Assembly (NCBI RefSeq): GCF_000685155.1
Contig: NZ_JMIY01000001.1
Location: 203,742-267,741 of the forward strand
DNA: 64,000 bases
From: Candidatus Methanoperedens nitratireducens
GTDB taxonomy: Archaea; Halobacteriota; Methanosarcinia; Methanosarcinales; Methanoperedenaceae
Reading direction: 5' to 3'
Position 1 is the first letter of the stretch. The number at the start of each line of letters is the position of its first letter. A program made the position numbers and the translations under genes. A model generated the notes under the pieces. That model had not been told where the DNA came from. It searched no databases and saw only the letters and a program-made list of their open reading frames with translations. Below are positions 1 to 64,000 of the stretch, piece after piece.

Positions 1-464
1 AATACTCCCCTATTCTAATCTAACTCTGGGGTTCTTCTATTTATCGGATAGGCTCTAAATCCAAGGTATCTTTGGCACAAAATATTATTCAATATGATTT
101 GAATGATGATAATGTGTATATACTTGACAAAGATTCTTGGGAAGATGCAAGCAATATACTGATTCTGGAGATAAGTTCCTGTTCTGACAATAAAGTGAGT
201 ATATCATTTGACTTATCAACAATCAAAGACCAATTTAATCCTGATGATTTTGAATTATCTTATAAGCCACTAAATATTTTGATAAATAGTGTTTCAATGA
301 AAAAAACAAGCGGTACTTGCTGTAGAGTCTATCATGTTACTGATTCTAAAAGTTTATTTATTCATCCAAATAATTGGTCTATTACACCACCACCAAATTT
401 ACTTAGTAAATTAGGAGATTTTAAAATATGTGAATATAGATTAGATTGTGAAAAATCTGATCTA

Positions 465-477
465 GTGGCTCACCACA
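465..477 (+). repeat. Left terminal inverted repeat of the IS
   Basis: GTGGCTCACCACA, the reverse complement of the right end. With the TA duplication and one adjacent chance base on each side the match extends to 16 bp. Confidence 0.9.
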
Positions 478-543
478 AGGTTTTTGAAGTATGATCTTAA
501 ATAGGTATGTTTCTTCACAAATCAAAGGAAGAAATATACTAAA

Positions 544-1651
544 ATGCCAAAAAAGATATACACAGTGAATCTGACAGAAGACGAACGAACCTACCTATTA
601 AGCCTATTCAAAGGCGGTAAACATCCAGCCCGAAGATTGAATCGTGCAAGGATTTTGCTTTTAGCTGATAAGGGTAAAACCGATGAAGCTATCGAAGAAG
701 CTCTCTATATTGGTTTTTCCACAGTGGGACGAATCCGCAAAAAATTCGTAGAAGGAGGATTGGAATATGCCCTGAACGAGCTTCCCCGTCCAGGTGGAGA
801 ACGAAAACTGAAAGGAAAACAGGAAGCTTTCCTTATTGCTCTTGCTTGCAGCAATCCACCAGAAGGGAGAAAGACCTGGACAATGCAGCTTCTGGCTGAT
901 AAGTTGGTGGAATTGGGTACGATAGACTCCATCTCCGATGAAACAGTACGCCGGGTACTCAAAAAAAAGATGTTAAGCCGTGGCTTAAGAAACAGTGGTG
1001 CATTCCTTCGGTAAACAGTGAATTTGTATGGCGGATGGAAGACGTTCTGGATCTTTATGCACAGCCCTACGACCCAAAACAACCTGTAGTATGCTTTGAT
1101 GAGAAGCCATATCAGTTGATAGGAGATGTACGTCATCCTCTACCCATGAAACCAGGTCAAGCTCAAAGATATGACTACGAGTACAAACGTAACGGGACAT
1201 GCAATATATTCTTGTTTTTTCAGCCTCTTTCAGGATGGCGTCATGTAGAAGTGACCGAACAACGCACAAAGCTGGATTTTGCCTCGTGCATGAAAGCCTT
1301 GACTGATAAGTATTTCCCAGAAGCTGAAGCTATAAAGGTAGTTCTGGATAATTTGAATACACATAACCCGGCGGCTTTATATGAAGCCTATAAGCCGGAG
1401 GAGGCACGCAGGATACTGAGGAAACTGGATTTTCACTATACTCCTAAGCATGGTAGCTGGCTCAATATGGTGGAGATAGAGATTTCAGTGCTCTCAGAAC
1501 AATGCTTGGATAGACGTATTCCAGACAAGGCAACTGTAAAACGGGAGATTGACGCTTGGGAAAAGAAACTAACGAACAGCATGCTATGGTAAATTGGCGT
1601 TTTACTACAAAAGATGCAAGAGTTAAACTAAAAAGGCTATATCATAATTAG
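544..1651 (+). pseudogene. IS630-family transposase in three frames
   Basis: The N-terminal part (544 to about 968) carries a helix-turn-helix region. A run of eight A (961-968) allows a -1 slip into the next frame, which then reads [11 protein letters not shown] and continues into the DDE domain: Asp in VVCFDEKPY, Asp in [10 protein letters not shown], Glu in WLNMVEIE. This first break is a plausible programmed frameshift site. A second break near 1565-1570 cuts the C-terminus: the annotated frame ends at LTNSMLW, whereas another frame continues as [11 protein letters not shown] and KLKRLYHN to TAG at 1649, which is the usual IS630 tail. The second break has no strong slippery site and looks like a real mutation, so this copy may be inactive without help in trans. 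Confidence 0.8.
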
Positions 1652-1664
1652 TGTGGTGAGCCAC
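1652..1664 (-). repeat. Right terminal inverted repeat of the IS
   Basis: Reverse complement of the left end; it begins immediately after the restored transposase stop codon at 1649-1651. Confidence 0.9.
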
Positions 1665-1818
1665 TAGGTATACAAGCGATAAGTGTAGAGAAATTAAGTA
1701 ACAAACTTAGAGTAGACTTATCGACTAAATTCACTAAAGATTTATCAGTCGACTTATTACAAAATTCGGCTAAACATAATTTAGAAACTATAATGTCACT
1801 ACTAAATAAAAACAATAT

Positions 1819-2175
1819 ATGAATAGTAAATTATTGATTTATAATAAAAGGAAAACTAAATGCGGATTATCTGAATGTTGTCCAATTCAAGACGATGCAT
1901 TGGCTGAAGCAAGAGAGTGGGAACTCAGAGCAAAAAAATACGAGCAAATCCTGAAGATGCATAACCTCTTAAAGGAGGAGCCAAATAAACTAGGTGTATT
2001 TAGAAGAATTCTCTCGATAAATAACATTGATTTATTTTTTATATATGCTTGCTATATAGTAGGATTTGCTTCAATTTTATTTGGTTGGTCTTTAAGTAAT
2101 AACTATTTTATAACTCTCGGTGTCCTCTCATTATTACTTGTAACTATACATACAGGGGGTTCAAAAGATGAGTGA
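1819..2175 (+). CDS. Small predicted membrane protein, unknown
   Basis: This 118-residue protein has an N-terminal Lys/Cys-containing part, a charged helical stretch (about residues 30-60) and two hydrophobic segments near residues 71-91 and 96-111, so a two-pass membrane protein is likely. Its ATG overlaps the stop of the restored upstream gene, and its own end overlaps the next gene by 8 bp, so all three were probably one translationally coupled operon before the IS arrived. Separation from its promoter by the IS may have silenced it. No family recognised. Confidence 0.55.
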   Translation: MNSKLLIYNKRKTKCGLSECCPIQDDALAEAREWELRAKKYEQILKMHNLLKEEPNKLGVFRRILSINNIDLFFIYACYIVGFASILFGWSLSNNYFITLGVLSLLLVTIHTGGSKDE

Positions 2176-2389
2176 ATTCCCCTTAAGCTATATTGGAAAG
2201 TTAAAATCAAAAGAGGCTCCAAAAGTAATTATTGTGGGTTATACTCTTTATATTTGGAAAGGTATAGTAGGGAATACAGCAATTACAGAGATACCATTTA
2301 ATACTTTGGTTCTTTTCTCAGGAGTTACACTTATTGTAACTTTAGCTGGATTGGTATTTATTTACGTACAAAAAAAGAAAATCAAATAA
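2168..2389 (+). CDS. Small predicted membrane protein, unknown
   Basis: A 73-residue protein with a hydrophobic helix near residues 46-67 followed by a basic VQKKKIK tail, consistent with a single-pass protein with a cytoplasmic C-terminus. It overlaps the preceding gene by 8 bp, indicating coupled translation. No recognisable family. The patch from 1 to 2400 is clearly more AT-rich than the chromosomal genes that follow, suggesting acquired DNA. Confidence 0.5.
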   Translation: MSEFPLSYIGKLKSKEAPKVIIVGYTLYIWKGIVGNTAITEIPFNTLVLFSGVTLIVTLAGLVFIYVQKKKIK

Positions 2390-2678
2390 TTTGCTCCTTC
2401 AAAAGTTCTCTATTTACTCATGTCTTGCATATCTCTTGAGACGTAAAATGGTCAAGACAAGATAATCAACCCTCTGTGCGCTCTGTGGTTTATATACTAT
2501 TGTCAGATGCTATGCGGAGGCTATAATTTACCTGTACAGACGTAAAAAATTAGTTAAGATGTATACTCTCTAAAAGGTACGGAACGTCCACTTTTTGTTA
2601 TCTAATAAATTCTTATTTACCCACCCATATAGATTGAGTAACCTTTAATTTACCATACTCATCCTTTTTAATATCGTT

Positions 2679-3191
2679 TTAGGGTCTCCACATTTCTATA
2701 TCTTTGATCCTTTCAAAATCACTATCGTTAGTTGCAATATTTTTTATCATATTCTTACGCATTATGCCAAGATGTGAGGCATCTCTCGGTAAGAGTTGAT
2801 ATCTTTTGGCAAGTCCTGCTATCTCAAGAGGATCGGCTGTTTCAGTTATTATCTGAAGTACATTCTTTGCTCTTAGAGCATCTACAAAATCAATGTGTAT
2901 CTGCGCGACTTCCCATGCTTCATCGAATACATCTTTATCATGGCGCAGTGAAGCAAGGATTTTATAATGTCTGTCAGTATTCAAAATCTCCGCTGCTTTG
3001 AATTTTAGCAGGATATAGGCGGTTTCATCGATTGCAATAGAGGAAGTAACAGCATTCATTTCCCCTTTTTCAACAGCATTAAGGAAAGCTGTGCACTCTT
3101 TTCTATCGATAGCATCTTTACTGTGGTGGCTTACGAAGATAGTAGAATCTATGTATATTCTTTCAGTACCCTTGAATCCTTCAAGATTCAT
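2679..3191 (-). CDS. PIN-domain ribonuclease, VapC-like toxin
   Basis: The 170-residue protein shows the acidic residues expected of PIN nucleases: YIDSTIF near the N-terminus, IDETAY in the middle, LPRDASHL and IATNDSDF towards the end. PIN toxins cleave RNA (often tRNA or rRNA) in a Mg-dependent way. It shares one base with the stop of the small upstream gene, which is positioned as its antitoxin. Its exact VapC subfamily and target cannot be told from sequence alone. Confidence 0.8.
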   Translation of the reverse strand: MNLEGFKGTERIYIDSTIFVSHHSKDAIDRKECTAFLNAVEKGEMNAVTSSIAIDETAYILLKFKAAEILNTDRHYKILASLRHDKDVFDEAWEVAQIHIDFVDALRAKNVLQIITETADPLEIAGLAKRYQLLPRDASHLGIMRKNMIKNIATNDSDFERIKDIEMWRP

Positions 3192-3415
3192 TATACCACT
3201 TTTGATTCTACCATTCTTCCAATTTCTTCATCTATATCGATCTTCCCAATCTTAACTAGCTCCGCTGTTTTATTCGTAAGACCTTCAGGCTCAAGGGTTA
3301 TGTAATATTTACCTCTACGAATTGAAAACTCTGTTCCGGCTGGCAAACCGATGAGCTCATGAGGAATAAAAATGCCTTTGTCTGTGGATTTTATTTTTAA
3401 CATTATTATCGCCAT
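3191..3415 (-). CDS. AbrB/VapB-like antitoxin
   Basis: A 74-residue protein whose N-terminal half (residues 5-45) has a swapped-hairpin AbrB-type pattern (MLKIKSTDKGIFIPHEL, then GTEFSIRRGKYYIT), followed by an acidic, probably disordered tail that would wrap the PIN toxin. It is directly upstream of the PIN gene with a 1-bp overlap. Such antitoxins normally bind their own promoter; the 140-bp gap 3416-3556 holds no operator I can identify with confidence. Confidence 0.65.
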   Translation of the reverse strand: MAIIMLKIKSTDKGIFIPHELIGLPAGTEFSIRRGKYYITLEPEGLTNKTAELVKIGKIDIDEEIGRMVESKVV

Positions 3416-3556
3416 TGTAGTATGGAAAGTACATTAACATAAATATTATCATTGCACGCACAGTATATACGCTCAAATCTCCATAATTATAGGATGTTTT
3501 GGCTGCCTATCGTCTTTTTGGAGTACGAGGGTTTGCTCGCGTTCAGGGATTAAATG

Positions 3557-4195
3557 CTAGATCCTTTTAACCCCTACCCTGCCCCCATTCTCAGCAAGGA
3601 TAAACCCAAGTTCTCTCAGGTAACGTGCAGCATACCCTGTCCCATGAAGCAGAACCTCGGCAAGGTCTGCCGTCTCATCGATATCCGTACTGAGGTTAAA
3701 GGAATCAAAGACCTCATGCTTAAGTTTATTTGTGGATGCGATCTCGCGATGTTTTAAGAAACTTGCGCCGTAATAGTCAACATGGAAAACTGACGGGTCG
3801 CGGATAAACAGGGCATTGGTGCCCCCCATCCTTCCCGGCACGATCACAATATCGGCAGAGGATGAGGCTATGTTTTTGATATTCTTAATCGAGACGAGCG
3901 GAATGTCTGCCATGATAATAAGAACAGGTTCATGTATTGAATGGTATGACATCTTATGGAGGTACTCGTTTAAGGCTTCATTCAGGCCCTTTTCCGTTAA
4001 TACTATATTGGTTCCTCTGATCTCGATGATAGAGCTGGATAATATATCAATTGCCCCGAAGCACCCGGAGCTGATCAATGCCTCTGCCACATCACTGAGC
4101 ATGGCCATAGCAAAGCCCTCGCGCTCTTTTTCAGAGAGCAGCGCTCCCAATCTTGATTTTGCGTTGCACTTCTTAAATGGGATAATCGCTCTCAT
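3557..4195 (-). CDS. cofC: 2-phospho-L-lactate guanylyltransferase
   Basis: CofC activates 2-phospholactate (or a related phospho-acid) with GTP in coenzyme F420 synthesis. The 212-residue length fits the family, and the N-terminus [16 protein letters not shown] is the nucleotide-binding start typical of CofC, followed by a DIPL segment (ADIPLVS) resembling the metal-binding region. It starts inside the last 23 bp of gyrA on the same strand, so the two are co-transcribed. F420 is a hydride carrier of methanogens and relatives, which supports the taxonomic reading. Confidence 0.85.
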
Positions 4196-6680
4196 CTAGC
4201 TTCCTCTGCTCTCCACCCACATCCCCATTCTCCTCCTTCGCAAGAGTCGCCACGCCCACAACCCTGTCTTTATCATCAACGTTCATTATTTTTACTCCCT
4301 GTGTATTCCTTCCCTGTATGCGGATGCCGCTCACAGGCACGCGGATGATAATCCCTCTGGAGGTGGTTACCATGATCTCATCATCCTCACGAACGGTCTT
4401 TATATCCACCACACTCCCGTTCCTTATATTCACATCTATGGTAATCACACCCTGTCCGCCGCGGTTCATAATACGGTATTCCTCAAATCCTGTGCGTTTC
4501 CCGAAGCCGTGCTCGGTTATTGTAAGAAGGGTCGCATCCTCCTCGACCACGGCCATACTTACAACCTCATCCTCACCGACCAGCTTAACTCCCCTTACGC
4601 CATACGCGCTGCGCCCCATGTCCCTTACATCGTTCTCGTTGAACCTTATTGCTTTACCGTGCTTTGTACCGATCACGATACCCCTGGTGCCATCTGTGAG
4701 CTTCACTGATACCAGTTTATCCCCATCATCCAGTGATATTGCTATTATTCCTGTTTTTCTGGGATTTGAGAATACACTCAGGACTGTCTTCTTGACGACC
4801 CCCTTCTTTGTTACCATAAGGAGATAGTGTTCTTCGTCAAACTTGCTGATCGGGATATATGCGTTAATCTTTTCGCCCTGTTCTATCTGGAGCAGATTGA
4901 TTATCGCTGTTCCGCGCGCCTGTCTTCCTGCAGTGGGTACCTCATACACTTTCAGCCAGTAGACCTTACCTCTGTCGGTGAAGAACAGGATATAGTCATG
5001 GGTATTCGCGATGAATAGATCGCTTACGAAATCCTCATCCTTTGTCTCCATTCCGATGACACCTTTCCCGCCGCGGCGCTGCTGTTTATACGCATCCACA
5101 GGGATACGTTTGATATAACCGCTGTTTGTTACCGTGATAACATCATCTTCTTTTGGAATAAGATCCTCTATCACAAGTTCTCCTGTATTCTCTATGATCT
5201 CGGTTCTCCTCTTATCAGCAAAACGTGTTTTAAGCTCGGCAAGCTCTGTTTTTATAAATGTGAGTATCCTTGTTTCACTTGCCAGAAGTTCCCGAAGCCA
5301 TGCAATGGTTTTTAAAAGCTCATTGTACTCAGCATCGATCTTCTCGCGCTCAAGACCTGTCAATCGCTGAAGCCGCATATCAAGTATAGCTTTTGCCTGC
5401 TCTTCACTCAGGTTGAACTGGGCCACAAGACCGGTGCGCGCCTCATCAGGTGTTTTTGAAGCTTTTATCAATTTTATGACACTATCGATATGGTCAAGGG
5501 CAATCCGCAGCCCCTCAAGTATATGGGCGCGTTTTTGCGCTTTATCAAGCTCAAACTGGCTTCTCCTGATGATGACCTGCTTCCTGTGAGCTATGTAGTG
5601 GATTATTATATCTTTTAATGTAAGAAGTCTGGGCTGCCCATCGACCAGTGCCAGGTTGATCACACCGAAAGTAGCTTCAAGCTGCGTATGGGAATACAAC
5701 TGGTTTAAGATGACCCTGGCCTGCGCCTGCCTTGATATCTCTATAACAATACGTATCCCCTCTTTATCAGATTCGTCTCTAAGATCCGTGATACCGGCGA
5801 TCTTCTTATCCCTGACAAGGCCTGCAATATCCTCTACCAGTTTTGCTTTATTTACCTGGTACGGGAGTTCTGTTATGATTATCTGTTCCTTGCTCTTTAT
5901 CTCCTCGATTACGGCACGGGCACGCATCTTGATTGAGCCGCGGCCTGTGGAATACGCATCGATTATTCCCTGGCGGCCATATATGAAACTTGCTGTCGGG
6001 AAATCCGGGCCTTTTATAATCTTCACAAGTTCATTTATTTCAATATCAGGCCTATCGATAACCATGGTTATGCCGTCGATCACTTCTCCAAGGTTGTGCG
6101 GCGGCATGTTGGTCGCCATTCCCACTGCTATGCCGGTCGAGCCGTTAATGAGCAGGTTCGGAAGTTTGCACGGCAGTACGGTCGGCTCTTTTAAGGAATC
6201 ATCATAGTTGGGAACAAAATCAACTGTTTCTTTATCGATATCGCCAAGGGTTTCATCGGCGATCTTTGCAAGGCGGACTTCAGTATATCGCATAGCTGCG
6301 GCGCTGTCACCGTCTATCGATCCGAAATTTCCCTGTCCATCTATCAAAGGATAGCGAAGCGAGAAATCCTGTACCATCCTGACGAGTGTATCATAAACAG
6401 CTATATCCCCGTGAGGGTGGTACTTACCAAGTGTATCACCAACGATTCTTGCAGATTTCTTGTAAGGCTTATCATGTGTCATCCCCTGCTCGTACATCGA
6501 ATAGAGAATGCGCCTGTGCACAGGCTTTAAGCCGTCCCTCACATCCGGCAGCGCGCGCCCTACTATTACGCTCATGGCATAATCGATATATGAGCGCTTC
6601 ATCTCATCTTCGATATTGATCGGGCTGATTTTTTCTATTACAAGCTTTTTCTGCGGGTTTTTAGGTTCTTGATCTGGCAT
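4173..6680 (-). CDS. gyrA: DNA gyrase subunit A
   Basis: Subunit A breaks and rejoins DNA in the A2B2 gyrase that introduces negative supercoils. The 835-residue protein has the winged-helix/tower breakage-reunion domain with active-site Tyr132 in [11 protein letters not shown], and a C-terminal beta-pinwheel opened by a canonical GyrA box QRRGGKG at residues 534-540, so it should wrap DNA and be a true gyrase rather than topoisomerase IV. In archaea bacterial-type gyrase is found mainly in class II euryarchaea. It lies downstream of gyrB on the same strand, with a nucleotidyltransferase/HEPN pair between them. Confidence 0.95.
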
Positions 6681-6716
6681 GGTATCAGCTCAATTTATTA
6701 AATTATTATTTTTAAT

Positions 6717-6950
6717 TTATTCAGAATCAATTTCTTTGCAGGCTGAGATAAACTCTTCCAGGTCATGTATTTTTGGCGTTTCTTTCCCATGAAAAGCAAG
6801 AAATCCCTTGAGATATTTTTCAGCAGCTTGTTGGCTATGAAAACATATCGTATCTGTAGGTGGGTTTTGCATGATAAGTACATGCTCTGCTACTATTAGG
6901 TCGTTATTTCCTTTCTTAAACCAGCTTCTTGCAACATCCCTATTATCCAT
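6717..6950 (-). CDS. Short HEPN-domain protein, apparently truncated
   Basis: From ATG 6950 the product is 77 residues, MDNRDVARSWFKK through FHSQQAAEKYLKGFLAFHG and KIHDLEEF, which is the first part of the HEPN fold (PF05168 type). HEPN proteins of this kind are usually 120-140 residues; here the frame stops at EIDSE just where the later helices would begin, so the region that would hold the R-x4-6-H motif is missing. It overlaps the nucleotidyltransferase gene upstream by 8 bp. A longer start at 7064 is open but would lie fully inside the nucleotidyltransferase gene. Possibly a decaying toxin. Confidence 0.7.
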   Translation of the reverse strand: MDNRDVARSWFKKGNNDLIVAEHVLIMQNPPTDTICFHSQQAAEKYLKGFLAFHGKETPKIHDLEEFISACKEIDSE

Positions 6951-7269
6951 ATATAACCCTGCCTTTTTTAAGAATGGAAGTAATAAACGCGGATGATGCG
7001 TTTTTCCATCTCTCAACTTCCTGTGGTGTATAAACAAGTATATCTTTTGGGATTCTGATATCACGAAGCAATTTTCTTATCTTTATCGCCCTCTTATGCA
7101 CAGGCTCTTCTGTTTGGAGAATAACTAACAAATCCAGATCGCTTTCTTTTGTCGGCATTCCGTAGGCATATGAGCCAAAAAGGATTATCTTCTCAGGATG
7201 GACTCCCTTAACGATGCGGTTTTTAATTTCCTGGATTGTTTCTTCAGTTATCGGCTGCATGTTTCTCAA
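6943..7269 (-). CDS. MntA-like nucleotidyltransferase
   Basis: A 108-residue minimal nucleotidyltransferase with the signature GSYAYG followed by DLDLLV, the helix-strand motif of the Pol-beta superfamily, and a third acidic position near DILVYT. In MntA-HepT systems this protein AMPylates or otherwise neutralises its HEPN partner, which here is the short gene that overlaps it. The pair sits between gyrB and gyrA, 60 bp from gyrB and 37 bp from gyrA, all on one strand. Confidence 0.85.
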   Translation of the reverse strand: MRNMQPITEETIQEIKNRIVKGVHPEKIILFGSYAYGMPTKESDLDLLVILQTEEPVHKRAIKIRKLLRDIRIPKDILVYTPQEVERWKNASSAFITSILKKGRVIYG

Positions 7270-7329
7270 CCTTGATTACCTGATATTGCTTTCAGTTATA
7301 ATTGGCAGATTCATAATGTATCTCTCTAC

Positions 7330-9693
<2,364 letters not shown>

Positions 9694-9715
9694 TTAAACC
9701 AGATGATAGATCTAA

Positions 9716-9731
9716 AACAATTTATATTGTT
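9716..9731 (-). promoter_or_regulatory. Palindrome over the gyrB TATA region
   Basis: AACAAT-N4-ATTGTT, a perfect 6-bp dyad that contains the likely gyrB TATA element, about 50 bp upstream of the start codon. A protein bound here would block TBP, so repression is plausible. GTTCGT directly follows on the plus strand (9729-9734). Confidence 0.4.
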
Positions 9732-9920
9732 CGTTTCGTTTTATGGTTCCTTTGATTTAAAAACGGATTGGGTACCTTCAACCTATCAGATCTTTTTAGT
9801 TTAATTATCCTCAAGGCATATATAACTTATTGCTTCAACGCATCTCGGTTCTAGTTTTTATTAACATTTTTTAATAGATTGCATTTGTACAAAAAAATCA
9901 AGAGCAGCCGCCGGGTTAAG

Positions 9921-9955
9921 AGAAAGAAAATACCGGGCACCCAGAAGGTGCTGGA
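9921..9955 (-). terminator. Probable terminator after the glm operon
   Basis: On the minus strand a GCACC/GGTGC hairpin with a 5-nt loop is followed by a T-rich stretch (TTTTCTTTCT), about 30-65 bp after the last stop of the glm operon. Confidence 0.4.
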
Positions 9956-9986
9956 AATGATTTCTACAGTCATGGATACTGTATCA

Positions 9987-11204
9987 TTACCTGTTCGCAG
10001 GATATGTTCCTTTGATAAACTCACCAGGATCAATAAATGCCCCGCTGGCTATGGTCGTGCCCACATTGATCATGCTGTTTATACCCGTGTGCACATCATC
10101 CCCCATTATTACACCTAATTTCCGCCTTCCAGAATTGAATCTCCTTCCCCCGAGCTCTACCATTACAGTCCTGTTATCATGCCTTAAATTCGCCACCTTG
10201 GTGCCGGCCCCGAAATTGCACTTCTCACCAATAATACTGTCCCCTACATAGCTTAAATGTCCTATGTTGGTCCCGCTCATCACAATGCTGTTCTTCACCT
10301 CCACAGCGTTCCCGATCCTTACATTATCTGCAATGCTTGTACCGGGCCTGATAAAGCAGTTCGGCCCTATATCGCAGTTCTCTCCAATGACCACAGGCCC
10401 GGTGATATAAGCGCCGCTCCTTATTACCGTACCTTTGCCAACTGCCACTTTCCCTTTCAGGGTCACGTAAGGCTCGATCTCGCCCTGTATATCCCAGTCC
10501 TCCCTCTCATTCAAAGCTATCTCATTGGCTGTAAGTAAGTGCCATGGAAACCCTATATCCTGCCATCTCTCAAGGGCTGCACAGCTCAGTTCGTTCCCCC
10601 TATCTATCATGAACTGGATAGAGTCTGTGATCTCGTACTCTCCACGCGGAGAAGGGTTTGTATTATCGATTGCATTAAATATAACAGGCTCAAAGACGTA
10701 GATACCGGCATTTGCAAGGTCGGAGGTTGATTCTTTTGGCTTCTCAACGATTTTCTCGACCTTATTCCCTTTTACATATAATATCCCGTATTCTTCTGGA
10801 ACTGCTACCCTCTTTGCGGCCAGAACCGCATCTCCACCGGCACTGATGATCTTTTTGATATCTGAAGGATCTGCAAGCACATCACCGTTTGTTACCAGGA
10901 ACCTCTCATCTATTGAATCCCTGGCAGTGGCAATGGCGTCGGCAGTTCCCTTCGGATTCTGCTGCTCTATATATTCTATACCAACACCCAGCATTGAGCC
11001 ATCTCCAAAATAATCCGTTATCTTTTCTTTACAATACCCGATAACCACCAGGAAATCCTTTATACCCGCAGCCTTAAGCCTCACTATAATATGCTCAAGG
11101 ATCGGCCTGTTATCTATCGGCAGCATTACCTTGGGCCTGCTCTCTGTGAGAGGTCCCATCCGTGTTCCTTTCCCTGCTGCAAGTATGACGGCCTTCATAT
11201 TCAC
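9987..11204 (-). CDS. glmU: Bifunctional GlmU-like sugar-1-P nucleotidylyltransferase/acetyltransferase
   Basis: This 405-residue protein has an N-terminal nucleotidyltransferase domain with LAAGKGTRMGPLTESRPKVM (phosphate loop and Lys) and TNGDVLAD (metal-binding Asp), then from about residue 250 a hexapeptide-repeat left-handed beta-helix (VVIGENCDIGPN and repeats). It probably acetylates glucosamine-1-P and converts it to UDP-GlcNAc, as in the archaeal MJ1101-type enzymes. Its ATG overlaps the end of glmM by 4 bp, and glmS is one gene upstream, which supports this pathway. Another sugar substrate cannot be excluded. Confidence 0.85.
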   Translation of the reverse strand: MNMKAVILAAGKGTRMGPLTESRPKVMLPIDNRPILEHIIVRLKAAGIKDFLVVIGYCKEKITDYFGDGSMLGVGIEYIEQQNPKGTADAIATARDSIDERFLVTNGDVLADPSDIKKIISAGGDAVLAAKRVAVPEEYGILYVKGNKVEKIVEKPKESTSDLANAGIYVFEPVIFNAIDNTNPSPRGEYEITDSIQFMIDRGNELSCAALERWQDIGFPWHLLTANEIALNEREDWDIQGEIEPYVTLKGKVAVGKGTVIRSGAYITGPVVIGENCDIGPNCFIRPGTSIADNVRIGNAVEVKNSIVMSGTNIGHLSYVGDSIIGEKCNFGAGTKVANLRHDNRTVMVELGGRRFNSGRRKLGVIMGDDVHTGINSMINVGTTIASGAFIDPGEFIKGTYPANR

Positions 11205-12496
11205 ATTTCTTCCCTTACGATCTCAGATGCCATATTATACAGCTCATCACACCTGTCTTTTGATTCGACCGTTATTCTTATCTTCGGCTCTGTACCGCTT
11301 GGCCGCACAAGGATCCACCCCTCTTCAAGATCAACCCTGACGCCATCCAGGGTATTGATATTGCCAAGCTCTCCTAATCTTCTGGCTATTTTAGCCATCG
11401 CCCTTTTTTTATCCTCGCATATAAATGCGCCCCGCTTCACAGGGTATTCTGGAATGGATTCAAGCAGTTCACTGAGCTCTCCCTCTTCCTCTACGAGTTC
11501 AACAAGCCTGCATGCAGCGTATATGCCATCCGGACAGAGGGATATCTTTGGAAAGATCCATGCCCCGGATGGTTCACCTCCAAGATCCCCATCAATTTTT
11601 TTAAGCTCCTCGGCAACATAGACATCCCCCACCTTTGTGCGTGAGATCTTTATTCCGCTCAGGATGTCATCAATAACTCTTGATGTATCAACAGGTACTG
11701 CTATTGCTTTCCTGGCTTCCCTGGTTGCAAAAAATGCAAGCATCTTATCCCCGCTCACAAAACGTCCTTTATTATCCACAGCCATCATCCTGTCCGCATC
11801 CCCATCATGCGCGATACCAAGATCAGCGCCCGCTGATCTGACCGTGCTTTTTAGCAGGCTCAGGTTCTCCTCAACCGGTTCAGGCTCTCTTCCCGGGAAG
11901 TGTCCATCCGGATGTGAATTGAGGGTTATCACCCCACAGCCCATTTCCCTTAGCACATATGGTGTGATTACAGAGGCTGCGCCACAGCCGCAGTCAACCA
12001 CGACCTTCAGGTTCGCTCTTCTGGTGTTTTTCAATATGATCTCACTGTGATCTTTTAAAGCAGTATTCATATCACTCAAATTACCAGTGCTCTCCCAGCT
12101 TGCATATCGAAATTTTTCTTCCCTCAGTATATCCTCTATCTCTATCTGCTCTCCTGTATCAAAGGACATCCCATCTTTGAAGATCTTTATCCCGACATAC
12201 TGGGCAGGGTTATGTGAGGCAGTGATCATGATACCGCAGTCGTAGCCTCGCGATGCAATAGCAAGGGTAGGGGTAGGAGCCATACCGATCCTGGTAACCC
12301 GGCTTCCTGCTGAGAGCAGGCCTGCCACAACTGCGCTTTCGATCATTACAGCCGGTATCCTCGGGTCGCGGCCTACCACGACCTCTGGATAGATACTGCC
12401 CACTGCAAGCCCGAAATTAAGTGCAAACCGGGGGGTGATCTCCTTGTTTGCTATACCTCTTACTCCTGAGGACCCGAACTTTGGATTTTCAGACAT
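11201..12496 (-). CDS. glmM: Phosphoglucosamine mutase
   Basis: Interconverts glucosamine-6-P and glucosamine-1-P. The 431-residue protein has the alpha-D-phosphohexomutase layout: N-terminal FGSSGVRG, the phosphoserine loop TASHNP (Ser94), the metal loop DGDADRM, the sugar-binding GGEPSGAW and the phosphate-binding RPSGTEPKIR near the C-terminus. It lies 3 bp after glmS and overlaps the following glmU-like gene. The operon context favours glucosamine over the mannose or glucose mutases of the same family. Confidence 0.9.
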   Translation of the reverse strand: MSENPKFGSSGVRGIANKEITPRFALNFGLAVGSIYPEVVVGRDPRIPAVMIESAVVAGLLSAGSRVTRIGMAPTPTLAIASRGYDCGIMITASHNPAQYVGIKIFKDGMSFDTGEQIEIEDILREEKFRYASWESTGNLSDMNTALKDHSEIILKNTRRANLKVVVDCGCGAASVITPYVLREMGCGVITLNSHPDGHFPGREPEPVEENLSLLKSTVRSAGADLGIAHDGDADRMMAVDNKGRFVSGDKMLAFFATREARKAIAVPVDTSRVIDDILSGIKISRTKVGDVYVAEELKKIDGDLGGEPSGAWIFPKISLCPDGIYAACRLVELVEEEGELSELLESIPEYPVKRGAFICEDKKRAMAKIARRLGELGNINTLDGVRVDLEEGWILVRPSGTEPKIRITVESKDRCDELYNMASEIVREEM

Positions 12497-12499
12497 AGC

Positions 12500-14302
12500 T
12501 CACTCCACAGTAACACTTTTGGCGAGATTCCTGGGCTGGTCTATGGGACATTTGCGTGATTTTGCAACATAATACGAGAAAAGCTGCACAACCACTGTTG
12601 ATAGAACAGGCGACAGGACATACTCAGTGGATGGAACCCGTATTACTGTATCCACATATTTTTCTATCTCACTATCCTTCTCATCAGCAATTGCGATAAC
12701 AGGGGCTTCTCTTGCCTTTACCTCTTTGATATTATTGACCATTTTATCATAGATCGGTCCTCTTGTTGCAATGGCAACAACAGGAGTATTATTTGCGATC
12801 AGGGCGAGAGGGCCGTGCTTCAGCTCACCTGCAGCATATCCCTCTGCATGGATATAGGAGATCTCTTTAAGTTTTAAGGCTCCCTCAAGGGCGATCGGGT
12901 AATTAAAGGTACGTCCGATAAAGAAGACATCATTCGCAGGTGCAAATGCTTCTGCACAGTATCTTATTGATTCTTTATCATCGAGGATGCGTCTTATCTG
13001 GGCTGATAGCTTTTTCAGGGACACAAGCATGAGTTTTATACGGTCGGAGCTGATTATCCCTTTTAATTTCCCAAAATACAGGGAAAGAAGATACAGTACA
13101 CCAACCTGTGACAGGAAAGTCTTGGTAGCAGCAACTCCTATCTCAGGCCCTGATCGTGTATATATAACACTGTCAACTTCTCTTGTTATAGTGCTGCCCA
13201 CTACATTTGTAATCGCAAGTGTCCTGCATCCAAAACTTTTCGCTTCGCGCAGGGCTGCAAGTGTATCTGCTGTCTCTCCTGATTGTGATATTGCAATCAC
13301 AAGGGACCCGGGACTTGAGTGGGCATAGCGGAACTCTGATGCGATCTCAACATCGACATGGATATGCGTCATGTACTCGAACAGGTATTTGCCAAGCAGG
13401 CCTGCATTAAAAGAGGTGCCGCATGCAATGATGCTTATTCTTGATATACTTCTGATCTCCTCCTCGGTCAGATTCAGGCCATCAAAGGTGATATTACCCT
13501 CAAGCTCCGATATCCTGCCTGCAAAGGTCTCATGAAGTGCCCTGGGCTGCTCATGGATCTCTTTTAGCATAAAATGGTCATACCCTGATTTCTCAGCAGC
13601 TTCCAGGTCCCAGTCAATAGTATTCACCGTTTTCTCGATCTGCCGCTTGTTAATATCAAAAATAGACACACAATCCGGGGTAACACAGGCAACTTCCATA
13701 TCATCTAAATAGATTATATTCCTGGTATATTTCAGGATAGCAGGTATATCTGAGGCTATAAAGTTCTCATTATCACCTATTCCTATAATAAGAGGGCTGT
13801 CCTTTCTTGCTGCAACCAGTTCGCTGCCGCACAGTACTGCTATTGCATAGGATCCCTTTATGTCATTCAGGGCAGATACGACCGCATCCATGAGGTTATT
13901 CCTGTAGTAGTGGTTAATGAGATGCGCCAGTGCCTCTGTATCTGTTTCCGAAACAAAGACATACCCCAGCTGCGTCAAACGATCCCTCAAATGCTCATAG
14001 TTCTCAATGATCCCATTGTGGACAACAGCAATATCCCCTGATGTATGGGGATGGGCATTTGCTTTATTTGGCTTCCCATGCGTTGCCCATCTCGTGTGTC
14101 CTATTCCAACTGTACTTATAATCTCTGGAAGATCTCTCTCCAGTTCTATGATCCTGCCCTTATCCTTATACACCTCGATGGCCTTATTGTTTAAAACGGC
14201 AATCCCGGCAGAATCATACCCGCGGTATTCTAACCTCTTCAGGGAATCAATAAGTATATTGGTCGCCTGCCTTATGCCGTTATACCCTATAATCCCGCAC
14301 AT
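12500..14302 (-). CDS. glmS: Glucosamine-6-phosphate synthase (isomerising)
   Basis: Makes glucosamine-6-P from fructose-6-P and glutamine, the first step to UDP-GlcNAc. The 600-residue enzyme begins MCGIIGY, placing the nucleophile Cys2 of the class II glutaminase; GHTRWATHG and NGIIENY are further glutaminase motifs. Two SIS domains follow (ISIIACGTSF near residue 290, SQSGETADT), and the C-terminus ends LAKSVTVE as is typical. It starts 1 bp after the upstream GlmU-like gene. Confidence 0.95.
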   Translation of the reverse strand: MCGIIGYNGIRQATNILIDSLKRLEYRGYDSAGIAVLNNKAIEVYKDKGRIIELERDLPEIISTVGIGHTRWATHGKPNKANAHPHTSGDIAVVHNGIIENYEHLRDRLTQLGYVFVSETDTEALAHLINHYYRNNLMDAVVSALNDIKGSYAIAVLCGSELVAARKDSPLIIGIGDNENFIASDIPAILKYTRNIIYLDDMEVACVTPDCVSIFDINKRQIEKTVNTIDWDLEAAEKSGYDHFMLKEIHEQPRALHETFAGRISELEGNITFDGLNLTEEEIRSISRISIIACGTSFNAGLLGKYLFEYMTHIHVDVEIASEFRYAHSSPGSLVIAISQSGETADTLAALREAKSFGCRTLAITNVVGSTITREVDSVIYTRSGPEIGVAATKTFLSQVGVLYLLSLYFGKLKGIISSDRIKLMLVSLKKLSAQIRRILDDKESIRYCAEAFAPANDVFFIGRTFNYPIALEGALKLKEISYIHAEGYAAGELKHGPLALIANNTPVVAIATRGPIYDKMVNNIKEVKAREAPVIAIADEKDSEIEKYVDTVIRVPSTEYVLSPVLSTVVVQLFSYYVAKSRKCPIDQPRNLAKSVTVE

Positions 14303-14303
14303 A

Positions 14304-15509
14304 TCAGATCACGATTGAAGCAGGAGGAATGTCTTTATGCACGGTAATACCAGCCTCAACACTGCAGTTGTTTGCTATCATCTTTCCGGCCTTGATCAGT
14401 ACACGATTGGCAAGGGTATTGTCATCTCCCATCACTGTTCCTAATGTATCCGCATGGTGCAGTATCCCTTTCATCTCTATCATAAGGTCCCGACCCACCT
14501 CTATTGAGAGATGTGGACCTATGGTATTGTTGGCACCAACGATAGAGTTGGATATGTATGAGTTACTTCCGATCCTCACATCGTTCATCAGAATACTGTT
14601 CTGTATCTCGACCGATGACCCGATTGAGGTATTATCCCCTATTGCAGTAGAGGGTAAAATAACAGTGTTCGGCCCTATATCGCAGTTCCTTCCGATTATC
14701 ACAGGGCCTACAATATAGCAGCCCCCGCGGATAAGACTGTTCTCACCTATCACTACATTTCCTCTTATTACAGCACTTTCTTCAATAGTCCCACTTAATC
14801 TTCTCCTGCAGTCTGCCAGAACAACAGCATTTGCTTTCAGGAAATCCCATGAATGGATAGCGTCCATCCACATGGATCTTGATGTTACCATACTGACGTT
14901 CTTGCCATCATTTATCATCTGCTGAATGGTATCTGTGATCGCATATTCTCCTGCTTCAGAGAGGGGAGTTTTATCGATCTCATCAAAAATCTCAGGGGAG
15001 AATACGTACATCCCTGCGTTTACAAGATGGCTCACAACTTCCTTTGGTTTTTCCAGGATTGTTTTAACTCTGCTGCCATCTGAGATCACAACCCCATAGC
15101 CAAGGGTCTGCTCCCGCTCAACAGCAAGCAGGGTGACTGAGCCACTTCTGCCGGTCAGAAGATCGGATATAGTATTAGCGTCAACCAGGTTATCACCATT
15201 CAGGACAAGAAAATCCTCCTCTACCAGTCCCCTTAGCTGTTTTACAGCATGGGCGGTGCCCAGTTGAGCATCCTGAAAGACATAACTGATGTTTACCCTG
15301 AAATCCAGACCATCGCCGAAATAATCCATTATCCGCTCTTTTTTATATCCCACAACAAGTATGATATCCCTGATACCATTCTCGGCTACTGCGCTTATAA
15401 TATGCTCAAGTAAAGGCTTATTCGCAACCGGTACCATCACCTTGGAACGAGTCAGAGTAAGGGGACGGCACCGCAAACCTTCCCCAGCTGCAAGAATTAC
15501 CGCTCTCAT
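14304..15509 (-). CDS. Second GlmU-like nucleotidylyltransferase with beta-helix
   Basis: A 401-residue paralogue of the operon's last gene: N-terminal nucleotidyltransferase (LAAGEGLRCRPLTLTRSKVM, LNGDNLVD) and a hexapeptide-repeat C-terminal half (NVVIGENSLIRGG and onwards). The usual GxGTR loop reads GEGLR. It leads the glm operon, 1 bp before glmS. Two such enzymes in one operon may split the uridylyl- and acetyltransferase steps, or one may act on another sugar (for example glucose-1-P for a glycan precursor). Which one is the real GlmU is uncertain. Confidence 0.75.
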   Translation of the reverse strand: MRAVILAAGEGLRCRPLTLTRSKVMVPVANKPLLEHIISAVAENGIRDIILVVGYKKERIMDYFGDGLDFRVNISYVFQDAQLGTAHAVKQLRGLVEEDFLVLNGDNLVDANTISDLLTGRSGSVTLLAVEREQTLGYGVVISDGSRVKTILEKPKEVVSHLVNAGMYVFSPEIFDEIDKTPLSEAGEYAITDTIQQMINDGKNVSMVTSRSMWMDAIHSWDFLKANAVVLADCRRRLSGTIEESAVIRGNVVIGENSLIRGGCYIVGPVIIGRNCDIGPNTVILPSTAIGDNTSIGSSVEIQNSILMNDVRIGSNSYISNSIVGANNTIGPHLSIEVGRDLMIEMKGILHHADTLGTVMGDDNTLANRVLIKAGKMIANNCSVEAGITVHKDIPPASIVI

Positions 15510-15575
15510 ATCGATAAGTAATAGTATATCTTGTTTATTAGCTTAACGAATTGGTATGCAGGTTATCACTGAACA

Positions 15576-16289
15576 TCAATTCTGGCTTATGGAATATGTG
15601 ACCATCTTTCTATCCAGTCTCATATCAGCAGGGTCATCTTCCACATCAAAATGTGGTATGCCATATTCATCGTTCATTTTCGAAACAATGGTTTCAAAGT
15701 CCGATCCTTTCATCAGTTCATTGATAAGCACTATCACCGGTCCTATTATCTTGTAATCACAGAACCATTTATGGAGTATAAGATCTATGTCGTCACCCAC
15801 ATAGTCGCGCAATACCTCCTTATAATACATCTCGCTCTTGCAGCAATCAAGATAGAACAACTGGTATGGTCTTTTGCGCGGGTGATCAGATCCCTCCTTC
15901 ATAGCATCGGTAAAATAACCAACATCGTCACTCAGGCTGAGATGCCTGCCGTATCCTGCATGGGTTTTCAAATATATGAAATCCTCATGTGTAAGGGTTT
16001 CACGCCATAATTCCTGGAGGTTGTCATGATAATTTCGCCCGAGGATAAGCCGTATCCGTGCTTTTATACTGCTGTCATCAAGGCTGAATATTTCCTGGTA
16101 TTCCTCCAGACCCCGCTTGCTGTCAATCATCCGCAGGCCGATTGATCTCAATTTTCTCCTTGCCTCCAGGAAAACTTTATAATCAAAATCCAGACCCAGC
16201 GGGTCCGGTCCTATAAGAAGCGTTCCGTTGAATATACCTTCACTGAACAGCATGTCATACCGTGGAGCGGTACGGATTATCTGGGGCAT
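15576..16289 (-). CDS. Conserved-looking hypothetical protein
   Basis: A 237-residue soluble protein rich in charged and aromatic residues (IYLKTHAGYGRHLSLSDDVGYF, YQLFYLDCCKSEMYY). It has no signal peptide or membrane segment and I do not recognise the family. The glm operon begins 66 bp downstream on the same strand, so it could be the leading gene of that transcript or independent. Upstream, 16290-16544 has no clear gene on the minus strand and holds the promoter of the divergent oxidoreductase. Confidence 0.7.
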   Translation of the reverse strand: MPQIIRTAPRYDMLFSEGIFNGTLLIGPDPLGLDFDYKVFLEARRKLRSIGLRMIDSKRGLEEYQEIFSLDDSSIKARIRLILGRNYHDNLQELWRETLTHEDFIYLKTHAGYGRHLSLSDDVGYFTDAMKEGSDHPRKRPYQLFYLDCCKSEMYYKEVLRDYVGDDIDLILHKWFCDYKIIGPVIVLINELMKGSDFETIVSKMNDEYGIPHFDVEDDPADMRLDRKMVTYSISQN

Positions 16290-16544
16290 GGATCATCTTG
16301 TTATCTTCAGTATTCTTTTAACCTGTTATCAAACCACCTCAACCTTGAACTCTTTCTTAAGCTGAAAGCAGGATTATTAAACCGGTTATTTACGTATTAC
16401 AATCGAGCCTCCTTGAATTATAGTTGCTGGCATTGCGTCATCGGTTGCGCCAGGTTCGTTATCGTAGATGATAGCATCATTACTCTAACTTCGTATGTTT
16501 TAAATACAGGTTGTAGATATATAATACGATGGGGAGAAAACGAT

Positions 16545-17876
16545 ATGCCAGATCATAACACTTATGATGCGATTGTTGTAGGAGGAGGGATTTCGGGCCT
16601 TTTGTCTGCCCTGACTCTCGGAAAGAAAGGGAACAGCATTCTTCTTCTTGAAAAAAATAACGCTCTTGGCGGGAACTGCAGGACATATGAACCTGAGGAC
16701 TATCCTGGCTGGCGTGTGGATACTGGCATCCATGCAATAACAGATCTCATTTATGGCCCGCTGAGGCAATTGGAGCACTATTTTGACCCCGGAAAATTTC
16801 CCACGTTCAGGCGGCATAATGACTACTATCTTCGCAAAAAAGACGGACTGGAAAAATTTCCATCAACCCTCCCTGGTTTCTTGAAAATGAATGCCCTTCC
16901 GGCAAAAGACAAGGTGATCCTTGCAGGAGATCTTATGAATTCAGTAATATCGCGTGCCATTTTTGGGGAAAAACAAAAAGCTGTATACGATGTCGTATCA
17001 AAGCATCGGCTCAGCAAAAAAACAATGCAGTTCGTGAACGCACTTTCTTATCTGCTGAGCGGGCTTTCAATGGAAAAGACATCAGTATCCCGGTTTCTGG
17101 AAGGGTGCGGATTCAGCTCCAGTGGCAAAAGAGGAATGATCAGACGGATTGCTGAGACCATGAAACTTTTCAATAATTCCGGGTACCGCTCACAGGGCTA
17201 TCCCCTGGGCGGCATACAGTCGATAACCGATGGCGTAATCGCATCGTTTCCGAAAAACGTGGAGTATCATAAAAGCGAAGAGGTCCAAAAGATTGAAAAG
17301 GACGAAAGCGGTTTTTGTGTTTCAACCCCGGAAGCCGATTACCTTTCTGACAAGGTTATCTATTCGGGGGAAGTAAAAAAACTGCCCGGTATTACTGAGA
17401 TGCCTGTGGAATGGAGCCAGCAGGTAAAACAACTGGAGCAGGCAACAGCAATGACAATCTGGCTCGGGCTTAAGGAACCTATACCAGAGTTCAATTATAA
17501 CGGCTCGGAAGTGTTCTACGATGTCTGTGATATTGATAAAGAATTGTTCTACTGGCTCATGCCTGTGCCCGAGCTTGCGCCGCGAAATAAAGGTCTTGTA
17601 GGAGTGAGCACGATAGTAGACCCGAAAAAATGCCATGATTCGGAGGAAAAACTTCTCAATACAATATATTCTCTGGTGCCCGCAATAGAGAAGAATATTG
17701 AGATGATACATACTCAAGTAATGGCTCCCGAGAAGGCGGCTGTTTCTCTCAATTATTTTCCTTCGATTAAAACCCCTGTTGACGGCCTGTATGTTGTCGG
17801 GACAGATACCGATATGCGAAGCATGGGCATAACCCGCGCAGGATACTCGGTGCTTGAACTATTAAAATCATTATGA
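16545..17876 (+). CDS. FAD-dependent CrtI/phytoene-desaturase-like oxidoreductase
   Basis: The protein begins with a Rossmann dinucleotide motif IVVGGGISGLLSALTLGKKG and the following acidic LLLEKNNALGGNC, and ends with GLYVVGTDTDMRSMGITRAGYSV, the C-terminal FAD contact of the amine oxidase/CrtI family. The start ATG 16545 is preceded by GGGGAG and places the Rossmann motif about 12 residues from the N-terminus; an upstream start at 16413 is open but unlikely. Substrate is unknown; an isoprenoid is suggested by the family and by the isoprenoid genes nearby. It ends 13 bp from the convergent thrC. Confidence 0.75.
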   Translation: MPDHNTYDAIVVGGGISGLLSALTLGKKGNSILLLEKNNALGGNCRTYEPEDYPGWRVDTGIHAITDLIYGPLRQLEHYFDPGKFPTFRRHNDYYLRKKDGLEKFPSTLPGFLKMNALPAKDKVILAGDLMNSVISRAIFGEKQKAVYDVVSKHRLSKKTMQFVNALSYLLSGLSMEKTSVSRFLEGCGFSSSGKRGMIRRIAETMKLFNNSGYRSQGYPLGGIQSITDGVIASFPKNVEYHKSEEVQKIEKDESGFCVSTPEADYLSDKVIYSGEVKKLPGITEMPVEWSQQVKQLEQATAMTIWLGLKEPIPEFNYNGSEVFYDVCDIDKELFYWLMPVPELAPRNKGLVGVSTIVDPKKCHDSEEKLLNTIYSLVPAIEKNIEMIHTQVMAPEKAAVSLNYFPSIKTPVDGLYVVGTDTDMRSMGITRAGYSVLELLKSL

Positions 17877-17889
17877 AAAGAAACAAAAT

Positions 17890-19095
17890 TCAACAGGAAA
17901 AAACTGCTCTTCTCACAGCTTCAATTGTGGCATCTATCTCTATTGGTTTTGGACACACAGCAAGTACATGCTCAGAATCCTTAAGAAGATGTCCTGTAGT
18001 AACACATACCACGCTCTCATCTTTTTCTATTGCGCCCATATCCACAAGTTTCCTCAATCCGCCAATCGAAGATGCACTTGCAGGTTCAACACCTATCCCT
18101 TCAAGAGAGGCAAGCTCATGCTGTGCCCTGATTATCTCCTCATCAGAGACAGTCTCAGCAGTTCCGCCTGATTCTATTATTGCAATCAGTGCCTTCCGGG
18201 CGTTCACAGGGTTGCCTATACGGATCGCTGTCGCCACGGTCTCTGGCTTACCTTCAGGGGTTATCATAGCTGCATTATTCCTGATAGCCCTTACTACAGG
18301 GCATGCACCCTCTGCCTGAATGCCTGTCATTTTGGGTACACTATCTATTATTCCAAGGCGCTTGAGTTCCCTGAATCCTTTATAGATAGCCGTGATATTC
18401 CCGGCATTCCCCACAGGGAGCACAAGCCGATCAGGCGCCTGCCACCCGAGTTGATCTGCGATCTCAAAGGCGATTGTCTTCTGTCCTTCAAGCCGATACG
18501 GATTCACTGAATTTAGAAGATAGAACCCTTCCCTGTCGCACAGGTCACGTACAAGCTTTAATGCATCATCAAAGTTCCCCCTTATGCTCAAAACCCTGGC
18601 ACCATGCATTAGCGCCTGTGCAAGTTTTCCTAGTGCCACTTTGCCTGATGGCAGGAGCACGACAGCAGGAATACCGGCCCTTGCCCCGTACACTGCCAGC
18701 GACGCCGATGTATTCCCGGTCGAGGCGCAGGCAACGGTTTTCATACCAAGCTCAAGCGCTTTTGTCACGCCAACGGTCATTCCCCTGTCCTTGAACGAGC
18801 CTGTGGGGTTCATCCCTTCATGCTTGATATAGACATCTTTTAAGCCCACGCTCTTTGCCAGCCTGTCAACACGGTACAGCGGTGTCCCACCTTCATGAAG
18901 TGAGATCGGCTCTCTCTCCACAGGCAGAAGTGCGCGGTATTTCCAGACAGAGAGAGGGCCGATAAGATCTTTTTTCGTGATCTGGATATCTGAGTAATCA
19001 TAAATGACATCGAGAAGACCACCACATGTACAGGTATAAACGACCTCAGAAGCCTGATATTTATTATGACATTCTATGCACTCAAGATGGTACAT
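17890..19095 (-). CDS. thrC: Threonine synthase
   Basis: A PLP enzyme converting O-phosphohomoserine to threonine. It has an N-terminal zinc-ribbon-like segment (CIECHNKY and CTCGG), the PLP lysine in NPTGSFKDRGM, the phosphate loop with ACASTGNTSAS, and LPVGNAGNI. I chose ATG 19095 because MYHLECIECHNKY is the usual start of the archaeal ribbon; an upstream in-frame start at 19149 would overlap idsA by 17 bp. It is the last gene of the isoprenoid block on the minus strand. Cysteate synthase belongs to the same fold and is a less likely alternative. Confidence 0.88.
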   Translation of the reverse strand: MYHLECIECHNKYQASEVVYTCTCGGLLDVIYDYSDIQITKKDLIGPLSVWKYRALLPVEREPISLHEGGTPLYRVDRLAKSVGLKDVYIKHEGMNPTGSFKDRGMTVGVTKALELGMKTVACASTGNTSASLAVYGARAGIPAVVLLPSGKVALGKLAQALMHGARVLSIRGNFDDALKLVRDLCDREGFYLLNSVNPYRLEGQKTIAFEIADQLGWQAPDRLVLPVGNAGNITAIYKGFRELKRLGIIDSVPKMTGIQAEGACPVVRAIRNNAAMITPEGKPETVATAIRIGNPVNARKALIAIIESGGTAETVSDEEIIRAQHELASLEGIGVEPASASSIGGLRKLVDMGAIEKDESVVCVTTGHLLKDSEHVLAVCPKPIEIDATIEAVRRAVFSC

Positions 19096-19132
19096 AGGAT
19101 ACTCAATAGAATCATAAAACTTATAGATTGCT

Positions 19133-20095
19133 CTAATACTTGCGCTCAATCATATAGTCCGCAAGTCCGATAAGTATACTCTTTGCCTCAGAATCAGGGA
19201 GTATCCTGAGCGCGGACTTACCTGCCTCTACGATACTCACGGCCCTGTTCATGGCGTAATCAATTGAGCCTGATTCCTTCAAGATCGAAAGTGCAGCAGA
19301 GATCTCACTCCTTGTGGCATTGCTTTTTCCAAGCGCATCAATCGTAGCCCCTTTTGAGAGAGCATGGATCACAATAAGGGTACGTTTTCCTTCTATTATG
19401 TCTCCGCCCTGCGCTTTACCGAGTATCTCCTCAGGTGTTATAAGATCGATCACATCATCATATATCTGGAACCCCACACCTGTACGGCATCCAAAATCCC
19501 ACAATGCCCGTGATACATCCCTGTTCGCACCTGATAATATGGCCCCTATTTTCATGGCTGCCGCAAACAGTACAGCGGTTTTTTTCTCAACCATGCGTAT
19601 ATATTCTTGCTCAGCCACATCTTTTCTGATCTGGAAATTCATATCCATCCACTGGCCTTCACATATATCTGTGCAGGTTTTGGATAGTAGCTCAATACTC
19701 TCAGCAATCTGAGATGGTTCACTTCTGGCACATGATAATATCTCAAAAGCTTTAGAGTACAGAGCATCCCCGGCAATAATCGCCCTTGGGACTCCCCATT
19801 TTTTATGAACCGTGGCAAGCCCTCTTCGAATGTCTGCCTCATCCATAATATCATCGTGGATCAACGTGAAATTATGTACCAGTTCGACTGCTACTGCTGC
19901 AGGAAGCATGTTCTCAGCCCTGCCTCCAACTGCCTCGGCTGCGAGTAGCAGCGCCGAAGGTCGAAGCCTTTTTCCTCCTGCATCCAGCAGGTGGCGCATT
20001 GCATAATATAGTTCGTCCGGAGGAGTTATTGGCAGGAACTTAGGAATAGCTTCATCCACAAGTCCGGCTCTTATCTTGAGGGCTTCTTCAATCAT
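19133..20095 (-). CDS. idsA: Geranylgeranyl/farnesyl diphosphate synthase
   Basis: A trans-prenyltransferase that builds C15-C20 chains for archaeal ether lipids. The 320-residue protein has the first Asp-rich motif DDIMDEADIRRG and the second DDVIDLI, both metal-binding, with the residues before the first motif (HNFTLIH) being small or medium sized, compatible with a C15-C20 product. It lies downstream of rnj and upstream of thrC on the minus strand. The 148-bp spacer before it contains an unusual tandem repeat. Confidence 0.92.
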   Translation of the reverse strand: MIEEALKIRAGLVDEAIPKFLPITPPDELYYAMRHLLDAGGKRLRPSALLLAAEAVGGRAENMLPAAVAVELVHNFTLIHDDIMDEADIRRGLATVHKKWGVPRAIIAGDALYSKAFEILSCARSEPSQIAESIELLSKTCTDICEGQWMDMNFQIRKDVAEQEYIRMVEKKTAVLFAAAMKIGAILSGANRDVSRALWDFGCRTGVGFQIYDDVIDLITPEEILGKAQGGDIIEGKRTLIVIHALSKGATIDALGKSNATRSEISAALSILKESGSIDYAMNRAVSIVEAGKSALRILPDSEAKSILIGLADYMIERKY

Positions 20096-20111
20096 AAAGC
20101 TATACCTCGCT

Positions 20112-20245
20112 TTTCCTAAGGTTATACCTTTCTTTTGATAAAACTTTCCTAAGGTTATACCCTTCTTTTGATAAAATACCCTTCTTTTGATAAAACTTTC
20201 CTAAGGTTATACCCTTCTTTTGATAAAACTTTCCTAAAGTTTTTC
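20112..20245 (-). repeat. 33-bp tandem repeat between rnj and idsA
   Basis: A unit starting TTTCCTAAGGTTATACC and ending TTGATAAAAC (plus strand) occurs at 20112-20144, 20145-20176 and 20197-20229, with a 20-bp partial at 20177-20196 and a degenerate end at 20230-20245. The last one forms AAAACTTT-N3-AAAGTTTT, a short hairpin next to the rnj stop codon. In the transcript each unit carries a purine-rich AGAAGGG or AGAAAGG stretch. Confidence 0.85.
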
Positions 20246-21581
20246 ATACAATCATTTCCTCACCATTTCTCATTATATGTACGGTATCGCCGAAAACATA
20301 ACCTGCGTCCTCAGCAAGCTCAACATAGTCAGCATGCATCATCATATTCCCGTGCGATGGTATAACCTGATCGGGTTTTATCATCCTGAGAAGCTCCCAG
20401 TGGTCCTCCCGGGAAGCGTGTCCCGATACATGGACATTATCGTATATGCGCGCCCCCTGTATCTTCAGCTTTGTCTCAAGTGCATACCTGTTAGCCATCG
20501 TCATAGGGTTGGGAATCGTGTTTGCCGAAAATACTACCTTATCCCCGGATTCGATCTTAAAAGGTGTATCTCCATTTGCTATCCTTGTAAGAATAGCATC
20601 TGGCTCACCCTGATGGCCTGTAACTATAGGAAGATACTTCTTCTTTCCCTCCTGGGAGATGCGTTTTAAGGCTTTATCAATACCATTCCTGTTTCCATAG
20701 ATCTCAAGGTTTTGAGGGAATTTTATATAGCCCATATTCTTGGCTGTTGAGAGGTAGCGGTCCATCGACCGTCCCAGGAGCACCGGGATACGATCCATCT
20801 CCTGCGCAGCCTGGATTATGGCATTAATGCGCGCTACATGGGATGAGAAGGTAGTAACTACCACACCCGATTCTGTCTCTTCAGTCCCGAGCAACACATC
20901 ACGAACAAGATCTTTTGCTATCTGCTCAGATGGCGTCTTCCCTAAGTGTCCTGAGTTTGTACTCTCGGTGATCATTACTTTTATATCCTCTTTCCCGAGC
21001 GCTCTTAGTCTATGAAAATCAGGGGGCTGGCCGAGGGTCGGCATCCGGTCTAATTTAAAATCGCTTGCATACAGTACTATACCCTGGGGTGTATGTATTG
21101 CAGCAAATGCAGAATCCGGGATGCTGTGCTGTGTACGGATAAATTCGATCTGTATATCTGGTGTTACATTATATCGCCCGCCAAGCTTGAGGGGAATCAC
21201 TTCATTGGTCACATCGAATCTCCGCTCATCCGATATCTCATGCTTGACGAGCTCAGCCGTATAAGGGGTCGCAATAATAGGTGCCTTGTATCTATGTGCA
21301 AGTTTGGGTATTGCCCCGATATGGTCGAGATGCCCGTGTGTGCATACAATGGCCTTTACAGTTCCGCCAACATCCTTCATGACCATATCATCAGGTATGG
21401 CACCCATTCTTATCAGGTCCATTGAATGCATTTTATCTATTTCTACGTCTTCATGGATCTGCACCCTGTCCAGTTGCAATCCCATATCCATTACAATAAT
21501 GTCGTTATCAATCCTGATAGCAGTCATATTTTTCCCCATCTCATTGTAACCGCCGACTGCTATAATTCCTATTTCTGTCAA
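20244..21581 (-). CDS. rnj: RNase J family exo-/endoribonuclease
   Basis: A metallo-beta-lactamase/beta-CASP nuclease. The 445-residue protein has the zinc motif HGHLDHIG, later metal ligands near SDFKLDR, the beta-CASP blocks VVVTTFSSHVARI and HVSGHAS, and the C-terminal SHGNMMMH histidine. It lacks the KH domains of aCPSF proteins, so RNase J (5' to 3' exonuclease in euryarchaea) is the best call. It sits between fni and idsA, an arrangement with isoprenoid genes that is familiar from methanogens. Confidence 0.9.
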   Translation of the reverse strand: MTEIGIIAVGGYNEMGKNMTAIRIDNDIIVMDMGLQLDRVQIHEDVEIDKMHSMDLIRMGAIPDDMVMKDVGGTVKAIVCTHGHLDHIGAIPKLAHRYKAPIIATPYTAELVKHEISDERRFDVTNEVIPLKLGGRYNVTPDIQIEFIRTQHSIPDSAFAAIHTPQGIVLYASDFKLDRMPTLGQPPDFHRLRALGKEDIKVMITESTNSGHLGKTPSEQIAKDLVRDVLLGTEETESGVVVTTFSSHVARINAIIQAAQEMDRIPVLLGRSMDRYLSTAKNMGYIKFPQNLEIYGNRNGIDKALKRISQEGKKKYLPIVTGHQGEPDAILTRIANGDTPFKIESGDKVVFSANTIPNPMTMANRYALETKLKIQGARIYDNVHVSGHASREDHWELLRMIKPDQVIPSHGNMMMHADYVELAEDAGYVFGDTVHIMRNGEEMIV

Positions 21582-21612
21582 ATTAATTCACTCCATAATA
21601 ATTATTTTTATA

Positions 21613-22719
21613 TTATATTTTATATTTTTTTCTTGCAAATCTACTTGTCTCAAATCCGCTCTGTTCCAGAAACTCCTTTGTTCTACCTGTAATAACTACA
21701 GGAGCATTGCCGAGTTCTTCAATAGTTCTGCATCCGCTTAAGAACATGGCTACTTTAAGTTCCTCAATAATCATGGTCAGCTTATCTACTACGTCCTTCT
21801 GTCCCTTTAAAGCAGGCGCTACCAGTGGCAGTGCTATGCCGCAGATCGATGCTCCAAGAGCGATTGACTTTGCAGCATCGATGCCTGAGCGTATGCCGCC
21901 TGTTGCGACAACAGGGATGGATATTGAGGACTCTACGATGCTGACAACCGTAGGTATTCCCCAGTTCCAGAACTGCCTTCCAAGATGGTCTGATAATAGA
22001 TCTCCACGCTTTTGTGCCCGGTATGTTTCAACGCCTGCCCAGCTTGTGCCGCCAAGACCTCCGACATCAATAGCTGCAGCACCTGCCTCGCATATGGCAA
22101 CAGCCTGCAGATGAGATATCCCTGCACCTGTTTCTTTTACAATAACAGGTACCGAAAGTTCGGTGCAGATCTTCTTAATTGCCGTAAGACATCCTGTTGC
22201 ATCAACATTGCCTTCTGGCTGAATAGCTTCCTGAAGAAAATTCAGATGTATGGCCATGGCATCTGCCCCGATCATCTCTACCGCACGCTCAAGTCCTTCA
22301 ATCCCGAACTCATTAAGCTGGGCTGCACCTACGTTTCCGTATATAAACGCATCAGGAGCTCTATCTCTGACTATCCTGAATGAGTCCTCAAGGCTCGGAT
22401 CCTCGATCGCTGCTCTCTGGCTTCCAACTCCAATGCCTATTCCAAGCTCTTCTGCAGCGGATGCAAGTGTTGCATTTACAGCTTTGGTATCGGGATGGCC
22501 GCCTGTCATTGATGCAATCAAAAGTGGAGCACGTAATTCCTTACCGAGGAACTCAATCTCAAGATCAAGATTTTTTTTGTTTATCTCAGGAAGGCAGTTA
22601 TGAACAAGATAGATGTCATCAAAACCTGAAGCTCTAAGCCCTGTATAGGTTCTATGAGCCTCTACGTCTTTTTCGACGCATAATAATAGATGTTCGATCT
22701 TTCTATCCGATGTAGTCAT
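21613..22719 (-). CDS. fni: Isopentenyl-diphosphate isomerase, type 2
   Basis: The FMN- and NAD(P)H-dependent enzyme that interconverts IPP and DMAPP. The 368-residue TIM-barrel protein shows RKIEHLLLC near the start, APLLIASMTGG, GIGVGSQRA, and the phosphate/FMN-binding VGGLGGTSW followed by VATGGIRSGIDAAK, which are the type 2 signatures. It follows ipk (32 bp gap) and precedes rnj. Confidence 0.93.
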   Translation of the reverse strand: MTTSDRKIEHLLLCVEKDVEAHRTYTGLRASGFDDIYLVHNCLPEINKKNLDLEIEFLGKELRAPLLIASMTGGHPDTKAVNATLASAAEELGIGIGVGSQRAAIEDPSLEDSFRIVRDRAPDAFIYGNVGAAQLNEFGIEGLERAVEMIGADAMAIHLNFLQEAIQPEGNVDATGCLTAIKKICTELSVPVIVKETGAGISHLQAVAICEAGAAAIDVGGLGGTSWAGVETYRAQKRGDLLSDHLGRQFWNWGIPTVVSIVESSISIPVVATGGIRSGIDAAKSIALGASICGIALPLVAPALKGQKDVVDKLTMIIEELKVAMFLSGCRTIEELGNAPVVITGRTKEFLEQSGFETSRFARKKYKI

Positions 22720-22751
22720 TATACTCCCTGATTTAACCTTATATATATAAA

Positions 22752-23516
22752 TTATTTGCCAGCTATTAGTGTTCCTACATCTTCACTATATAAAAATTTG
22801 GACACCATACCTTTCCTGGATGCATTAAAGATACGGGAATCTATTCCCTTTTTTGCAAGTTCAATGAGCTCAGATACCTTTCCCAGCATGCCTCCAGTCA
22901 CATCGGTCATGGTTGAGCCCTGGATATTCTTCTTCATATCAACGAAACTTAGCGGGGTTATCTTTTTTATAACCGCTCCTCTATTATCCAGCACGCCGTC
23001 AACATCACTTCCTGCCCCTATTCTGGATGCATTCATAATAGATGCGAGATGCGAGATCAGTCTGTCACCTGATAGAACGGCTGCTCCAAGCTTGCTGTCC
23101 ATCACCATGTCGCCATGAAGTACAGGCACTATACCCCTGCCTAACATCAGTTTGATCTGCCCGAGCTCAAAATCAACGATCTTTCCGTTCTCAAGCAGGC
23201 AGGAACTTAATGGGTGGACTGGCAGGGCAGGAATACCGGCATCTGCTAATGAATCAAGTACTACAGAGTTCAATACTTTTACCGATTTATGGATGAGATA
23301 TACGCCCTGCGCATTGAATCCATTATTTAAGTATTTCATGGCCTGCGGATGGCCAAATGACCCCGCGCCGTGAACAAGTATAAGACCTGAATCGGTCTCA
23401 GCTTCAAATGAGGCAATCTCACGCGATATCCTGTCAATCTCATCCTTCCTTGCTTTGGATACAGAGCCTTTCTCTGTAATCACGCTTCCCCCGATCTTTA
23501 GAATAATAAGGCTCAC
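22752..23516 (-). CDS. ipk: Isopentenyl phosphate kinase
   Basis: Phosphorylates isopentenyl phosphate to IPP in the archaeal mevalonate pathway variant. An amino-acid-kinase fold is shown by LIILKIGGSVITEKG at the N-terminus, LVHGAGSFGHP with the catalytic His, and GSDVDGVL near the nucleotide site. I place the start at GTG 23516 because it overlaps the mvk stop (GTGA) and puts the kinase motif within ten residues; a longer frame upstream lies inside mvk. Length is about 254 residues, normal for the family. Confidence 0.92.
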   Translation of the reverse strand: MSLIILKIGGSVITEKGSVSKARKDEIDRISREIASFEAETDSGLILVHGAGSFGHPQAMKYLNNGFNAQGVYLIHKSVKVLNSVVLDSLADAGIPALPVHPLSSCLLENGKIVDFELGQIKLMLGRGIVPVLHGDMVMDSKLGAAVLSGDRLISHLASIMNASRIGAGSDVDGVLDNRGAVIKKITPLSFVDMKKNIQGSTMTDVTGGMLGKVSELIELAKKGIDSRIFNASRKGMVSKFLYSEDVGTLIAGK

Positions 23517-24400
23517 TCCTGCACCACCCCCAGTGGAGTGGATCTGGTTATTATTGCCTGCCCGCCCGCTGCTTCTATGGCAGATGCCACCTTGAGGGGT
23601 GAATCTGTCAGGGCGACCATGCACCCGCCTCCGCCTGCACCCGTGATTTTTGCACCAAATGCGCCAGCATTTCTGGCTGCATAGACAAGGGCTGATAGTT
23701 CAGCCGTACCAACGCCAAGGGCATCAAGCAGTCCATGGTTTATGTTCATAAGCCTGCCCAGGGATCTGTAGTCTTTTTCAAGGACTGATATTTCACCTCT
23801 CTTAGTGATTGAGCCGATTGTTTTGATAACGGAATCCATGATATCAGGAAAATCCTTTATACGCCTCTTAACCTCTTCTAAAATTACTGCGGTTTTTTTT
23901 GGTCTGTTAGTATTGCCTATGACTATCCCGCAATCCAGGGAGTCCAGGCGCTTGCGTGAAGTTATCTCGACTACTCCCCCGAATGTGGATACAAAGGTAT
24001 CTGTCGGGCTTGCAGCACCCTGTACTTCCTGCTCTATCTCATGTCCCATTCTTGCAAGTTCCCTGTGGCTGTATCCAAGCCCGAGTTCGGTATTGATGGC
24101 AGCAAGTGTTGCAATGGTGACAGCAGCAGAAGAACCAAGACCTGAGCCAACAGGGAGATCTGAGCTTATATCCACTGAGATCTCCATTACACCCAGTTTC
24201 TCGATCACAGAGGAAACATATGGGTGTATCTCGTAATCCAGTCCTGTTGTTCCAAGACCTGAGGATATGGTAACAGCATCGGATCTCTTTGCGCTGACAT
24301 GGGTTCGTAGTTCTACCGCACATGCTATGGCTGGTTCGCCATATACTACGGCATGCTCACCGAAGAGGTATATCTTGCCAGGGGCCGAGCATGTGATCAT
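23513..24400 (-). CDS. mvk: Mevalonate kinase
   Basis: A GHMP kinase that phosphorylates mevalonate. From ATG 24400 the protein starts MITCSAPGKIYLFGEHAVVYGEP, the usual start, and a GGAG element lies about ten bases upstream; ATG 24430 is an alternative. The ATP loop reads DLPVGSGLGSSAAVTIA and the C-terminal motif KITGAGGGGCMVAL. It leads the block mvk-ipk-fni-rnj-idsA-thrC, with its stop overlapping ipk. Confidence 0.93.
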   Translation of the reverse strand: MITCSAPGKIYLFGEHAVVYGEPAIACAVELRTHVSAKRSDAVTISSGLGTTGLDYEIHPYVSSVIEKLGVMEISVDISSDLPVGSGLGSSAAVTIATLAAINTELGLGYSHRELARMGHEIEQEVQGAASPTDTFVSTFGGVVEITSRKRLDSLDCGIVIGNTNRPKKTAVILEEVKRRIKDFPDIMDSVIKTIGSITKRGEISVLEKDYRSLGRLMNINHGLLDALGVGTAELSALVYAARNAGAFGAKITGAGGGGCMVALTDSPLKVASAIEAAGGQAIITRSTPLGVVQE

Positions 24401-24479
24401 TAAATCATTCTCCAGCAGTCCAAATGACATGGGTAGATATAAGTGTTGCCGATTTTTTGTAAATCCAAAGAAAAATATT

Positions 24480-25133
24480 TTAATTTTTATTGAAGCGTCG
24501 CAGCAATATTGCCTCCCCATCGCATACAAGAACCTCACCTGAGTAATCGCGCGGCAACATGCGCAGGTTGGCAAACTTCAGTTTATCCCCTATCTGCTCT
24601 ATAATATGTGTATAACTCTGCAGCTTCATTATCTCATATTGCTTCAGTATCCGTCCCAGCTCTGCTGCACTCTCTTTTGTTATTTTACTCCCCAGTCCCT
24701 CACAGTGCATGATATCAACGCTCTTATCACCCATGAAAAAAGGATAGCACCTGCATATCATCGGGCGCCACCTGTATATGGTGCATGCGCTATCCCTGTA
24801 AAAGAGGCAGTCTCCAGCATCATTGCGCCGCAGTATCCATCCTGTGACCCATATACTATCTCCATCGGATAAGCATGAATAGATATCAGGCTGTGAGATC
24901 TCATCCCACTGCATTCCCGTGCCTTTGATTATGCGCCTGATATCGTCGGGAAAAATAGAGATTGCATTGGATGGGCGCAGGATATCGTGCGTAATCCTTA
25001 TATCGAAATTCTCCCTGCAGCACCAGCCGCAGCGCACGCACGAAAATCCAGAATTCAGGATATCCTGGATTAATACTTCCGAATCCATGTGGATTAGATA
25101 TTCAATCCTGCTCCTGAGAGAGGTGATATCCAT
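24480..25133 (-). CDS. YkgJ-family Cys-cluster protein
   Basis: A 217-residue protein of the CxxCxxCC family: SCVRCGWCCRENF near residue 30, then CLFYRDSACTIYRWRPMICRCYPFF, giving eight or so cysteines that probably bind zinc or an Fe-S cluster. The biochemical role of this family is not established. It lies upstream of mvk (about 80 bp) on the same strand. Confidence 0.8.
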   Translation of the reverse strand: MDITSLRSRIEYLIHMDSEVLIQDILNSGFSCVRCGWCCRENFDIRITHDILRPSNAISIFPDDIRRIIKGTGMQWDEISQPDIYSCLSDGDSIWVTGWILRRNDAGDCLFYRDSACTIYRWRPMICRCYPFFMGDKSVDIMHCEGLGSKITKESAAELGRILKQYEIMKLQSYTHIIEQIGDKLKFANLRMLPRDYSGEVLVCDGEAILLRRFNKN

Positions 25134-25208
25134 GAGTAAACATTATTAAGATAGATATAAAACCTTTCCAGAGGCACTTTGATTATAGTGCAAGTCCCAA
25201 AACGATTA

Positions 25209-25218
25209 AGTATAAAAA
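25209..25218 (+). promoter_or_regulatory. Promoter of the first superoxide dismutase gene
   Basis: AGTATAAAAA, a good archaeal TATA box about 40 bp upstream of the start codon, with AGGGGG as ribosome binding site close to the ATG at 25253. Confidence 0.6.
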
Positions 25219-25252
25219 GCTCGAATCTATTACTAACAACAGGGGGAAAAGT

Positions 25253-25864
25253 ATGGCATACGAACTAAAAAGCTTTGAAGATCTGCTGGGAACAGAGGGA
25301 TTCAGCAATCAATTATTAAGGAATCATTTCACGTTATACCATGGTTATGTAAATAATACGAATAAATTATCTGATGTATTGAGTACAATGGTAAGAGAGG
25401 GTATGGCAGGAACACCGCAGTACGCAGAACTCAAGCGCAGATTTGGCTGGGAATGGAACGGGATGAGATTGCATGAATACTATTTCGGGAATATGATCAA
25501 AGGCGGTAGAGCAATAGATAAGAATTCAGATCTATACAAAAAAATTGTTAAAGATTTTGGATCATACGAGAACTGGGAAAAAGACTTCAAGGCAATAGGA
25601 ATGATGCGGGGTATAGGATGGGCAATGCTGTACTACGATACTGCGGCAGGACGGCTCCTTAATGTCTGGATTAATGAACACGATGTGGGTCATCTCTCTG
25701 GAGCAAGTCCTATTTTGATCATGGACGTCTTTGAGCACGCATTCATGATAGATTATGGTGTGAAGAAGGCGGATTATATTGAATCATTCTTCAAGGCGAT
25801 TGACTGGAAGATAGATATTACAATGGCACGAAATAAGTTACCATTGATCTTTGCTGAGCGTTAG
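25253..25864 (+). CDS. sod: Fe/Mn-type superoxide dismutase, copy 1
   Basis: Converts superoxide to oxygen and peroxide. Metal ligands of the family are visible: His in NHFTLYHGYV, His in MRLHEYYFG, and Asp and His in DVFEHAFMIDY. The 203-residue length fits. The canonical DVWEHAYYIDY reads DVFEHAFMIDY, so the Trp is Phe and one Tyr is Met, putting it in a divergent branch. A tandem copy follows 65 bp downstream with very similar sequence; copy 1 differs near the active site (EHDVGHL against EHDGGHL) and has an unrelated C-terminal tail. Confidence 0.82.
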   Translation: MAYELKSFEDLLGTEGFSNQLLRNHFTLYHGYVNNTNKLSDVLSTMVREGMAGTPQYAELKRRFGWEWNGMRLHEYYFGNMIKGGRAIDKNSDLYKKIVKDFGSYENWEKDFKAIGMMRGIGWAMLYYDTAAGRLLNVWINEHDVGHLSGASPILIMDVFEHAFMIDYGVKKADYIESFFKAIDWKIDITMARNKLPLIFAER

Positions 25865-25929
25865 CAAAGTTATACTGATCACAAAATTATTAAATACAAA
25901 AACTGGATTTATATAAGAGGTGTTAGATT

Positions 25930-26529
25930 ATGGCATACGAAGCAAGGAATTTTGAGCATCTACTGGGAATAGAAGGATTGAGCGACAAGTTACTAAAAAA
26001 TCATTTCACGTTATACCAGGGCTATGTAACGAACACAAATAAATTGATCGATGAGCTGGGCAAACTTGAAAAAGAAGGGAAGGCAGGAACACCGGAATAT
26101 GCTGAGCTCAGGCGCAGGTTTGGCTGGGAATGGAACGGGATGAGACTGCACGAATATTATTTCGGGAAGATGACCAGAGGCGGTAAGGAAATAGATAAAA
26201 ATACAAATCTATACAGAAAGATCGTAAAAGATTTCGGGTCATACGAGAACTGGGAAAAGGACTTCAAAGCAACAGGAATGATGCGGGGTATAGGATGGGC
26301 AGTACTGTACTATGATATTACGGCCGGACGGCTCCTTAATGTCTGGATCAATGAACATGATGGGGGTCATCTCTCTGGAGCAAGCCCTATCCTGATAATG
26401 GATGTCTTTGAGCATGCGTTCATGATAGATTATGGTACAAAGAGGGCAGATTATATCGAGGCGTTCTTCAAGGCGATTGACTGGACTATCGATCCAGAAT
26501 TAGATTCAGCGTTATTTGGCGGAAAATGA
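25930..26529 (+). CDS. sod: Fe/Mn-type superoxide dismutase, copy 2
   Basis: A 199-residue tandem duplicate of the preceding gene, keeping the ligand motifs NHFTLYQGYV, LHEYYFG and DVFEHAFMIDY. The core from residue 60 to 190 is nearly identical to copy 1, while the termini differ, which suggests duplication followed by gene conversion. GAGGTG lies about ten bases before the ATG, and TTATATAA just upstream could be its own promoter. It may therefore be expressed independently of copy 1. Confidence 0.82.
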   Translation: MAYEARNFEHLLGIEGLSDKLLKNHFTLYQGYVTNTNKLIDELGKLEKEGKAGTPEYAELRRRFGWEWNGMRLHEYYFGKMTRGGKEIDKNTNLYRKIVKDFGSYENWEKDFKATGMMRGIGWAVLYYDITAGRLLNVWINEHDGGHLSGASPILIMDVFEHAFMIDYGTKRADYIEAFFKAIDWTIDPELDSALFGGK

Positions 26530-26553
26530 GGGCACGGAGGTTTTTTAGATACA

Positions 26554-26748
26554 TCTCTGTGCTCTGGTATGAAAAAGTTCAACTATATCGCATCATAGAT
26601 TCCGATGTGGTTCAGCTAATATAAAACAACGAACTGGTACGAACTCGATACGAACTCGGGCTTATGAGTTCGTTTAAGTTCGTTTTGAGTTCGTTGTTAA
26701 TCGTCTTTTTCATGTTCATTTATGAACAGTGTTCATAGTCGACTCTGT
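26554..26748 (+). repeat. Dispersed repeat, copy A
   Basis: About 194 bp that recur at 57009-57202 in the same orientation with only a handful of differences. The core 26625-26698 is an interrupted dyad: ACGAAC three times at 10-11 bp spacing on the left, GTTCGT three times at 10-11 bp spacing on the right, outer arms AACAACGAAC/GTTCGTTGTT. A TGTTCAT-N2-ATGAACA dyad follows, and CTAATATAAAAC precedes. No coding potential. It fills most of the gap between sod copy 2 and purP. Confidence 0.9.
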
Positions 26749-26830
26749 GGTTTTAATTTTTCGGATAGATTCTTTTTTTTTAGCAATCTGTGCCATAGAG
26801 TATCCTCCATAAATATCGGAACATTTTAGA

Positions 26831-26837
26831 TGTATAA
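26831..26837 (+). promoter_or_regulatory. purP promoter TATA box
   Basis: TGTATAAAA lies about 20 bp before the purP ATG at 26853 and no Shine-Dalgarno sequence is visible, which suggests a leaderless or nearly leaderless transcript. Confidence 0.5.
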
Positions 26838-26852
26838 AACCTACAATTGAGC

Positions 26853-28007
26853 ATGATTGAGAGAAAGGAGATAATAGAAGTACTATCTGAATACGATCCT
26901 GGCAATATCACCATCGGCGTGCTGGCATCCCACTCTGCACTGGATGTATGCGACGGTGCTGTAGAGGAGGGATTCAGGACATACGCTGTATGCGAGAGGG
27001 GACGCGAGAGGACATATACTGAATATTTCAGGGCAAAGAGGCAGAACGGAAAAATTATCCGCGGTGTGGTTGACAGCATTGATGTTTATAACAGGTTCAA
27101 TGAGATACTCAAGCCTGAGAACCAGAAGAGGCTCAGGGATAGGAATACGATCTTTATCCCAAACCGCTCATTCACATCTTACTGCAGTATAGATGCAATC
27201 GAAGACGATTTCAAAGTCCCGATGTTCGCAAGCCGCAACATGCTGCGGAGCGAGGAGCGGGGCATAGAAAAAGATTACTACTGGCTGCTTGAGAGAGCAG
27301 GTCTTCCGTATCCTGAGAGAATCGAGCGGCCTGAGGATATAGACAGTCTTGTGATGGTAAAACTTCCCCATGCAGTAAAGAAACTTGAGCGCGGTTTTTT
27401 CACGGCATCTTCATATGACGAGTTCAAACAAAAATCAGAGGCGTTCCTGAAACAGGGGGTAATCACACATGAGGCCCTCGCCAGTGCAAGGATCGAGCGG
27501 TATATAATAGGGCCTGTGTTCAATCTTGACCTGTTCTATTCGCCGATAGAGGAGGAGATGAGCAGGATCGAGCTTCTCGGCATAGACTGGAGATTCGAGA
27601 CAAGCCTTGATGGGCATGTGCGGTTACCTGCGCCGCAGCAGATGACCCTGAATGAGCGGCAGATCACACCTGAGTACACGGTGTGCGGCCATAACTCCGC
27701 TACGCTGCGTGAGTCCTTATTAGAGGATGTGTTCGAGCTTGCTGAAAAGTACGTAGAGGCAACCCGGAGATACTATGAACCCGGGATCATAGGGCCTTTC
27801 TGTCTTCAGACCTGCGTGGATAAAGACCTGAATTTCTATGTTTATGATGTGGCCCCGCGCGTGGGCGGAGGTACCAATGTGCATATATCGGCAGGGCATC
27901 CGTACGGTAATATGCTCTGGCGTACACCCATGAGCACAGGGCGGCGCGTGGCAGTTGAGATACGAAGGGCTATTGAGCAGGATAGACTTTCTGAGATCGT
28001 GACATGA
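26853..28007 (+). CDS. purP: FAICAR synthetase-like ATP-grasp enzyme
   Basis: PurP joins formate to AICAR with ATP in the archaeal purine pathway, replacing the folate-dependent PurH step. The approximately 384-residue protein shows IGVLASHSALDVCDGA at the N-terminus, FIPNRSFTSYC, and the C-terminal ATP-grasp part FYVYDVAPRVGGGTNVH. I chose ATG 26853 (MIERKEII); an upstream TTG is possible. Paralogues of PurP with uncertain function exist in archaea, so the reaction is probable rather than certain. The next gene starts 7 bp after it. Confidence 0.85.
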   Translation: MIERKEIIEVLSEYDPGNITIGVLASHSALDVCDGAVEEGFRTYAVCERGRERTYTEYFRAKRQNGKIIRGVVDSIDVYNRFNEILKPENQKRLRDRNTIFIPNRSFTSYCSIDAIEDDFKVPMFASRNMLRSEERGIEKDYYWLLERAGLPYPERIERPEDIDSLVMVKLPHAVKKLERGFFTASSYDEFKQKSEAFLKQGVITHEALASARIERYIIGPVFNLDLFYSPIEEEMSRIELLGIDWRFETSLDGHVRLPAPQQMTLNERQITPEYTVCGHNSATLRESLLEDVFELAEKYVEATRRYYEPGIIGPFCLQTCVDKDLNFYVYDVAPRVGGGTNVHISAGHPYGNMLWRTPMSTGRRVAVEIRRAIEQDRLSEIVT

Positions 28008-28014
28008 GTTATTC

Positions 28015-28794
28015 ATGCAATGGCAAATAATACTCACAGCATTAATCATAGCTCTGATCTTTTCAGCAGTACATCTTATTGCTCCCAGGTTATACGGGTT
28101 CTCAAGACGGTACAGGAATGCAGTGGTCTCTTTCTCAGGCGGTGTTGCTATCGCCTACGTGTTCCTTGAACTTTTGCCCAGGGTACAGAGGGCCGGGGAG
28201 CATCTCAATATCCTCCTGAGCGGTTATCCAGGACTAATGGCCTTCTCAGAGGTGGCAATCTTCGGAGTTGCGTTCGCTGGCTTTCTCGTATTCTTCATAT
28301 CAGAACATGCTGCAATACATTCACACCGTAAGATCTCAGCAAGGACAGGACAGCCCATGGGTTCCATACCAGCCTCCAGAAGTGTATTCGCTATCCATCT
28401 TAGCGTCCTTGCCCTCCTGAGTCTGCTGATAGCATATTCCATCCGCTTTGAGGTCGAGATCGGCTTACTGGAGGCAGTGCTGTTCTCTATCGCCCTTATT
28501 CTTCATTTCTTTGTTGCAGACAGGACGATGGAGGTACACTATCGCATCATGTTCGAAAGATACGGCAGGTATATACTCAGTGCAATGCCTATTATAGGCT
28601 GGGCCTTATCTATCCTGTTTCCAGAGAGACAGTCTGAGGCAGCCATATTACTGGCCTTCGTAGCAGGCTCTGTGCTGTTCAATATTATCAAGGATGAGGT
28701 TCCCGGGGCAGAGAAGGGTGAACCAAAATTTTTCGTATCAGGTGCGTTGATCTATTCAGGTATCCTGCTGTTGCTCATATGGATGAGGTTATAG
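28015..28794 (+). CDS. Multi-pass membrane protein, possibly ZIP-like
   Basis: A 259-residue protein with about seven to eight hydrophobic segments, starting with a long one at residues 3-25. The segment VSFSGGVAIAYVFLELLP resembles the second helix of ZIP metal transporters, but the His/Glu metal residues of helices 4 and 5 are not obvious. It starts 7 bp after purP and ends convergently with nfeD. A divergent ZIP-fold membrane protein is the best guess; substrate unknown. Confidence 0.55.
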   Translation: MQWQIILTALIIALIFSAVHLIAPRLYGFSRRYRNAVVSFSGGVAIAYVFLELLPRVQRAGEHLNILLSGYPGLMAFSEVAIFGVAFAGFLVFFISEHAAIHSHRKISARTGQPMGSIPASRSVFAIHLSVLALLSLLIAYSIRFEVEIGLLEAVLFSIALILHFFVADRTMEVHYRIMFERYGRYILSAMPIIGWALSILFPERQSEAAILLAFVAGSVLFNIIKDEVPGAEKGEPKFFVSGALIYSGILLLLIWMRL

Positions 28795-28795
28795 A

Positions 28796-30067
28796 CTAAA
28801 GTACCGGCCTGACGATAAGCACCGTCCCGTCCTTTCCTACTATAACAACCTTTGTTCCGGGTTCAATCCTCTCATCCTCATGCGGTCTTGCACGCCAGTA
28901 CTCTCCCTGGTATCTCACATACCCTGTTGCCCCGGGGATTAGCGGATCTATGGTCTCGGCTGTATCTCCAATGATATCCCCTACCTCCGGTTTTTTCGCT
29001 CTTATTTTAAGCATTTTATAGATCGCAAAGGTGAGAAAACCCCCGATAACAACGGCAGGTGCAAGCAGGCTTATAAGCAATGTTCTCTGGAATTCTGGAG
29101 AGTACAGTCCCGGGTATCCTATGGGTACAAGCAATACACTCCCAAGAACAATGCATGCTATTCCTGCAAAGCCAATAAGCCCGAATTCAGGGGTGTACAG
29201 TTCGAGTATCAAAAGCGCCATACCGAGTATGATAAGGAATATGGCTGCTATATTTACTGAGAATCCAAGTCCTATAAGCCCGAGGCTTATTGAAATAACC
29301 CCGAATATCTCAGCTCCGTATCCAGGGCTGGTAAGCCCGAACACAAGAGAGTATATACCAACAAGCAGCAGAAGGGATGCAAGTATAGGATTTGAGAGCA
29401 GATCCAGAATCAACAGCCTGAGCGACGGGGAAAAATATGTGATACCAGCTCCAGAGGTATTGAGCACTTTACCTTTTGCCGTCATTCCATCCACTTCTAT
29501 TAACAGCTCCTCGATGCCTGGAGAAACAACCTCTATTACATTCGCATCCTTTGCCTCCTCTGCATTTAAGTTCAGATTCTCTGTAATAAACTCCCTTGCA
29601 GCGCTTACGTTCCTTCCATGCCGCCTTGCCCTCTCCTCAGCCAGGGCAACGACCGCATTTATGATCTTCTCATCCTGTACCGGTCTCATGCCCTCAGGGG
29701 TTATCTCCACAGGCTGGGCAGAGCCGATTATCGTGTTCGGGGCCATGGCTGCTATGTCTGTGGCAAGAAGTATGAACGTGCCAGCAGACCATGCTGTGGC
29801 ACCACTGGGATACACATAGCCGATTACTGGTACAGGTGAGTTTTCGATATGCTCAATAATTCTCTGTGTCTCCTCAAGCCTCCCTCCCGGAGTATTCAGG
29901 ATTATTATCAATGCCTGTGCATCCTCAAGCTGTGCACTTATAAGAGCTTCAGCTACGATATCATCGCTGGCCGGGGTTATGGCATTATTTAACTCAACTA
30001 CCAGAACCTGTGCGCCTGCGCTTTGCGTGAGAAATAAAAAAAATAAAAAAGCAAGAAAAAATCTCAT
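28796..30067 (-). CDS. nfeD: NfeD-type membrane serine protease
   Basis: A 423-residue protein: signal peptide (residues 1-19), ClpP/SppA-fold protease domain with ILNTPGGRL, Ser94 in WSAGTF and candidate Lys134 in QDEKII (compare the Ser/Lys dyad of Pyrococcus PH1510), four or five membrane helices (about 220-350), and a C-terminal OB-fold NfeD domain (GATGYVRYQGEYW). It overlaps the upstream slipin gene by 4 bp. NfeD proteases cleave their stomatin partners, so the two probably act together in membrane quality control. Confidence 0.88.
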   Translation of the reverse strand: MRFFLAFLFFLFLTQSAGAQVLVVELNNAITPASDDIVAEALISAQLEDAQALIIILNTPGGRLEETQRIIEHIENSPVPVIGYVYPSGATAWSAGTFILLATDIAAMAPNTIIGSAQPVEITPEGMRPVQDEKIINAVVALAEERARRHGRNVSAAREFITENLNLNAEEAKDANVIEVVSPGIEELLIEVDGMTAKGKVLNTSGAGITYFSPSLRLLILDLLSNPILASLLLLVGIYSLVFGLTSPGYGAEIFGVISISLGLIGLGFSVNIAAIFLIILGMALLILELYTPEFGLIGFAGIACIVLGSVLLVPIGYPGLYSPEFQRTLLISLLAPAVVIGGFLTFAIYKMLKIRAKKPEVGDIIGDTAETIDPLIPGATGYVRYQGEYWRARPHEDERIEPGTKVVIVGKDGTVLIVRPVL

Positions 30068-30843
30068 TTCTTCCCGGCTTTTGTAAAAGCCCCTGTCATA
30101 CCAGCGATAGCGCCCACATCACCACCTGGCCCGCCTGTAGTGACAACTATCAGATTCTTCTCCCTTGCGATCTCAGCAAGAGTTTGAAGCTCCCTGAGCC
30201 TTATGGAAATAGGCACCTTCTGATATAATTCAGCAGCTTCTGTCATCTTCTTACTGGCCTGGAATTCTCCATCCGCAAGTATGATCCTCGATCTGCGCTC
30301 CCTCTCTGCCTCTGCCTGCCTGGCTATGGCGCGAAGCATTGATTCTGGAAGGCTTACATCACGGATTGTGACAGCACTTATCTTTATACCCCAGGGATCG
30401 GTCGCCACATCCAGTACCTCCTGTAGCCTCTTGTTCAGTTCTTCCCGCTTTGAGAGAAGGTCATCCAGATCAATTTGTCCCAGGATATCCCTGAGCGTTG
30501 TCTGGGCAAGCAGGCTTGTAGCTATCTGGTAGCTCTCAACCTTTGTAACTGCATCTGTGGGTTTGATAACACGATAATAAATGACAGCATCAACATCCAC
30601 ACTTACATTATCCCTTGTGATTATGGTCTGTTTTGGTACATCTATTGTAACTATCCTCAGGTCTGTCTTTACGATGCTATCTATAATAGGGATTATAAAG
30701 AACAGCCCCGGCCCCTTTGCCCCGAGTAATCTTCCCATCCTGAAGACTACAACACGCTCATATTCTCTCACGACCTTGATCGCCTGCATAAGTATTATTA
30801 GGATTAATACTGCAGCAATTATTATTGTTAATGGAGATACCAT
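30064..30843 (-). CDS. Stomatin/slipin (SPFH) membrane protein
   Basis: An N-terminal membrane helix (about residues 5-22) is followed by an SPFH domain (VVREYERVVVFRMGRLLGAKGPG, then VKTDLRIVTIDVP) and a coiled-coil-like helical region (RQAEAERERRSR). It forms an operon with the NfeD-type protease downstream (4-bp overlap), the typical slipin-protease pair. ATG 30843 is taken as start; GTG 30852 is possible. Such proteins oligomerise at the membrane. Confidence 0.9.
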   Translation of the reverse strand: MVSPLTIIIAAVLILIILMQAIKVVREYERVVVFRMGRLLGAKGPGLFFIIPIIDSIVKTDLRIVTIDVPKQTIITRDNVSVDVDAVIYYRVIKPTDAVTKVESYQIATSLLAQTTLRDILGQIDLDDLLSKREELNKRLQEVLDVATDPWGIKISAVTIRDVSLPESMLRAIARQAEAERERRSRIILADGEFQASKKMTEAAELYQKVPISIRLRELQTLAEIAREKNLIVVTTGGPGGDVGAIAGMTGAFTKAGKK

Positions 30844-30976
30844 ATTAAACACTCATTTAAGAATGGGATGAACGTATATAAAAACTTTACCAGGATGAAG
30901 AGACTATCCATCAATTCTTTCTATGGTGTTTCTGCAACCAAAGTATATTTATTTAAATAAAACCACTCTCGTTGTT

Positions 30977-32356
30977 ATGACACTTCAATCAAGGGCAAAA
31001 GAGTGTGCCTCGTATATCAAAAAGCACTCATCTGCTCTTGTGGTATCGCATATAGATGCCGACGGCCTGACATCGGCAGCAATTATGGGAAAAGCCCTGG
31101 AGAGGGCGGGCATCGAGTATGAGATCCGTTTTGTCAAACAACTGGAGCAGAAGGTGCTCACAGAGGTAGCAGATCGGAATCCTGAACTGGTGATATTCAC
31201 AGACCTTGGAAGTGGAATGCTGGATTCTATAAGTTCATTAAAGCTCAATGCGGTCATTTCGGATCACCACCAGCCCCAGGGAGCATATGGATATGAGTAT
31301 CATCTTAACCCGCATCTTTTTGCCATAAACGGAGCCACTGAAATAAGCGGGTCAGGTACTACTTATTTTATGGCCTCGGAGATGGGCGACAATGTGGATC
31401 TTGCCTGCCTTGCGATAGTGGGAGCAGTGGGGGATCTGCAGCACGTAAAACACGGACAACTGATAGGGGCTAACAGGTCTATACTTGATGAGGGTGTTAA
31501 GAGCGGTGTATTACACTACGAGAATGACCTCATGCTCTTTGGCAAGCAGACGCGCCCTGTATTCAAGCTGCTTCAGTATTCCTCTGACCCGTATCTTCCG
31601 GGCATCACTGGCAGCGAGGACGCAAGCATAGAATTCCTGAAAAGAGTGGGCATACGCCAGCACGGGGAGAAATGGAGGCGGTGGATAGACCTTGAGCCCG
31701 GTGAAAAACAGCAGATCGTATCCGCTCTCATACAGTTCTGCCTTACATGCGGGGTGCCCGGCTACAGGGCACAGAGGCTTGTGGGTGAAGTCTATACACT
31801 GCTGTGCGAGCGCGAGGGCACAGAGACGAGGGACGCTTCAGAGTACTCCACCCTGCTCAATGCAACCGCACGCTATGACCATGCTGATATAGGGCTTGCT
31901 GTATGCATGGGGGACCGCGCCGGTTACTTTGAAGAGGCATGCGCACTGCTCAATGAGCACAGAAGGAACCTTGTAGAAGGGCTGAACCTGGTAAAGGAGC
32001 AGGGACTGACGCAGATGGAGCACCTGCAGTATTTCGATGCCGGGGATAAGATACGAGAGACCATCGTGGGCATAGTGGCAGGCATGTGCACATCGTTCGT
32101 GAATAACAGGGACCTGCCGATCATCGCTTTTGCTGATTCTGACGGCGGAGTAAAGGTCTCATCGCGGGGGAACTATGACCTGACCAGAAAAGGCTTGAAC
32201 CTTGGAGAGGCGATAAGCCAGGCTGCAAGAGCAGTCGGCGGCACAGGAGGCGGGCATGATATCGCTGCTGGAGCATTCATACCCTCCGGATCAAAGGATG
32301 AATTTATAAGAGTACTTGACCATATAGTAGGATCGCAGATAAAAACTGGTATTTAA
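30977..32356 (+). CDS. DHH-family phosphoesterase, archaeal RecJ-like
   Basis: A roughly 459-residue protein with the DHH motifs SHIDADGLTSAA, FTDLGSGML, and ISDHHQP, and a C-terminal DHHA1-type GGTGGGHDIAAGA. Archaeal RecJ homologues (GAN type) associate with the replicative CMG helicase or degrade single-stranded DNA/RNA, and this one has the expected length. ATG 30977 is taken because the first motif is then about 25 residues in. A TATA-like TTTATTTAAATA lies about 25 bp upstream. Confidence 0.85.
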   Translation: MTLQSRAKECASYIKKHSSALVVSHIDADGLTSAAIMGKALERAGIEYEIRFVKQLEQKVLTEVADRNPELVIFTDLGSGMLDSISSLKLNAVISDHHQPQGAYGYEYHLNPHLFAINGATEISGSGTTYFMASEMGDNVDLACLAIVGAVGDLQHVKHGQLIGANRSILDEGVKSGVLHYENDLMLFGKQTRPVFKLLQYSSDPYLPGITGSEDASIEFLKRVGIRQHGEKWRRWIDLEPGEKQQIVSALIQFCLTCGVPGYRAQRLVGEVYTLLCEREGTETRDASEYSTLLNATARYDHADIGLAVCMGDRAGYFEEACALLNEHRRNLVEGLNLVKEQGLTQMEHLQYFDAGDKIRETIVGIVAGMCTSFVNNRDLPIIAFADSDGGVKVSSRGNYDLTRKGLNLGEAISQAARAVGGTGGGHDIAAGAFIPSGSKDEFIRVLDHIVGSQIKTGI

Positions 32357-32835
32357 TGAGGATCCTGCCCTATAGAACAGTTGAAAATGTTATTGACGGG
32401 GTTGTCATCTCGTTCATTGATATCACAGAGACAAAGCGTGCTGAACTGTCGGAGCAGGATACCCGAATATATGCCCAGAGCATAGTAGATACAGTGCGGG
32501 AAGCCCTTCTGATACTGGATAAAGACCTGAGGGTTATATCAGCGAACCGGTCTTTCTACCTGTTATTTAAAGTTTCACCGGAGGAGACTGAAAATAGACT
32601 CATTTATGATATAGGCAACAGGCAGTGGGATATTCCAAAATTGAGAGAACTGCTTGAAGGGATCATACCGAAAAACACAGAGTTCAATGATTTCGAGATA
32701 GAGCATGAGTTCCCTCATATAGGACGAAGAACAATGATGCTCAATGCACGAAGATTCAGTCAGGCCGGGGGTAAAGATAAGATACTTCTTGCCATTGAGG
32801 ACATTACAGAACGTGAGAGGGATGAACAGAAATGA
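32356..32835 (+). pseudogene. PAS-domain fragment of a CheB/CheR-PAS protein
   Basis: The 159-residue product starts MRILPYRTVENVIDGVVISFIDITE, which in CheB-CheR-PAS fusion proteins is the middle of a PAS-like domain, and continues with a full PAS domain (LLILDKDLRVISANRSFYLLF). The Met used as start is an internal residue of such proteins, and its ATG shares a base with the TAA of the preceding DHH gene (TAATG). It therefore looks like the remnant left after deletion of the CheB and CheR parts, though it may still be translated. It overlaps the next gene by 4 bp. Confidence 0.65.
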
Positions 32836-33401
32836 GCCAGTTTGAGATTGTGGCTATAGGAGCATCTGCAGGAGGACTCAGGGCCTTATCAGCGGTCTTA
32901 TCAGGCCTATCTCCTGATTTGCCCGTATCTGTACTCGTTGTCCAGCATCTTGATCCCCGCCACAAGAGCCTGATGGCAGAGATACTGCAGCGCCACTGCA
33001 AAATGAGGGTCAAGGAGGCGGAGCATGATGAGACCCTTCAACACTCGGTCGTGTACATGGCGCCGCCGAACAATCATCTGCTTGTCAGCGACAGTAAAAT
33101 AGTGCTTACAAAAACATCATTCGTGCATTTCGTTCGGCCTTCGGTAGATCTTCTGTTTGATTCTGCGGCTGCTGATTTTGGCGACAGGGTCATAGGGGTT
33201 ATCCTGACCGGGACAGGATCAGATGGTGCGATGGGCATAAGAGCCATAAAAGAGCGGGGCGGGACAACGATCGCGCAGGACGAGGAGACATCAGAGTTTT
33301 TCGGGATGCCGCAGGCAGCTATTGCAACAGGTGCAGTTGACTTTATCCTGCCGCTTCAGGACATAGCCCATGCCATAGAGACGCTCATCAGGGAGGGATA
33401 A
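32832..33401 (+). CDS. CheB-type methylesterase domain protein
   Basis: A 189-residue stand-alone methylesterase with the family's catalytic triad: Ser in IGASAGGL, His in VVQHLDP, and Asp in TGTGSDGAMG. It lacks the N-terminal receiver domain of chemotaxis CheB, and no cheA, cheY, cheR or receptor gene is in the window, so it resembles the CheB domain of CheB/CheR hybrid regulators. It is part of a chain of overlapping sensor genes. Confidence 0.85.
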   Translation: MSQFEIVAIGASAGGLRALSAVLSGLSPDLPVSVLVVQHLDPRHKSLMAEILQRHCKMRVKEAEHDETLQHSVVYMAPPNNHLLVSDSKIVLTKTSFVHFVRPSVDLLFDSAAADFGDRVIGVILTGTGSDGAMGIRAIKERGGTTIAQDEETSEFFGMPQAAIATGAVDFILPLQDIAHAIETLIREG

Positions 33402-33406
33402 CAGGA

Positions 33407-34639
33407 ATGGACGAGGCTAACGTAAAATCGGAACGATCAGCAGATCTTCGAAGGAGAGCAGAAGAGATACTGCAAGGAAAAACCGAGCTCTTAAAAGAGC
33501 TATCGGCACAGGATATCCAGAGTATTATCCACGAACTGCGGGTGCACCAGATCGAACTTGAGATGCAGAACGAGGAGCTAAGACGAGCGCAGAGGGAGAT
33601 TGAGGAATCACGCAACAGGTACTCTGATCTGTACGATTTTGCGCCGGTCGGTTATTTTACTTTTGATGCAAACGGGACTATCATTGCGGTAAACCTTACC
33701 GGCGCCCGCAAACTGGGTGTGGAAAGACGCTCTCTGATAAGAGTACCATTTTCTCTTTATGTTGCCCCGGGCAGTAGAGATACATTTTATCTGCATCTGC
33801 GGCAGGTTTTTAGAGCCGGATCAAGGCAAACATGTGAGCTCAAAATCGTTGATAAGAGCAGGAATCAATTCGATGCCAGACTGGAAAGCCTGGCAGTGCA
33901 GGATGGCGAGGGTAAGATAAACCAGTGCAGGACGGCAGTAATCGACATAACCGAGCTAAAGCGTGCTGAGGAAGCACTGCGCAGGGCGCATGATGAACTT
34001 GATATGAGAGTTCGAGAGCGCACGGTAGAGCTGGCACACGCCAACGAGGCGCTTAAGGCTGAGATCACAGAGCGAGAGAGGGCCTGGGAGCTGAGTAAAG
34101 CACTCAACGACATTAACCTTACAATAAACTCAACGCTTGATTTTGATGAAATAATGCGAAGGATCGTTGTTGAGGCAGGTAAAGCGATAGGCAGTGATGC
34201 CTGCAATATAACATTGCATAAGGAAGGCCGCTGGATAATAGAGTATGCCTATGGATTATCACAACAGGTAATAGGAGTAAGTTTTACCGGAGAGGATGCG
34301 GCGGTATCAGAGCATGTTGCTCAAACTAAAAAACCACTCGTTATCAGGGATATCTATACTGATGATAGGTCCAGCCGCTGGGTAATGAAAAAGTATGGTA
34401 TATATTCAGTTCTGGCCATTCCGCTCATGGTAAGGGGAGATGCAATCGGTATTCTATATTTTGATTATTTCTCAGTAAAACCGGCTTTTAGCAAGATCGA
34501 AATTGACTTTACAGAGAAGCTATCATATTCAATCTCACTTGCCCTTGAAAACGCACGCCTTTACTCCTCTCTTCAGCAAGAGCTATCCCGGATGCGAGAT
34601 AAGAATAAAAAAGATGTTGACGAGAGCGATAAGCGTTGA
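33407..34639 (+). CDS. PAS-GAF sensor protein without kinase domain
   Basis: A 410-residue cytoplasmic protein: helical start (residues 5-65), PAS domain (YSDLYDFAPVGYFTFDANG, about 68-190), a coiled coil (about 185-230), and a GAF domain (LDFDEIMRRIVVEAGKAIG, about 240-395). No His-kinase H-box or ATPase follows. The N-terminal part is almost the same at DNA level as that of the next gene, which it overlaps by 4 bp; the pair may heterodimerise through it. Confidence 0.8.
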   Translation: MDEANVKSERSADLRRRAEEILQGKTELLKELSAQDIQSIIHELRVHQIELEMQNEELRRAQREIEESRNRYSDLYDFAPVGYFTFDANGTIIAVNLTGARKLGVERRSLIRVPFSLYVAPGSRDTFYLHLRQVFRAGSRQTCELKIVDKSRNQFDARLESLAVQDGEGKINQCRTAVIDITELKRAEEALRRAHDELDMRVRERTVELAHANEALKAEITERERAWELSKALNDINLTINSTLDFDEIMRRIVVEAGKAIGSDACNITLHKEGRWIIEYAYGLSQQVIGVSFTGEDAAVSEHVAQTKKPLVIRDIYTDDRSSRWVMKKYGIYSVLAIPLMVRGDAIGILYFDYFSVKPAFSKIEIDFTEKLSYSISLALENARLYSSLQQELSRMRDKNKKDVDESDKR

Positions 34640-35994
34640 GTAATAGATCACAAAAATCAATTGACCTGCGCAGGAGAGCAGAAGAGATACTGCAAGGAAA
34701 AACCGAGCACTTAAAAGAGCTATCGGCACAGGATATCCAGAGCATTATCCACGAACTGCGGGTGCACCAGATCGAACTTGAGATGCAGAACGAGGAGCTA
34801 AGACGAGCGCAGAAAGAGCTTGAGGAATCGCGCAACAGGTATGCTGATCTGTATGATTTTGCACCCGCTGGTTATTTTATTTTTGATATAAACGGGCTCA
34901 TCCTTGAGGTAAATCTTACAGGCGCACGTATGTTAGGTGTGGAAAGAAGCCTTTTAATTAAACAGCCATTCTATCTTTATGTTACCCCGGGGAGCAGGGA
35001 TATGTTTTATTTGCACCTTCGGCGGGTTTTAAGAACAGGGACAAAACAGACCTGCGAAATCAAACTTGTTGATAATAATGGAAACCCATTCAATGCCAGG
35101 CTGGAAAGCATAGCAATGCAGGGTATCGAAGATCAGATCAACCAGTGCAGGACGGCAGTAATCGATATCACTGAGCGAAAGCGGGCTGAGGAGGCGCTGC
35201 GCAGGGCGCATGATGAACTTGAGATGAGGGTTCGGGAGCGCACAGCAGAGCTGGCAAAATCCAACGAGGCACTGAAAGCTGAGATACAGGAGCGAAAGAG
35301 GGCTGAGAAGGAACTTAAGCGCTCAAACGCAGAGTTAGAGCAGTTCGCATACGTGGCATCCCATGACCTCCAGGAGCCGCTTCGCATGATATCAGGCTTT
35401 ACGAAACTTCTTGAACGGCGCTACAGGGGCAGGCTTGATAAGAGTGCTGATGAGTTCATCGCATACATCGTGGACGGGGCAAACAGAATGCAGAGAATGA
35501 TCGAGGATCTGCTCATGTATTCAAGAGTCGGCACGCGCGGCAGGCCGTTTGAGCTTATCAGCATGGAGGATGTTTTTAATCAGGCAGTAACCAACATTAT
35601 GACGGCTATTGAGAAAAATGGCGCAGCAGTGACGCACGATCCCCTGCCCGCTGTTATGGTCGATGCCTCTCAGATGGTTCAGTTATTCCAGAACCTGATC
35701 AGCAATGGCATCAAGTTCAGAAAAGAGGAGCCGCCGCGTATTCATATCTCGGCCGAAAAGAAAGGAAGCGAATGGATCTTCTCTGTTCAGGATAACGGGA
35801 TAGGCATAGCCCCGCAGTTCATTGGACGGCTTTTCCAGTTATTCCAGCGCGAATACGCCGCAACCGAATACCACGGCACAGGCATAGGCCTTGCGATCTG
35901 CAAGAAGATCGTGGAGCGCCACGGTGGGAAGATATGGGCTGAATCCGAGGTAGGCAGAGGTTCGACGTTCTATTTCACGATACCGGTAAGGTGA
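34636..35994 (+). CDS. PAS-domain sensor histidine kinase
   Basis: A 452-residue soluble kinase: helical N-terminus, PAS domain (YADLYDFAPAGYFIFDING), coiled coil, HisKA domain with phosphoacceptor His243 in YVASHDLQEPLRM, and HATPase with N box (NLISNGIKFR), G1 (DNGIGIA) and G2 (GTGIGLAIC). The ASHDLQEPLR H-box places it with phytochrome-like kinases common in methanogens. It has no receiver and no adjacent response regulator, so its output is unknown. Its promoter is probably shared with the PAS-GAF gene. Confidence 0.9.
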   Translation: MSNRSQKSIDLRRRAEEILQGKTEHLKELSAQDIQSIIHELRVHQIELEMQNEELRRAQKELEESRNRYADLYDFAPAGYFIFDINGLILEVNLTGARMLGVERSLLIKQPFYLYVTPGSRDMFYLHLRRVLRTGTKQTCEIKLVDNNGNPFNARLESIAMQGIEDQINQCRTAVIDITERKRAEEALRRAHDELEMRVRERTAELAKSNEALKAEIQERKRAEKELKRSNAELEQFAYVASHDLQEPLRMISGFTKLLERRYRGRLDKSADEFIAYIVDGANRMQRMIEDLLMYSRVGTRGRPFELISMEDVFNQAVTNIMTAIEKNGAAVTHDPLPAVMVDASQMVQLFQNLISNGIKFRKEEPPRIHISAEKKGSEWIFSVQDNGIGIAPQFIGRLFQLFQREYAATEYHGTGIGLAICKKIVERHGGKIWAESEVGRGSTFYFTIPVR

Positions 35995-36296
35995 ATGAAA
36001 TGATTACCATGCCCTGCATCTCAGACCTGGTATGCCTCAGACGTTTTTTCCTGAGGGGTGAAGTGATGCGTTTTTATAGATTCTATATCCTGAGAGACCA
36101 TCTGTTAATCCCATATAGCTTTTCAACTGAATGAGATTTCTTCAACCCATACAGGTATAAGTTGAAGCCCTCATACATTAATCTAATTATAGACGATTGA
36201 CACTACCTCTATAGTAGGCCGCAAAACTTTCCATAAAATATACAGAAATACTATGATTATAATATATAAAAATAAAATTATTAACAACTCCTATCA
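35995..36296. other. Intergenic region before the MgtC-like gene
   Basis: 302 bp without a gene. CCTCAG-N10-CTGAGG at about 36034-36056 is a weak hairpin with a T-run inside the loop, possibly the end of the sensor transcript. ATAATATATAAAAATA at about 36259-36274 is a probable TATA region about 25 bp before the next ATG, implying a short or absent leader. Confidence 0.5.
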
Positions 36297-37595
36297 ATGA
36301 CTGACCCGGTACCACAATTTCTAAGCAATATGGACGTGACGATAGAATTCTTTCAAAAACTAGCTCTGGCTACGCTTATAGGTATTCTTATCGGCATCGA
36401 AAGAGAGCACAGACGTCCTGAAGGAATAGAACTGATCGCGGGGGTTCGTACATTTACCATGGCCAGCATAGCAGGAATGATCTCATCGTATCTGGCACAG
36501 ACCGTCCATACAGGGATCATATTGATAACACTTGTATTCTTTGCTATTATATCAGCAATATACGCATATGTAAAAAATGCGATACTGAAACAGCCAGGTA
36601 TAACAGGCCCGATCGCGCTTTTCTGTACATACCTGCTGGGTATTTTTATAGCCTATGAATTTTATCTCATCGCAATAGCGATAGCAGTCATTATGACCCT
36701 TCTGCTTGCTGAAAAACGCCCGCTTCATTCATTCGCCACAAACCTGGCGGACGATGAGATCCAGAGCGCAGTCCGATTTCTGGCTGTTGTTTTCATACTG
36801 TACCCGATAACTCCGGATGAGCTATTCATGGGGGTCATTAATCCAAGATGGATCCTCAGGGTTGTGATAATAGTGGCGACCATCAGTTTCATCAGTTTTA
36901 TTATAATGAAACAGATGGGGGCGAGCTACGGGCTTCCCCTCTCAGGTATGCTGGGTGGGCTCGTGAACAGTGAAGCAACTACCGGCGCAGTTGCAGGCAT
37001 GGTCAAGAAAAGAAATGAACTGGTAACATCGGGCTATATCGGGATTATACTATCCAATGCTGCTATGCTGATTAGAAATCTGCTCATAGCATTTATAGTG
37101 GATCCAAGCGGCAGGGTGCTGTTATTGATGGCACCTCCTCAACTGATCATTACATCCTTTGCCATAGCTGCTGTAATAAGATCAGAAAATAACACGCCTG
37201 TGAGCGAGACCATAAAACTTGAGTCGCCATTTGCGCTATCTTCTGCAATAAAATTCGCCTTTGGTTTTGCAGCATTATCCATAATCTCAACATTCGCTAA
37301 CATGTGGGCCGGTGCTGCAGGTGTCTATGCCACAGCACTTGGAGGTTTAATCAGCAGCGCTGTGGTAACTGCATCGGCTACAACACTTGCAGTGAGTGAT
37401 CTAGTTCCCCACAGCACAGCAGCTTTGACCGCAGTCATGGCAAGTATTGTAAGCACAGGGAGTAAGATATTGCTCGTAAAATGGGCAGGCCCTTCTGAGC
37501 TTTCGGGATTAATAAAGAGGACGTTCACATATTTTATAATACTCGGCACTGCTATTCTCATAATATGGGGAATTTATATAAGCTATACTTATTAA
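36297..37595 (+). CDS. MgtC/SapB-DUF4010 family membrane protein
   Basis: A 432-residue integral membrane protein with about 12 hydrophobic segments. The N-terminal third matches the MgtC/SapB fold (LATLIGILIGIEREHRRPEG, GVRTFTMASIAGM), the rest the DUF4010 half, with MLGGLVNSEATTGAVAGM as a conserved loop. Function is unclear; the family is linked to Mg2+ homeostasis by homology only. It is followed after 22 bp by a ClpP-fold membrane protein on the same strand. Confidence 0.8.
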   Translation: MTDPVPQFLSNMDVTIEFFQKLALATLIGILIGIEREHRRPEGIELIAGVRTFTMASIAGMISSYLAQTVHTGIILITLVFFAIISAIYAYVKNAILKQPGITGPIALFCTYLLGIFIAYEFYLIAIAIAVIMTLLLAEKRPLHSFATNLADDEIQSAVRFLAVVFILYPITPDELFMGVINPRWILRVVIIVATISFISFIIMKQMGASYGLPLSGMLGGLVNSEATTGAVAGMVKKRNELVTSGYIGIILSNAAMLIRNLLIAFIVDPSGRVLLLMAPPQLIITSFAIAAVIRSENNTPVSETIKLESPFALSSAIKFAFGFAALSIISTFANMWAGAAGVYATALGGLISSAVVTASATTLAVSDLVPHSTAALTAVMASIVSTGSKILLVKWAGPSELSGLIKRTFTYFIILGTAILIIWGIYISYTY

Positions 37596-37617
37596 TCAGG
37601 AGAACTATGGTTAATAT

Positions 37618-38445
37618 ATGGTTGACCTGAATACAACAGACATTTTGATTATTTTAGGTATAATTATCTTCTTATATGTGCTGATGTACCCTCAGTTCCA
37701 GATTGCGTCAGCGCGAAGAAAGAGGCTCAGGAAGATCGGAGAAATGGAGGAGGGATGGGGCACAAAGGTTCTCACTATGATACACCGAAAGGAGGCTATC
37801 TCCATGTTTGGCGTACCTGTGTACCAGTATATAGATGTAGAGGATGCTGAGGAGATCCTGAGAGGAATCCGAAGCGCCGGGGATAAACCGGTTGACCTTA
37901 TCCTTCATACACCAGGGGGCCAGCTCCATGCCTCTATACAGATAGCGAGGGCATTAAAAGACCATAATGCTAAAACACGTGTTTTCATTCCGCATTATTC
38001 CATGTCTGGCGGTACAATCATAGCTCTTGCAGCAGATGAGATCATAATGGACAAAGATGCATCCCTTGGACCCATAGACCCGCAGATAGGTGACTTCCTG
38101 AGGGGTGTTTTTCCAGCACCCTCATGGCTGCATGTGGCAGCAAAAAAAGGGCTTGAAGCTGATGATGCAACTCTTGTTATTGGTGATATCTCTGAGAAAG
38201 CATTGAATTTCATGAGAACAGCAGCAAATGAGCTGCTCGATGGCAAATTCGCTGATAAGGAGAAACAAAAACAGGTTGTTGAGAAATTGATAGGTGGCGA
38301 GATGATACATAGCCAGCCCATCTCGGCAAAATATGCCCGGGCTCTTGGACTTCCTGTCTCCACAGAACTTCCCCGGCAGGTTCATGAGCTAATGAGATAT
38401 TACCGGGCTGCAAAGTCGAATGTTGAATACCTCATGCAGGAATAA
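37618..38445 (+). CDS. Membrane-anchored ClpP-fold serine protease (SDH/SppA-like)
   Basis: A 275-residue protein with one N-terminal membrane helix (residues 8-25) and a ClpP-crotonase-fold domain of the serine dehydrogenase-proteinase family: ILHTPGGQLHASIQIA, then HYSMSGGTIIALAADEI with the likely nucleophile Ser, and DASLGPIDPQIG. It is expected to cut peptides at or within the membrane. Its last 14 bp overlap the convergent gene. Confidence 0.85.
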   Translation: MVDLNTTDILIILGIIIFLYVLMYPQFQIASARRKRLRKIGEMEEGWGTKVLTMIHRKEAISMFGVPVYQYIDVEDAEEILRGIRSAGDKPVDLILHTPGGQLHASIQIARALKDHNAKTRVFIPHYSMSGGTIIALAADEIIMDKDASLGPIDPQIGDFLRGVFPAPSWLHVAAKKGLEADDATLVIGDISEKALNFMRTAANELLDGKFADKEKQKQVVEKLIGGEMIHSQPISAKYARALGLPVSTELPRQVHELMRYYRAAKSNVEYLMQE

Positions 38446-39520
38446 GAACAGCGTTTGGATTATTGTATCTCTCTGGCTTTTCCCGTCCAAGGATCTTTAA
38501 AGCAACATCATAGTTGTTCTGCATTATCCTGTTCTTCTGGGCAAACGGCTTTATTTTATCAAGCAATGGAGTGATATCGATATCTCCTATTGTAATACCC
38601 TGAAGAGATGCCTCTTCTTTTTTAAAGGCATTCAAAAAGGCAGAGTAGTGCATAGGCCCGCAGAATATCACAATATCTGAATAATCTGATTGCGTGGTCA
38701 GCATATGTAAGCCTTCAATGATGTTTGAGAGTTTCATTCTATCTTCTTTTATCTTATAATCCAGAAACCTCTCATACGAGGATACGAATTCCAGTGCCTG
38801 TTCATTCAAGCTTTTGATAATATAACCCTTGGTATTGAACTTAAGCATACGCTCAAGCCGGATTAAGAGCTCATTATAGAACTTCTCGGTCTCCTCGTAT
38901 GAAATAGCTGCCTGCTTTACATGCATCGGGCTGTACCAGATATGCCCTGGAGTTTCCCTGAATGCAGCTATTTCGTTAATCGCCCTTGCTGTCTGTAATG
39001 TGAATTCGCTATCCTTATCAAAGACATCCTCATACACAGGGATGAGTTCTTCCCTGGTTTTAATATCCTGTCCATAGAACACAACACTTAAAGGAAGGTT
39101 ATCTTTACTCTCAATAAGTCTTATCTTCTTATCAAGAATCTCGTTCATATAAATACAGTATATGGTCTCCAGGGGTCTGCTGGCGCTTGCCGGTATCTGA
39201 TAATACTCAGACCAGAACTGCAGGGGTGATATAAGTCTTTTATTGTATTTGTTCTCAAGCTCAACAAAGCTAACTGATATATCAAGAAAAACTGCCTGAG
39301 GGTTAATAATGTCAAGCAAACGCATAGTCTCAAAATGGGCATCATCCACGCTCACCAGGGCACGCTGCGAGCTCTCAGGGAACAACTTGCCAAGTTTAAA
39401 GGGATACTCAAGATGGTTATGCAGTGTGGACTCACCAAGACTACTAAGCCAATCCCTAACAGCTACATCGTGTATCCCAAATATGCTTATAGAGGGTACC
39501 AGGAACAGCTCTGTCATCAA
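38432..39520 (-). CDS. Hypothetical protein, 362 residues
   Basis: A soluble protein of unknown function with alternating alpha/beta pattern: PSISIFGIHD near the start, VFLDISVSFVELENKYNKR, SVVFYGQDIKTREE, and DIVIFCGPMHYSAFL. The layout recalls enzymes that report on a conserved His/Glu pair but I cannot assign a family. It is preceded by a 66-residue ORF 35 bp upstream and may be co-transcribed with it. The start could be either of two adjacent Met codons. Confidence 0.65.
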   Translation of the reverse strand: MMTELFLVPSISIFGIHDVAVRDWLSSLGESTLHNHLEYPFKLGKLFPESSQRALVSVDDAHFETMRLLDIINPQAVFLDISVSFVELENKYNKRLISPLQFWSEYYQIPASASRPLETIYCIYMNEILDKKIRLIESKDNLPLSVVFYGQDIKTREELIPVYEDVFDKDSEFTLQTARAINEIAAFRETPGHIWYSPMHVKQAAISYEETEKFYNELLIRLERMLKFNTKGYIIKSLNEQALEFVSSYERFLDYKIKEDRMKLSNIIEGLHMLTTQSDYSDIVIFCGPMHYSAFLNAFKKEEASLQGITIGDIDITPLLDKIKPFAQKNRIMQNNYDVALKILGREKPERYNNPNAVLIPA

Positions 39521-39555
39521 TGAGATATTGCCCTGAATTCATAGATCAATAATGG

Positions 39556-39756
39556 TCATGCTTTTTTATCCGCTCTATCCACTGCCTTTTGTAGCACTGT
39601 TTTAATCTCATATCTAATATCAACCCCCGCGGAATTATCAAGGTACAGGAGCCCTTCTTTTATCTTATTTTTATCTGGCGAATCTCGTTTAAGCTCTGAT
39701 ATGGCATTTATTAACATATCAATATCCTGCTTTTGCTCTGCTGTACCTGTTATCAT
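39556..39756 (-). CDS. Small ORF, possibly a truncated gene
   Basis: From ATG 39756 the product is 66 residues (MITGTAEQKQDIDML and DIRYEIKTVLQKAVDRADKKA). The frame stays open upstream for about 24 more codons to a TAG and reads protein-like (IDEYPEGESIVRLERQGD) but has no ATG, GTG or TTG start. That suggests either an unusual start or loss of the original 5' end. No family recognised. Confidence 0.4.
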   Translation of the reverse strand: MITGTAEQKQDIDMLINAISELKRDSPDKNKIKEGLLYLDNSAGVDIRYEIKTVLQKAVDRADKKA

Positions 39757-39871
39757 TACAAACGAATCGCCCTGCCTCTCTAACCGTACTATACTCTCAC
39801 CTTCAGGATATTCATCTATCAGTTGGTTCTACTGCATGGTAGATATAATTTTGGTTAGCCCCTGTATTTTC

Positions 39872-40306
39872 CTACTTAGCTTTTAGTCTGATTGCAATAT
39901 CCTTTCCCAGTCGTTTGCATTCCTCAAGGTCTTTATCAGTAGGGGTGTACTGGATACGCAGTACAGGGTCAATGACTTTCATACCGATCTCACGCATCTT
40001 CTCTGCGATCATCACAGGCGCCTCACCGCTCCACCCATAGGAGCCGAAAGCTGCCCCTATCTTTTCTTTTACATCTTCTCTGGCAAGGTTTTCTATAAAT
40101 TTCTCCATAGGAGGCAGCATCTTATAATAGAAAGTCGAAGAGCCTATGGCAATGGCATCAGCAGATCTGAGATCTTCTATATCTGCTTCATGAAAATTTA
40201 CGGCCAGAGCTTCAACATTCCTTGACCTGACTCCTTCTGCTATGGCATCTGCCATAGCCTTTGTATTACCTGATGTACTGAGATATACTATAACTACTTT
40301 TGGCAT
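39872..40306 (-). CDS. Flavodoxin
   Basis: From ATG 40306, preceded by GGTGGGAG, the protein is 144 residues and starts MPKVVIVYLSTSGNTKAMADAIAEG, the FMN phosphate loop, followed by AIGSSTFYYKMLPP and GAAFGSYGWSGEAP, the two loops around the flavin ring. It is a small electron carrier, alternatively the stand-alone C-terminal domain type of FprA diflavin proteins. The longer open frame upstream lies opposite the PEBP-like gene and is not credible. Confidence 0.85.
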   Translation of the reverse strand: MPKVVIVYLSTSGNTKAMADAIAEGVRSRNVEALAVNFHEADIEDLRSADAIAIGSSTFYYKMLPPMEKFIENLAREDVKEKIGAAFGSYGWSGEAPVMIAEKMREIGMKVIDPVLRIQYTPTDKDLEECKRLGKDIAIRLKAK

Positions 40307-40427
40307 ATTCTCCCACCTTTTCATATTGAGATTGTCATATCGGTATTGCTTTAAAAACCTTTCTCTTAGCGCTACCCTGGCTCGAAAACTATAACTACAA
40401 TATGTAACAAAAAGTTCCTGGGATAAC

Positions 40428-40892
40428 ATGGATAACATATCAATCACATCAGAGGAGTTTGGGGAAGGGGAGACCATACCTGCTGAATACACCTGTGATG
40501 ACAGGAATATATCACCCTCGCTGACATGGAGCGGAATACCAGCAGGTACGAAGAGCATTGCGTTGATCATGGACGATCCTGATGCCCCGCGCGGAACGTT
40601 CGTTCACTGGGTGCTCTATGGTGTTCCGCCAGAAACGCAAGGACTGCCTGAAGCAGTACCAAAAAACAAGACGTTGAGTGATGGAAGCCGGCAGGGAACT
40701 ACGGACTTCAGGAAGATAGGATACGGTGGACCATGCCCTCCACCTGGCAAACCGCACAGGTATTATTTCAGGGTGTACGCCCTGGACACAAAGCTTGACC
40801 TGCCTCCAGGAATATCCAGGGCAGATCTTGAGAATGCAATGAAAGGGCACATACTTGCAAAAGGCGAACTTATGGGCAGATACGGACGATAG
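40428..40892 (+). CDS. YbhB/YbcL (PEBP/Raf kinase inhibitor-like) protein
   Basis: A 154-residue cytoplasmic protein of the phosphatidylethanolamine-binding fold: EYTCDDRNISPSLTWSGIP, IMDDPDAPRGTFVHWVLYG, GPCPPPGKPHRYYFRVYALD. The DPDAP and GPCPPPGKPHRY motifs form the anion pocket. The physiological role of archaeal members is unknown. It is divergent from the flavodoxin gene, with a shared 121-bp promoter region. Confidence 0.88.
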   Translation: MDNISITSEEFGEGETIPAEYTCDDRNISPSLTWSGIPAGTKSIALIMDDPDAPRGTFVHWVLYGVPPETQGLPEAVPKNKTLSDGSRQGTTDFRKIGYGGPCPPPGKPHRYYFRVYALDTKLDLPPGISRADLENAMKGHILAKGELMGRYGR

Positions 40893-40905
40893 AATTCATG
40901 AGCCT

Positions 40906-41460
40906 TTAGCATGTATAATATTTATCGATATTTTTCTTCAATTTTCGGCCCATACTGAGCCCATTTTTCATTGCTTTTATATTTATTGGCAGCAGATCTT
41001 CCCTGATACGTTCTGCAAGTGCCTTCTCAAGGCATGACGGTTTGATTATATCTATAAGTTCTATGATTGTTCCAAGTGCTACCACATTGGCCGTGACCGC
41101 TGCACCAATCTGGGTAGCTATTGTTGTAAAAGGGACGCTGTAGTGCCGCATGGGCGGTCGGTGTATGACCTGGCTTGAGTCTACGATCAGCATACCTTCA
41201 TCCTTCAGTTCTGGCAGATAGGTATCGCACGATTCCTGATTCATTGTCAGCAATACATCCAGCCTGCCAGGCATTGGAAAATCGATTGGTTCATCATCGA
41301 TCACCAGGTTTGATCTGCTGGCACCGCCTCTGGCCTCAGGTCCATAGCTGCTTGTCAGGGTTACGTTCTTTCCATCTTTAACAGCAGCCTGAGCCAGCAG
41401 CACTCCGGCCAGTATCAGACCCTGGCCTCCTGAGCCAGAGAGACTGATATTAAATCTCAC
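40906..41460 (-). CDS. korC: 2-oxoacid:ferredoxin oxidoreductase, gamma subunit
   Basis: The gamma subunit of the four-part 2-oxoglutarate-type ferredoxin oxidoreductase. The 184-residue protein has the domain III start LSGSGGQGLILAGVLLAQAA and SSYGPEARGGASRS, typical of KorC/PorC. Its ATG is directly adjacent to the korB stop. In methanogens without a full TCA cycle this enzyme makes 2-oxoglutarate from succinyl-CoA for glutamate synthesis. Confidence 0.92.
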   Translation of the reverse strand: MRFNISLSGSGGQGLILAGVLLAQAAVKDGKNVTLTSSYGPEARGGASRSNLVIDDEPIDFPMPGRLDVLLTMNQESCDTYLPELKDEGMLIVDSSQVIHRPPMRHYSVPFTTIATQIGAAVTANVVALGTIIELIDIIKPSCLEKALAERIREDLLPINIKAMKNGLSMGRKLKKNIDKYYTC

Positions 41461-42290
41461 TATACCTCACCGCCTGCCTTTTTGATGATCTCTTTATATC
41501 GATCTATATATCCGGGTTCATCCAGGTCTACCATCACACCGATGGGAAAACGCTCACCAGCCTCACCGGGCGGTATCTCTTTGAACGCTGCAACTGGAAC
41601 AGCATGGTCCCTGTACCACTGCAGCATATCCACAGGACCCCCCTGTATGTTGCGTCTTCCGTACTGGACAGGGCACTGGGCCATGGCCTCAACAACACTG
41701 AAACCTCTCCTGCTAATCGCCTTCTCTATTAGAGGGTCAAGCATATTGGCGCGGTATGTCGTGCCCCTTGCTACGAAAGATGCACCGCATGCCTCCACCA
41801 GCTTGCAGATATCAAACGGCTTCTCTATATTCCCGTACTGAGCCGTACTTGCCTTTTTATCCATAGGGGTAGTGGGAGAGTACTGGCCGCCTGTCATGCC
41901 GTATATGTTATTGTTGATGATAAGTGCGGTAATATCTATATTCCTGCGGCATGCATGTATCAGGTGGTTGCCACCTATGGCTGTTGCATCGCCGTCTCCC
42001 ATGACCACTATAACGGTAAGCTCTGGCCTGGCAAGTTTTATGCCTGCGGCGAACGCCAGCGCCCGCCCGTGTGTAGTGTGAAGTGTATTAAAGTCAAGGT
42101 ATGTACTCATCCTGCCAGAGCAGCCGATACCGCTGACAAGTACGATATCATCCTTGGAAAGCCCTTTCTTATCAATAGCCCTTACCAGTGCGCCCATCAC
42201 TATACCTATACCGCAGCCAGGGCACCATACATGGGGAAATTTCTTGTTCGGCCGCAGGTATTTATATACTGTCTCTGAAGTCCGCATCAT
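41460..42290 (-). CDS. korB: 2-oxoacid:ferredoxin oxidoreductase, beta subunit
   Basis: The thiamine-diphosphate-binding subunit, 276 residues, with HVWCPGCGIG, the TPP/Mg motif VMGDGDATAIGGNHLIHACRRN and NNNIYGMTGGQ. It overlaps korA by 4 bp at the start and is contiguous with korC at the end. There is no Fe-S cluster motif, as expected when a separate ferredoxin-like delta subunit is encoded. Confidence 0.93.
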   Translation of the reverse strand: MMRTSETVYKYLRPNKKFPHVWCPGCGIGIVMGALVRAIDKKGLSKDDIVLVSGIGCSGRMSTYLDFNTLHTTHGRALAFAAGIKLARPELTVIVVMGDGDATAIGGNHLIHACRRNIDITALIINNNIYGMTGGQYSPTTPMDKKASTAQYGNIEKPFDICKLVEACGASFVARGTTYRANMLDPLIEKAISRRGFSVVEAMAQCPVQYGRRNIQGGPVDMLQWYRDHAVPVAAFKEIPPGEAGERFPIGVMVDLDEPGYIDRYKEIIKKAGGEV

Positions 42291-43417
42291 ATCGTGACCT
42301 CTTTTATCTTTTTCATAATCTCATCCGGTGTTATGAGCTCACCATCAACCCTGGTGACACGCACAACCTTTTTATGGCAGGCCTTGAGCACTTCGCCGTA
42401 CACCTGACCGTAGTTCATCTCAGGTACCACGAACACCTTCACCTTCCTGCCGATGTCCTCAAGATTGAAGCGGGGAAAAGGCCACAGTGTTATCGGTCTT
42501 AGCATTCCTGCTTTGATACCCTCCTGCCTTGCCATGTTCACTGCCTCCCTGGCTGATCTTGCCACACTGCCATATGCGACTATGCATATATCGGCATCAT
42601 CCAGCAGGTATTTCTCTATCCTGATGATATCATGCAGGTTGTTCTTGATCTTGTAGATGATCTTCTTAAGACATGCGTTTACCTCATCAGGGACAAGTGT
42701 TGGAAAACCCAGTGCATCGTGCACAAGCCCTGTCACATGGTACCTGTACCCTTCGCCGAATGGAACAAGAGGGACGATCTCGCCGCCAGGGATATCATCA
42801 TACGGACGGTACCATATAGGGGGTACAGTTGGTTTTGGTCTGTTAATGATCTCCAGTTTCTCAGGGATCTTGATGTTCTCCGACATATGCCCCATGATAC
42901 CGTCCATGAGCACTATCACAGGTGTACGGTATTTCTCTGAGAGGTTGAAGGCATGAACTGTCAGGGTATAACATTCAAGCACTGAGCCAGGGGATAATAC
43001 GATGGCGGGATGATCCCCGTGTGTGCCCCATCTGCTCTGCATTACATCCCCCTGGCTTGCCCTTGTGGGCATCCCTGTGCTTGGGCCTCCTCTCATAACG
43101 TTGACCACAACGCAGGGAACCTCTGCCATAGCGGCAAATCCCAGGTTTTCCTGCATCAGCGAGAAACCAGGCCCGCTTGTAGCTGTCATTGACTTCGCCC
43201 CTGCCAGGCTTGCACCTATTATGGCTGCTATGCTGGCGATCTCATCCTCCATCTGGATGAATATCCCGCCGACCTTCGGCAGTTCAATAGAGAGCAGTTC
43301 AGCGATCTCTGTGCTTGGCGTGATTGGATATCCTGCATAGAACCTCATGCCTGCGGCCAGGGCACCAAGTGCGCAGGCTTCATTGCCCTGGAGCAGGACA
43401 TCATTTCGCTTCTTCAT
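42287..43417 (-). CDS. korA: 2-oxoacid:ferredoxin oxidoreductase, alpha subunit
   Basis: The alpha subunit with pyrimidine-binding domain and C-terminal transketolase-like domain: QGNEACALGALAAGMRFYAGYPITPSTEI and the EDEIASIA stretch that binds TPP. I chose ATG 43417 because AGGAGG lies at the right distance; the upstream ATG 43432 overlaps that ribosome binding site. It overlaps the korD end by 17 bp. Product of about 376 residues. Confidence 0.92.
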   Translation of the reverse strand: MKKRNDVLLQGNEACALGALAAGMRFYAGYPITPSTEIAELLSIELPKVGGIFIQMEDEIASIAAIIGASLAGAKSMTATSGPGFSLMQENLGFAAMAEVPCVVVNVMRGGPSTGMPTRASQGDVMQSRWGTHGDHPAIVLSPGSVLECYTLTVHAFNLSEKYRTPVIVLMDGIMGHMSENIKIPEKLEIINRPKPTVPPIWYRPYDDIPGGEIVPLVPFGEGYRYHVTGLVHDALGFPTLVPDEVNACLKKIIYKIKNNLHDIIRIEKYLLDDADICIVAYGSVARSAREAVNMARQEGIKAGMLRPITLWPFPRFNLEDIGRKVKVFVVPEMNYGQVYGEVLKACHKKVVRVTRVDGELITPDEIMKKIKEVTI

Positions 43418-43703
43418 GTTCTGCCTCCTCATCTTTGTCTTTATCTTTATCTTTTTTCCTCAGGGTTATGGCATAATCCGGACAGTGTATATCGCACATC
43501 CCGCACAGGATGCAGTCCTCCGGGCGGGCTGCGTACGGGTAGCCCTCAGGACCACGCTCAAGTACCTTCTTTGGACAGATTGCGATGCAGATTCCGCATT
43601 TTTTACACCAGCTTGAGAAGAGGTGCACAGGGTCCTTGTTTTTCTTATTTTCAGATGACCCATTACTGCCTGTATTTACCTTGCCATTCATATTATCTCT
43701 CAC
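43401..43703 (-). CDS. korD: 2-oxoacid:ferredoxin oxidoreductase, delta (2x4Fe-4S) subunit
   Basis: A 100-residue ferredoxin-like subunit with two CxxCxxCxxxCP clusters (CKKCGICIAICPKK and CILCGMCDIHCPDY). The C-terminal tail is a highly charged KDKDKDKDEEAEHEE run. The start is GTG 43703 or ATG 43691. It is the first subunit gene of korDABC, the usual methanogen order, and overlaps a small ORF upstream. Confidence 0.92.
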   Translation of the reverse strand: MRDNMNGKVNTGSNGSSENKKNKDPVHLFSSWCKKCGICIAICPKKVLERGPEGYPYAARPEDCILCGMCDIHCPDYAITLRKKDKDKDKDEEAEHEEAK

Positions 43704-43881
43704 CGTGTTCTATTTCTGTTCCTCTATAGGTACGTATATATATATGCGTACACAGCCCTGAGATCTCAGATAAATCAAACCATTTCCTATTTCCAGTCCT
43801 TTCTGCCAGTTCCTCTGAGATACCATGGAGTATCCTGGCGCGCGGGTCCATAGTCCTGTAGATTGCATGATCCATGCCCAT
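43693..43881 (-). CDS. Small ORF at the head of the kor operon
   Basis: A 62-residue frame (DHAIYRTMDPRARILHGISEELAERTG, then THIYIRTYRGTEIEHGER) overlapping korD by 11 bp, in a position to be translationally coupled. The composition looks protein-like, with two short hydrophilic helices and a mid Cys. No family recognised; it may be a genuine small protein or a chance frame. Confidence 0.4.
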   Translation of the reverse strand: MGMDHAIYRTMDPRARILHGISEELAERTGNRKWFDLSEISGLCTHIYIRTYRGTEIEHGER

Positions 43882-43966
43882 TATCCGCTCTCATGCATCT
43901 GAGGGTGAGGCAATATCTTCATACGGTTGTTAATATTTTACAGTTAGCTGCTTTTGCTTGCTATTA

Positions 43967-43984
43967 GTTCGTATTTGAACGAAC
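43967..43984 (-). promoter_or_regulatory. GTTCGT-N6-ACGAAC operator before the kor operon
   Basis: A perfect 6-bp dyad with 6-bp centre. On the minus strand it follows directly after CTATATATTTTT, a TATA-like box, and lies about 85 bp upstream of the first ORF of the kor unit. The same dyad with the same centre length occurs at 61035-61052 just after a TATA box. Confidence 0.55.
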
Positions 43985-44097
43985 AAAAATATATAGTTTA
44001 CGCATGACCTGGGACCATCCGCCAAATCCTTATAACTTTTGCATTAGTTTAAGCATTATTCAATGTCTCAGTAACTCTTTCCCATGATGCTTTCAGG

Positions 44098-44450
44098 AAA
44101 TTATAAACCGCAGATGAACGCGGATAAACGCACCGAGTCGCGCCTCGGTAGGGCGCATCCACGTCGACTGTTACGCCAGTCGATTACGTATCCACGTATT
44201 GCTTCGCAATACGTGTGTGCGTCCTCAAGGGGCGCAACCCTTGATACGTGTCCATGCGTCACGGCGAGCATGACGCCGATAGGAGGAACCATCGGATATT
44301 TAAAAAGAGGTTGCTATGGGCTTGATGGACAACCTCAGGATTATGCAACTACAGACGAGCACAGATTAATCCTCATCCCCGGGCAGCAGTCAATATACAA
44401 AAATTATCAAACATTTATCTGCGTTCATCGGCGTTTATCTGCGGTTCTTT
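44098..44450. repeat. MITE-like element made of serial hairpins
   Basis: The ends are inverted copies of an AACCGCAGAT...AACGC...GAT sequence (left about 44105-44131, right about 44419-44449). The left half is a chain of hairpins: ACCGAG/CTCGGT, CGACTG/CAGTCG, CACGTATTGC/GCAATACGTG, TCAAGG/CCTTGA and GCGTCA/TGACGC, most separated by ATCC- or GTCC-type linkers. No protein-like frame. It has the features of a non-autonomous repeat, not of a gene. Confidence 0.6.
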
Positions 44451-44588
44451 ACTTACTGTTATTTAAGCACTTAACTATAGATGATTTCCAGGGGGAGCAA
44501 CAGAGATAAATAGTTTAATTAACGTTAGAATCTACTATCTCATGATCAGCATAATGATCTGATAGAACAGAAGGAGGATGAACGGTAT
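44451..44588 (+). promoter_or_regulatory. Upstream region of the cas operon
   Basis: 138 bp AT-rich stretch. TTATTTAAGC near 44458 and AGTTTAATTAA near 44511 are TATA candidates. AAGGAGG at 44571-44577 is a strong ribosome binding site for the small ORF at 44589; it also sits next to ATG 44578, which opens a four-codon ORF ending in the TGA that overlaps the next ATG. Confidence 0.4.
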
Positions 44589-44759
44589 ATGACAGCGGTG
44601 GCCTGCTCTAACTCTGGTGCACGGATGGATTGCACCGGAGCGATACTGTATCTTGATTCTCATGGCTTTTTGCCTGGCACGGCCAGGGCGCCGCCGTTCA
44701 TGGAGGAGGCGATAGGGGAGGCGAAGAGGGGGATGGGGAGGAGGGAAGGGAGGAAGTGA
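44589..44759 (+). CDS. 56-residue ORF leading the cas operon
   Basis: ATG 44589 follows AAGGAGG by 11 bp. The product (MTAVACSNSGARMDCTGAIL to a basic GMGRREGRK tail) has two Cys residues and a Gly/Arg/Lys-rich end. Its TGA overlaps the cas8 ATG (TGATG), so at minimum it couples translation of cas8. GC content is higher than in the cas genes that follow. No known family; it could be a leader peptide, an anti-CRISPR-like or Cas-associated small protein, or a chance frame. Confidence 0.45.
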   Translation: MTAVACSNSGARMDCTGAILYLDSHGFLPGTARAPPFMEEAIGEAKRGMGRREGRK

Positions 44760-46300
44760 TGGAGATAAAACTGCCTATACTCAATGACGTGTGGATGGAT
44801 AATGCGGTTGAGACGCTCTATAGAATATTGAGAGAGACACAGAATAGTAGTTTCAGTGTAAAGATTGACAACAATTCTCTGATAATAACTGTGACAGATT
44901 TCGATAAATTCAAAGAATCTGTTGGTATTGCGGTGAAAAACAGAAGATCAAATCTTATTGCGATAAACGAGGACAAGAATTTAGGTGAAAAGAAAGAGGT
45001 AAAGAAGGATTATATCCTTATCCAAGAAGGGGCAAAGGTCAGTGGAAAAGTAGCGTTTAAGGAAGAATTATACAATGAAAAAAGCACTGCCGAAACTATT
45101 AAAGAAATATTTGACTTGATTTCAAAAGAAGGGACGCGCAACTGCATCATCTGCGGAAGACAATTCTTCAAGCCTATGAAAAAACTTCAGCAAGCTGCCT
45201 ATCCCTTTGTTACAAAGATAAAAAGCCTTAGTGGGGTAAGAAGTTACAAGGACGGTGAGGTTTACTCATTTAAAGAATACTTTGAGGATCTCTGCCCTAC
45301 CTGTTATCTAACAGGAATCTCCGAGTGGTTAGATGATGGAATAATTTATCGCACAGTCCCTGGTGAAAAGTCCACATTGTTTTTACCCCGGTTTAACAGC
45401 CTAGAGGGGCTGGCAAAATTCAAAGATTCGTATCGTTCACTTCTAAATAAAAGTTCGCGATATCGCAACATACGGGTTAAAGAAGGCAGTGAAGAAACAG
45501 AAAATCCATCAGGTTCTTTTAGCACTTTGCTTTGCTTCTATGAGAAATTCTTCTTTGGTGTTGACAAGAAAGAGGTAATTGGAAAATCATGGGCAATGAT
45601 GGAAGTGCCATTCGGCGCGGTTAAAAATATCAAGCTCAATGTTATCGATCTTACAGAATCAATTTTGCTAATTATCAAAGAACTCTCTGAAGATAAGATA
45701 AGCATCTACAAAGGGATAATCACCGAGATTTTTTTCTTCTATGATAATACGAAAGGCGCTCCAGTAGACTGGGACTTAACAGGAGAGATTAGAGAGAATC
45801 TCTCAGAATCTATACTGAGAGACGATTTTCGTTCTTTTGCAAAAAACCTTCTTCCAAGGAAGGGTGGCCATGTAGGCTATTCTAATGATACCAGACTGAA
45901 TTTGGAATATTTAATATATATATGGAGATTAAAAGGTATGGGACTAGATGAAGAGAATTTAAAAATTATTAAGTCCGCTGGTAGAACAATTGCAGCGGCT
46001 TCGAAAAATCATCGAAATCTTTTATATAAGTTGGATAAGGCGAAAGATAAAAATGCTTTATTGGATGCACTGCGACAGATTAGTCGGAGAATAGCGGGAT
46101 TAAAAGTGGAAGAAAAAGATAAATTCAGGGGATTTATTTATCCCCCCGCTCTTGAGGACATTGTTTTACTATTAGAGAGACATGAATCTGATAGCAAGTT
46201 CATTGAGGATCTAAAAAATACTTTGGTGATCTTCTCCTGCGTCGAATTTTCTAGATTAGACTATATCGGGGAAAAAAAGGAAGGTGTGGTAAATGAGTGA
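44759..46300 (+). CDS. cas8: Cas8-type large subunit of a type I effector
   Basis: The large subunit of Cascade, which normally recognises the PAM and recruits Cas3. This 513-residue protein has a zinc-ribbon-like pair of CxxC motifs (CIICGRQFF near residue 134, CPTC near residue 180) as in the Cst1/Cas8 family of I-B systems. Identification rests on position directly before cas7-cas5 and on the zinc ribbon; large subunits diverge fast. The start ATG overlaps the small ORF stop; a GTG one codon earlier is possible. It overlaps cas7 by 8 bp. Confidence 0.75.
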
Positions 46301-47219
46301 ACTTAAAGGATTAAATGTTGTGTGGCTTTCAGAAACGGATTTGACGAATCTCAATGCCGGCGAAGGCGAGAGCAACTTAATAGATGTTAAGAAATATAAA
46401 AAAGATGGTATCGAATACCCATATGTAAGCGGGCAAGCGATGAGATTTTATCTCAAAGAATCGATGAGACGGAGCTTAGAGGATAAAGAGTACATGTGCA
46501 TCTCTGATGGTCAAGGGGAAACATGTGGAGAAATAAGGAAATGCATAATGTGTGATCTTTTTGGGTTTATGACAACCGAAAAAGGAAAAGGTGCTAAAAC
46601 AAGGATTTCTCCAGTAAAAGTTTCGCCAGCAATAGGGTTGCTACCATTTGATGAGAATGCAGCAAGTGGTGGAACGGATTTTCTTACAAGGCGGCATAGA
46701 GTTTCTGAAGGCAAAAAGATGGAGGGCGATATTGTTAACGTTGAGATAGGCACAAATATCTACAAAGGAGGGATTTCTATTGATATGGTGCGCGTTGGCG
46801 GCGATGAAAAGGTAGACGAAGGTAAAAGAACCGTATCTATAGAAAATTTTGTGGATACTTCTGAGAAAAAGAAGCGAGTAAAGAAAACCCTCGAAGCCAT
46901 TAGATATATCGCCGATTATTCAAAGCAGGCACGGCTTTTAACAGATTTTTCACCAGACATAATTGCTATTTCGTTACAAAACAGATATTCGCATAGACTA
47001 CAGAAACTTTTTGAACTTAATAACGGAAGAGAACTGAATATCCAGCGGTTGAACGAGATACTGGACGACGTTTCAAACTACAGTGATGAAATACTATTCG
47101 GCATGGTTTCTGGCATAGTTAAAAACGAGGCTGAAGTGAAAAAAGCAGTTGAGGCAAAAGGTATCAAGGTAAAAACTCCAAGCGAAGTGATTAATGAGGC
47201 GATAAATCTGGTGGAATGA
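46293..47219 (+). CDS. cas7: Cas7 backbone subunit (DevR/Cst2 family)
   Basis: The subunit that polymerises along crRNA. The 308-residue protein has the Cas7 RRM-type start [32 protein letters not shown], a Cys-rich insertion ([16 protein letters not shown]), and a thumb with [11 protein letters not shown] followed by EIGTNIYKG. These are the DevR/Cst2 hallmarks found in I-B systems. It overlaps both neighbours by a few bases. Confidence 0.9.
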
Positions 47220-47875
47220 TGCTTGGTTTGAAGTTCAGACTCGAAGGACTGTATTTCACCACTTTTAGAAAGCCTACTTCAACGAGCCTTATAATAAGTT
47301 ATTCGATCCCCCCTTATACTACTATCCGGGGATTGATAGCGAATGCTTCAGGTTTGAAAAGAGACGACTACTCAGTTCAGGATTGGGTGAGAATAGGAAT
47401 AAAACCGCTCAACTTTTCAGATAGATCAAGGGAAATGGCAAAAATGCTGAAGCTAAAGGGTACTGGTGAAACGCATCAGAAAATTTTTCCATCGTCACCA
47501 ATGTTCAAAGAATTTCTGGTATCGCCATCCTATGAGATATACATAGCAGGAGAGGATGATAAAATAAATCGTATTTACAATGCGCTATTCCAGCCAGCTA
47601 GATCCTTGTATATTGGAGCTTCGGATGATCTTGCAGATATTGAACTATCAAAACCTGTGGAAATCGAAGAAGTTAATGCAAAAGAAATTTATGGAGTAAT
47701 CGAAGGTGTCCATGAAAATTGTCTGTTAGAGAACATACCTTACAAATTCTTCAAAAAAGGCAAAGATTTTGCACTGGAATATAAGACTGTATCAATACCG
47801 CAAAGCGATACTCTGAGCTTAAGTGAAGATGTTAAATGTTGGCGATTTGATGGGGATAATATATGGCTGGTGTAA
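47216..47875 (+). CDS. cas5: Cas5 subunit
   Basis: A 219-residue RAMP that caps the 5' handle of the crRNA. The N-terminus [40 protein letters not shown] is typical of the Cas5 family, where the PPYTTIRG segment contacts RNA. It begins on the cas7 stop (ATGATG, 4-bp overlap) and overlaps the next gene by 13 bp. The Cas5 of I-C systems can process crRNA; whether this one does is unknown, but cas6 is not present here. Confidence 0.88.
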
Positions 47876-48591
47876 CTCATAGTGTTGATGAGGTAATAGA
47901 AATAGATAAACTATTTAATTTATTAGATATACCTGTTGACGGCGAATCATCAATAAGTGATGGGGATCTTTCCTACAATTTCTATACTATCTCTAATTTA
48001 GAGAATGAAGAAAAGGATATTTTAATTAGTATTGGATTTAAAGAATTTAAACAAAGTATTTTTTTCATTGAAACTAAGGAACTCCGAACTATAGAAGTAT
48101 TACAGTATTTATTACCTATATATCAGAAGAAGGAAATCGAGTATTGGGACGAAATTATCGAAAAACTCGTGAGTATTAATGAAAAAAAGATTGTTTTTAC
48201 TCCAACATCAAAACAATTAAGAATAACCTCTAAGTGGAAAGGTAAATTATCTCAAAATGAAGATGAATTTAGGAGTTTAGTTTCGGATTTATGTCTTCTT
48301 TTCAGAGACAGTTGCAAGAAAAACAACAATACATATAAAATTAATGAAAAATGTCTTTCGCATGAGTTTTGGAAAATAATTGGAAATCTACGAAATTACT
48401 ATTATTCTCATGACCCCGAACAATGGGGTGAAGATGCTGTTAAGGAATTTTCTGAAAAAGCAAAATTAGGTTATGAATATTTGTTTTCATCTCCAACAGT
48501 TAAAAAATCACCTATAGATTTCATAAATGCGCAGTTTAAACTTTTGGTTAAATGCATTGATTTTTTAGATGCTGTGTCAACGGATGTTTAG
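47863..48591 (+). CDS. Unrecognised cas-operon protein with a HEPN-like motif
   Basis: This 242-residue protein lies between cas5 (13-bp overlap) and cas3 (contiguous), so it belongs to the same transcript. I recognise no Cas family. Its C-terminal half (about 135-240) is predicted all-helical and contains [16 protein letters not shown], with Arg177-Asn178 and His183, an R-N-x4-H (R-x5-H) arrangement like the catalytic motif of HEPN ribonucleases. The N-terminal half is mixed alpha/beta and Lys/Glu-rich. Codon use is AT-rich as in cas3. A HEPN RNase could be an ancillary effector, a crRNA processor replacing Cas6, or an abortive module; all are inference. Confidence 0.6.
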
Positions 48592-51099
48592 GTGACAATG
48601 ATCGCGAAAGCCTATCCATTACAAACCCCAAAATACTTTCAAACTTTAAAGGGCCATACTACTGATGCTCTTAAAATCCTCAAGGCATACATTGAAAATA
48701 ATTCAGAAATAATCACACAATTCTGTGACCGATGGCAGTTGAATAAGGAATCCTTCTTAAAAAGCCTCTTTATCACAGTTTATCTTCACGATATTGGAAA
48801 ATTGACAAAGCAATTCCAAGAAAACATCAGGAACGGAAGGTCTTCTCAGAAATATCCACATGCTTTTTATGGGCAGTTTATTTTAAACGAGATTGATTTT
48901 CCAAGTTTTCTTGACGTGCCCATTGAAAAAGCAGCAATATTGGGACATCACACACAACTATATTCACAGTTGTATGCAGGAGATGAGGGATTTAATAACC
49001 CGGCATTTCTTGAAAAGGACATAAGCACATTTGTTGAATATTCAAAGGATATCTATATTGAACTTGGTTTTGATAAGTGGTTTTTATTCGAAGGATTGAA
49101 CATTAAATCATTACCAGAAGCGAGAAAATTCTGGGGAGTATTGAGAGATTCTCGCAATAACTTGATAAGAGAGACTTCTTCATTTGAAGAGAAAAAGAGG
49201 TTGAAATCGATTTTCTGTTATATATTCTCCATCCTTGAAACATGTGATGATTATTCAAGCGCCGAGTTTTCAGAATTTATAAGTGGATATAGCGGTAGCG
49301 ATAGTGAATTTGATTCTATTATGGAAGAACCGATTAAATATGTTCCACGACTGTATGTTGATAATCTATATGAGAAGGTTCTGGGTAAAAACATACCCTA
49401 CGATTATCAGAAGGATGAGCCAGAAAAACTCTGCGGAGAGGTTCCATTTTATAGTTTACTTTTTGCTCCATGTGGAAGGGGAAAAACTGAGACTGCTCTT
49501 ATCTGGGCTTTAAAAGCTATGAGAAAATACCAAAGGAATAAAATTGTTTTTGCCATGCCGACACAGATTACAAGCAATGCAATGTGGGAAAGATTTTGTG
49601 AATTATTCGGTGAAGGGGAGATAAAAAAAGAAAAAATTGAGTCTGGAAAAAAGTATGTTGGGTTATTTCATGGAAAGAGCTTCATAAAGTTAAAAGGGGA
49701 AAAAGAGAGAGAAAAAGAAGATAATGAAGACTTAACTACCGAAGATTTAGATGAAGTCAGAGGAGAAAATTTCAAAGGTAACGTATTCTTTAAACCGATT
49801 ACTGTTACAACGATTGACCATTTGATTTATTCTTTCGTTCATGGATTCTCACAGGCGGATTTCACTTTAGGTAATCTCCAGAATGCGGTTATAGTATTCG
49901 ATGAGGTGCATTATTATGAAAAGAACCTCGATGACCACAATAAATCTACCTTAGATCATCTTGCAACCTTATTCCAGATTTTAAAAGAAATGAAAATACC
50001 AAATCTACTAATGTCAGGTACTTTACCTGATTTCTTTGTAAAGGAAGTAAAACAAATAAACTCAGAATATATGGGACCATATACCGACAGTGATGGATTG
50101 TTTTTTGAACCTTTCAAACTCGACATATCAAAGAAAAAGTTAGTAACAAAAGAGGCATTAAACAAAGAAATTATTGATGAGATTATTGAAAATTATCATA
50201 AAGGTTTGGTACAGTTCATCATACTGAATACTATTGAAAGAAGTAAATCTATTTATGATGTATTAATAACCCATTTGCTCCAGTCTGAAGAGCATGAAAG
50301 GATAATCCTTCATCATTCTCAGTTTACTTATAAAGACCGTGCAGATAAAGAAAGAGACATTTTAGAGCGATTAAATAAAGAAAAATTAAGACCATTTATA
50401 CTTGTTGCCACACAGGTTATTGAAATAAGTCTTGATATTTCATGCGATATAATGTATACAGAGCTTGCGCCTGGAGATGCTCTGGGACAGCGCGGTGGCA
50501 GGCTTAATAGAAAAGGACAGACATGGATTTCAAACGACTTCGAGTATACAATGAAGATTTTTCTGCCCGAAGAATTTGATCAGGACAAACCCAAAAAAAG
50601 CCCGTATGATTCAATTCTCCTTAAAAAAACACTCGAAGTTATAGAAGATGGACCTTGTTCATACTTCAAATTGAAAAAAATATGTGATGAAGTATATTCG
50701 TCATACAAACTAATTACACCAACCTCTCTAAGGATTGTTTTCAACGATTGCAGCATCTTTGGTCATTCACCTAAAGAAATAAACTTCGGAGACGAAGAAA
50801 AGGGTAGATTAATCCAAATCCGAAGCGATGAAGTCCAGAAAATCGATATCATACCTTGGGAATATTATGCTGAAGATGATCGCAATTTAATTGTGGAAAA
50901 TCAGGCAAAAGTTCCTATATGGTGGTACAAACAAGATGAAAAGGAGCACGGAGAATTATATTGTTTCAAAAGCATATCTAAAAAAATTGGCAGAAAAGAG
51001 AAATATTATTGGATAACCAGAATACCTTACTCTAAACAAAAAGGATTCAACTTTAAAAAGCCCCTTGATTGTCCTCCCCCTCCGCCAGTAATTATTTAG
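48592..51099 (+). CDS. cas3: Cas3 helicase-nuclease
   Basis: Degrades target DNA after Cascade binding. The 835-residue protein has an N-terminal HD nuclease domain (YLHDIGKLTKQF, later LGHHTQLYS) and an SF2 helicase: Walker A-like FAPCGRGKTETALI, MPTQITSNAM, DEVH box VIVFDEVHYYE, motif III MSGTLPDFF, motif V VATQVIEISLDI and motif VI QRGGRLNRKG. All the HD and helicase motifs I looked for are present, so it is probably active. The start is GTG 48592 or ATG 48598. It is the last cas gene; no cas4, cas1 or cas2 follows. Confidence 0.93.
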   Translation: MTMIAKAYPLQTPKYFQTLKGHTTDALKILKAYIENNSEIITQFCDRWQLNKESFLKSLFITVYLHDIGKLTKQFQENIRNGRSSQKYPHAFYGQFILNEIDFPSFLDVPIEKAAILGHHTQLYSQLYAGDEGFNNPAFLEKDISTFVEYSKDIYIELGFDKWFLFEGLNIKSLPEARKFWGVLRDSRNNLIRETSSFEEKKRLKSIFCYIFSILETCDDYSSAEFSEFISGYSGSDSEFDSIMEEPIKYVPRLYVDNLYEKVLGKNIPYDYQKDEPEKLCGEVPFYSLLFAPCGRGKTETALIWALKAMRKYQRNKIVFAMPTQITSNAMWERFCELFGEGEIKKEKIESGKKYVGLFHGKSFIKLKGEKEREKEDNEDLTTEDLDEVRGENFKGNVFFKPITVTTIDHLIYSFVHGFSQADFTLGNLQNAVIVFDEVHYYEKNLDDHNKSTLDHLATLFQILKEMKIPNLLMSGTLPDFFVKEVKQINSEYMGPYTDSDGLFFEPFKLDISKKKLVTKEALNKEIIDEIIENYHKGLVQFIILNTIERSKSIYDVLITHLLQSEEHERIILHHSQFTYKDRADKERDILERLNKEKLRPFILVATQVIEISLDISCDIMYTELAPGDALGQRGGRLNRKGQTWISNDFEYTMKIFLPEEFDQDKPKKSPYDSILLKKTLEVIEDGPCSYFKLKKICDEVYSSYKLITPTSLRIVFNDCSIFGHSPKEINFGDEEKGRLIQIRSDEVQKIDIIPWEYYAEDDRNLIVENQAKVPIWWYKQDEKEHGELYCFKSISKKIGRKEKYYWITRIPYSKQKGFNFKKPLDCPPPPPVII

Positions 51100-51247
51100 T
51101 TTCTTTTAGCAACATCTCCCATATTTCTACCCCCAAACTCAATTCCACCCCACAGTAATAGACTCAAGCGCTGCACTGCACTCAATGAAAAACCGCTCCT
51201 TCATTTTACCCTATGACACAGCGCCGCCCCTCCCGCACGCTCCCTCC

Positions 51248-51289
51248 GCCCCGCCTCCACGCCCTCAACCCCCGCCATGAACCCAAAGA
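51248..51289 (+). repeat. Direct repeat left of the HTH-MNT/HEPN module
   Basis: GCCCCGCCTCCACGCC through CCGCCATGAA, 42 bp with one mismatch to 52402-52443. Weaker similarity continues for about 35 bp beyond. Much more GC-rich than the genes between the copies. Confidence 0.85.
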
Positions 51290-51376
51290 TCACAAAGCGC
51301 AGCCTTTGCGGACTCTGCGCTCCTGTAGGTATGATCTACCCTGCCTCAACCCTTAAATAGCTTAGTTCACATAAAT

Positions 51377-51388
51377 GAACATATGTTC
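51377..51388 (+). promoter_or_regulatory. Palindrome over the start of the HTH-MNT gene
   Basis: GAACATATGTTC, a perfect 12-bp palindrome containing the ATG at 51383, with further GTTCA and TGAAC half-sites on both sides (51365-51405). TTAAATAG near 51352 is a likely TATA box. The encoded protein has a DNA-binding domain, so autorepression is a reasonable inference. Confidence 0.5.
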
Positions 51389-51922
51389 GAAATAATGAAC
51401 ATATTCTCAAAGCCATCCCTCCAGATAATCCTGTATCTCGGCAGACGGTACCGCGAGGGTTACTACGTCCGCGAGCTATCAAGAAAACTTAACATTGGGC
51501 TCGGGTCTGCAAGCCAGAGCCTGAGAAAACTGGAAAAAGCGGGGCTTGTTGTAAAAGAAAATAAGGGCAGACTTGTAATATACAGGGCAAACATGGAAAA
51601 TTTTATTCTCAGGCAGTTAAAGATCCTGTTCACGCTTCTGGAAATAAATCCATTGATGCCGCCCCTTAAAGATGTATCTTCAAGAATAATACTATTCGGA
51701 AGTTGCTCAACCGGAGAAGATACAGAAAAGAGCGATATAGACATTTTCATAGAATCAAATGATAAAAAAAGAGCTTCAGAGCTTGTTGAAAGCTGCCAGA
51801 AAAAAATCGACCGTAAGATTTCTCCCATTATAATGGATTCATATGAATTCAGGAGCCTCCAGACAAAAGACAAACCACTTTACGAAAGGATTAACATGGG
51901 AAAAGTAATCCATGAGACATAA
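51383..51922 (+). CDS. Winged-helix plus nucleotidyltransferase antitoxin-like protein
   Basis: A 179-residue fusion: an N-terminal winged helix-turn-helix (residues 8-75, YYVRELSRKLNIGLGSASQSLRKLEKAGLV) and a Pol-beta-type minimal nucleotidyltransferase (residues 95-175, ILFGSCSTGEDTEKSDIDIFI). It precedes a HEPN gene with no gap (adjacent codons). In MNT-HEPN pairs the nucleotidyltransferase usually neutralises the HEPN toxin; the wHTH would add transcriptional control. Start ATG 51383 or 51395. Confidence 0.85.
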   Translation: MFEIMNIFSKPSLQIILYLGRRYREGYYVRELSRKLNIGLGSASQSLRKLEKAGLVVKENKGRLVIYRANMENFILRQLKILFTLLEINPLMPPLKDVSSRIILFGSCSTGEDTEKSDIDIFIESNDKKRASELVESCQKKIDRKISPIIMDSYEFRSLQTKDKPLYERINMGKVIHET

Positions 51923-52345
51923 ATGAAATATCAGTTTGAACAATGTCTCGGCAAAGGTAAGGTTGTAAAAATCGAACGAGATCATGATCTGATATCAAAA
52001 GAAATCAACGAAGCGGAAAATGATCTAAAATCAAGTGAAATGTCCATGAAAGAAGGTAATTTCAAATGGGCGATAATACAGGCATATTACTCCATGTTTC
52101 ATTCATTCAGAGCCCTTTTATTCAGTAAAGGTTACAGAGAGAAGAGTCATACATGTTTGAAATATGCAATAGAATCTCTCTTTGTGGATAATGGTTTGCT
52201 GGATAACAGTCTTGTCCAGGATTTTGGCTATGCGATGAAGATGCGTGAAGGGGCAGATTATGGCTATGTATATAATGAAGATTCTGCGCAAGAACTGATA
52301 AACACAGCAAATAAAATTTATGAAGTTGCAAATCGGTTGGTATAA
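51923..52345 (+). CDS. HEPN-domain protein, MNT partner
   Basis: A 140-residue HEPN protein (PF05168-like) with AIIQAYYSMFHSFRALLFSKGYREKSHTCL. The position of the R-x4-H-x-Y motif known from HepT reads R108-EGAD-Y-G-Y, so the catalytic His is Tyr and the final Tyr is kept; RNase activity is therefore uncertain. It begins right after the HTH-MNT stop. The pair lies between cas3 and the CRISPR leader and is bracketed by direct repeats. Confidence 0.85.
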   Translation: MKYQFEQCLGKGKVVKIERDHDLISKEINEAENDLKSSEMSMKEGNFKWAIIQAYYSMFHSFRALLFSKGYREKSHTCLKYAIESLFVDNGLLDNSLVQDFGYAMKMREGADYGYVYNEDSAQELINTANKIYEVANRLV

Positions 52346-52401
52346 TTTTATTTGCTTAATATTCTGGATGAATATCGCCACCCTTCTTCGTGCGCTCCCC
52401 T

Positions 52402-52443
52402 GCCCCGCCTCCACGCCCTCAACCCCCGCCATGAATCCAAAGA
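52402..52443 (+). repeat. Direct repeat right of the HTH-MNT/HEPN module
   Basis: Second copy of the 42-bp sequence at 51248-51289 in the same orientation, followed by diverged but related sequence (GCAAAGTGCAGCC against ACAAAGCGCAGCC). Confidence 0.85.
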
Positions 52444-52499
52444 CTGCAAAGTGCAGCCGAATCTTTGCGTACTTTGCGCGCTTTGCGGTGGGGCTTTTG

Positions 52500-52710
52500 T
52501 ATTCAAATTTTGACGAAAACGTGCAAAAAAGTCGTGGATCTTTATAAAGGCAATACCAAACCTGACATCCACGATAAAAAGTTCCTTTTTACCAAAGGTT
52601 TTTGTGGAATGAGTTCGATTAAGATTTGAGGAAAAAACGATAGTGATTCCTATAAAATTGCTTTGAGAAACACCAGTGAATTAAGTCAAAAATGGGCTCA
52701 AAAAAGCTTG
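52500..52710 (+). promoter_or_regulatory. CRISPR leader with promoter
   Basis: An AT-rich 210-bp region directly before the first repeat. CCTATAAAATTG at about 52649-52660 is a good TATA box, which would start transcription near 52680, some 30 bp before repeat 1. AAAAAG-N3-CTTTTT is a small dyad near 52576. Its position at the non-degenerate end of the array supports its role as leader. Confidence 0.7.
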
Positions 52711-55700
52711 GTTAAAATCAGACCTTAGAGGGATTGAAACTCCTTAATACAACCTGCAGAGCTTATACGAGCTAACTGTTAAAATCAGACCTTAGAGGGA
52801 TTGAAACGCAGCAGAATAAGTCCGTACAGCTCTAGCATGATAATGTTAAAATCAGACCTTAGAGGGATTGAAACAAATCTACTCCCACCATCAGGGTACT
52901 GATAGGCAAAGTTAAAATCAGACCTTAGAGGGATTGAAACTTGTATTTTGATTGCATATATTTCATTTTATTATGATGTTAAAATCAGACCTTAGAGGGA
53001 TTGAAACAGTTCTGGCGCAGCGGCACAGGCTACAGCCCCGATATGTTAAAATCAGACCTTAGAGGGATTGAAACAGGCCTTGACTGTCTAAAGAGTGCTG
53101 TAATTCATCTGGTTAAAATCAGACCTTAGAGGGATTGAAACCGATCTCGGCGCTTCGAAGATCACGATCAATATACATGTTAAAATCAGACCTTAGAGGG
53201 ATTGAAACGAGAAAATGGAGAATGGATTCCTGGGAGTGGGGAAAGTTAAAATCAGACCTTAGAGGGATTGAAACGGTTGTCTTGTTGTACTATATGTCAT
53301 CCCTCCATACGGTTAAAATCAGACCTTAGAGGGATTGAAACTAGACAAGCGCATATACCCGCACCTGTTCAGGCACAGGTTAAAATCAGACCTTAGAGGG
53401 ATTGAAACAATATCCCGCTAAGCTCTCCGCTATTGATTTTGCTTGGTTAAAATCAGACCTTAGAGGGATTGAAACTCGAAGGAGAATCAAAGACATGATA
53501 GAAAGCATAGAGTTAAAATCAGACCTTAGAGGGATTGAAACATCAGACTGCGGGACAATTCGAGTTTGTCAGCGCGGGCAAGTTAAAATCAGACCTTAGA
53601 GGGATTGAAACGTGTCACCTCTCCTACTCCCTGCTCTTAAATCGATTGGTTAAAATCAGACCTTAGAGGGATTGAAACTGGGAGAGGGCACCCATTACTG
53701 GAAAGTGAGACCTTACAGTTAAAATCAGACCTTAGAGGGATTGAAACAATTACCCCATTCCTGAACAGCGCCTACACTATTGAGTTAAAATCAGACCTTA
53801 GAGGGATTGAAACGATATACGCGAAAGAATACAAAATGAGCTTAAACGGGTTAAAATCAGACCTTAGAGGGATTGAAACTTCTTCTTTAGTCCACTGATC
53901 CATCGACGGGGAATCGTTAAAATCAGACCTTAGAGGGATTGAAACGAGCATTATACGAGGGTGACGCCACAAAAAACGAAGTTAAAATCAGACCTTAGAG
54001 GGATTGAAACATACGGGATTATACAGATGAGGATTTAGACCGTGAATGTTAAAATCAGACCTTAGAGGGATTGAAACTGAGTACATCTTACAGGGTGTAA
54101 CAATGTCAATCACCGCAGCGTTAAAATCAGACCTTAGAGGGATTGAAACTAAGCCCCGAAGATGCCAGCAGCGCACTTATAAAAAGTTAAAATCAGACCT
54201 TAGAGGGATTGAAACATATTTAACCTCAATTATGTACCTAGTTGTTAAACTCGTTAAAATCAGACCTTAGAGGGATTGAAACTCTAAATAAGCTACAAAT
54301 ACGTTTGACGTGCCAGCTGTTAAAATCAGACCTTAGAGGGATTGAAACCTTTCCGTATAAGGCATTGCCCAGTTTTTTTGTGAGGTTAAAATCAGACCTT
54401 AGAGGGATTGAAACCAGGCTGTATAAGGGACGGTCTCGCCCGCTTAAAGCGTTAAAATCAGACCTTAGAGGGATTGAAACATCCTACGATGATATACAAC
54501 ATTAGTTCGATTGTCTTGTTAAAATCAGACCTTAGAGGGATTGAAACAAAATGCTTTGCTGTACTATAGTACATGATGTACCTGTTAAAATCAGACCTTA
54601 GAGGGATTGAAACAATTACCCGTCATACATAACGTTACTGCAACTTGCAGTTAAAATCAGACCTTAGAGGGATTGAAACTGCTGTGAAAACCGCCCTTAT
54701 TAATCTCTTCTGGGTTAAAATCAGACCTTAGAGGGATTGAAACGCGGACTATATCTATCCTGGGTGGCAAGGGTAGCGGGAGTTAAAATCAGACCTTAGA
54801 GGGATTGAAACTAAGGATTGTTGGGCGGCATACATGAGGGCATACAGGGTTAAAATCAGACCTTAGAGGGATTGAAACCATCATGACGAATGCAGCCCCT
54901 AAGCCAATTTGCTCGGTTAAAATCAGACCTTAGAGGGATTGAAACTCGCCAGACCAATCATTTATATCCAGAACAAAAACGGCGTTAAAATCAGACCTTA
55001 GAGGGATTGAAACGTCAGAATCTGCTGGCCTGCATCACTTGCGTCTGGAAGTTAAAATCAGACCTTAGAGGGATTGAAACATAAGAGAGTGTGGCCGCCT
55101 GGCCTGTGTCTATGCTCTGTTAAAATCAGACCTTAGAGGGATTGAAACGCAGATTCTGACAGGGCAGATCATAGAGCGGGTCATAGTTAAAATCAGACCT
55201 TAGAGGGATTGAAACGAAAATCCCCATCACAATTGCAGCAATACTGATCGTAAGTTAAAATCAGACCTTAGAGGGATTGAAACTACAAAGCTAAATGACG
55301 CAGAAGAAAAGGCAACAGGAGTTAAAATCAGACCTTAGAGGGATTGAAACTTGTTATCGCTTCATTTACACATTGTATTTGGCTTTGTTAAAATCAGACC
55401 TTAGAGGGATTGAAACTACTCACCTCACAGCCCCTCGTCCTCTTCCCTCACCGTTAAAATCAGACCTTAGAGGGATTGAAACTCGGATGAGTACCAAACA
55501 TCGTTCGCATACCCGCCCGTTAAAATCAGACCTTAGAGGGATTGAAACGTCTATTGTCTCTTTCTGTGAGGGAGTTAGCTCTTGCGTTAAAATCAGACCT
55601 TAGAGGGATTGAAACGTAGCCCATAAACGCCTTATATCAACCCTGGTAACTGTTAAAATCAGACCTTAGAGGGATTGAAACTTAAATCACCTCTTTTTTA

Positions 55701-56956
55701 CATGCTTTGTTTTTTTCGTTAAAATCAGACCTTAGAGGGATTGAAACGGCTCTGATCGATGTAGCACTCAGGCTCGCAGATGTACACCAGCTCGTTAAAA
55801 TCAGACCTTAGAGGGATTGAAACCGGTATTAAGGGCCGCGAGTGATCCAGCCACTACGGCGTTAAAATCAGACCTTAGAGGGATTGAAACTGAAATGGTA
55901 GAGGTCAGGAGGTGATAGCACGGAAATGTTAAAATCAGACCTTAGAGGGATTGAAACTAGGGGCCTGCCTGGGTCCCATAGATCCAGGAACAGGTTAAAA
56001 TCAGACCTTAGAGGGATTGAAACGGGGCTGCAGGGCAGCACGCTAAAATGCAACTTCTGTTAAAATCAGACCTTAGAGGGATTGAAACAATATTATTAGT
56101 GCGTTAGGATCTCCTGCAAATAAAGGTTAAAATCAGACCTTAGAGGGATTGAAACCAGAAAAAACAAGCGTTACCTAACTTTCCCGCATACGTTAAAATC
56201 AGACCTTAGAGGGATTGAAACATGTCTGCACCGCCTTAAGCTACCATGCTAAGATACAGTTAAAATCAGACCTTAGAGGGATTGAAACTAGTGGCCGCCT
56301 CCAAACCTGTTTTGCCCTGCAAGCAGTTAAAATCAGACCTTAGAGGGATTGAAACAGAGAGAAAGCAGAGATATCATAAAGATTGTTGGGCGGGTTAAAA
56401 TCAGACCTTAGAGGGATTGAAACATAGTACACCTCGCCCCCTTAATGCATAACAATCTCTCGTTAAAATCAGACCTTAGAGGGATTGAAACAGTACATCA
56501 TTCTATGCGACTGATGCGCTTTTTCAGGTTAAAATCAGACCTTAGAGGGATTGAAACATACAAAGTATGGCGTTGAGATCCCCACCAATTTGTGGTTAAA
56601 ATCAGACCTTAGAGGGATTGAAACGAGGTCAAATTCCAGGATACTGTTTATAAGTTCTTTTGTTAAAATCAGACCTTAGAGGGATTGAAACAGATATCAG
56701 GGATGATTTACGGTCTGCGGGTATGGAGTTAAAATCAGACCTTAGAGGGATTGAAACTTGTAAGATTAAAACGCTCCTCAAGGTCGAGCAAACGTTAAAA
56801 TCAGACCTTAGAGGGATTGAAACCGCAACACCAGTGATCTTGTGTCTGGCGGTAGCTCGGTTAAAATCAGACCTTAGAGGGATTGAAACTGGGGCTTGAG
56901 GCATACAAAATATCAGACCCGATAGAGTTAAAATCAGACCTTAGAGGGATTGAAAT
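52711..56956 (+). CRISPR. CRISPR array, 64 repeats and 63 spacers
   Basis: 30-bp repeat beginning GTTAAAATCAGACC and ending GGGATTGAAAC, giving the standard 8-nt 5' handle ATTGAAAC of type I-B crRNAs. By hand count there are 64 repeats, essentially identical, with spacers of 36-40 bp. The last repeat (56927-56956) ends in T instead of C, which marks the trailer end and confirms transcription on the plus strand from the leader. Spacers differ from each other; two share a 13-bp segment. Confidence 0.97.
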
Positions 56957-57008
56957 ATCTTGCATAGTTTGCGCTCACAGAGAGCTTTTTTGAAATATTT
57001 CTCTGCGC

Positions 57009-57202
57009 CTCTGTGCCTGGTATGAAAAAGTTCAACTATATCGCATCTTAGATTCCGATGTGGTTCAGCTAATATAAAACAACGAACTGGTACGAACCCG
57101 ATACGAACTCGGGCTTATGAGTTCGTTTAAGTTCGTTTTGAGTTCGTTGTTAATCGTCTTTTTCATGTTCATTTATGAACAGCGTTCATAGCCGACTCCG
57201 TG
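57009..57202 (+). repeat. Dispersed repeat, copy B
   Basis: Same sequence as 26554-26748, starting about 50 bp after the last CRISPR repeat and ending about 160 bp before hel308. The dyad core is 57078-57151. Differences from copy A fall outside the paired ACGAAC/GTTCGT arms, for example in the 5-bp internal loop and in the 3' flank. Confidence 0.9.
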
Positions 57203-57360
57203 ACTGTTGTTTTTATATAGGTCGTGAAATTTAGGGCATTACTGGATTAGTAGGATAGGTTTTTATCATCATTCGATACTGTCTTACCGTCTAATTATTG
57301 GATGGGTTCGCATGACCTTGAGGAATTCTTTTTAAGCAATCCCTCCCTTTAGCTACCCGA
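57203..57360 (+). promoter_or_regulatory. hel308 upstream region
   Basis: Short AT-rich spacer; TTTTTAAGC near 57328 is a weak TATA candidate and no clear Shine-Dalgarno precedes the hel308 ATG, so a leaderless transcript is possible. Confidence 0.35.
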
Positions 57361-59550
57361 ATGAAAATCTCAGACTTGAATCTCCCGGACAGCGCCATTC
57401 AATTCTATCGGGATACAGGCATAACCGAGCTCTATCCTCCGCAGGCCGATGCTATTGAGGCCGGGCTTCTTGATGATAAGAATATCGTGGCAGCGATCCC
57501 CACAGCCTCTGGCAAGACCCTGCTTTCTGAGTTCGCCATGCTAAAATCAATATTAAATTGCGGAGGAAAAGCCCTCTATATAGTGCCTCTTCGGGCGCTG
57601 GCATCAGAGAAGTACGAGCGTTTCTGCAGTTTTAAGAGCATAAAAAAGAGTGACGGCAGGGAAATAACCGCAGGCATTGCGACAGGCGATTTTGACTCAA
57701 GGGATGAGTGGCTCGGTAATTATGATATCATTGTTGCCACATCTGAAAAAGTGGATTCGCTTCTGCGCAACAGGTCAAGCTGGATGGGTAAGATAACTGC
57801 TGTAATCGCTGATGAGATACATCTCATTGATTCTCCTGATAGGGGACCAACGCTTGAGATCGTACTTGCAAAATTGATGCGTATAAACCCGAAGCTGCAG
57901 ATGATTGCACTCTCAGCCACCATAGGGAATGCGAATGAGATCGCAAAATGGTTGGATGCCAGACTTGTTGTGAGTAACTGGCGCCCCACGGAATTAAAAG
58001 AAGGTGTTTTCTTCGGCAGCACTATAAATTTCGTCAGCGGCCAGAGGGAGATCAAAGAAAGACATAAGGATAGCGCAATCTCCCTTGTTTGCGATACCAT
58101 CATAGAAGGCGGGCAGTGCCTTGTTTTTGAGAGCAGCAGAAGGAACTCAGAAGGCCTGGCATCGCGCATCGGGGCATCGATACCGGATCTTATTACCCAT
58201 GAAGCAAAAGAAAAGCTAACATTCATTGCTGCAGAAATCCGCGAATCAAGCGAGGTGGATACTGCAAGAAAGCTTGCCTCATGCGTCGAGTACGGCAGCG
58301 CATTCCATCATGCAGGCCTTATCCCGGAGCAGCGAAAACTCATAGAGGATGGATTCCGCGCCGGCATTATAAAAGTGATCGTCGCAACCCCAACACTCGC
58401 AGCAGGGCTCAATCTCCCTGCACGCCGGGTTATAATAAAAGGCTATCGTAGATACGATACCAACTTCGGTCTTACTCCCATCCCGGTACTTGAATACAAA
58501 CAGATGGCAGGGAGGGCAGGACGGCCAAGGCTTGACCCTTACGGTGAGTCTGTCCTTATCGCAAAAACATATAATGAACTGGATGAGCTCATGCACAGGT
58601 ATGTTCTTGCAGATGTTGAAAAAATCTGGTCAAAGCTCAGCAGCGAGAATGCACTGAGAAAACACATCCTTTCCACCATTGCAACAGGTTTTGCAGGAAA
58701 TATGGAAGAGCTGCTTGAGTTCATTGGCTCTACGTTCTACTCATGCCAGCAGGAACCATGGAGCTTGAAAGTGATAATTGAAAGAGTGATGGTTTTCCTG
58801 GTCGGTAAAAAGATGATAGACGAAAGGGATGGTCTTGTTCCGACAGACCTCGGTAAGCTGGTATCACGCTTATATATCGACCCGCTTTCTGCCTCTATAA
58901 TAATAGAAGGTATGGAGAAAATAGAGGAGAAAAAGACACGGTATACGGAGCTAACTCTACTTCATCTTGTATGCATGACGCCTGATATGCGGCCATTGTA
59001 TCTGCGTTCAAACGACTATGAATGGATAAACGACTTTGTCATAGAGCATAGCATGGAGTTCACCCAGATACCTGACCAGTCCAGGGTGAGTTACGAATGG
59101 TTCCTGTCCGAGGTTAAGACCGCATGTGTTATGCTTGACTGGATAGACGAGAAAAAAGAGGAGGATATTGTTAAAAAATACGGTATAGGTGAGGGTGATA
59201 TAAGGGCTCTTGCTGAAACTACGCTGTGGCTTGTTCACTCAATGGCACAGCTTGGTATATCCATGAGATGGCCATCGGCGAATAAGGTACATGAGCTTGA
59301 AAAACGCGTGGAATACGGGGCAAATCCTGAGCTTCTTGATCTTATCCAGATACGGGGCATAGGCAGGGTACGCGCCCGCAAGCTGTATGATGCCGGGTTA
59401 AAGGATATGAAGGCGCTCAGGGAGACAGAGCCGGGGGTAATTGCAAAGATTATCGGCACTAAAACAGCCATGAAAATTTTAAGACAGATAGGCACCTCTG
59501 TGCCCATGGAAGAAGCAGAGGAACAGCGCCGCCTTGGAGATTTCAGGTAA
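57361..59550 (+). CDS. hel308: Hel308-type DNA helicase
   Basis: A 3'-5' SF2 helicase that acts at stalled replication forks. The 729-residue protein has the Q-like YPPQADAI, Walker A PTASGKT, DEIH box ADEIHLID, SAT motif LSATIGN, motif V AATPTLAAGLNLPARR-like segment, motif VI QMAGRAGRPRLD, then the winged-helix, ratchet and a C-terminal helix-hairpin-helix (IQIRGIGRVRARKLYDAG). Domain order and length are normal for archaeal Hel308. Confidence 0.93.
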   Translation: MKISDLNLPDSAIQFYRDTGITELYPPQADAIEAGLLDDKNIVAAIPTASGKTLLSEFAMLKSILNCGGKALYIVPLRALASEKYERFCSFKSIKKSDGREITAGIATGDFDSRDEWLGNYDIIVATSEKVDSLLRNRSSWMGKITAVIADEIHLIDSPDRGPTLEIVLAKLMRINPKLQMIALSATIGNANEIAKWLDARLVVSNWRPTELKEGVFFGSTINFVSGQREIKERHKDSAISLVCDTIIEGGQCLVFESSRRNSEGLASRIGASIPDLITHEAKEKLTFIAAEIRESSEVDTARKLASCVEYGSAFHHAGLIPEQRKLIEDGFRAGIIKVIVATPTLAAGLNLPARRVIIKGYRRYDTNFGLTPIPVLEYKQMAGRAGRPRLDPYGESVLIAKTYNELDELMHRYVLADVEKIWSKLSSENALRKHILSTIATGFAGNMEELLEFIGSTFYSCQQEPWSLKVIIERVMVFLVGKKMIDERDGLVPTDLGKLVSRLYIDPLSASIIIEGMEKIEEKKTRYTELTLLHLVCMTPDMRPLYLRSNDYEWINDFVIEHSMEFTQIPDQSRVSYEWFLSEVKTACVMLDWIDEKKEEDIVKKYGIGEGDIRALAETTLWLVHSMAQLGISMRWPSANKVHELEKRVEYGANPELLDLIQIRGIGRVRARKLYDAGLKDMKALRETEPGVIAKIIGTKTAMKILRQIGTSVPMEEAEEQRRLGDFR

Positions 59551-59591
59551 ATTTTAATACTTATCTGATAGTTAATAGAGGGAGTGATATT

Positions 59592-60536
59592 TTGAGTTTT
59601 GCTGGAATTCTATATAAAGGTTATGAGGTTCTACTTGCCAAGGAAATAAAGGATTATCCAGTCCCATCACACGTTGCAATAATAATGGATGGCAATAGAC
59701 GCTTTGCAAGTAAGTACAGATTGGCCCGGTACTACGGTCATCTCAAGGGTGCGGATACTACAGAGAAAGTCCTTGACTGGAGCTTCGATATTGGCGTTAA
59801 ACAGCTTACTGTTTATGCTTTTTCAACCGAGAATTTTGAGCGTTTCGATCAGGAAAAAAAGTACCTGTTTGAGCTTATAGGGATCAAGTTCGATAAAATA
59901 TGCACAGATGCCCGCACTCACAGGCGGCGCATGAGGGTCAGAGTACTCGGGAACACCGACCTTCTTCCACCAGCACTGCGATCATCTGCAAAACATGCTG
60001 AAGATATAACAAAAAACTATGATGGCGTGTATCTGAATGTGGCGCTTGCCTACGGAGGAAGGCAGGAGCTTGTCGATGCTGCACGTGCCATGGCGCTGAA
60101 GATCAGAAATGGCGAGCTGCATATAGATGATATCAATGAAGAGACTATATCCAATAACCTGTATCCCTCAGATGGATCTATACCGTATGTAGATCTTATT
60201 ATCAGGACTGGTGGAGATGAGCGGCTATCCAATTTCCTTCCGTGGCAGACAAATGGAAATGAGTGCGCAGCGTATTTCTGCGCTCCTTTCTGGCCAGAAT
60301 TCAGGAGGATAGATTTCCTTCGAGCCATACGCACATACCAGACACGGGAACATGAGAGGCAAAAGAATACTGTTATGCGGATTGTAAAATTGTTAAGTTA
60401 TTACGGGAAAGTGGAAGTGGAAGATGTTATCTGCATCTCAAGGAGATTTATTAAAATCCCCAAGGACGATGTTATAAATATACTCCATGAATTAATTAAT
60501 CATAATGTTGTAATGCATAATACTATCAAATGGTAG
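59592..60536 (+). CDS. uppS: Polyprenyl (undecaprenyl-type) diphosphate synthase, cis
   Basis: A cis-prenyltransferase that makes long-chain polyprenyl carriers for glycosylation. The 314-residue protein has the pyrophosphate loop HVAIIMDGNRRFA, YAFSTENF and the C-terminal RTGGDERLSNFLPWQ. TTG 59592 is preceded by GGGAG at good distance. It is longer than bacterial UppS (about 250): residues from about 260 on form a basic, helical, winged-helix-like extension (MRIVKLLSYYGKVEVEDVIC). It lies 41 bp after hel308. Confidence 0.92.
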   Translation: MSFAGILYKGYEVLLAKEIKDYPVPSHVAIIMDGNRRFASKYRLARYYGHLKGADTTEKVLDWSFDIGVKQLTVYAFSTENFERFDQEKKYLFELIGIKFDKICTDARTHRRRMRVRVLGNTDLLPPALRSSAKHAEDITKNYDGVYLNVALAYGGRQELVDAARAMALKIRNGELHIDDINEETISNNLYPSDGSIPYVDLIIRTGGDERLSNFLPWQTNGNECAAYFCAPFWPEFRRIDFLRAIRTYQTREHERQKNTVMRIVKLLSYYGKVEVEDVICISRRFIKIPKDDVINILHELINHNVVMHNTIKW

Positions 60537-60566
60537 TTTATTAAGTCCATACCTTCCTATGATGAG

Positions 60567-60584
60567 CCCGGTTTATAGACCGGG
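60567..60584 (+). terminator. Hairpin between uppS and hsp20
   Basis: CCCGGT-N6-ACCGGG, perfect 6-bp stem about 30 bp after uppS; wider arms CTTCCTA and TAGGGAAG pair outside it, followed by TTTTAT. Terminator or mRNA-stabilising structure. Confidence 0.45.
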
Positions 60585-60649
60585 AGTAAACATGTTGTAG
60601 GGAAGTTTTATATCTGTTATTTGTGTATTTTAACTGAGGTGGAGGTTTT

Positions 60650-60958
60650 ATGGTTAAAAGTGCTAAATCTGAATATCCTGAAGTTATTCCGGCGATATGC
60701 GTGGACCACGACAGAGAGAACTACCATATTGAGATAGAACTCCCTGGCGTGCAGAAAGAGAAGATCGATCTTGAGATGGGTGAGGAATCCTTCTGCGTCC
60801 GGGCTCCTAAAGAGGATCTTGTCTATGCTGCATGCTATACCCTGGCTCACCACATTGATACCGAGCATGTAGATGCCAGGTTCGATAATGGTCTTCTAAC
60901 GATAAAAGCACCACTTAAGAATCCCATCACGGTGGGAGTTAAAATACCTATTAAGTGA
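60650..60958 (+). CDS. Small Hsp20/alpha-crystallin-like protein
   Basis: A 102-residue protein consisting mostly of the alpha-crystallin core: ENYHIEIELPGVQKEKIDLEM, then a short insert, ending ARFDNGLLTIKAPLKNP and VGVKIPIK. The GLLTIKAPL strand is typical, but the C-terminal IxI anchor is only partly there (IPI) and the N-terminal arm is very short, so large oligomers are unlikely. GAGGTGGAGG precedes the ATG. A holdase role is inferred from family. Confidence 0.82.
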   Translation: MVKSAKSEYPEVIPAICVDHDRENYHIEIELPGVQKEKIDLEMGEESFCVRAPKEDLVYAACYTLAHHIDTEHVDARFDNGLLTIKAPLKNPITVGVKIPIK

Positions 60959-61032
60959 ACTACCCCGCAAGGGCTGAACTTCTTGCTTCATGCAGAAAAA
61001 CATGTTTTGTCGCATCGTAATCTATAAATAGT

Positions 61033-61054
61033 TTGTTCGTATATATACGAACAA
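61033..61054 (+). promoter_or_regulatory. 22-bp palindromic operator after a TATA box
   Basis: A perfect 22-bp palindrome with core GTTCGT-N6-ACGAAC (61035-61052), starting two bases after CTATAAATA (61022-61030). A factor bound here would cover the transcription start. Identical core and spacing to 43967-43984 upstream of the kor operon. Confidence 0.65.
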
Positions 61055-61162
61055 GTAGTGGGCAGATAAAAAAACTTTTTTAGAAACCATCTCCTTCCTA
61101 TTCTATCCAATAGTCTGCCCACTATACTACTTAACTGAAACATTCTAAAATCAACTGTTTCA
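61055..61162 (+). ncRNA. Candidate structured small RNA
   Basis: Directly after the TATA box and palindrome, AGTGGGCAGA (61057-61066) pairs perfectly with TCTGCCCACT (61114-61123), extended by GTAGT/ACTAC with a bulge. The 47-nt loop holds an A7/T6 stretch and ATCTCCTTCC, whose CTCCTT is complementary to Shine-Dalgarno sequences. A second hairpin TGAAACA/TGTTTCA (about 61136-61162) is followed by a T-rich stretch near 61188. No ORF. Promoter, two stems and T tract fit a regulated sRNA; not proven. Confidence 0.45.
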
Positions 61163-61277
61163 AGAACCGCTATTCACATAATTATATATTTTTTATCTCT
61201 ATGTTAGAGGAACGTATGTATTTATAAACCCAATACACATATATCTTATTTAAGATGGGGCTAAATGTGAGGGAGAT

Positions 61278-61436
61278 ATGAAAGAAACAATAAAAGTTAA
61301 TGGCTACAATATAGCAGATATGAGGTCAACTGATTGGAACTTCTATGCTGCTGGAAGAAAAATAAACCGGATGATGGCTATTCGAGCAATGCATATTGGT
61401 GTTAAAGTTACTGCGGAATTGAAGCGGAGCTGTTGA
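61278..61436 (+). CDS. 52-residue small protein
   Basis: ATG 61278 is preceded by GAGGGAGAT, a good ribosome binding site, and by TATTTATAAACCC as a plausible TATA box. The product starts MKETIKVNGYNIADM and ends VKVTAELKRSC; it is basic with a likely beta-hairpin then helix and shows no membrane segment. No family recognised. The signals before it make translation likely. Confidence 0.5.
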   Translation: MKETIKVNGYNIADMRSTDWNFYAAGRKINRMMAIRAMHIGVKVTAELKRSC

Positions 61437-61508
61437 ATATCGTAGCAAAGGGGATGGGTGCAAGATAGAGAATTGCAATATGCACTACGAGTATCAATAT
61501 TAGTGGAG

Positions 61509-61552
61509 CGGAACGGTTAATCACCGCCCCTCCTCTTTTTTATTTTCATCTA
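61509..61552 (+). terminator. Possible terminator after the 52-residue ORF
   Basis: CGGT-N5-ACCG within a weak GCGG/CCGC stem, followed by CTCTTTTTTATTTTC. Confidence 0.35.
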
Positions 61553-61660
61553 TTACACGGATGCGCATGGATTTTCACGGATTAGCAGTATCAGTGATAA
61601 TCTGTCCAATAAAAGAAGAGAAAGGCAAAAGGCAAGCCTTTCTCTAAACTTTTGCTTTTT

Positions 61661-62011
61661 TTAGCCCATAACAACCATGACATTCCCAATATGATCGCCC
61701 ATAGATGGGCAGACCATCATATGACCGGGCATCATCTGTCCAGGCATCATTTGTCCAGGCATCATTTGTCCAGGCATCATTTGTCCAGGCATCATTTGTC
61801 CAGGCATCATCTGTCCAGGTTTCATGTGTTCAGGCATCATATGATCTGGTGGACAGCCCTTCATATCAGGCATCATCTGCCCGTGCGGACAGCTCTGAGG
61901 ATTATCGACGTTTTCGCTGCTTACTTCAGCCATAGCAGGCAGCGCGGTTACTAGTACAGCAGATATTAGTGACATCAATATCAATATTAACATCTTTTTC
62001 ACTATACTCAC
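61661..62011 (-). CDS. Secreted Met-rich repeat protein, possible copper binder
   Basis: A 116-residue protein with a signal peptide (residues 1-28, MSIVKKMLILILMSLISAVL, then a VTALPAMA cleavage region) and a mature part of His, Cys and Met motifs (CPHGQMM, HMMPEHM) followed by six PGQMM pentapeptides and PGHMM. Met/His-rich periplasmic proteins of this type usually bind Cu(I) or Ag(I). The next gene upstream is a P-type ATPase, but that one is of the Ca2+ type. The repeat is probably disordered. Confidence 0.7.
   Translation of the reverse strand: MSIVKKMLILILMSLISAVLVTALPAMAEVSSENVDNPQSCPHGQMMPDMKGCPPDHMMPEHMKPGQMMPGQMMPGQMMPGQMMPGQMMPGQMMPGHMMVCPSMGDHIGNVMVVMG
61726..61815 (-). repeat. 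15-bp tandem repeat inside the Met-rich gene
   Basis: Six units of CAGGCATCATTTGTC (plus strand), four identical in a row (61741-61800) and one variant on each side with one or two substitutions. Each unit encodes PGQMM. The perfect identity implies recent expansion and copy-number instability. Confidence 0.95.
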
Positions 62012-62032
62012 CCCCTCTCATGTTGTTTATAC

Positions 62033-62085
62033 GATATACCCGGCATTCTAACCGGGCCAATGCGCCCCGGGTTTGAACCCGGTTA
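62033..62085 (-). terminator. Twin hairpins between the ATPase and Met-rich genes
   Basis: On the minus strand AACCGGG-TTCAAA-CCCGG and CCCGG-N8-CCGGG follow each other within 50 bp, after the ATPase stop and before the Met-rich start. They may end the ATPase transcript or attenuate the next gene. The TTCAAA loop gives a tRNA T-arm appearance but no tRNA body fits. Confidence 0.4.
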
Positions 62086-62159
62086 TTCATTTAACGCATC
62101 AATTAATAGTTCGACTCTGTGCTATATAAACTTATTATAAATCAAAACTAAAATTTAAT

Positions 62160-64000
62160 CTATGAAATATAACCTTTAACTCTAAATAGTTTCTTCAGTA
62201 TCTCTGCTGCAATGATAACGGTACTGGATGTCAGTATAATCAGTATCCATGCGTCAAATCCAAGAGGCACTGTTCTAAGTATACTCTGCATTGGTTGCCA
62301 GTAAATAGCAAGAAGCATGGCAATAGTAGAGCCAAGTAGTGCAAGAAGCAGTTTTTTGTTTGCAAAAAACCCTATCCTGAATATTGATTCAGTTAGATTT
62401 CTGCAATTCAGAGCATTGAATAATCCAAAAGTAATCAGGGTGGCAAATGCAGTGGTCTGTGCCACCTGAAGGTTTTGCGGCTGCTTCGGGCCTGTAGATG
62501 CAAATAGTGCAAAAGTACCAAGGAAGAATATCGATGCCATTGCCAGGGTATATAGTAGTACTGATCGGGAAAGTATCGGCTCTTTTGGATCGCGGGGTTT
62601 TCTTGACATTATATCACGGGAAGCAGGCTCCACTGATAAACCAAGTGCCGGAAACTCTTCAGTCACTAAGTTGACATACAATATCTGAAGTGGTGTAAGT
62701 GGAAGAGGGTAGTTCAATACAACAAAAGATAGAAATAGAACTGCAACCTCAGCGAAAGTAACTGATAGTAAATAGCTTGCACCTTTGCGTATATTGTCAT
62801 ATATCCTCCGCCCCTCCTCGATTGCGTGGACTATTGTTGCAAAATTATCATCCATTATTACCATGTCTGAGGCCTCTTTTGCAACATCGGTTCCTGTAAT
62901 GCCCATAGCCACGCCGATATCAGCTTTTTTAAGAGCGGGCGCATCATTCACCCCGTCCCCTGTCATGGCTACGATATGCCCCTTCCTCCTCAGGGCATCC
63001 ATGATCCTCAATTTATGTGCGGGTGCTGCCCTTGCATAGATAGAGACCAGTTGCGCAGCTTCTGCCAGTTCCTCATCGCTCATTCCCTCGATCTCACTTC
63101 CCTCAAGTACCCCTCCGTAATCAAGTAGCCCTATGGTTTTTCCTATCGATGTAGCCGTGAGTTTATTATCGCCTGTGATCATCACGGTCTTAATGCCAGC
63201 GCTTTTGCATTTAGCAATGGCATCCATCACTTCCTCTCTTGGGGGATCGATCATACCCATAAGTCCGATGAAAACAAGCTCTTGCTCCACACATGCTGTT
63301 GTGTATTCACTGCACTCTTCGTTCTCAAGAGTTCTCCTGGCAAAAGCTAAAACACGCAGCGCATCCTCGGCCATCGCCCTGTTTATCTCCATGACCCTGT
63401 CCCTGTCTGCATTATCAAGCGGCCTGATCTCTCCTCCGTCATAAATATGGGTACACCTTCCAAGTACAACTTCAGGTGCACCTTTTGTGAATGCCACAAT
63501 GCCACCAGGTGTTGAGTTGATCGTACTCATCATCTTCCGCTCGCTATCAAAGGGAAGCTCAGCAATGCGCCGGTACTGTTCATTGATGTGCTGACTTGCG
63601 TCTGCTTTTTTTGCAGCTACAAGCAGAGCTCCCTCTGTCGGGTCTCCTATTATGTGCCATCCATTATTATATTCAAGATATGAATTGTTGCACAATACGC
63701 CGATTTTCAGAACCTCGCTCAATTGCGTATCCAGGACAGGGTCTATCTTTACACCGCCTCTTAAGAACTCACCCTCTGGAATATACCCGCTGCCAGTTAC
63801 CTCTATAATCCCATCGGTGTATATCCTCCGAACGGTCATCTCACCTCTTGTGATCGTGCCTGTTTTATCTGAGCAGATGACCGTAGCGCTCCCCAGGGTC
63901 TCGACCGCAGGGAGCTTTCTGATGATTGCACGACGTTTTGCCATTTTCTGGGTTCCCAGGGCAAGGGTGGCAGTGGCTATAAAAGGCAGCGCCTCGGGTA
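62160..64000 (-). CDS. P-type cation ATPase, P2 (Ca2+-type), N-terminus outside window
   Basis: The coding frame runs off the right edge: upstream of Met at 63944 it continues PEALPFIATATLALGTQKMAK, the helix-4 PEGLP-type ion-binding motif, so this is not a start. Downstream come the phosphorylation site CSDKTGTITRGEM, nucleotide-binding AFTKGAPEVVL, hinge TGDGVNDAPALKKADIGVAMG and the six C-terminal helices (PLTPLQILYVNLVTEEFPAL). The motif set is that of Ca2+/Mn2+ pumps (PMR1/SERCA group); it lacks the CPC motif of copper pumps. Roughly the last two-thirds of the protein are present. Confidence 0.9.
   Translation of the reverse strand, partial: PEALPFIATATLALGTQKMAKRRAIIRKLPAVETLGSATVICSDKTGTITRGEMTVRRIYTDGIIEVTGSGYIPEGEFLRGGVKIDPVLDTQLSEVLKIGVLCNNSYLEYNNGWHIIGDPTEGALLVAAKKADASQHINEQYRRIAELPFDSERKMMSTINSTPGGIVAFTKGAPEVVLGRCTHIYDGGEIRPLDNADRDRVMEINRAMAEDALRVLAFARRTLENEECSEYTTACVEQELVFIGLMGMIDPPREEVMDAIAKCKSAGIKTVMITGDNKLTATSIGKTIGLLDYGGVLEGSEIEGMSDEELAEAAQLVSIYARAAPAHKLRIMDALRRKGHIVAMTGDGVNDAPALKKADIGVAMGITGTDVAKEASDMVIMDDNFATIVHAIEEGRRIYDNIRKGASYLLSVTFAEVAVLFLSFVVLNYPLPLTPLQILYVNLVTEEFPALGLSVEPASRDIMSRKPRDPKEPILSRSVLLYTLAMASIFFLGTFALFASTGPKQPQNLQVAQTTAFATLITFGLFNALNCRNLTESIFRIGFFANKKLLLALLGSTIAMLLAIYWQPMQSILRTVPLGFDAWILIILTSSTVIIAAEILKKLFRVKGYIS

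Follow-up and report, generated by a model that had tools for sequence, protein, structure and literature searches.

Promoters autoregulated by MsvR have been described in Methanothermobacter and Methanosarcina acetivorans, and the published forms of their MsvR box are TTCGTAN4TACGAA and TTCGN7-9CGAA (PMC3729527). The M. acetivorans protein (MaMsvR) binds this motif only when reduced and loses its binding on oxidation, and derepression upon oxidation has been proposed for it (PMC3729527). The locus described here, from Candidatus Methanoperedens nitratireducens, resembles those promoters in the type of operator placed near the TATA box and start and in the presence of a genome-encoded MsvR. 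However, the known promoters serve protein genes (msvR and the fpaA operon), whereas here the target would be a family of non-coding RNAs.

Precedents also exist for the RNA itself. In Methanosarcina mazei, sRNA162, sRNA154, and sRNA41 are intergenic archaeal sRNAs for which masking of ribosome binding sites through single-stranded regions or loops has been published. Going by their descriptions, they are set apart from the present family: sRNA162 has 191 nt and three stems and has been reported from Methanosarcina only (MM2441/MM2442 interval), and sRNA154 shows conservation in Methanosarcina and nitrogen control, whereas the RNA reported here is class-wide, has a core of about 65-100 nt, and, in the branch that we call M-type, lies behind a redox box. 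In bacteria, CcsR1-4 of Rhodobacter are multi-copy stress sRNAs, as is LhrC of Listeria, and both have C- or CU-rich loop motifs. The likeness lies in the presence of several hairpin sRNAs that are homologous to one another, have pyrimidine-rich loops, and are co-induced by stress; the differences are that CcsR and LhrC are bacterial and that the CcsR RNAs arise by processing of a 3'UTR and are Hfq ligands. The resemblance would be a convergence, with no sequence relation expected.

Within the window, as we call the whole 64,000-nt stretch of DNA analyzed, sequence inspection and folding located all the parts of an RNA locus between positions 61016 and 61196 (Table 1). The original prediction had described a TATA box, a palindromic operator, a 10-bp perfect long-range stem enclosing an exposed CTCCTT, a second hairpin, and a T-rich tail, all without an open reading frame (ORF). 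These parts were recovered, with one correction: the stem is there, but it is 11 bp long, closing a 47-nt loop. The BRE/TATA region reads CGTAATCTATAAATA, and the large loop contains CTTTTTT and ACCATCTCCTTCC. CTCCTT has an unpaired probability of 0.75-0.99 in the folded window copy, and the pyrimidine-rich loop around it occupies the position of the conserved C-rich motif of the family. Compared with dinucleotide shuffles, the RNA strand is more stably folded (z -3.8, 1/200), and the opposite strand shows no significant folding relative to its shuffles (z -1.4). The only ORF of at least 40 aa overlapping the RNA is a 51-aa frame on the minus strand, interrupted by stops in most family copies, which agrees with the predicted absence of a coding sequence. 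The element has its own promoter and no conserved ORF, as expected of a trans-acting sRNA that masks ribosome binding sites.

Table 1. Features of the RNA locus, with positions counted from the first letter of the window
Feature	Positions	Strand	Basis or remark
Archaeal promoter: BRE-like CGTAATC and TATA box TATAAATA (61023-61030)	61016-61030	+	Sequence
Operator, perfect 22-bp palindrome TTGTTCGTATATATACGAACAA	61033-61054	.	Core TTCGTATATATACGAA at 61036-61051, predicted MsvR box
Predicted transcription start, just 5' of the stem	61053-61055	+	Inferred from TATA spacing
Closing stem, 5' strand TAGTGGGCAGA	61056-61066	+	Sequence; covariation in relatives
Closing stem, 3' strand TCTGCCCACTA	61114-61124	+	Sequence; covariation in relatives
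U-tract CUUUUUU in the large loop	61075-61081	+	Run of at least 4 T common in the family
Unpaired pyrimidine-rich loop ACCAUCUCCUUCC, including CUCCUU (61091-61096)	61086-61098	+	Folding
Second hairpin, TGAAACA (61136-61142) with TGTTTCA (61156-61162)	61136-61162	+	Folding; copy-specific, outside the family core
T-run TTTTTT, possible terminator	61189-61194	+	Sequence; copy-specific

The best evidence against a chance arrangement is that the same anatomy recurs, at 9 loci in this genome and, in relatives, at hundreds. Within the genome, a DNA search found it at seven loci and an operator search added two, with 79-87% identity among the aligned copies. In named genomes, the stem pattern matched 45 times in Ca. 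Methanoperedens or archaeal elements and 13 times in bacteria, and a palindrome adjoined the stem in 45/45 of the former versus 0/13 of the latter. The bacterial matches, which lack the operator, are chance tandem repeats and were ruled out as members. In viral contigs, the stem pattern was nowhere matched exactly.

A covariance model built on the RNA part alone, with the operator left out (R1), matched all 34 Methanoperedenaceae genomes, with 324 copies in total and 1-26 per genome. It also picked up weak relatives elsewhere that follow the same plan but differ in their stem (TGAGCGGG/CCCGCTCA) and loop (AACCCCCACTCCCC). A second, broader model (R2) matched 173 of the 186 genomes of the order, including 117 of the 118 good ones. 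Across a sample of the phylum, R2 matches came from 83 genomes of the order and 21 of a sister order in the same class; outside the class, one of about 284 genomes matched (E 8e-5). We call the order and the class Methanosarcinales and Methanosarcinia because of the taxonomy of Methanoperedens. Additionally, the genome of the window contains 18 matches to a hairpin-RNA model at E ≤ 0.01: 9 with the operator, 8 without it but with the same hairpin plan, and a doubtful one (L199).

These copies belong to two branches, a C-type with the loop AACCCCCACUCCCC and an M-type that includes the window copy. The operator separates them: it is present at the top RNA-model loci of 30/30 genomes for the M-type versus 0/47 copies of the C-type. 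The operator is missing from the C-type branch, so the family cannot have had redox control as its ancestral function. M-type copies also occur in tandem clusters of two or three, 150-320 bp apart (L053, L056, L055, L036, L058, and L019), and each copy in a cluster has its own TATA box and operator. Rfam release 15 gave no covariance-model match in the window, nor for the RNA in relatives at E values up to 0.5. No account of the RNA in Methanoperedens or Methanosarcina was found in the literature searched, to which the 2009 sRNA catalog of M. mazei did not belong; some C-type copies may be present in that list as unnamed candidates. Going by these searches, the sRNA family is new in sequence, range, and predicted regulator; the kind of RNA is itself known.

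Many copies, inverted-repeat arms, and some tandem clusters could also be the signature of dispersed MITE-like mobile repeats, or of chance inverted repeats, rather than of RNA genes. We regard this as very improbable, given that copies with 79-87% identity are not recent, several of them hold their place in isolate BE2012, promoter and operator are kept at fixed spacing, and the stems covary around constant loops. Recent near-identical copies at non-orthologous sites, the hallmark of a MITE, were not found among the copies of this genome and BE2012. In the BE2012 orthologue of the window copy, the upstream sequence is unalignable and conservation extends from CGTAATCTATAAATAG (the BRE) on through the RNA, with one compensatory change (G-C to A-U) in the second hairpin. 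Other orthologue pairs have operators identical at 16/16 positions and 5' stem strands identical at 10/10, with poor identity upstream.

Covariation of the stem in relatives, proposed in the original prediction as a check, was found. In an alignment of 31 diverse members, gathered with a structure-aware model and hence biased towards structure, double-sided changes occur at 8 of the 10 pairs and 91.6% of stem cells are paired, a value reached by 0/500 shuffles. Within the nearly uniform Methanoperedens set, 3 pairs are compensated. Furthermore, unrelated stems carry the same loop (GCGGTGGTC/GACCACCGC, GAGGTGTGTGT/ACACACACCTC, and GTGGTCGGAA/TTCCGACCAC). The constant parts of this loop are the U-tract, seen as four or more consecutive T in 63/63 M-type pattern matches and 46/47 C-type copies, and the C-rich motif, which is CCACCAUAAUCCCC or CCCCCACUCCCC. 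We are highly confident that the window copy is a genuine gene for a non-coding RNA.

Read in reverse complement, several loops resemble a Shine-Dalgarno sequence plus ATG (e.g., GGAGGTGGAAATGG), as they would if the minus strand encoded a short peptide. This explanation is scarcely credible, as in most copies a stop follows within a few codons (e.g., ATGGTGGTGTAA), no minus-strand promoter is common to the copies, and the C-type has no ATG.

The promoter is held at a constant distance from the RNA. Among 61 M-type copies, 49 have a TATA-like 8-mer that starts 32-33 nt 5' of their stem, and in C-type copies the box mostly lies 29-32 nt 5' of the stem. Copies thus begin 29-33 nt downstream of the TATA box, and with this fixed spacing transcripts are expected to start at the stem. 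This constancy, the operator lying between the TATA box and the predicted start, and the covarying stem strongly support the earlier proposal of an operator-controlled small RNA.

An element of this kind could instead be a cis-acting 5' leader or attenuator of the next gene, which at this locus is a 52-aa ORF (61278-61436). This ORF has been conserved in BE2012, and the loop shows complementarity to the start region of the ORF (-18.5 kcal/mol, in the top 0.9% of random windows); two C-type copies also lie about 35 nt 5' of paralogous small ORFs. However, the neighboring genes are not the same from copy to copy, a TATA-like box near 61220 belongs to the 52-aa ORF itself, and the tandem arrays, at 150-320 bp spacing, have a promoter for each copy, so that we consider a leader improbable. 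As a neighbor, the 52-aa ORF (plus strand, downstream of the RNA) is a candidate target; it has no Pfam match.

The nature of the operator had been left unnamed in the original prediction. The palindrome fits the MsvR redox box, with the core TTCGTATATATACGAA located between the TATA box and the predicted start. The genome encodes an MsvR (L083/L211) that scores 268 bits with NCBIfam NF053755 against a cut-off of 220, and MsvR exceeds the curated cut-off in 33 of the 34 family genomes. Each of the 30 msvR genes examined is preceded by a TTCG-N8-CGAA box, which is TTCGTAGAAAAACGAA in the genome of the window. Sites within one mismatch of TTCGTATATATACGAA number seven in this genome, six belonging to copies of the RNA and one to a DUF1858-like gene. 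With the motif as the link, the window RNA gene is probably under MsvR control. Another regulator sharing the site, for example, a second MsvR-like protein (144 bits), may act instead.

This second protein, of the HTH-V4R type (L080, 430-1707), falls below the MsvR cut-off, and its gene is divergent from a rubrerythrin gene; the interval between the two has no TTCG-N8-CGAA box. The seventh site is an exact copy of the box (operator 412200-412215, C7 of the same genome) just 5' of a 70-aa gene (MTITKEMTIEEVVNQYPETMIVFMRHGLHCVGCHVS...; L067, 1273-1485), presumably DUF1858-like, which is likely to be a further MsvR target.

The CUCCUU of the loop overlaps the usual archaeal 16S anti-Shine-Dalgarno tail, and masking of ribosome binding sites through it had been predicted. 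Masking is plausible, but the pairing of the window copy is explained by pyrimidine composition alone, and CTCCTT itself is not what the family conserves in the loop. Target prediction, which had also been proposed, was run on the 49 genes of the window with start sites picked partly by Shine-Dalgarno score, a choice that favors the start-region (TIR) result; for most loops, pairing was better at start regions than in coding sequence (p 0.006 for the window copy). The outcome was dominated by pyrimidine composition, and shuffled versions of the window copy's loop did just as well at start regions (-10.27 versus -10.34 kcal/mol). The sister loops L190 and L194 surpass their shuffles in start-region pairing by 2.5-3 s.d. 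The anti-Shine-Dalgarno sequence is not uniform among copies, and no conserved target was identified among the 49 window genes. Anti-Shine-Dalgarno action of the loop is consistent with these data and putative, and our judgment is evenly balanced on whether the family RNA acts mainly through pairing with mRNA start regions.

Alternatively, in the same RNA gene under the same MsvR control, the C-rich loop and the U-tract may bind a protein, making the RNA a sponge or part of an RNP. We consider this alternative rather unlikely. Across the class, the motif AACCCCCACUCCCC hardly varies on stems that are themselves unrelated, and within single Methanosarcina loops it is doubled, which a protein-binding motif would be expected to show; class-wide constancy of CCCCCACUCCCC would also be explained by a protein-binding loop, as would a window copy whose start-region pairing is no better than that of shuffled loops. 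Against it, no protein partner is known, and M-type loops vary (CAUCUCCUUCC, CCACCUCC, and CCACCAUAAUCCCC), some of them surpassing shuffles in start-region pairing. The doubled loops (CCCCCCACTCCCC-ATATGA-CCCCCCACTCCCC) occur in L160, L164, and L158, from Methanosarcina-type genomes. The more specific idea that the loops are antisense to Shine-Dalgarno plus AUG (CCACCAUAAUCCCC against GGGGAUUAUGGUGG) was weakened by intermediate forms (CCACCACUCCCC, in L144/L151), because these suggest that CCACCAUAAUCCCC derives from an ancestral CCCCCACUCCCC.

The explanation that we moderately favor is a non-coding RNA gene of the MsvR-controlled M-type branch whose RNA pairs with Shine-Dalgarno and start regions of mRNAs. 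The family is multi-copy and, as the model matches indicate, universal in Methanoperedenaceae, and it belongs to a broader RNA family found across the class Methanosarcinia, in methane producers as well as methane consumers. We infer that reduced MsvR on the palindrome between the TATA box and the start would block the promoter and that, on oxidation, its release would let all M-type copies be made together. Transcription from just 5' of the stem would give a non-coding RNA of about 70-140 nt, whose predicted clamp fold would expose the U-tract, a possible Lsm site, and the pyrimidine- or C-rich loop. Most likely, this loop would pair with G-rich Shine-Dalgarno or start regions and lower or re-set translation of the mRNAs. 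In this manner, the M-type branch probably lets the oxygen-sensitive Methanoperedens adjust protein synthesis under oxidizing conditions. The broadest formulation is a class-wide family absent from the catalogs searched, with constant U-tract and C-rich loop, its Methanoperedenaceae branch placed wholly under MsvR (several to about 20 copies per genome) as an RNA regulon set off by oxidation, which would brake or re-set translation in nitrate- and metal-reducing methane oxidizers; we advance it tentatively, at slightly less than even confidence.

To our knowledge, the oxygen response of strictly anaerobic methane archaea is poorly known and few MsvR targets have been described. If true, an RNA family behind MsvR boxes would mean an MsvR regulon that acts after transcription, and this would be the first family of archaeal small RNAs that we know to be linked with a defined redox repressor. 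Methanosarcina, which is genetically tractable, has C-type members, so the RNA core can be tested for its function directly. The models R1 and R2 would yield a new Rfam family spanning the whole class.

Two further observations concern small genes. In C1 of the same genome, two C-type copies (L198, 1271-1492, and L200, 1199-1492, both on the minus strand) precede paralogous small ORFs (MAEY...VINxPNIxKDAI...HYDIPMFVQKEG) by about 35 nt, and a Shine-Dalgarno sequence lies in the gap; the same RNA may here be used in cis. The oxygen-stress protein MtrI was rejected as the identity of these ORFs because they lack its four-cysteine zinc ribbon. In the window, a 116-aa ORF on the minus strand (61661-62011) has no Pfam match; it adjoins a P-type cation ATPase gene, and has a signal-like N-terminus and tandem PGQMM repeats, which are methionine-rich and possibly related to metals.
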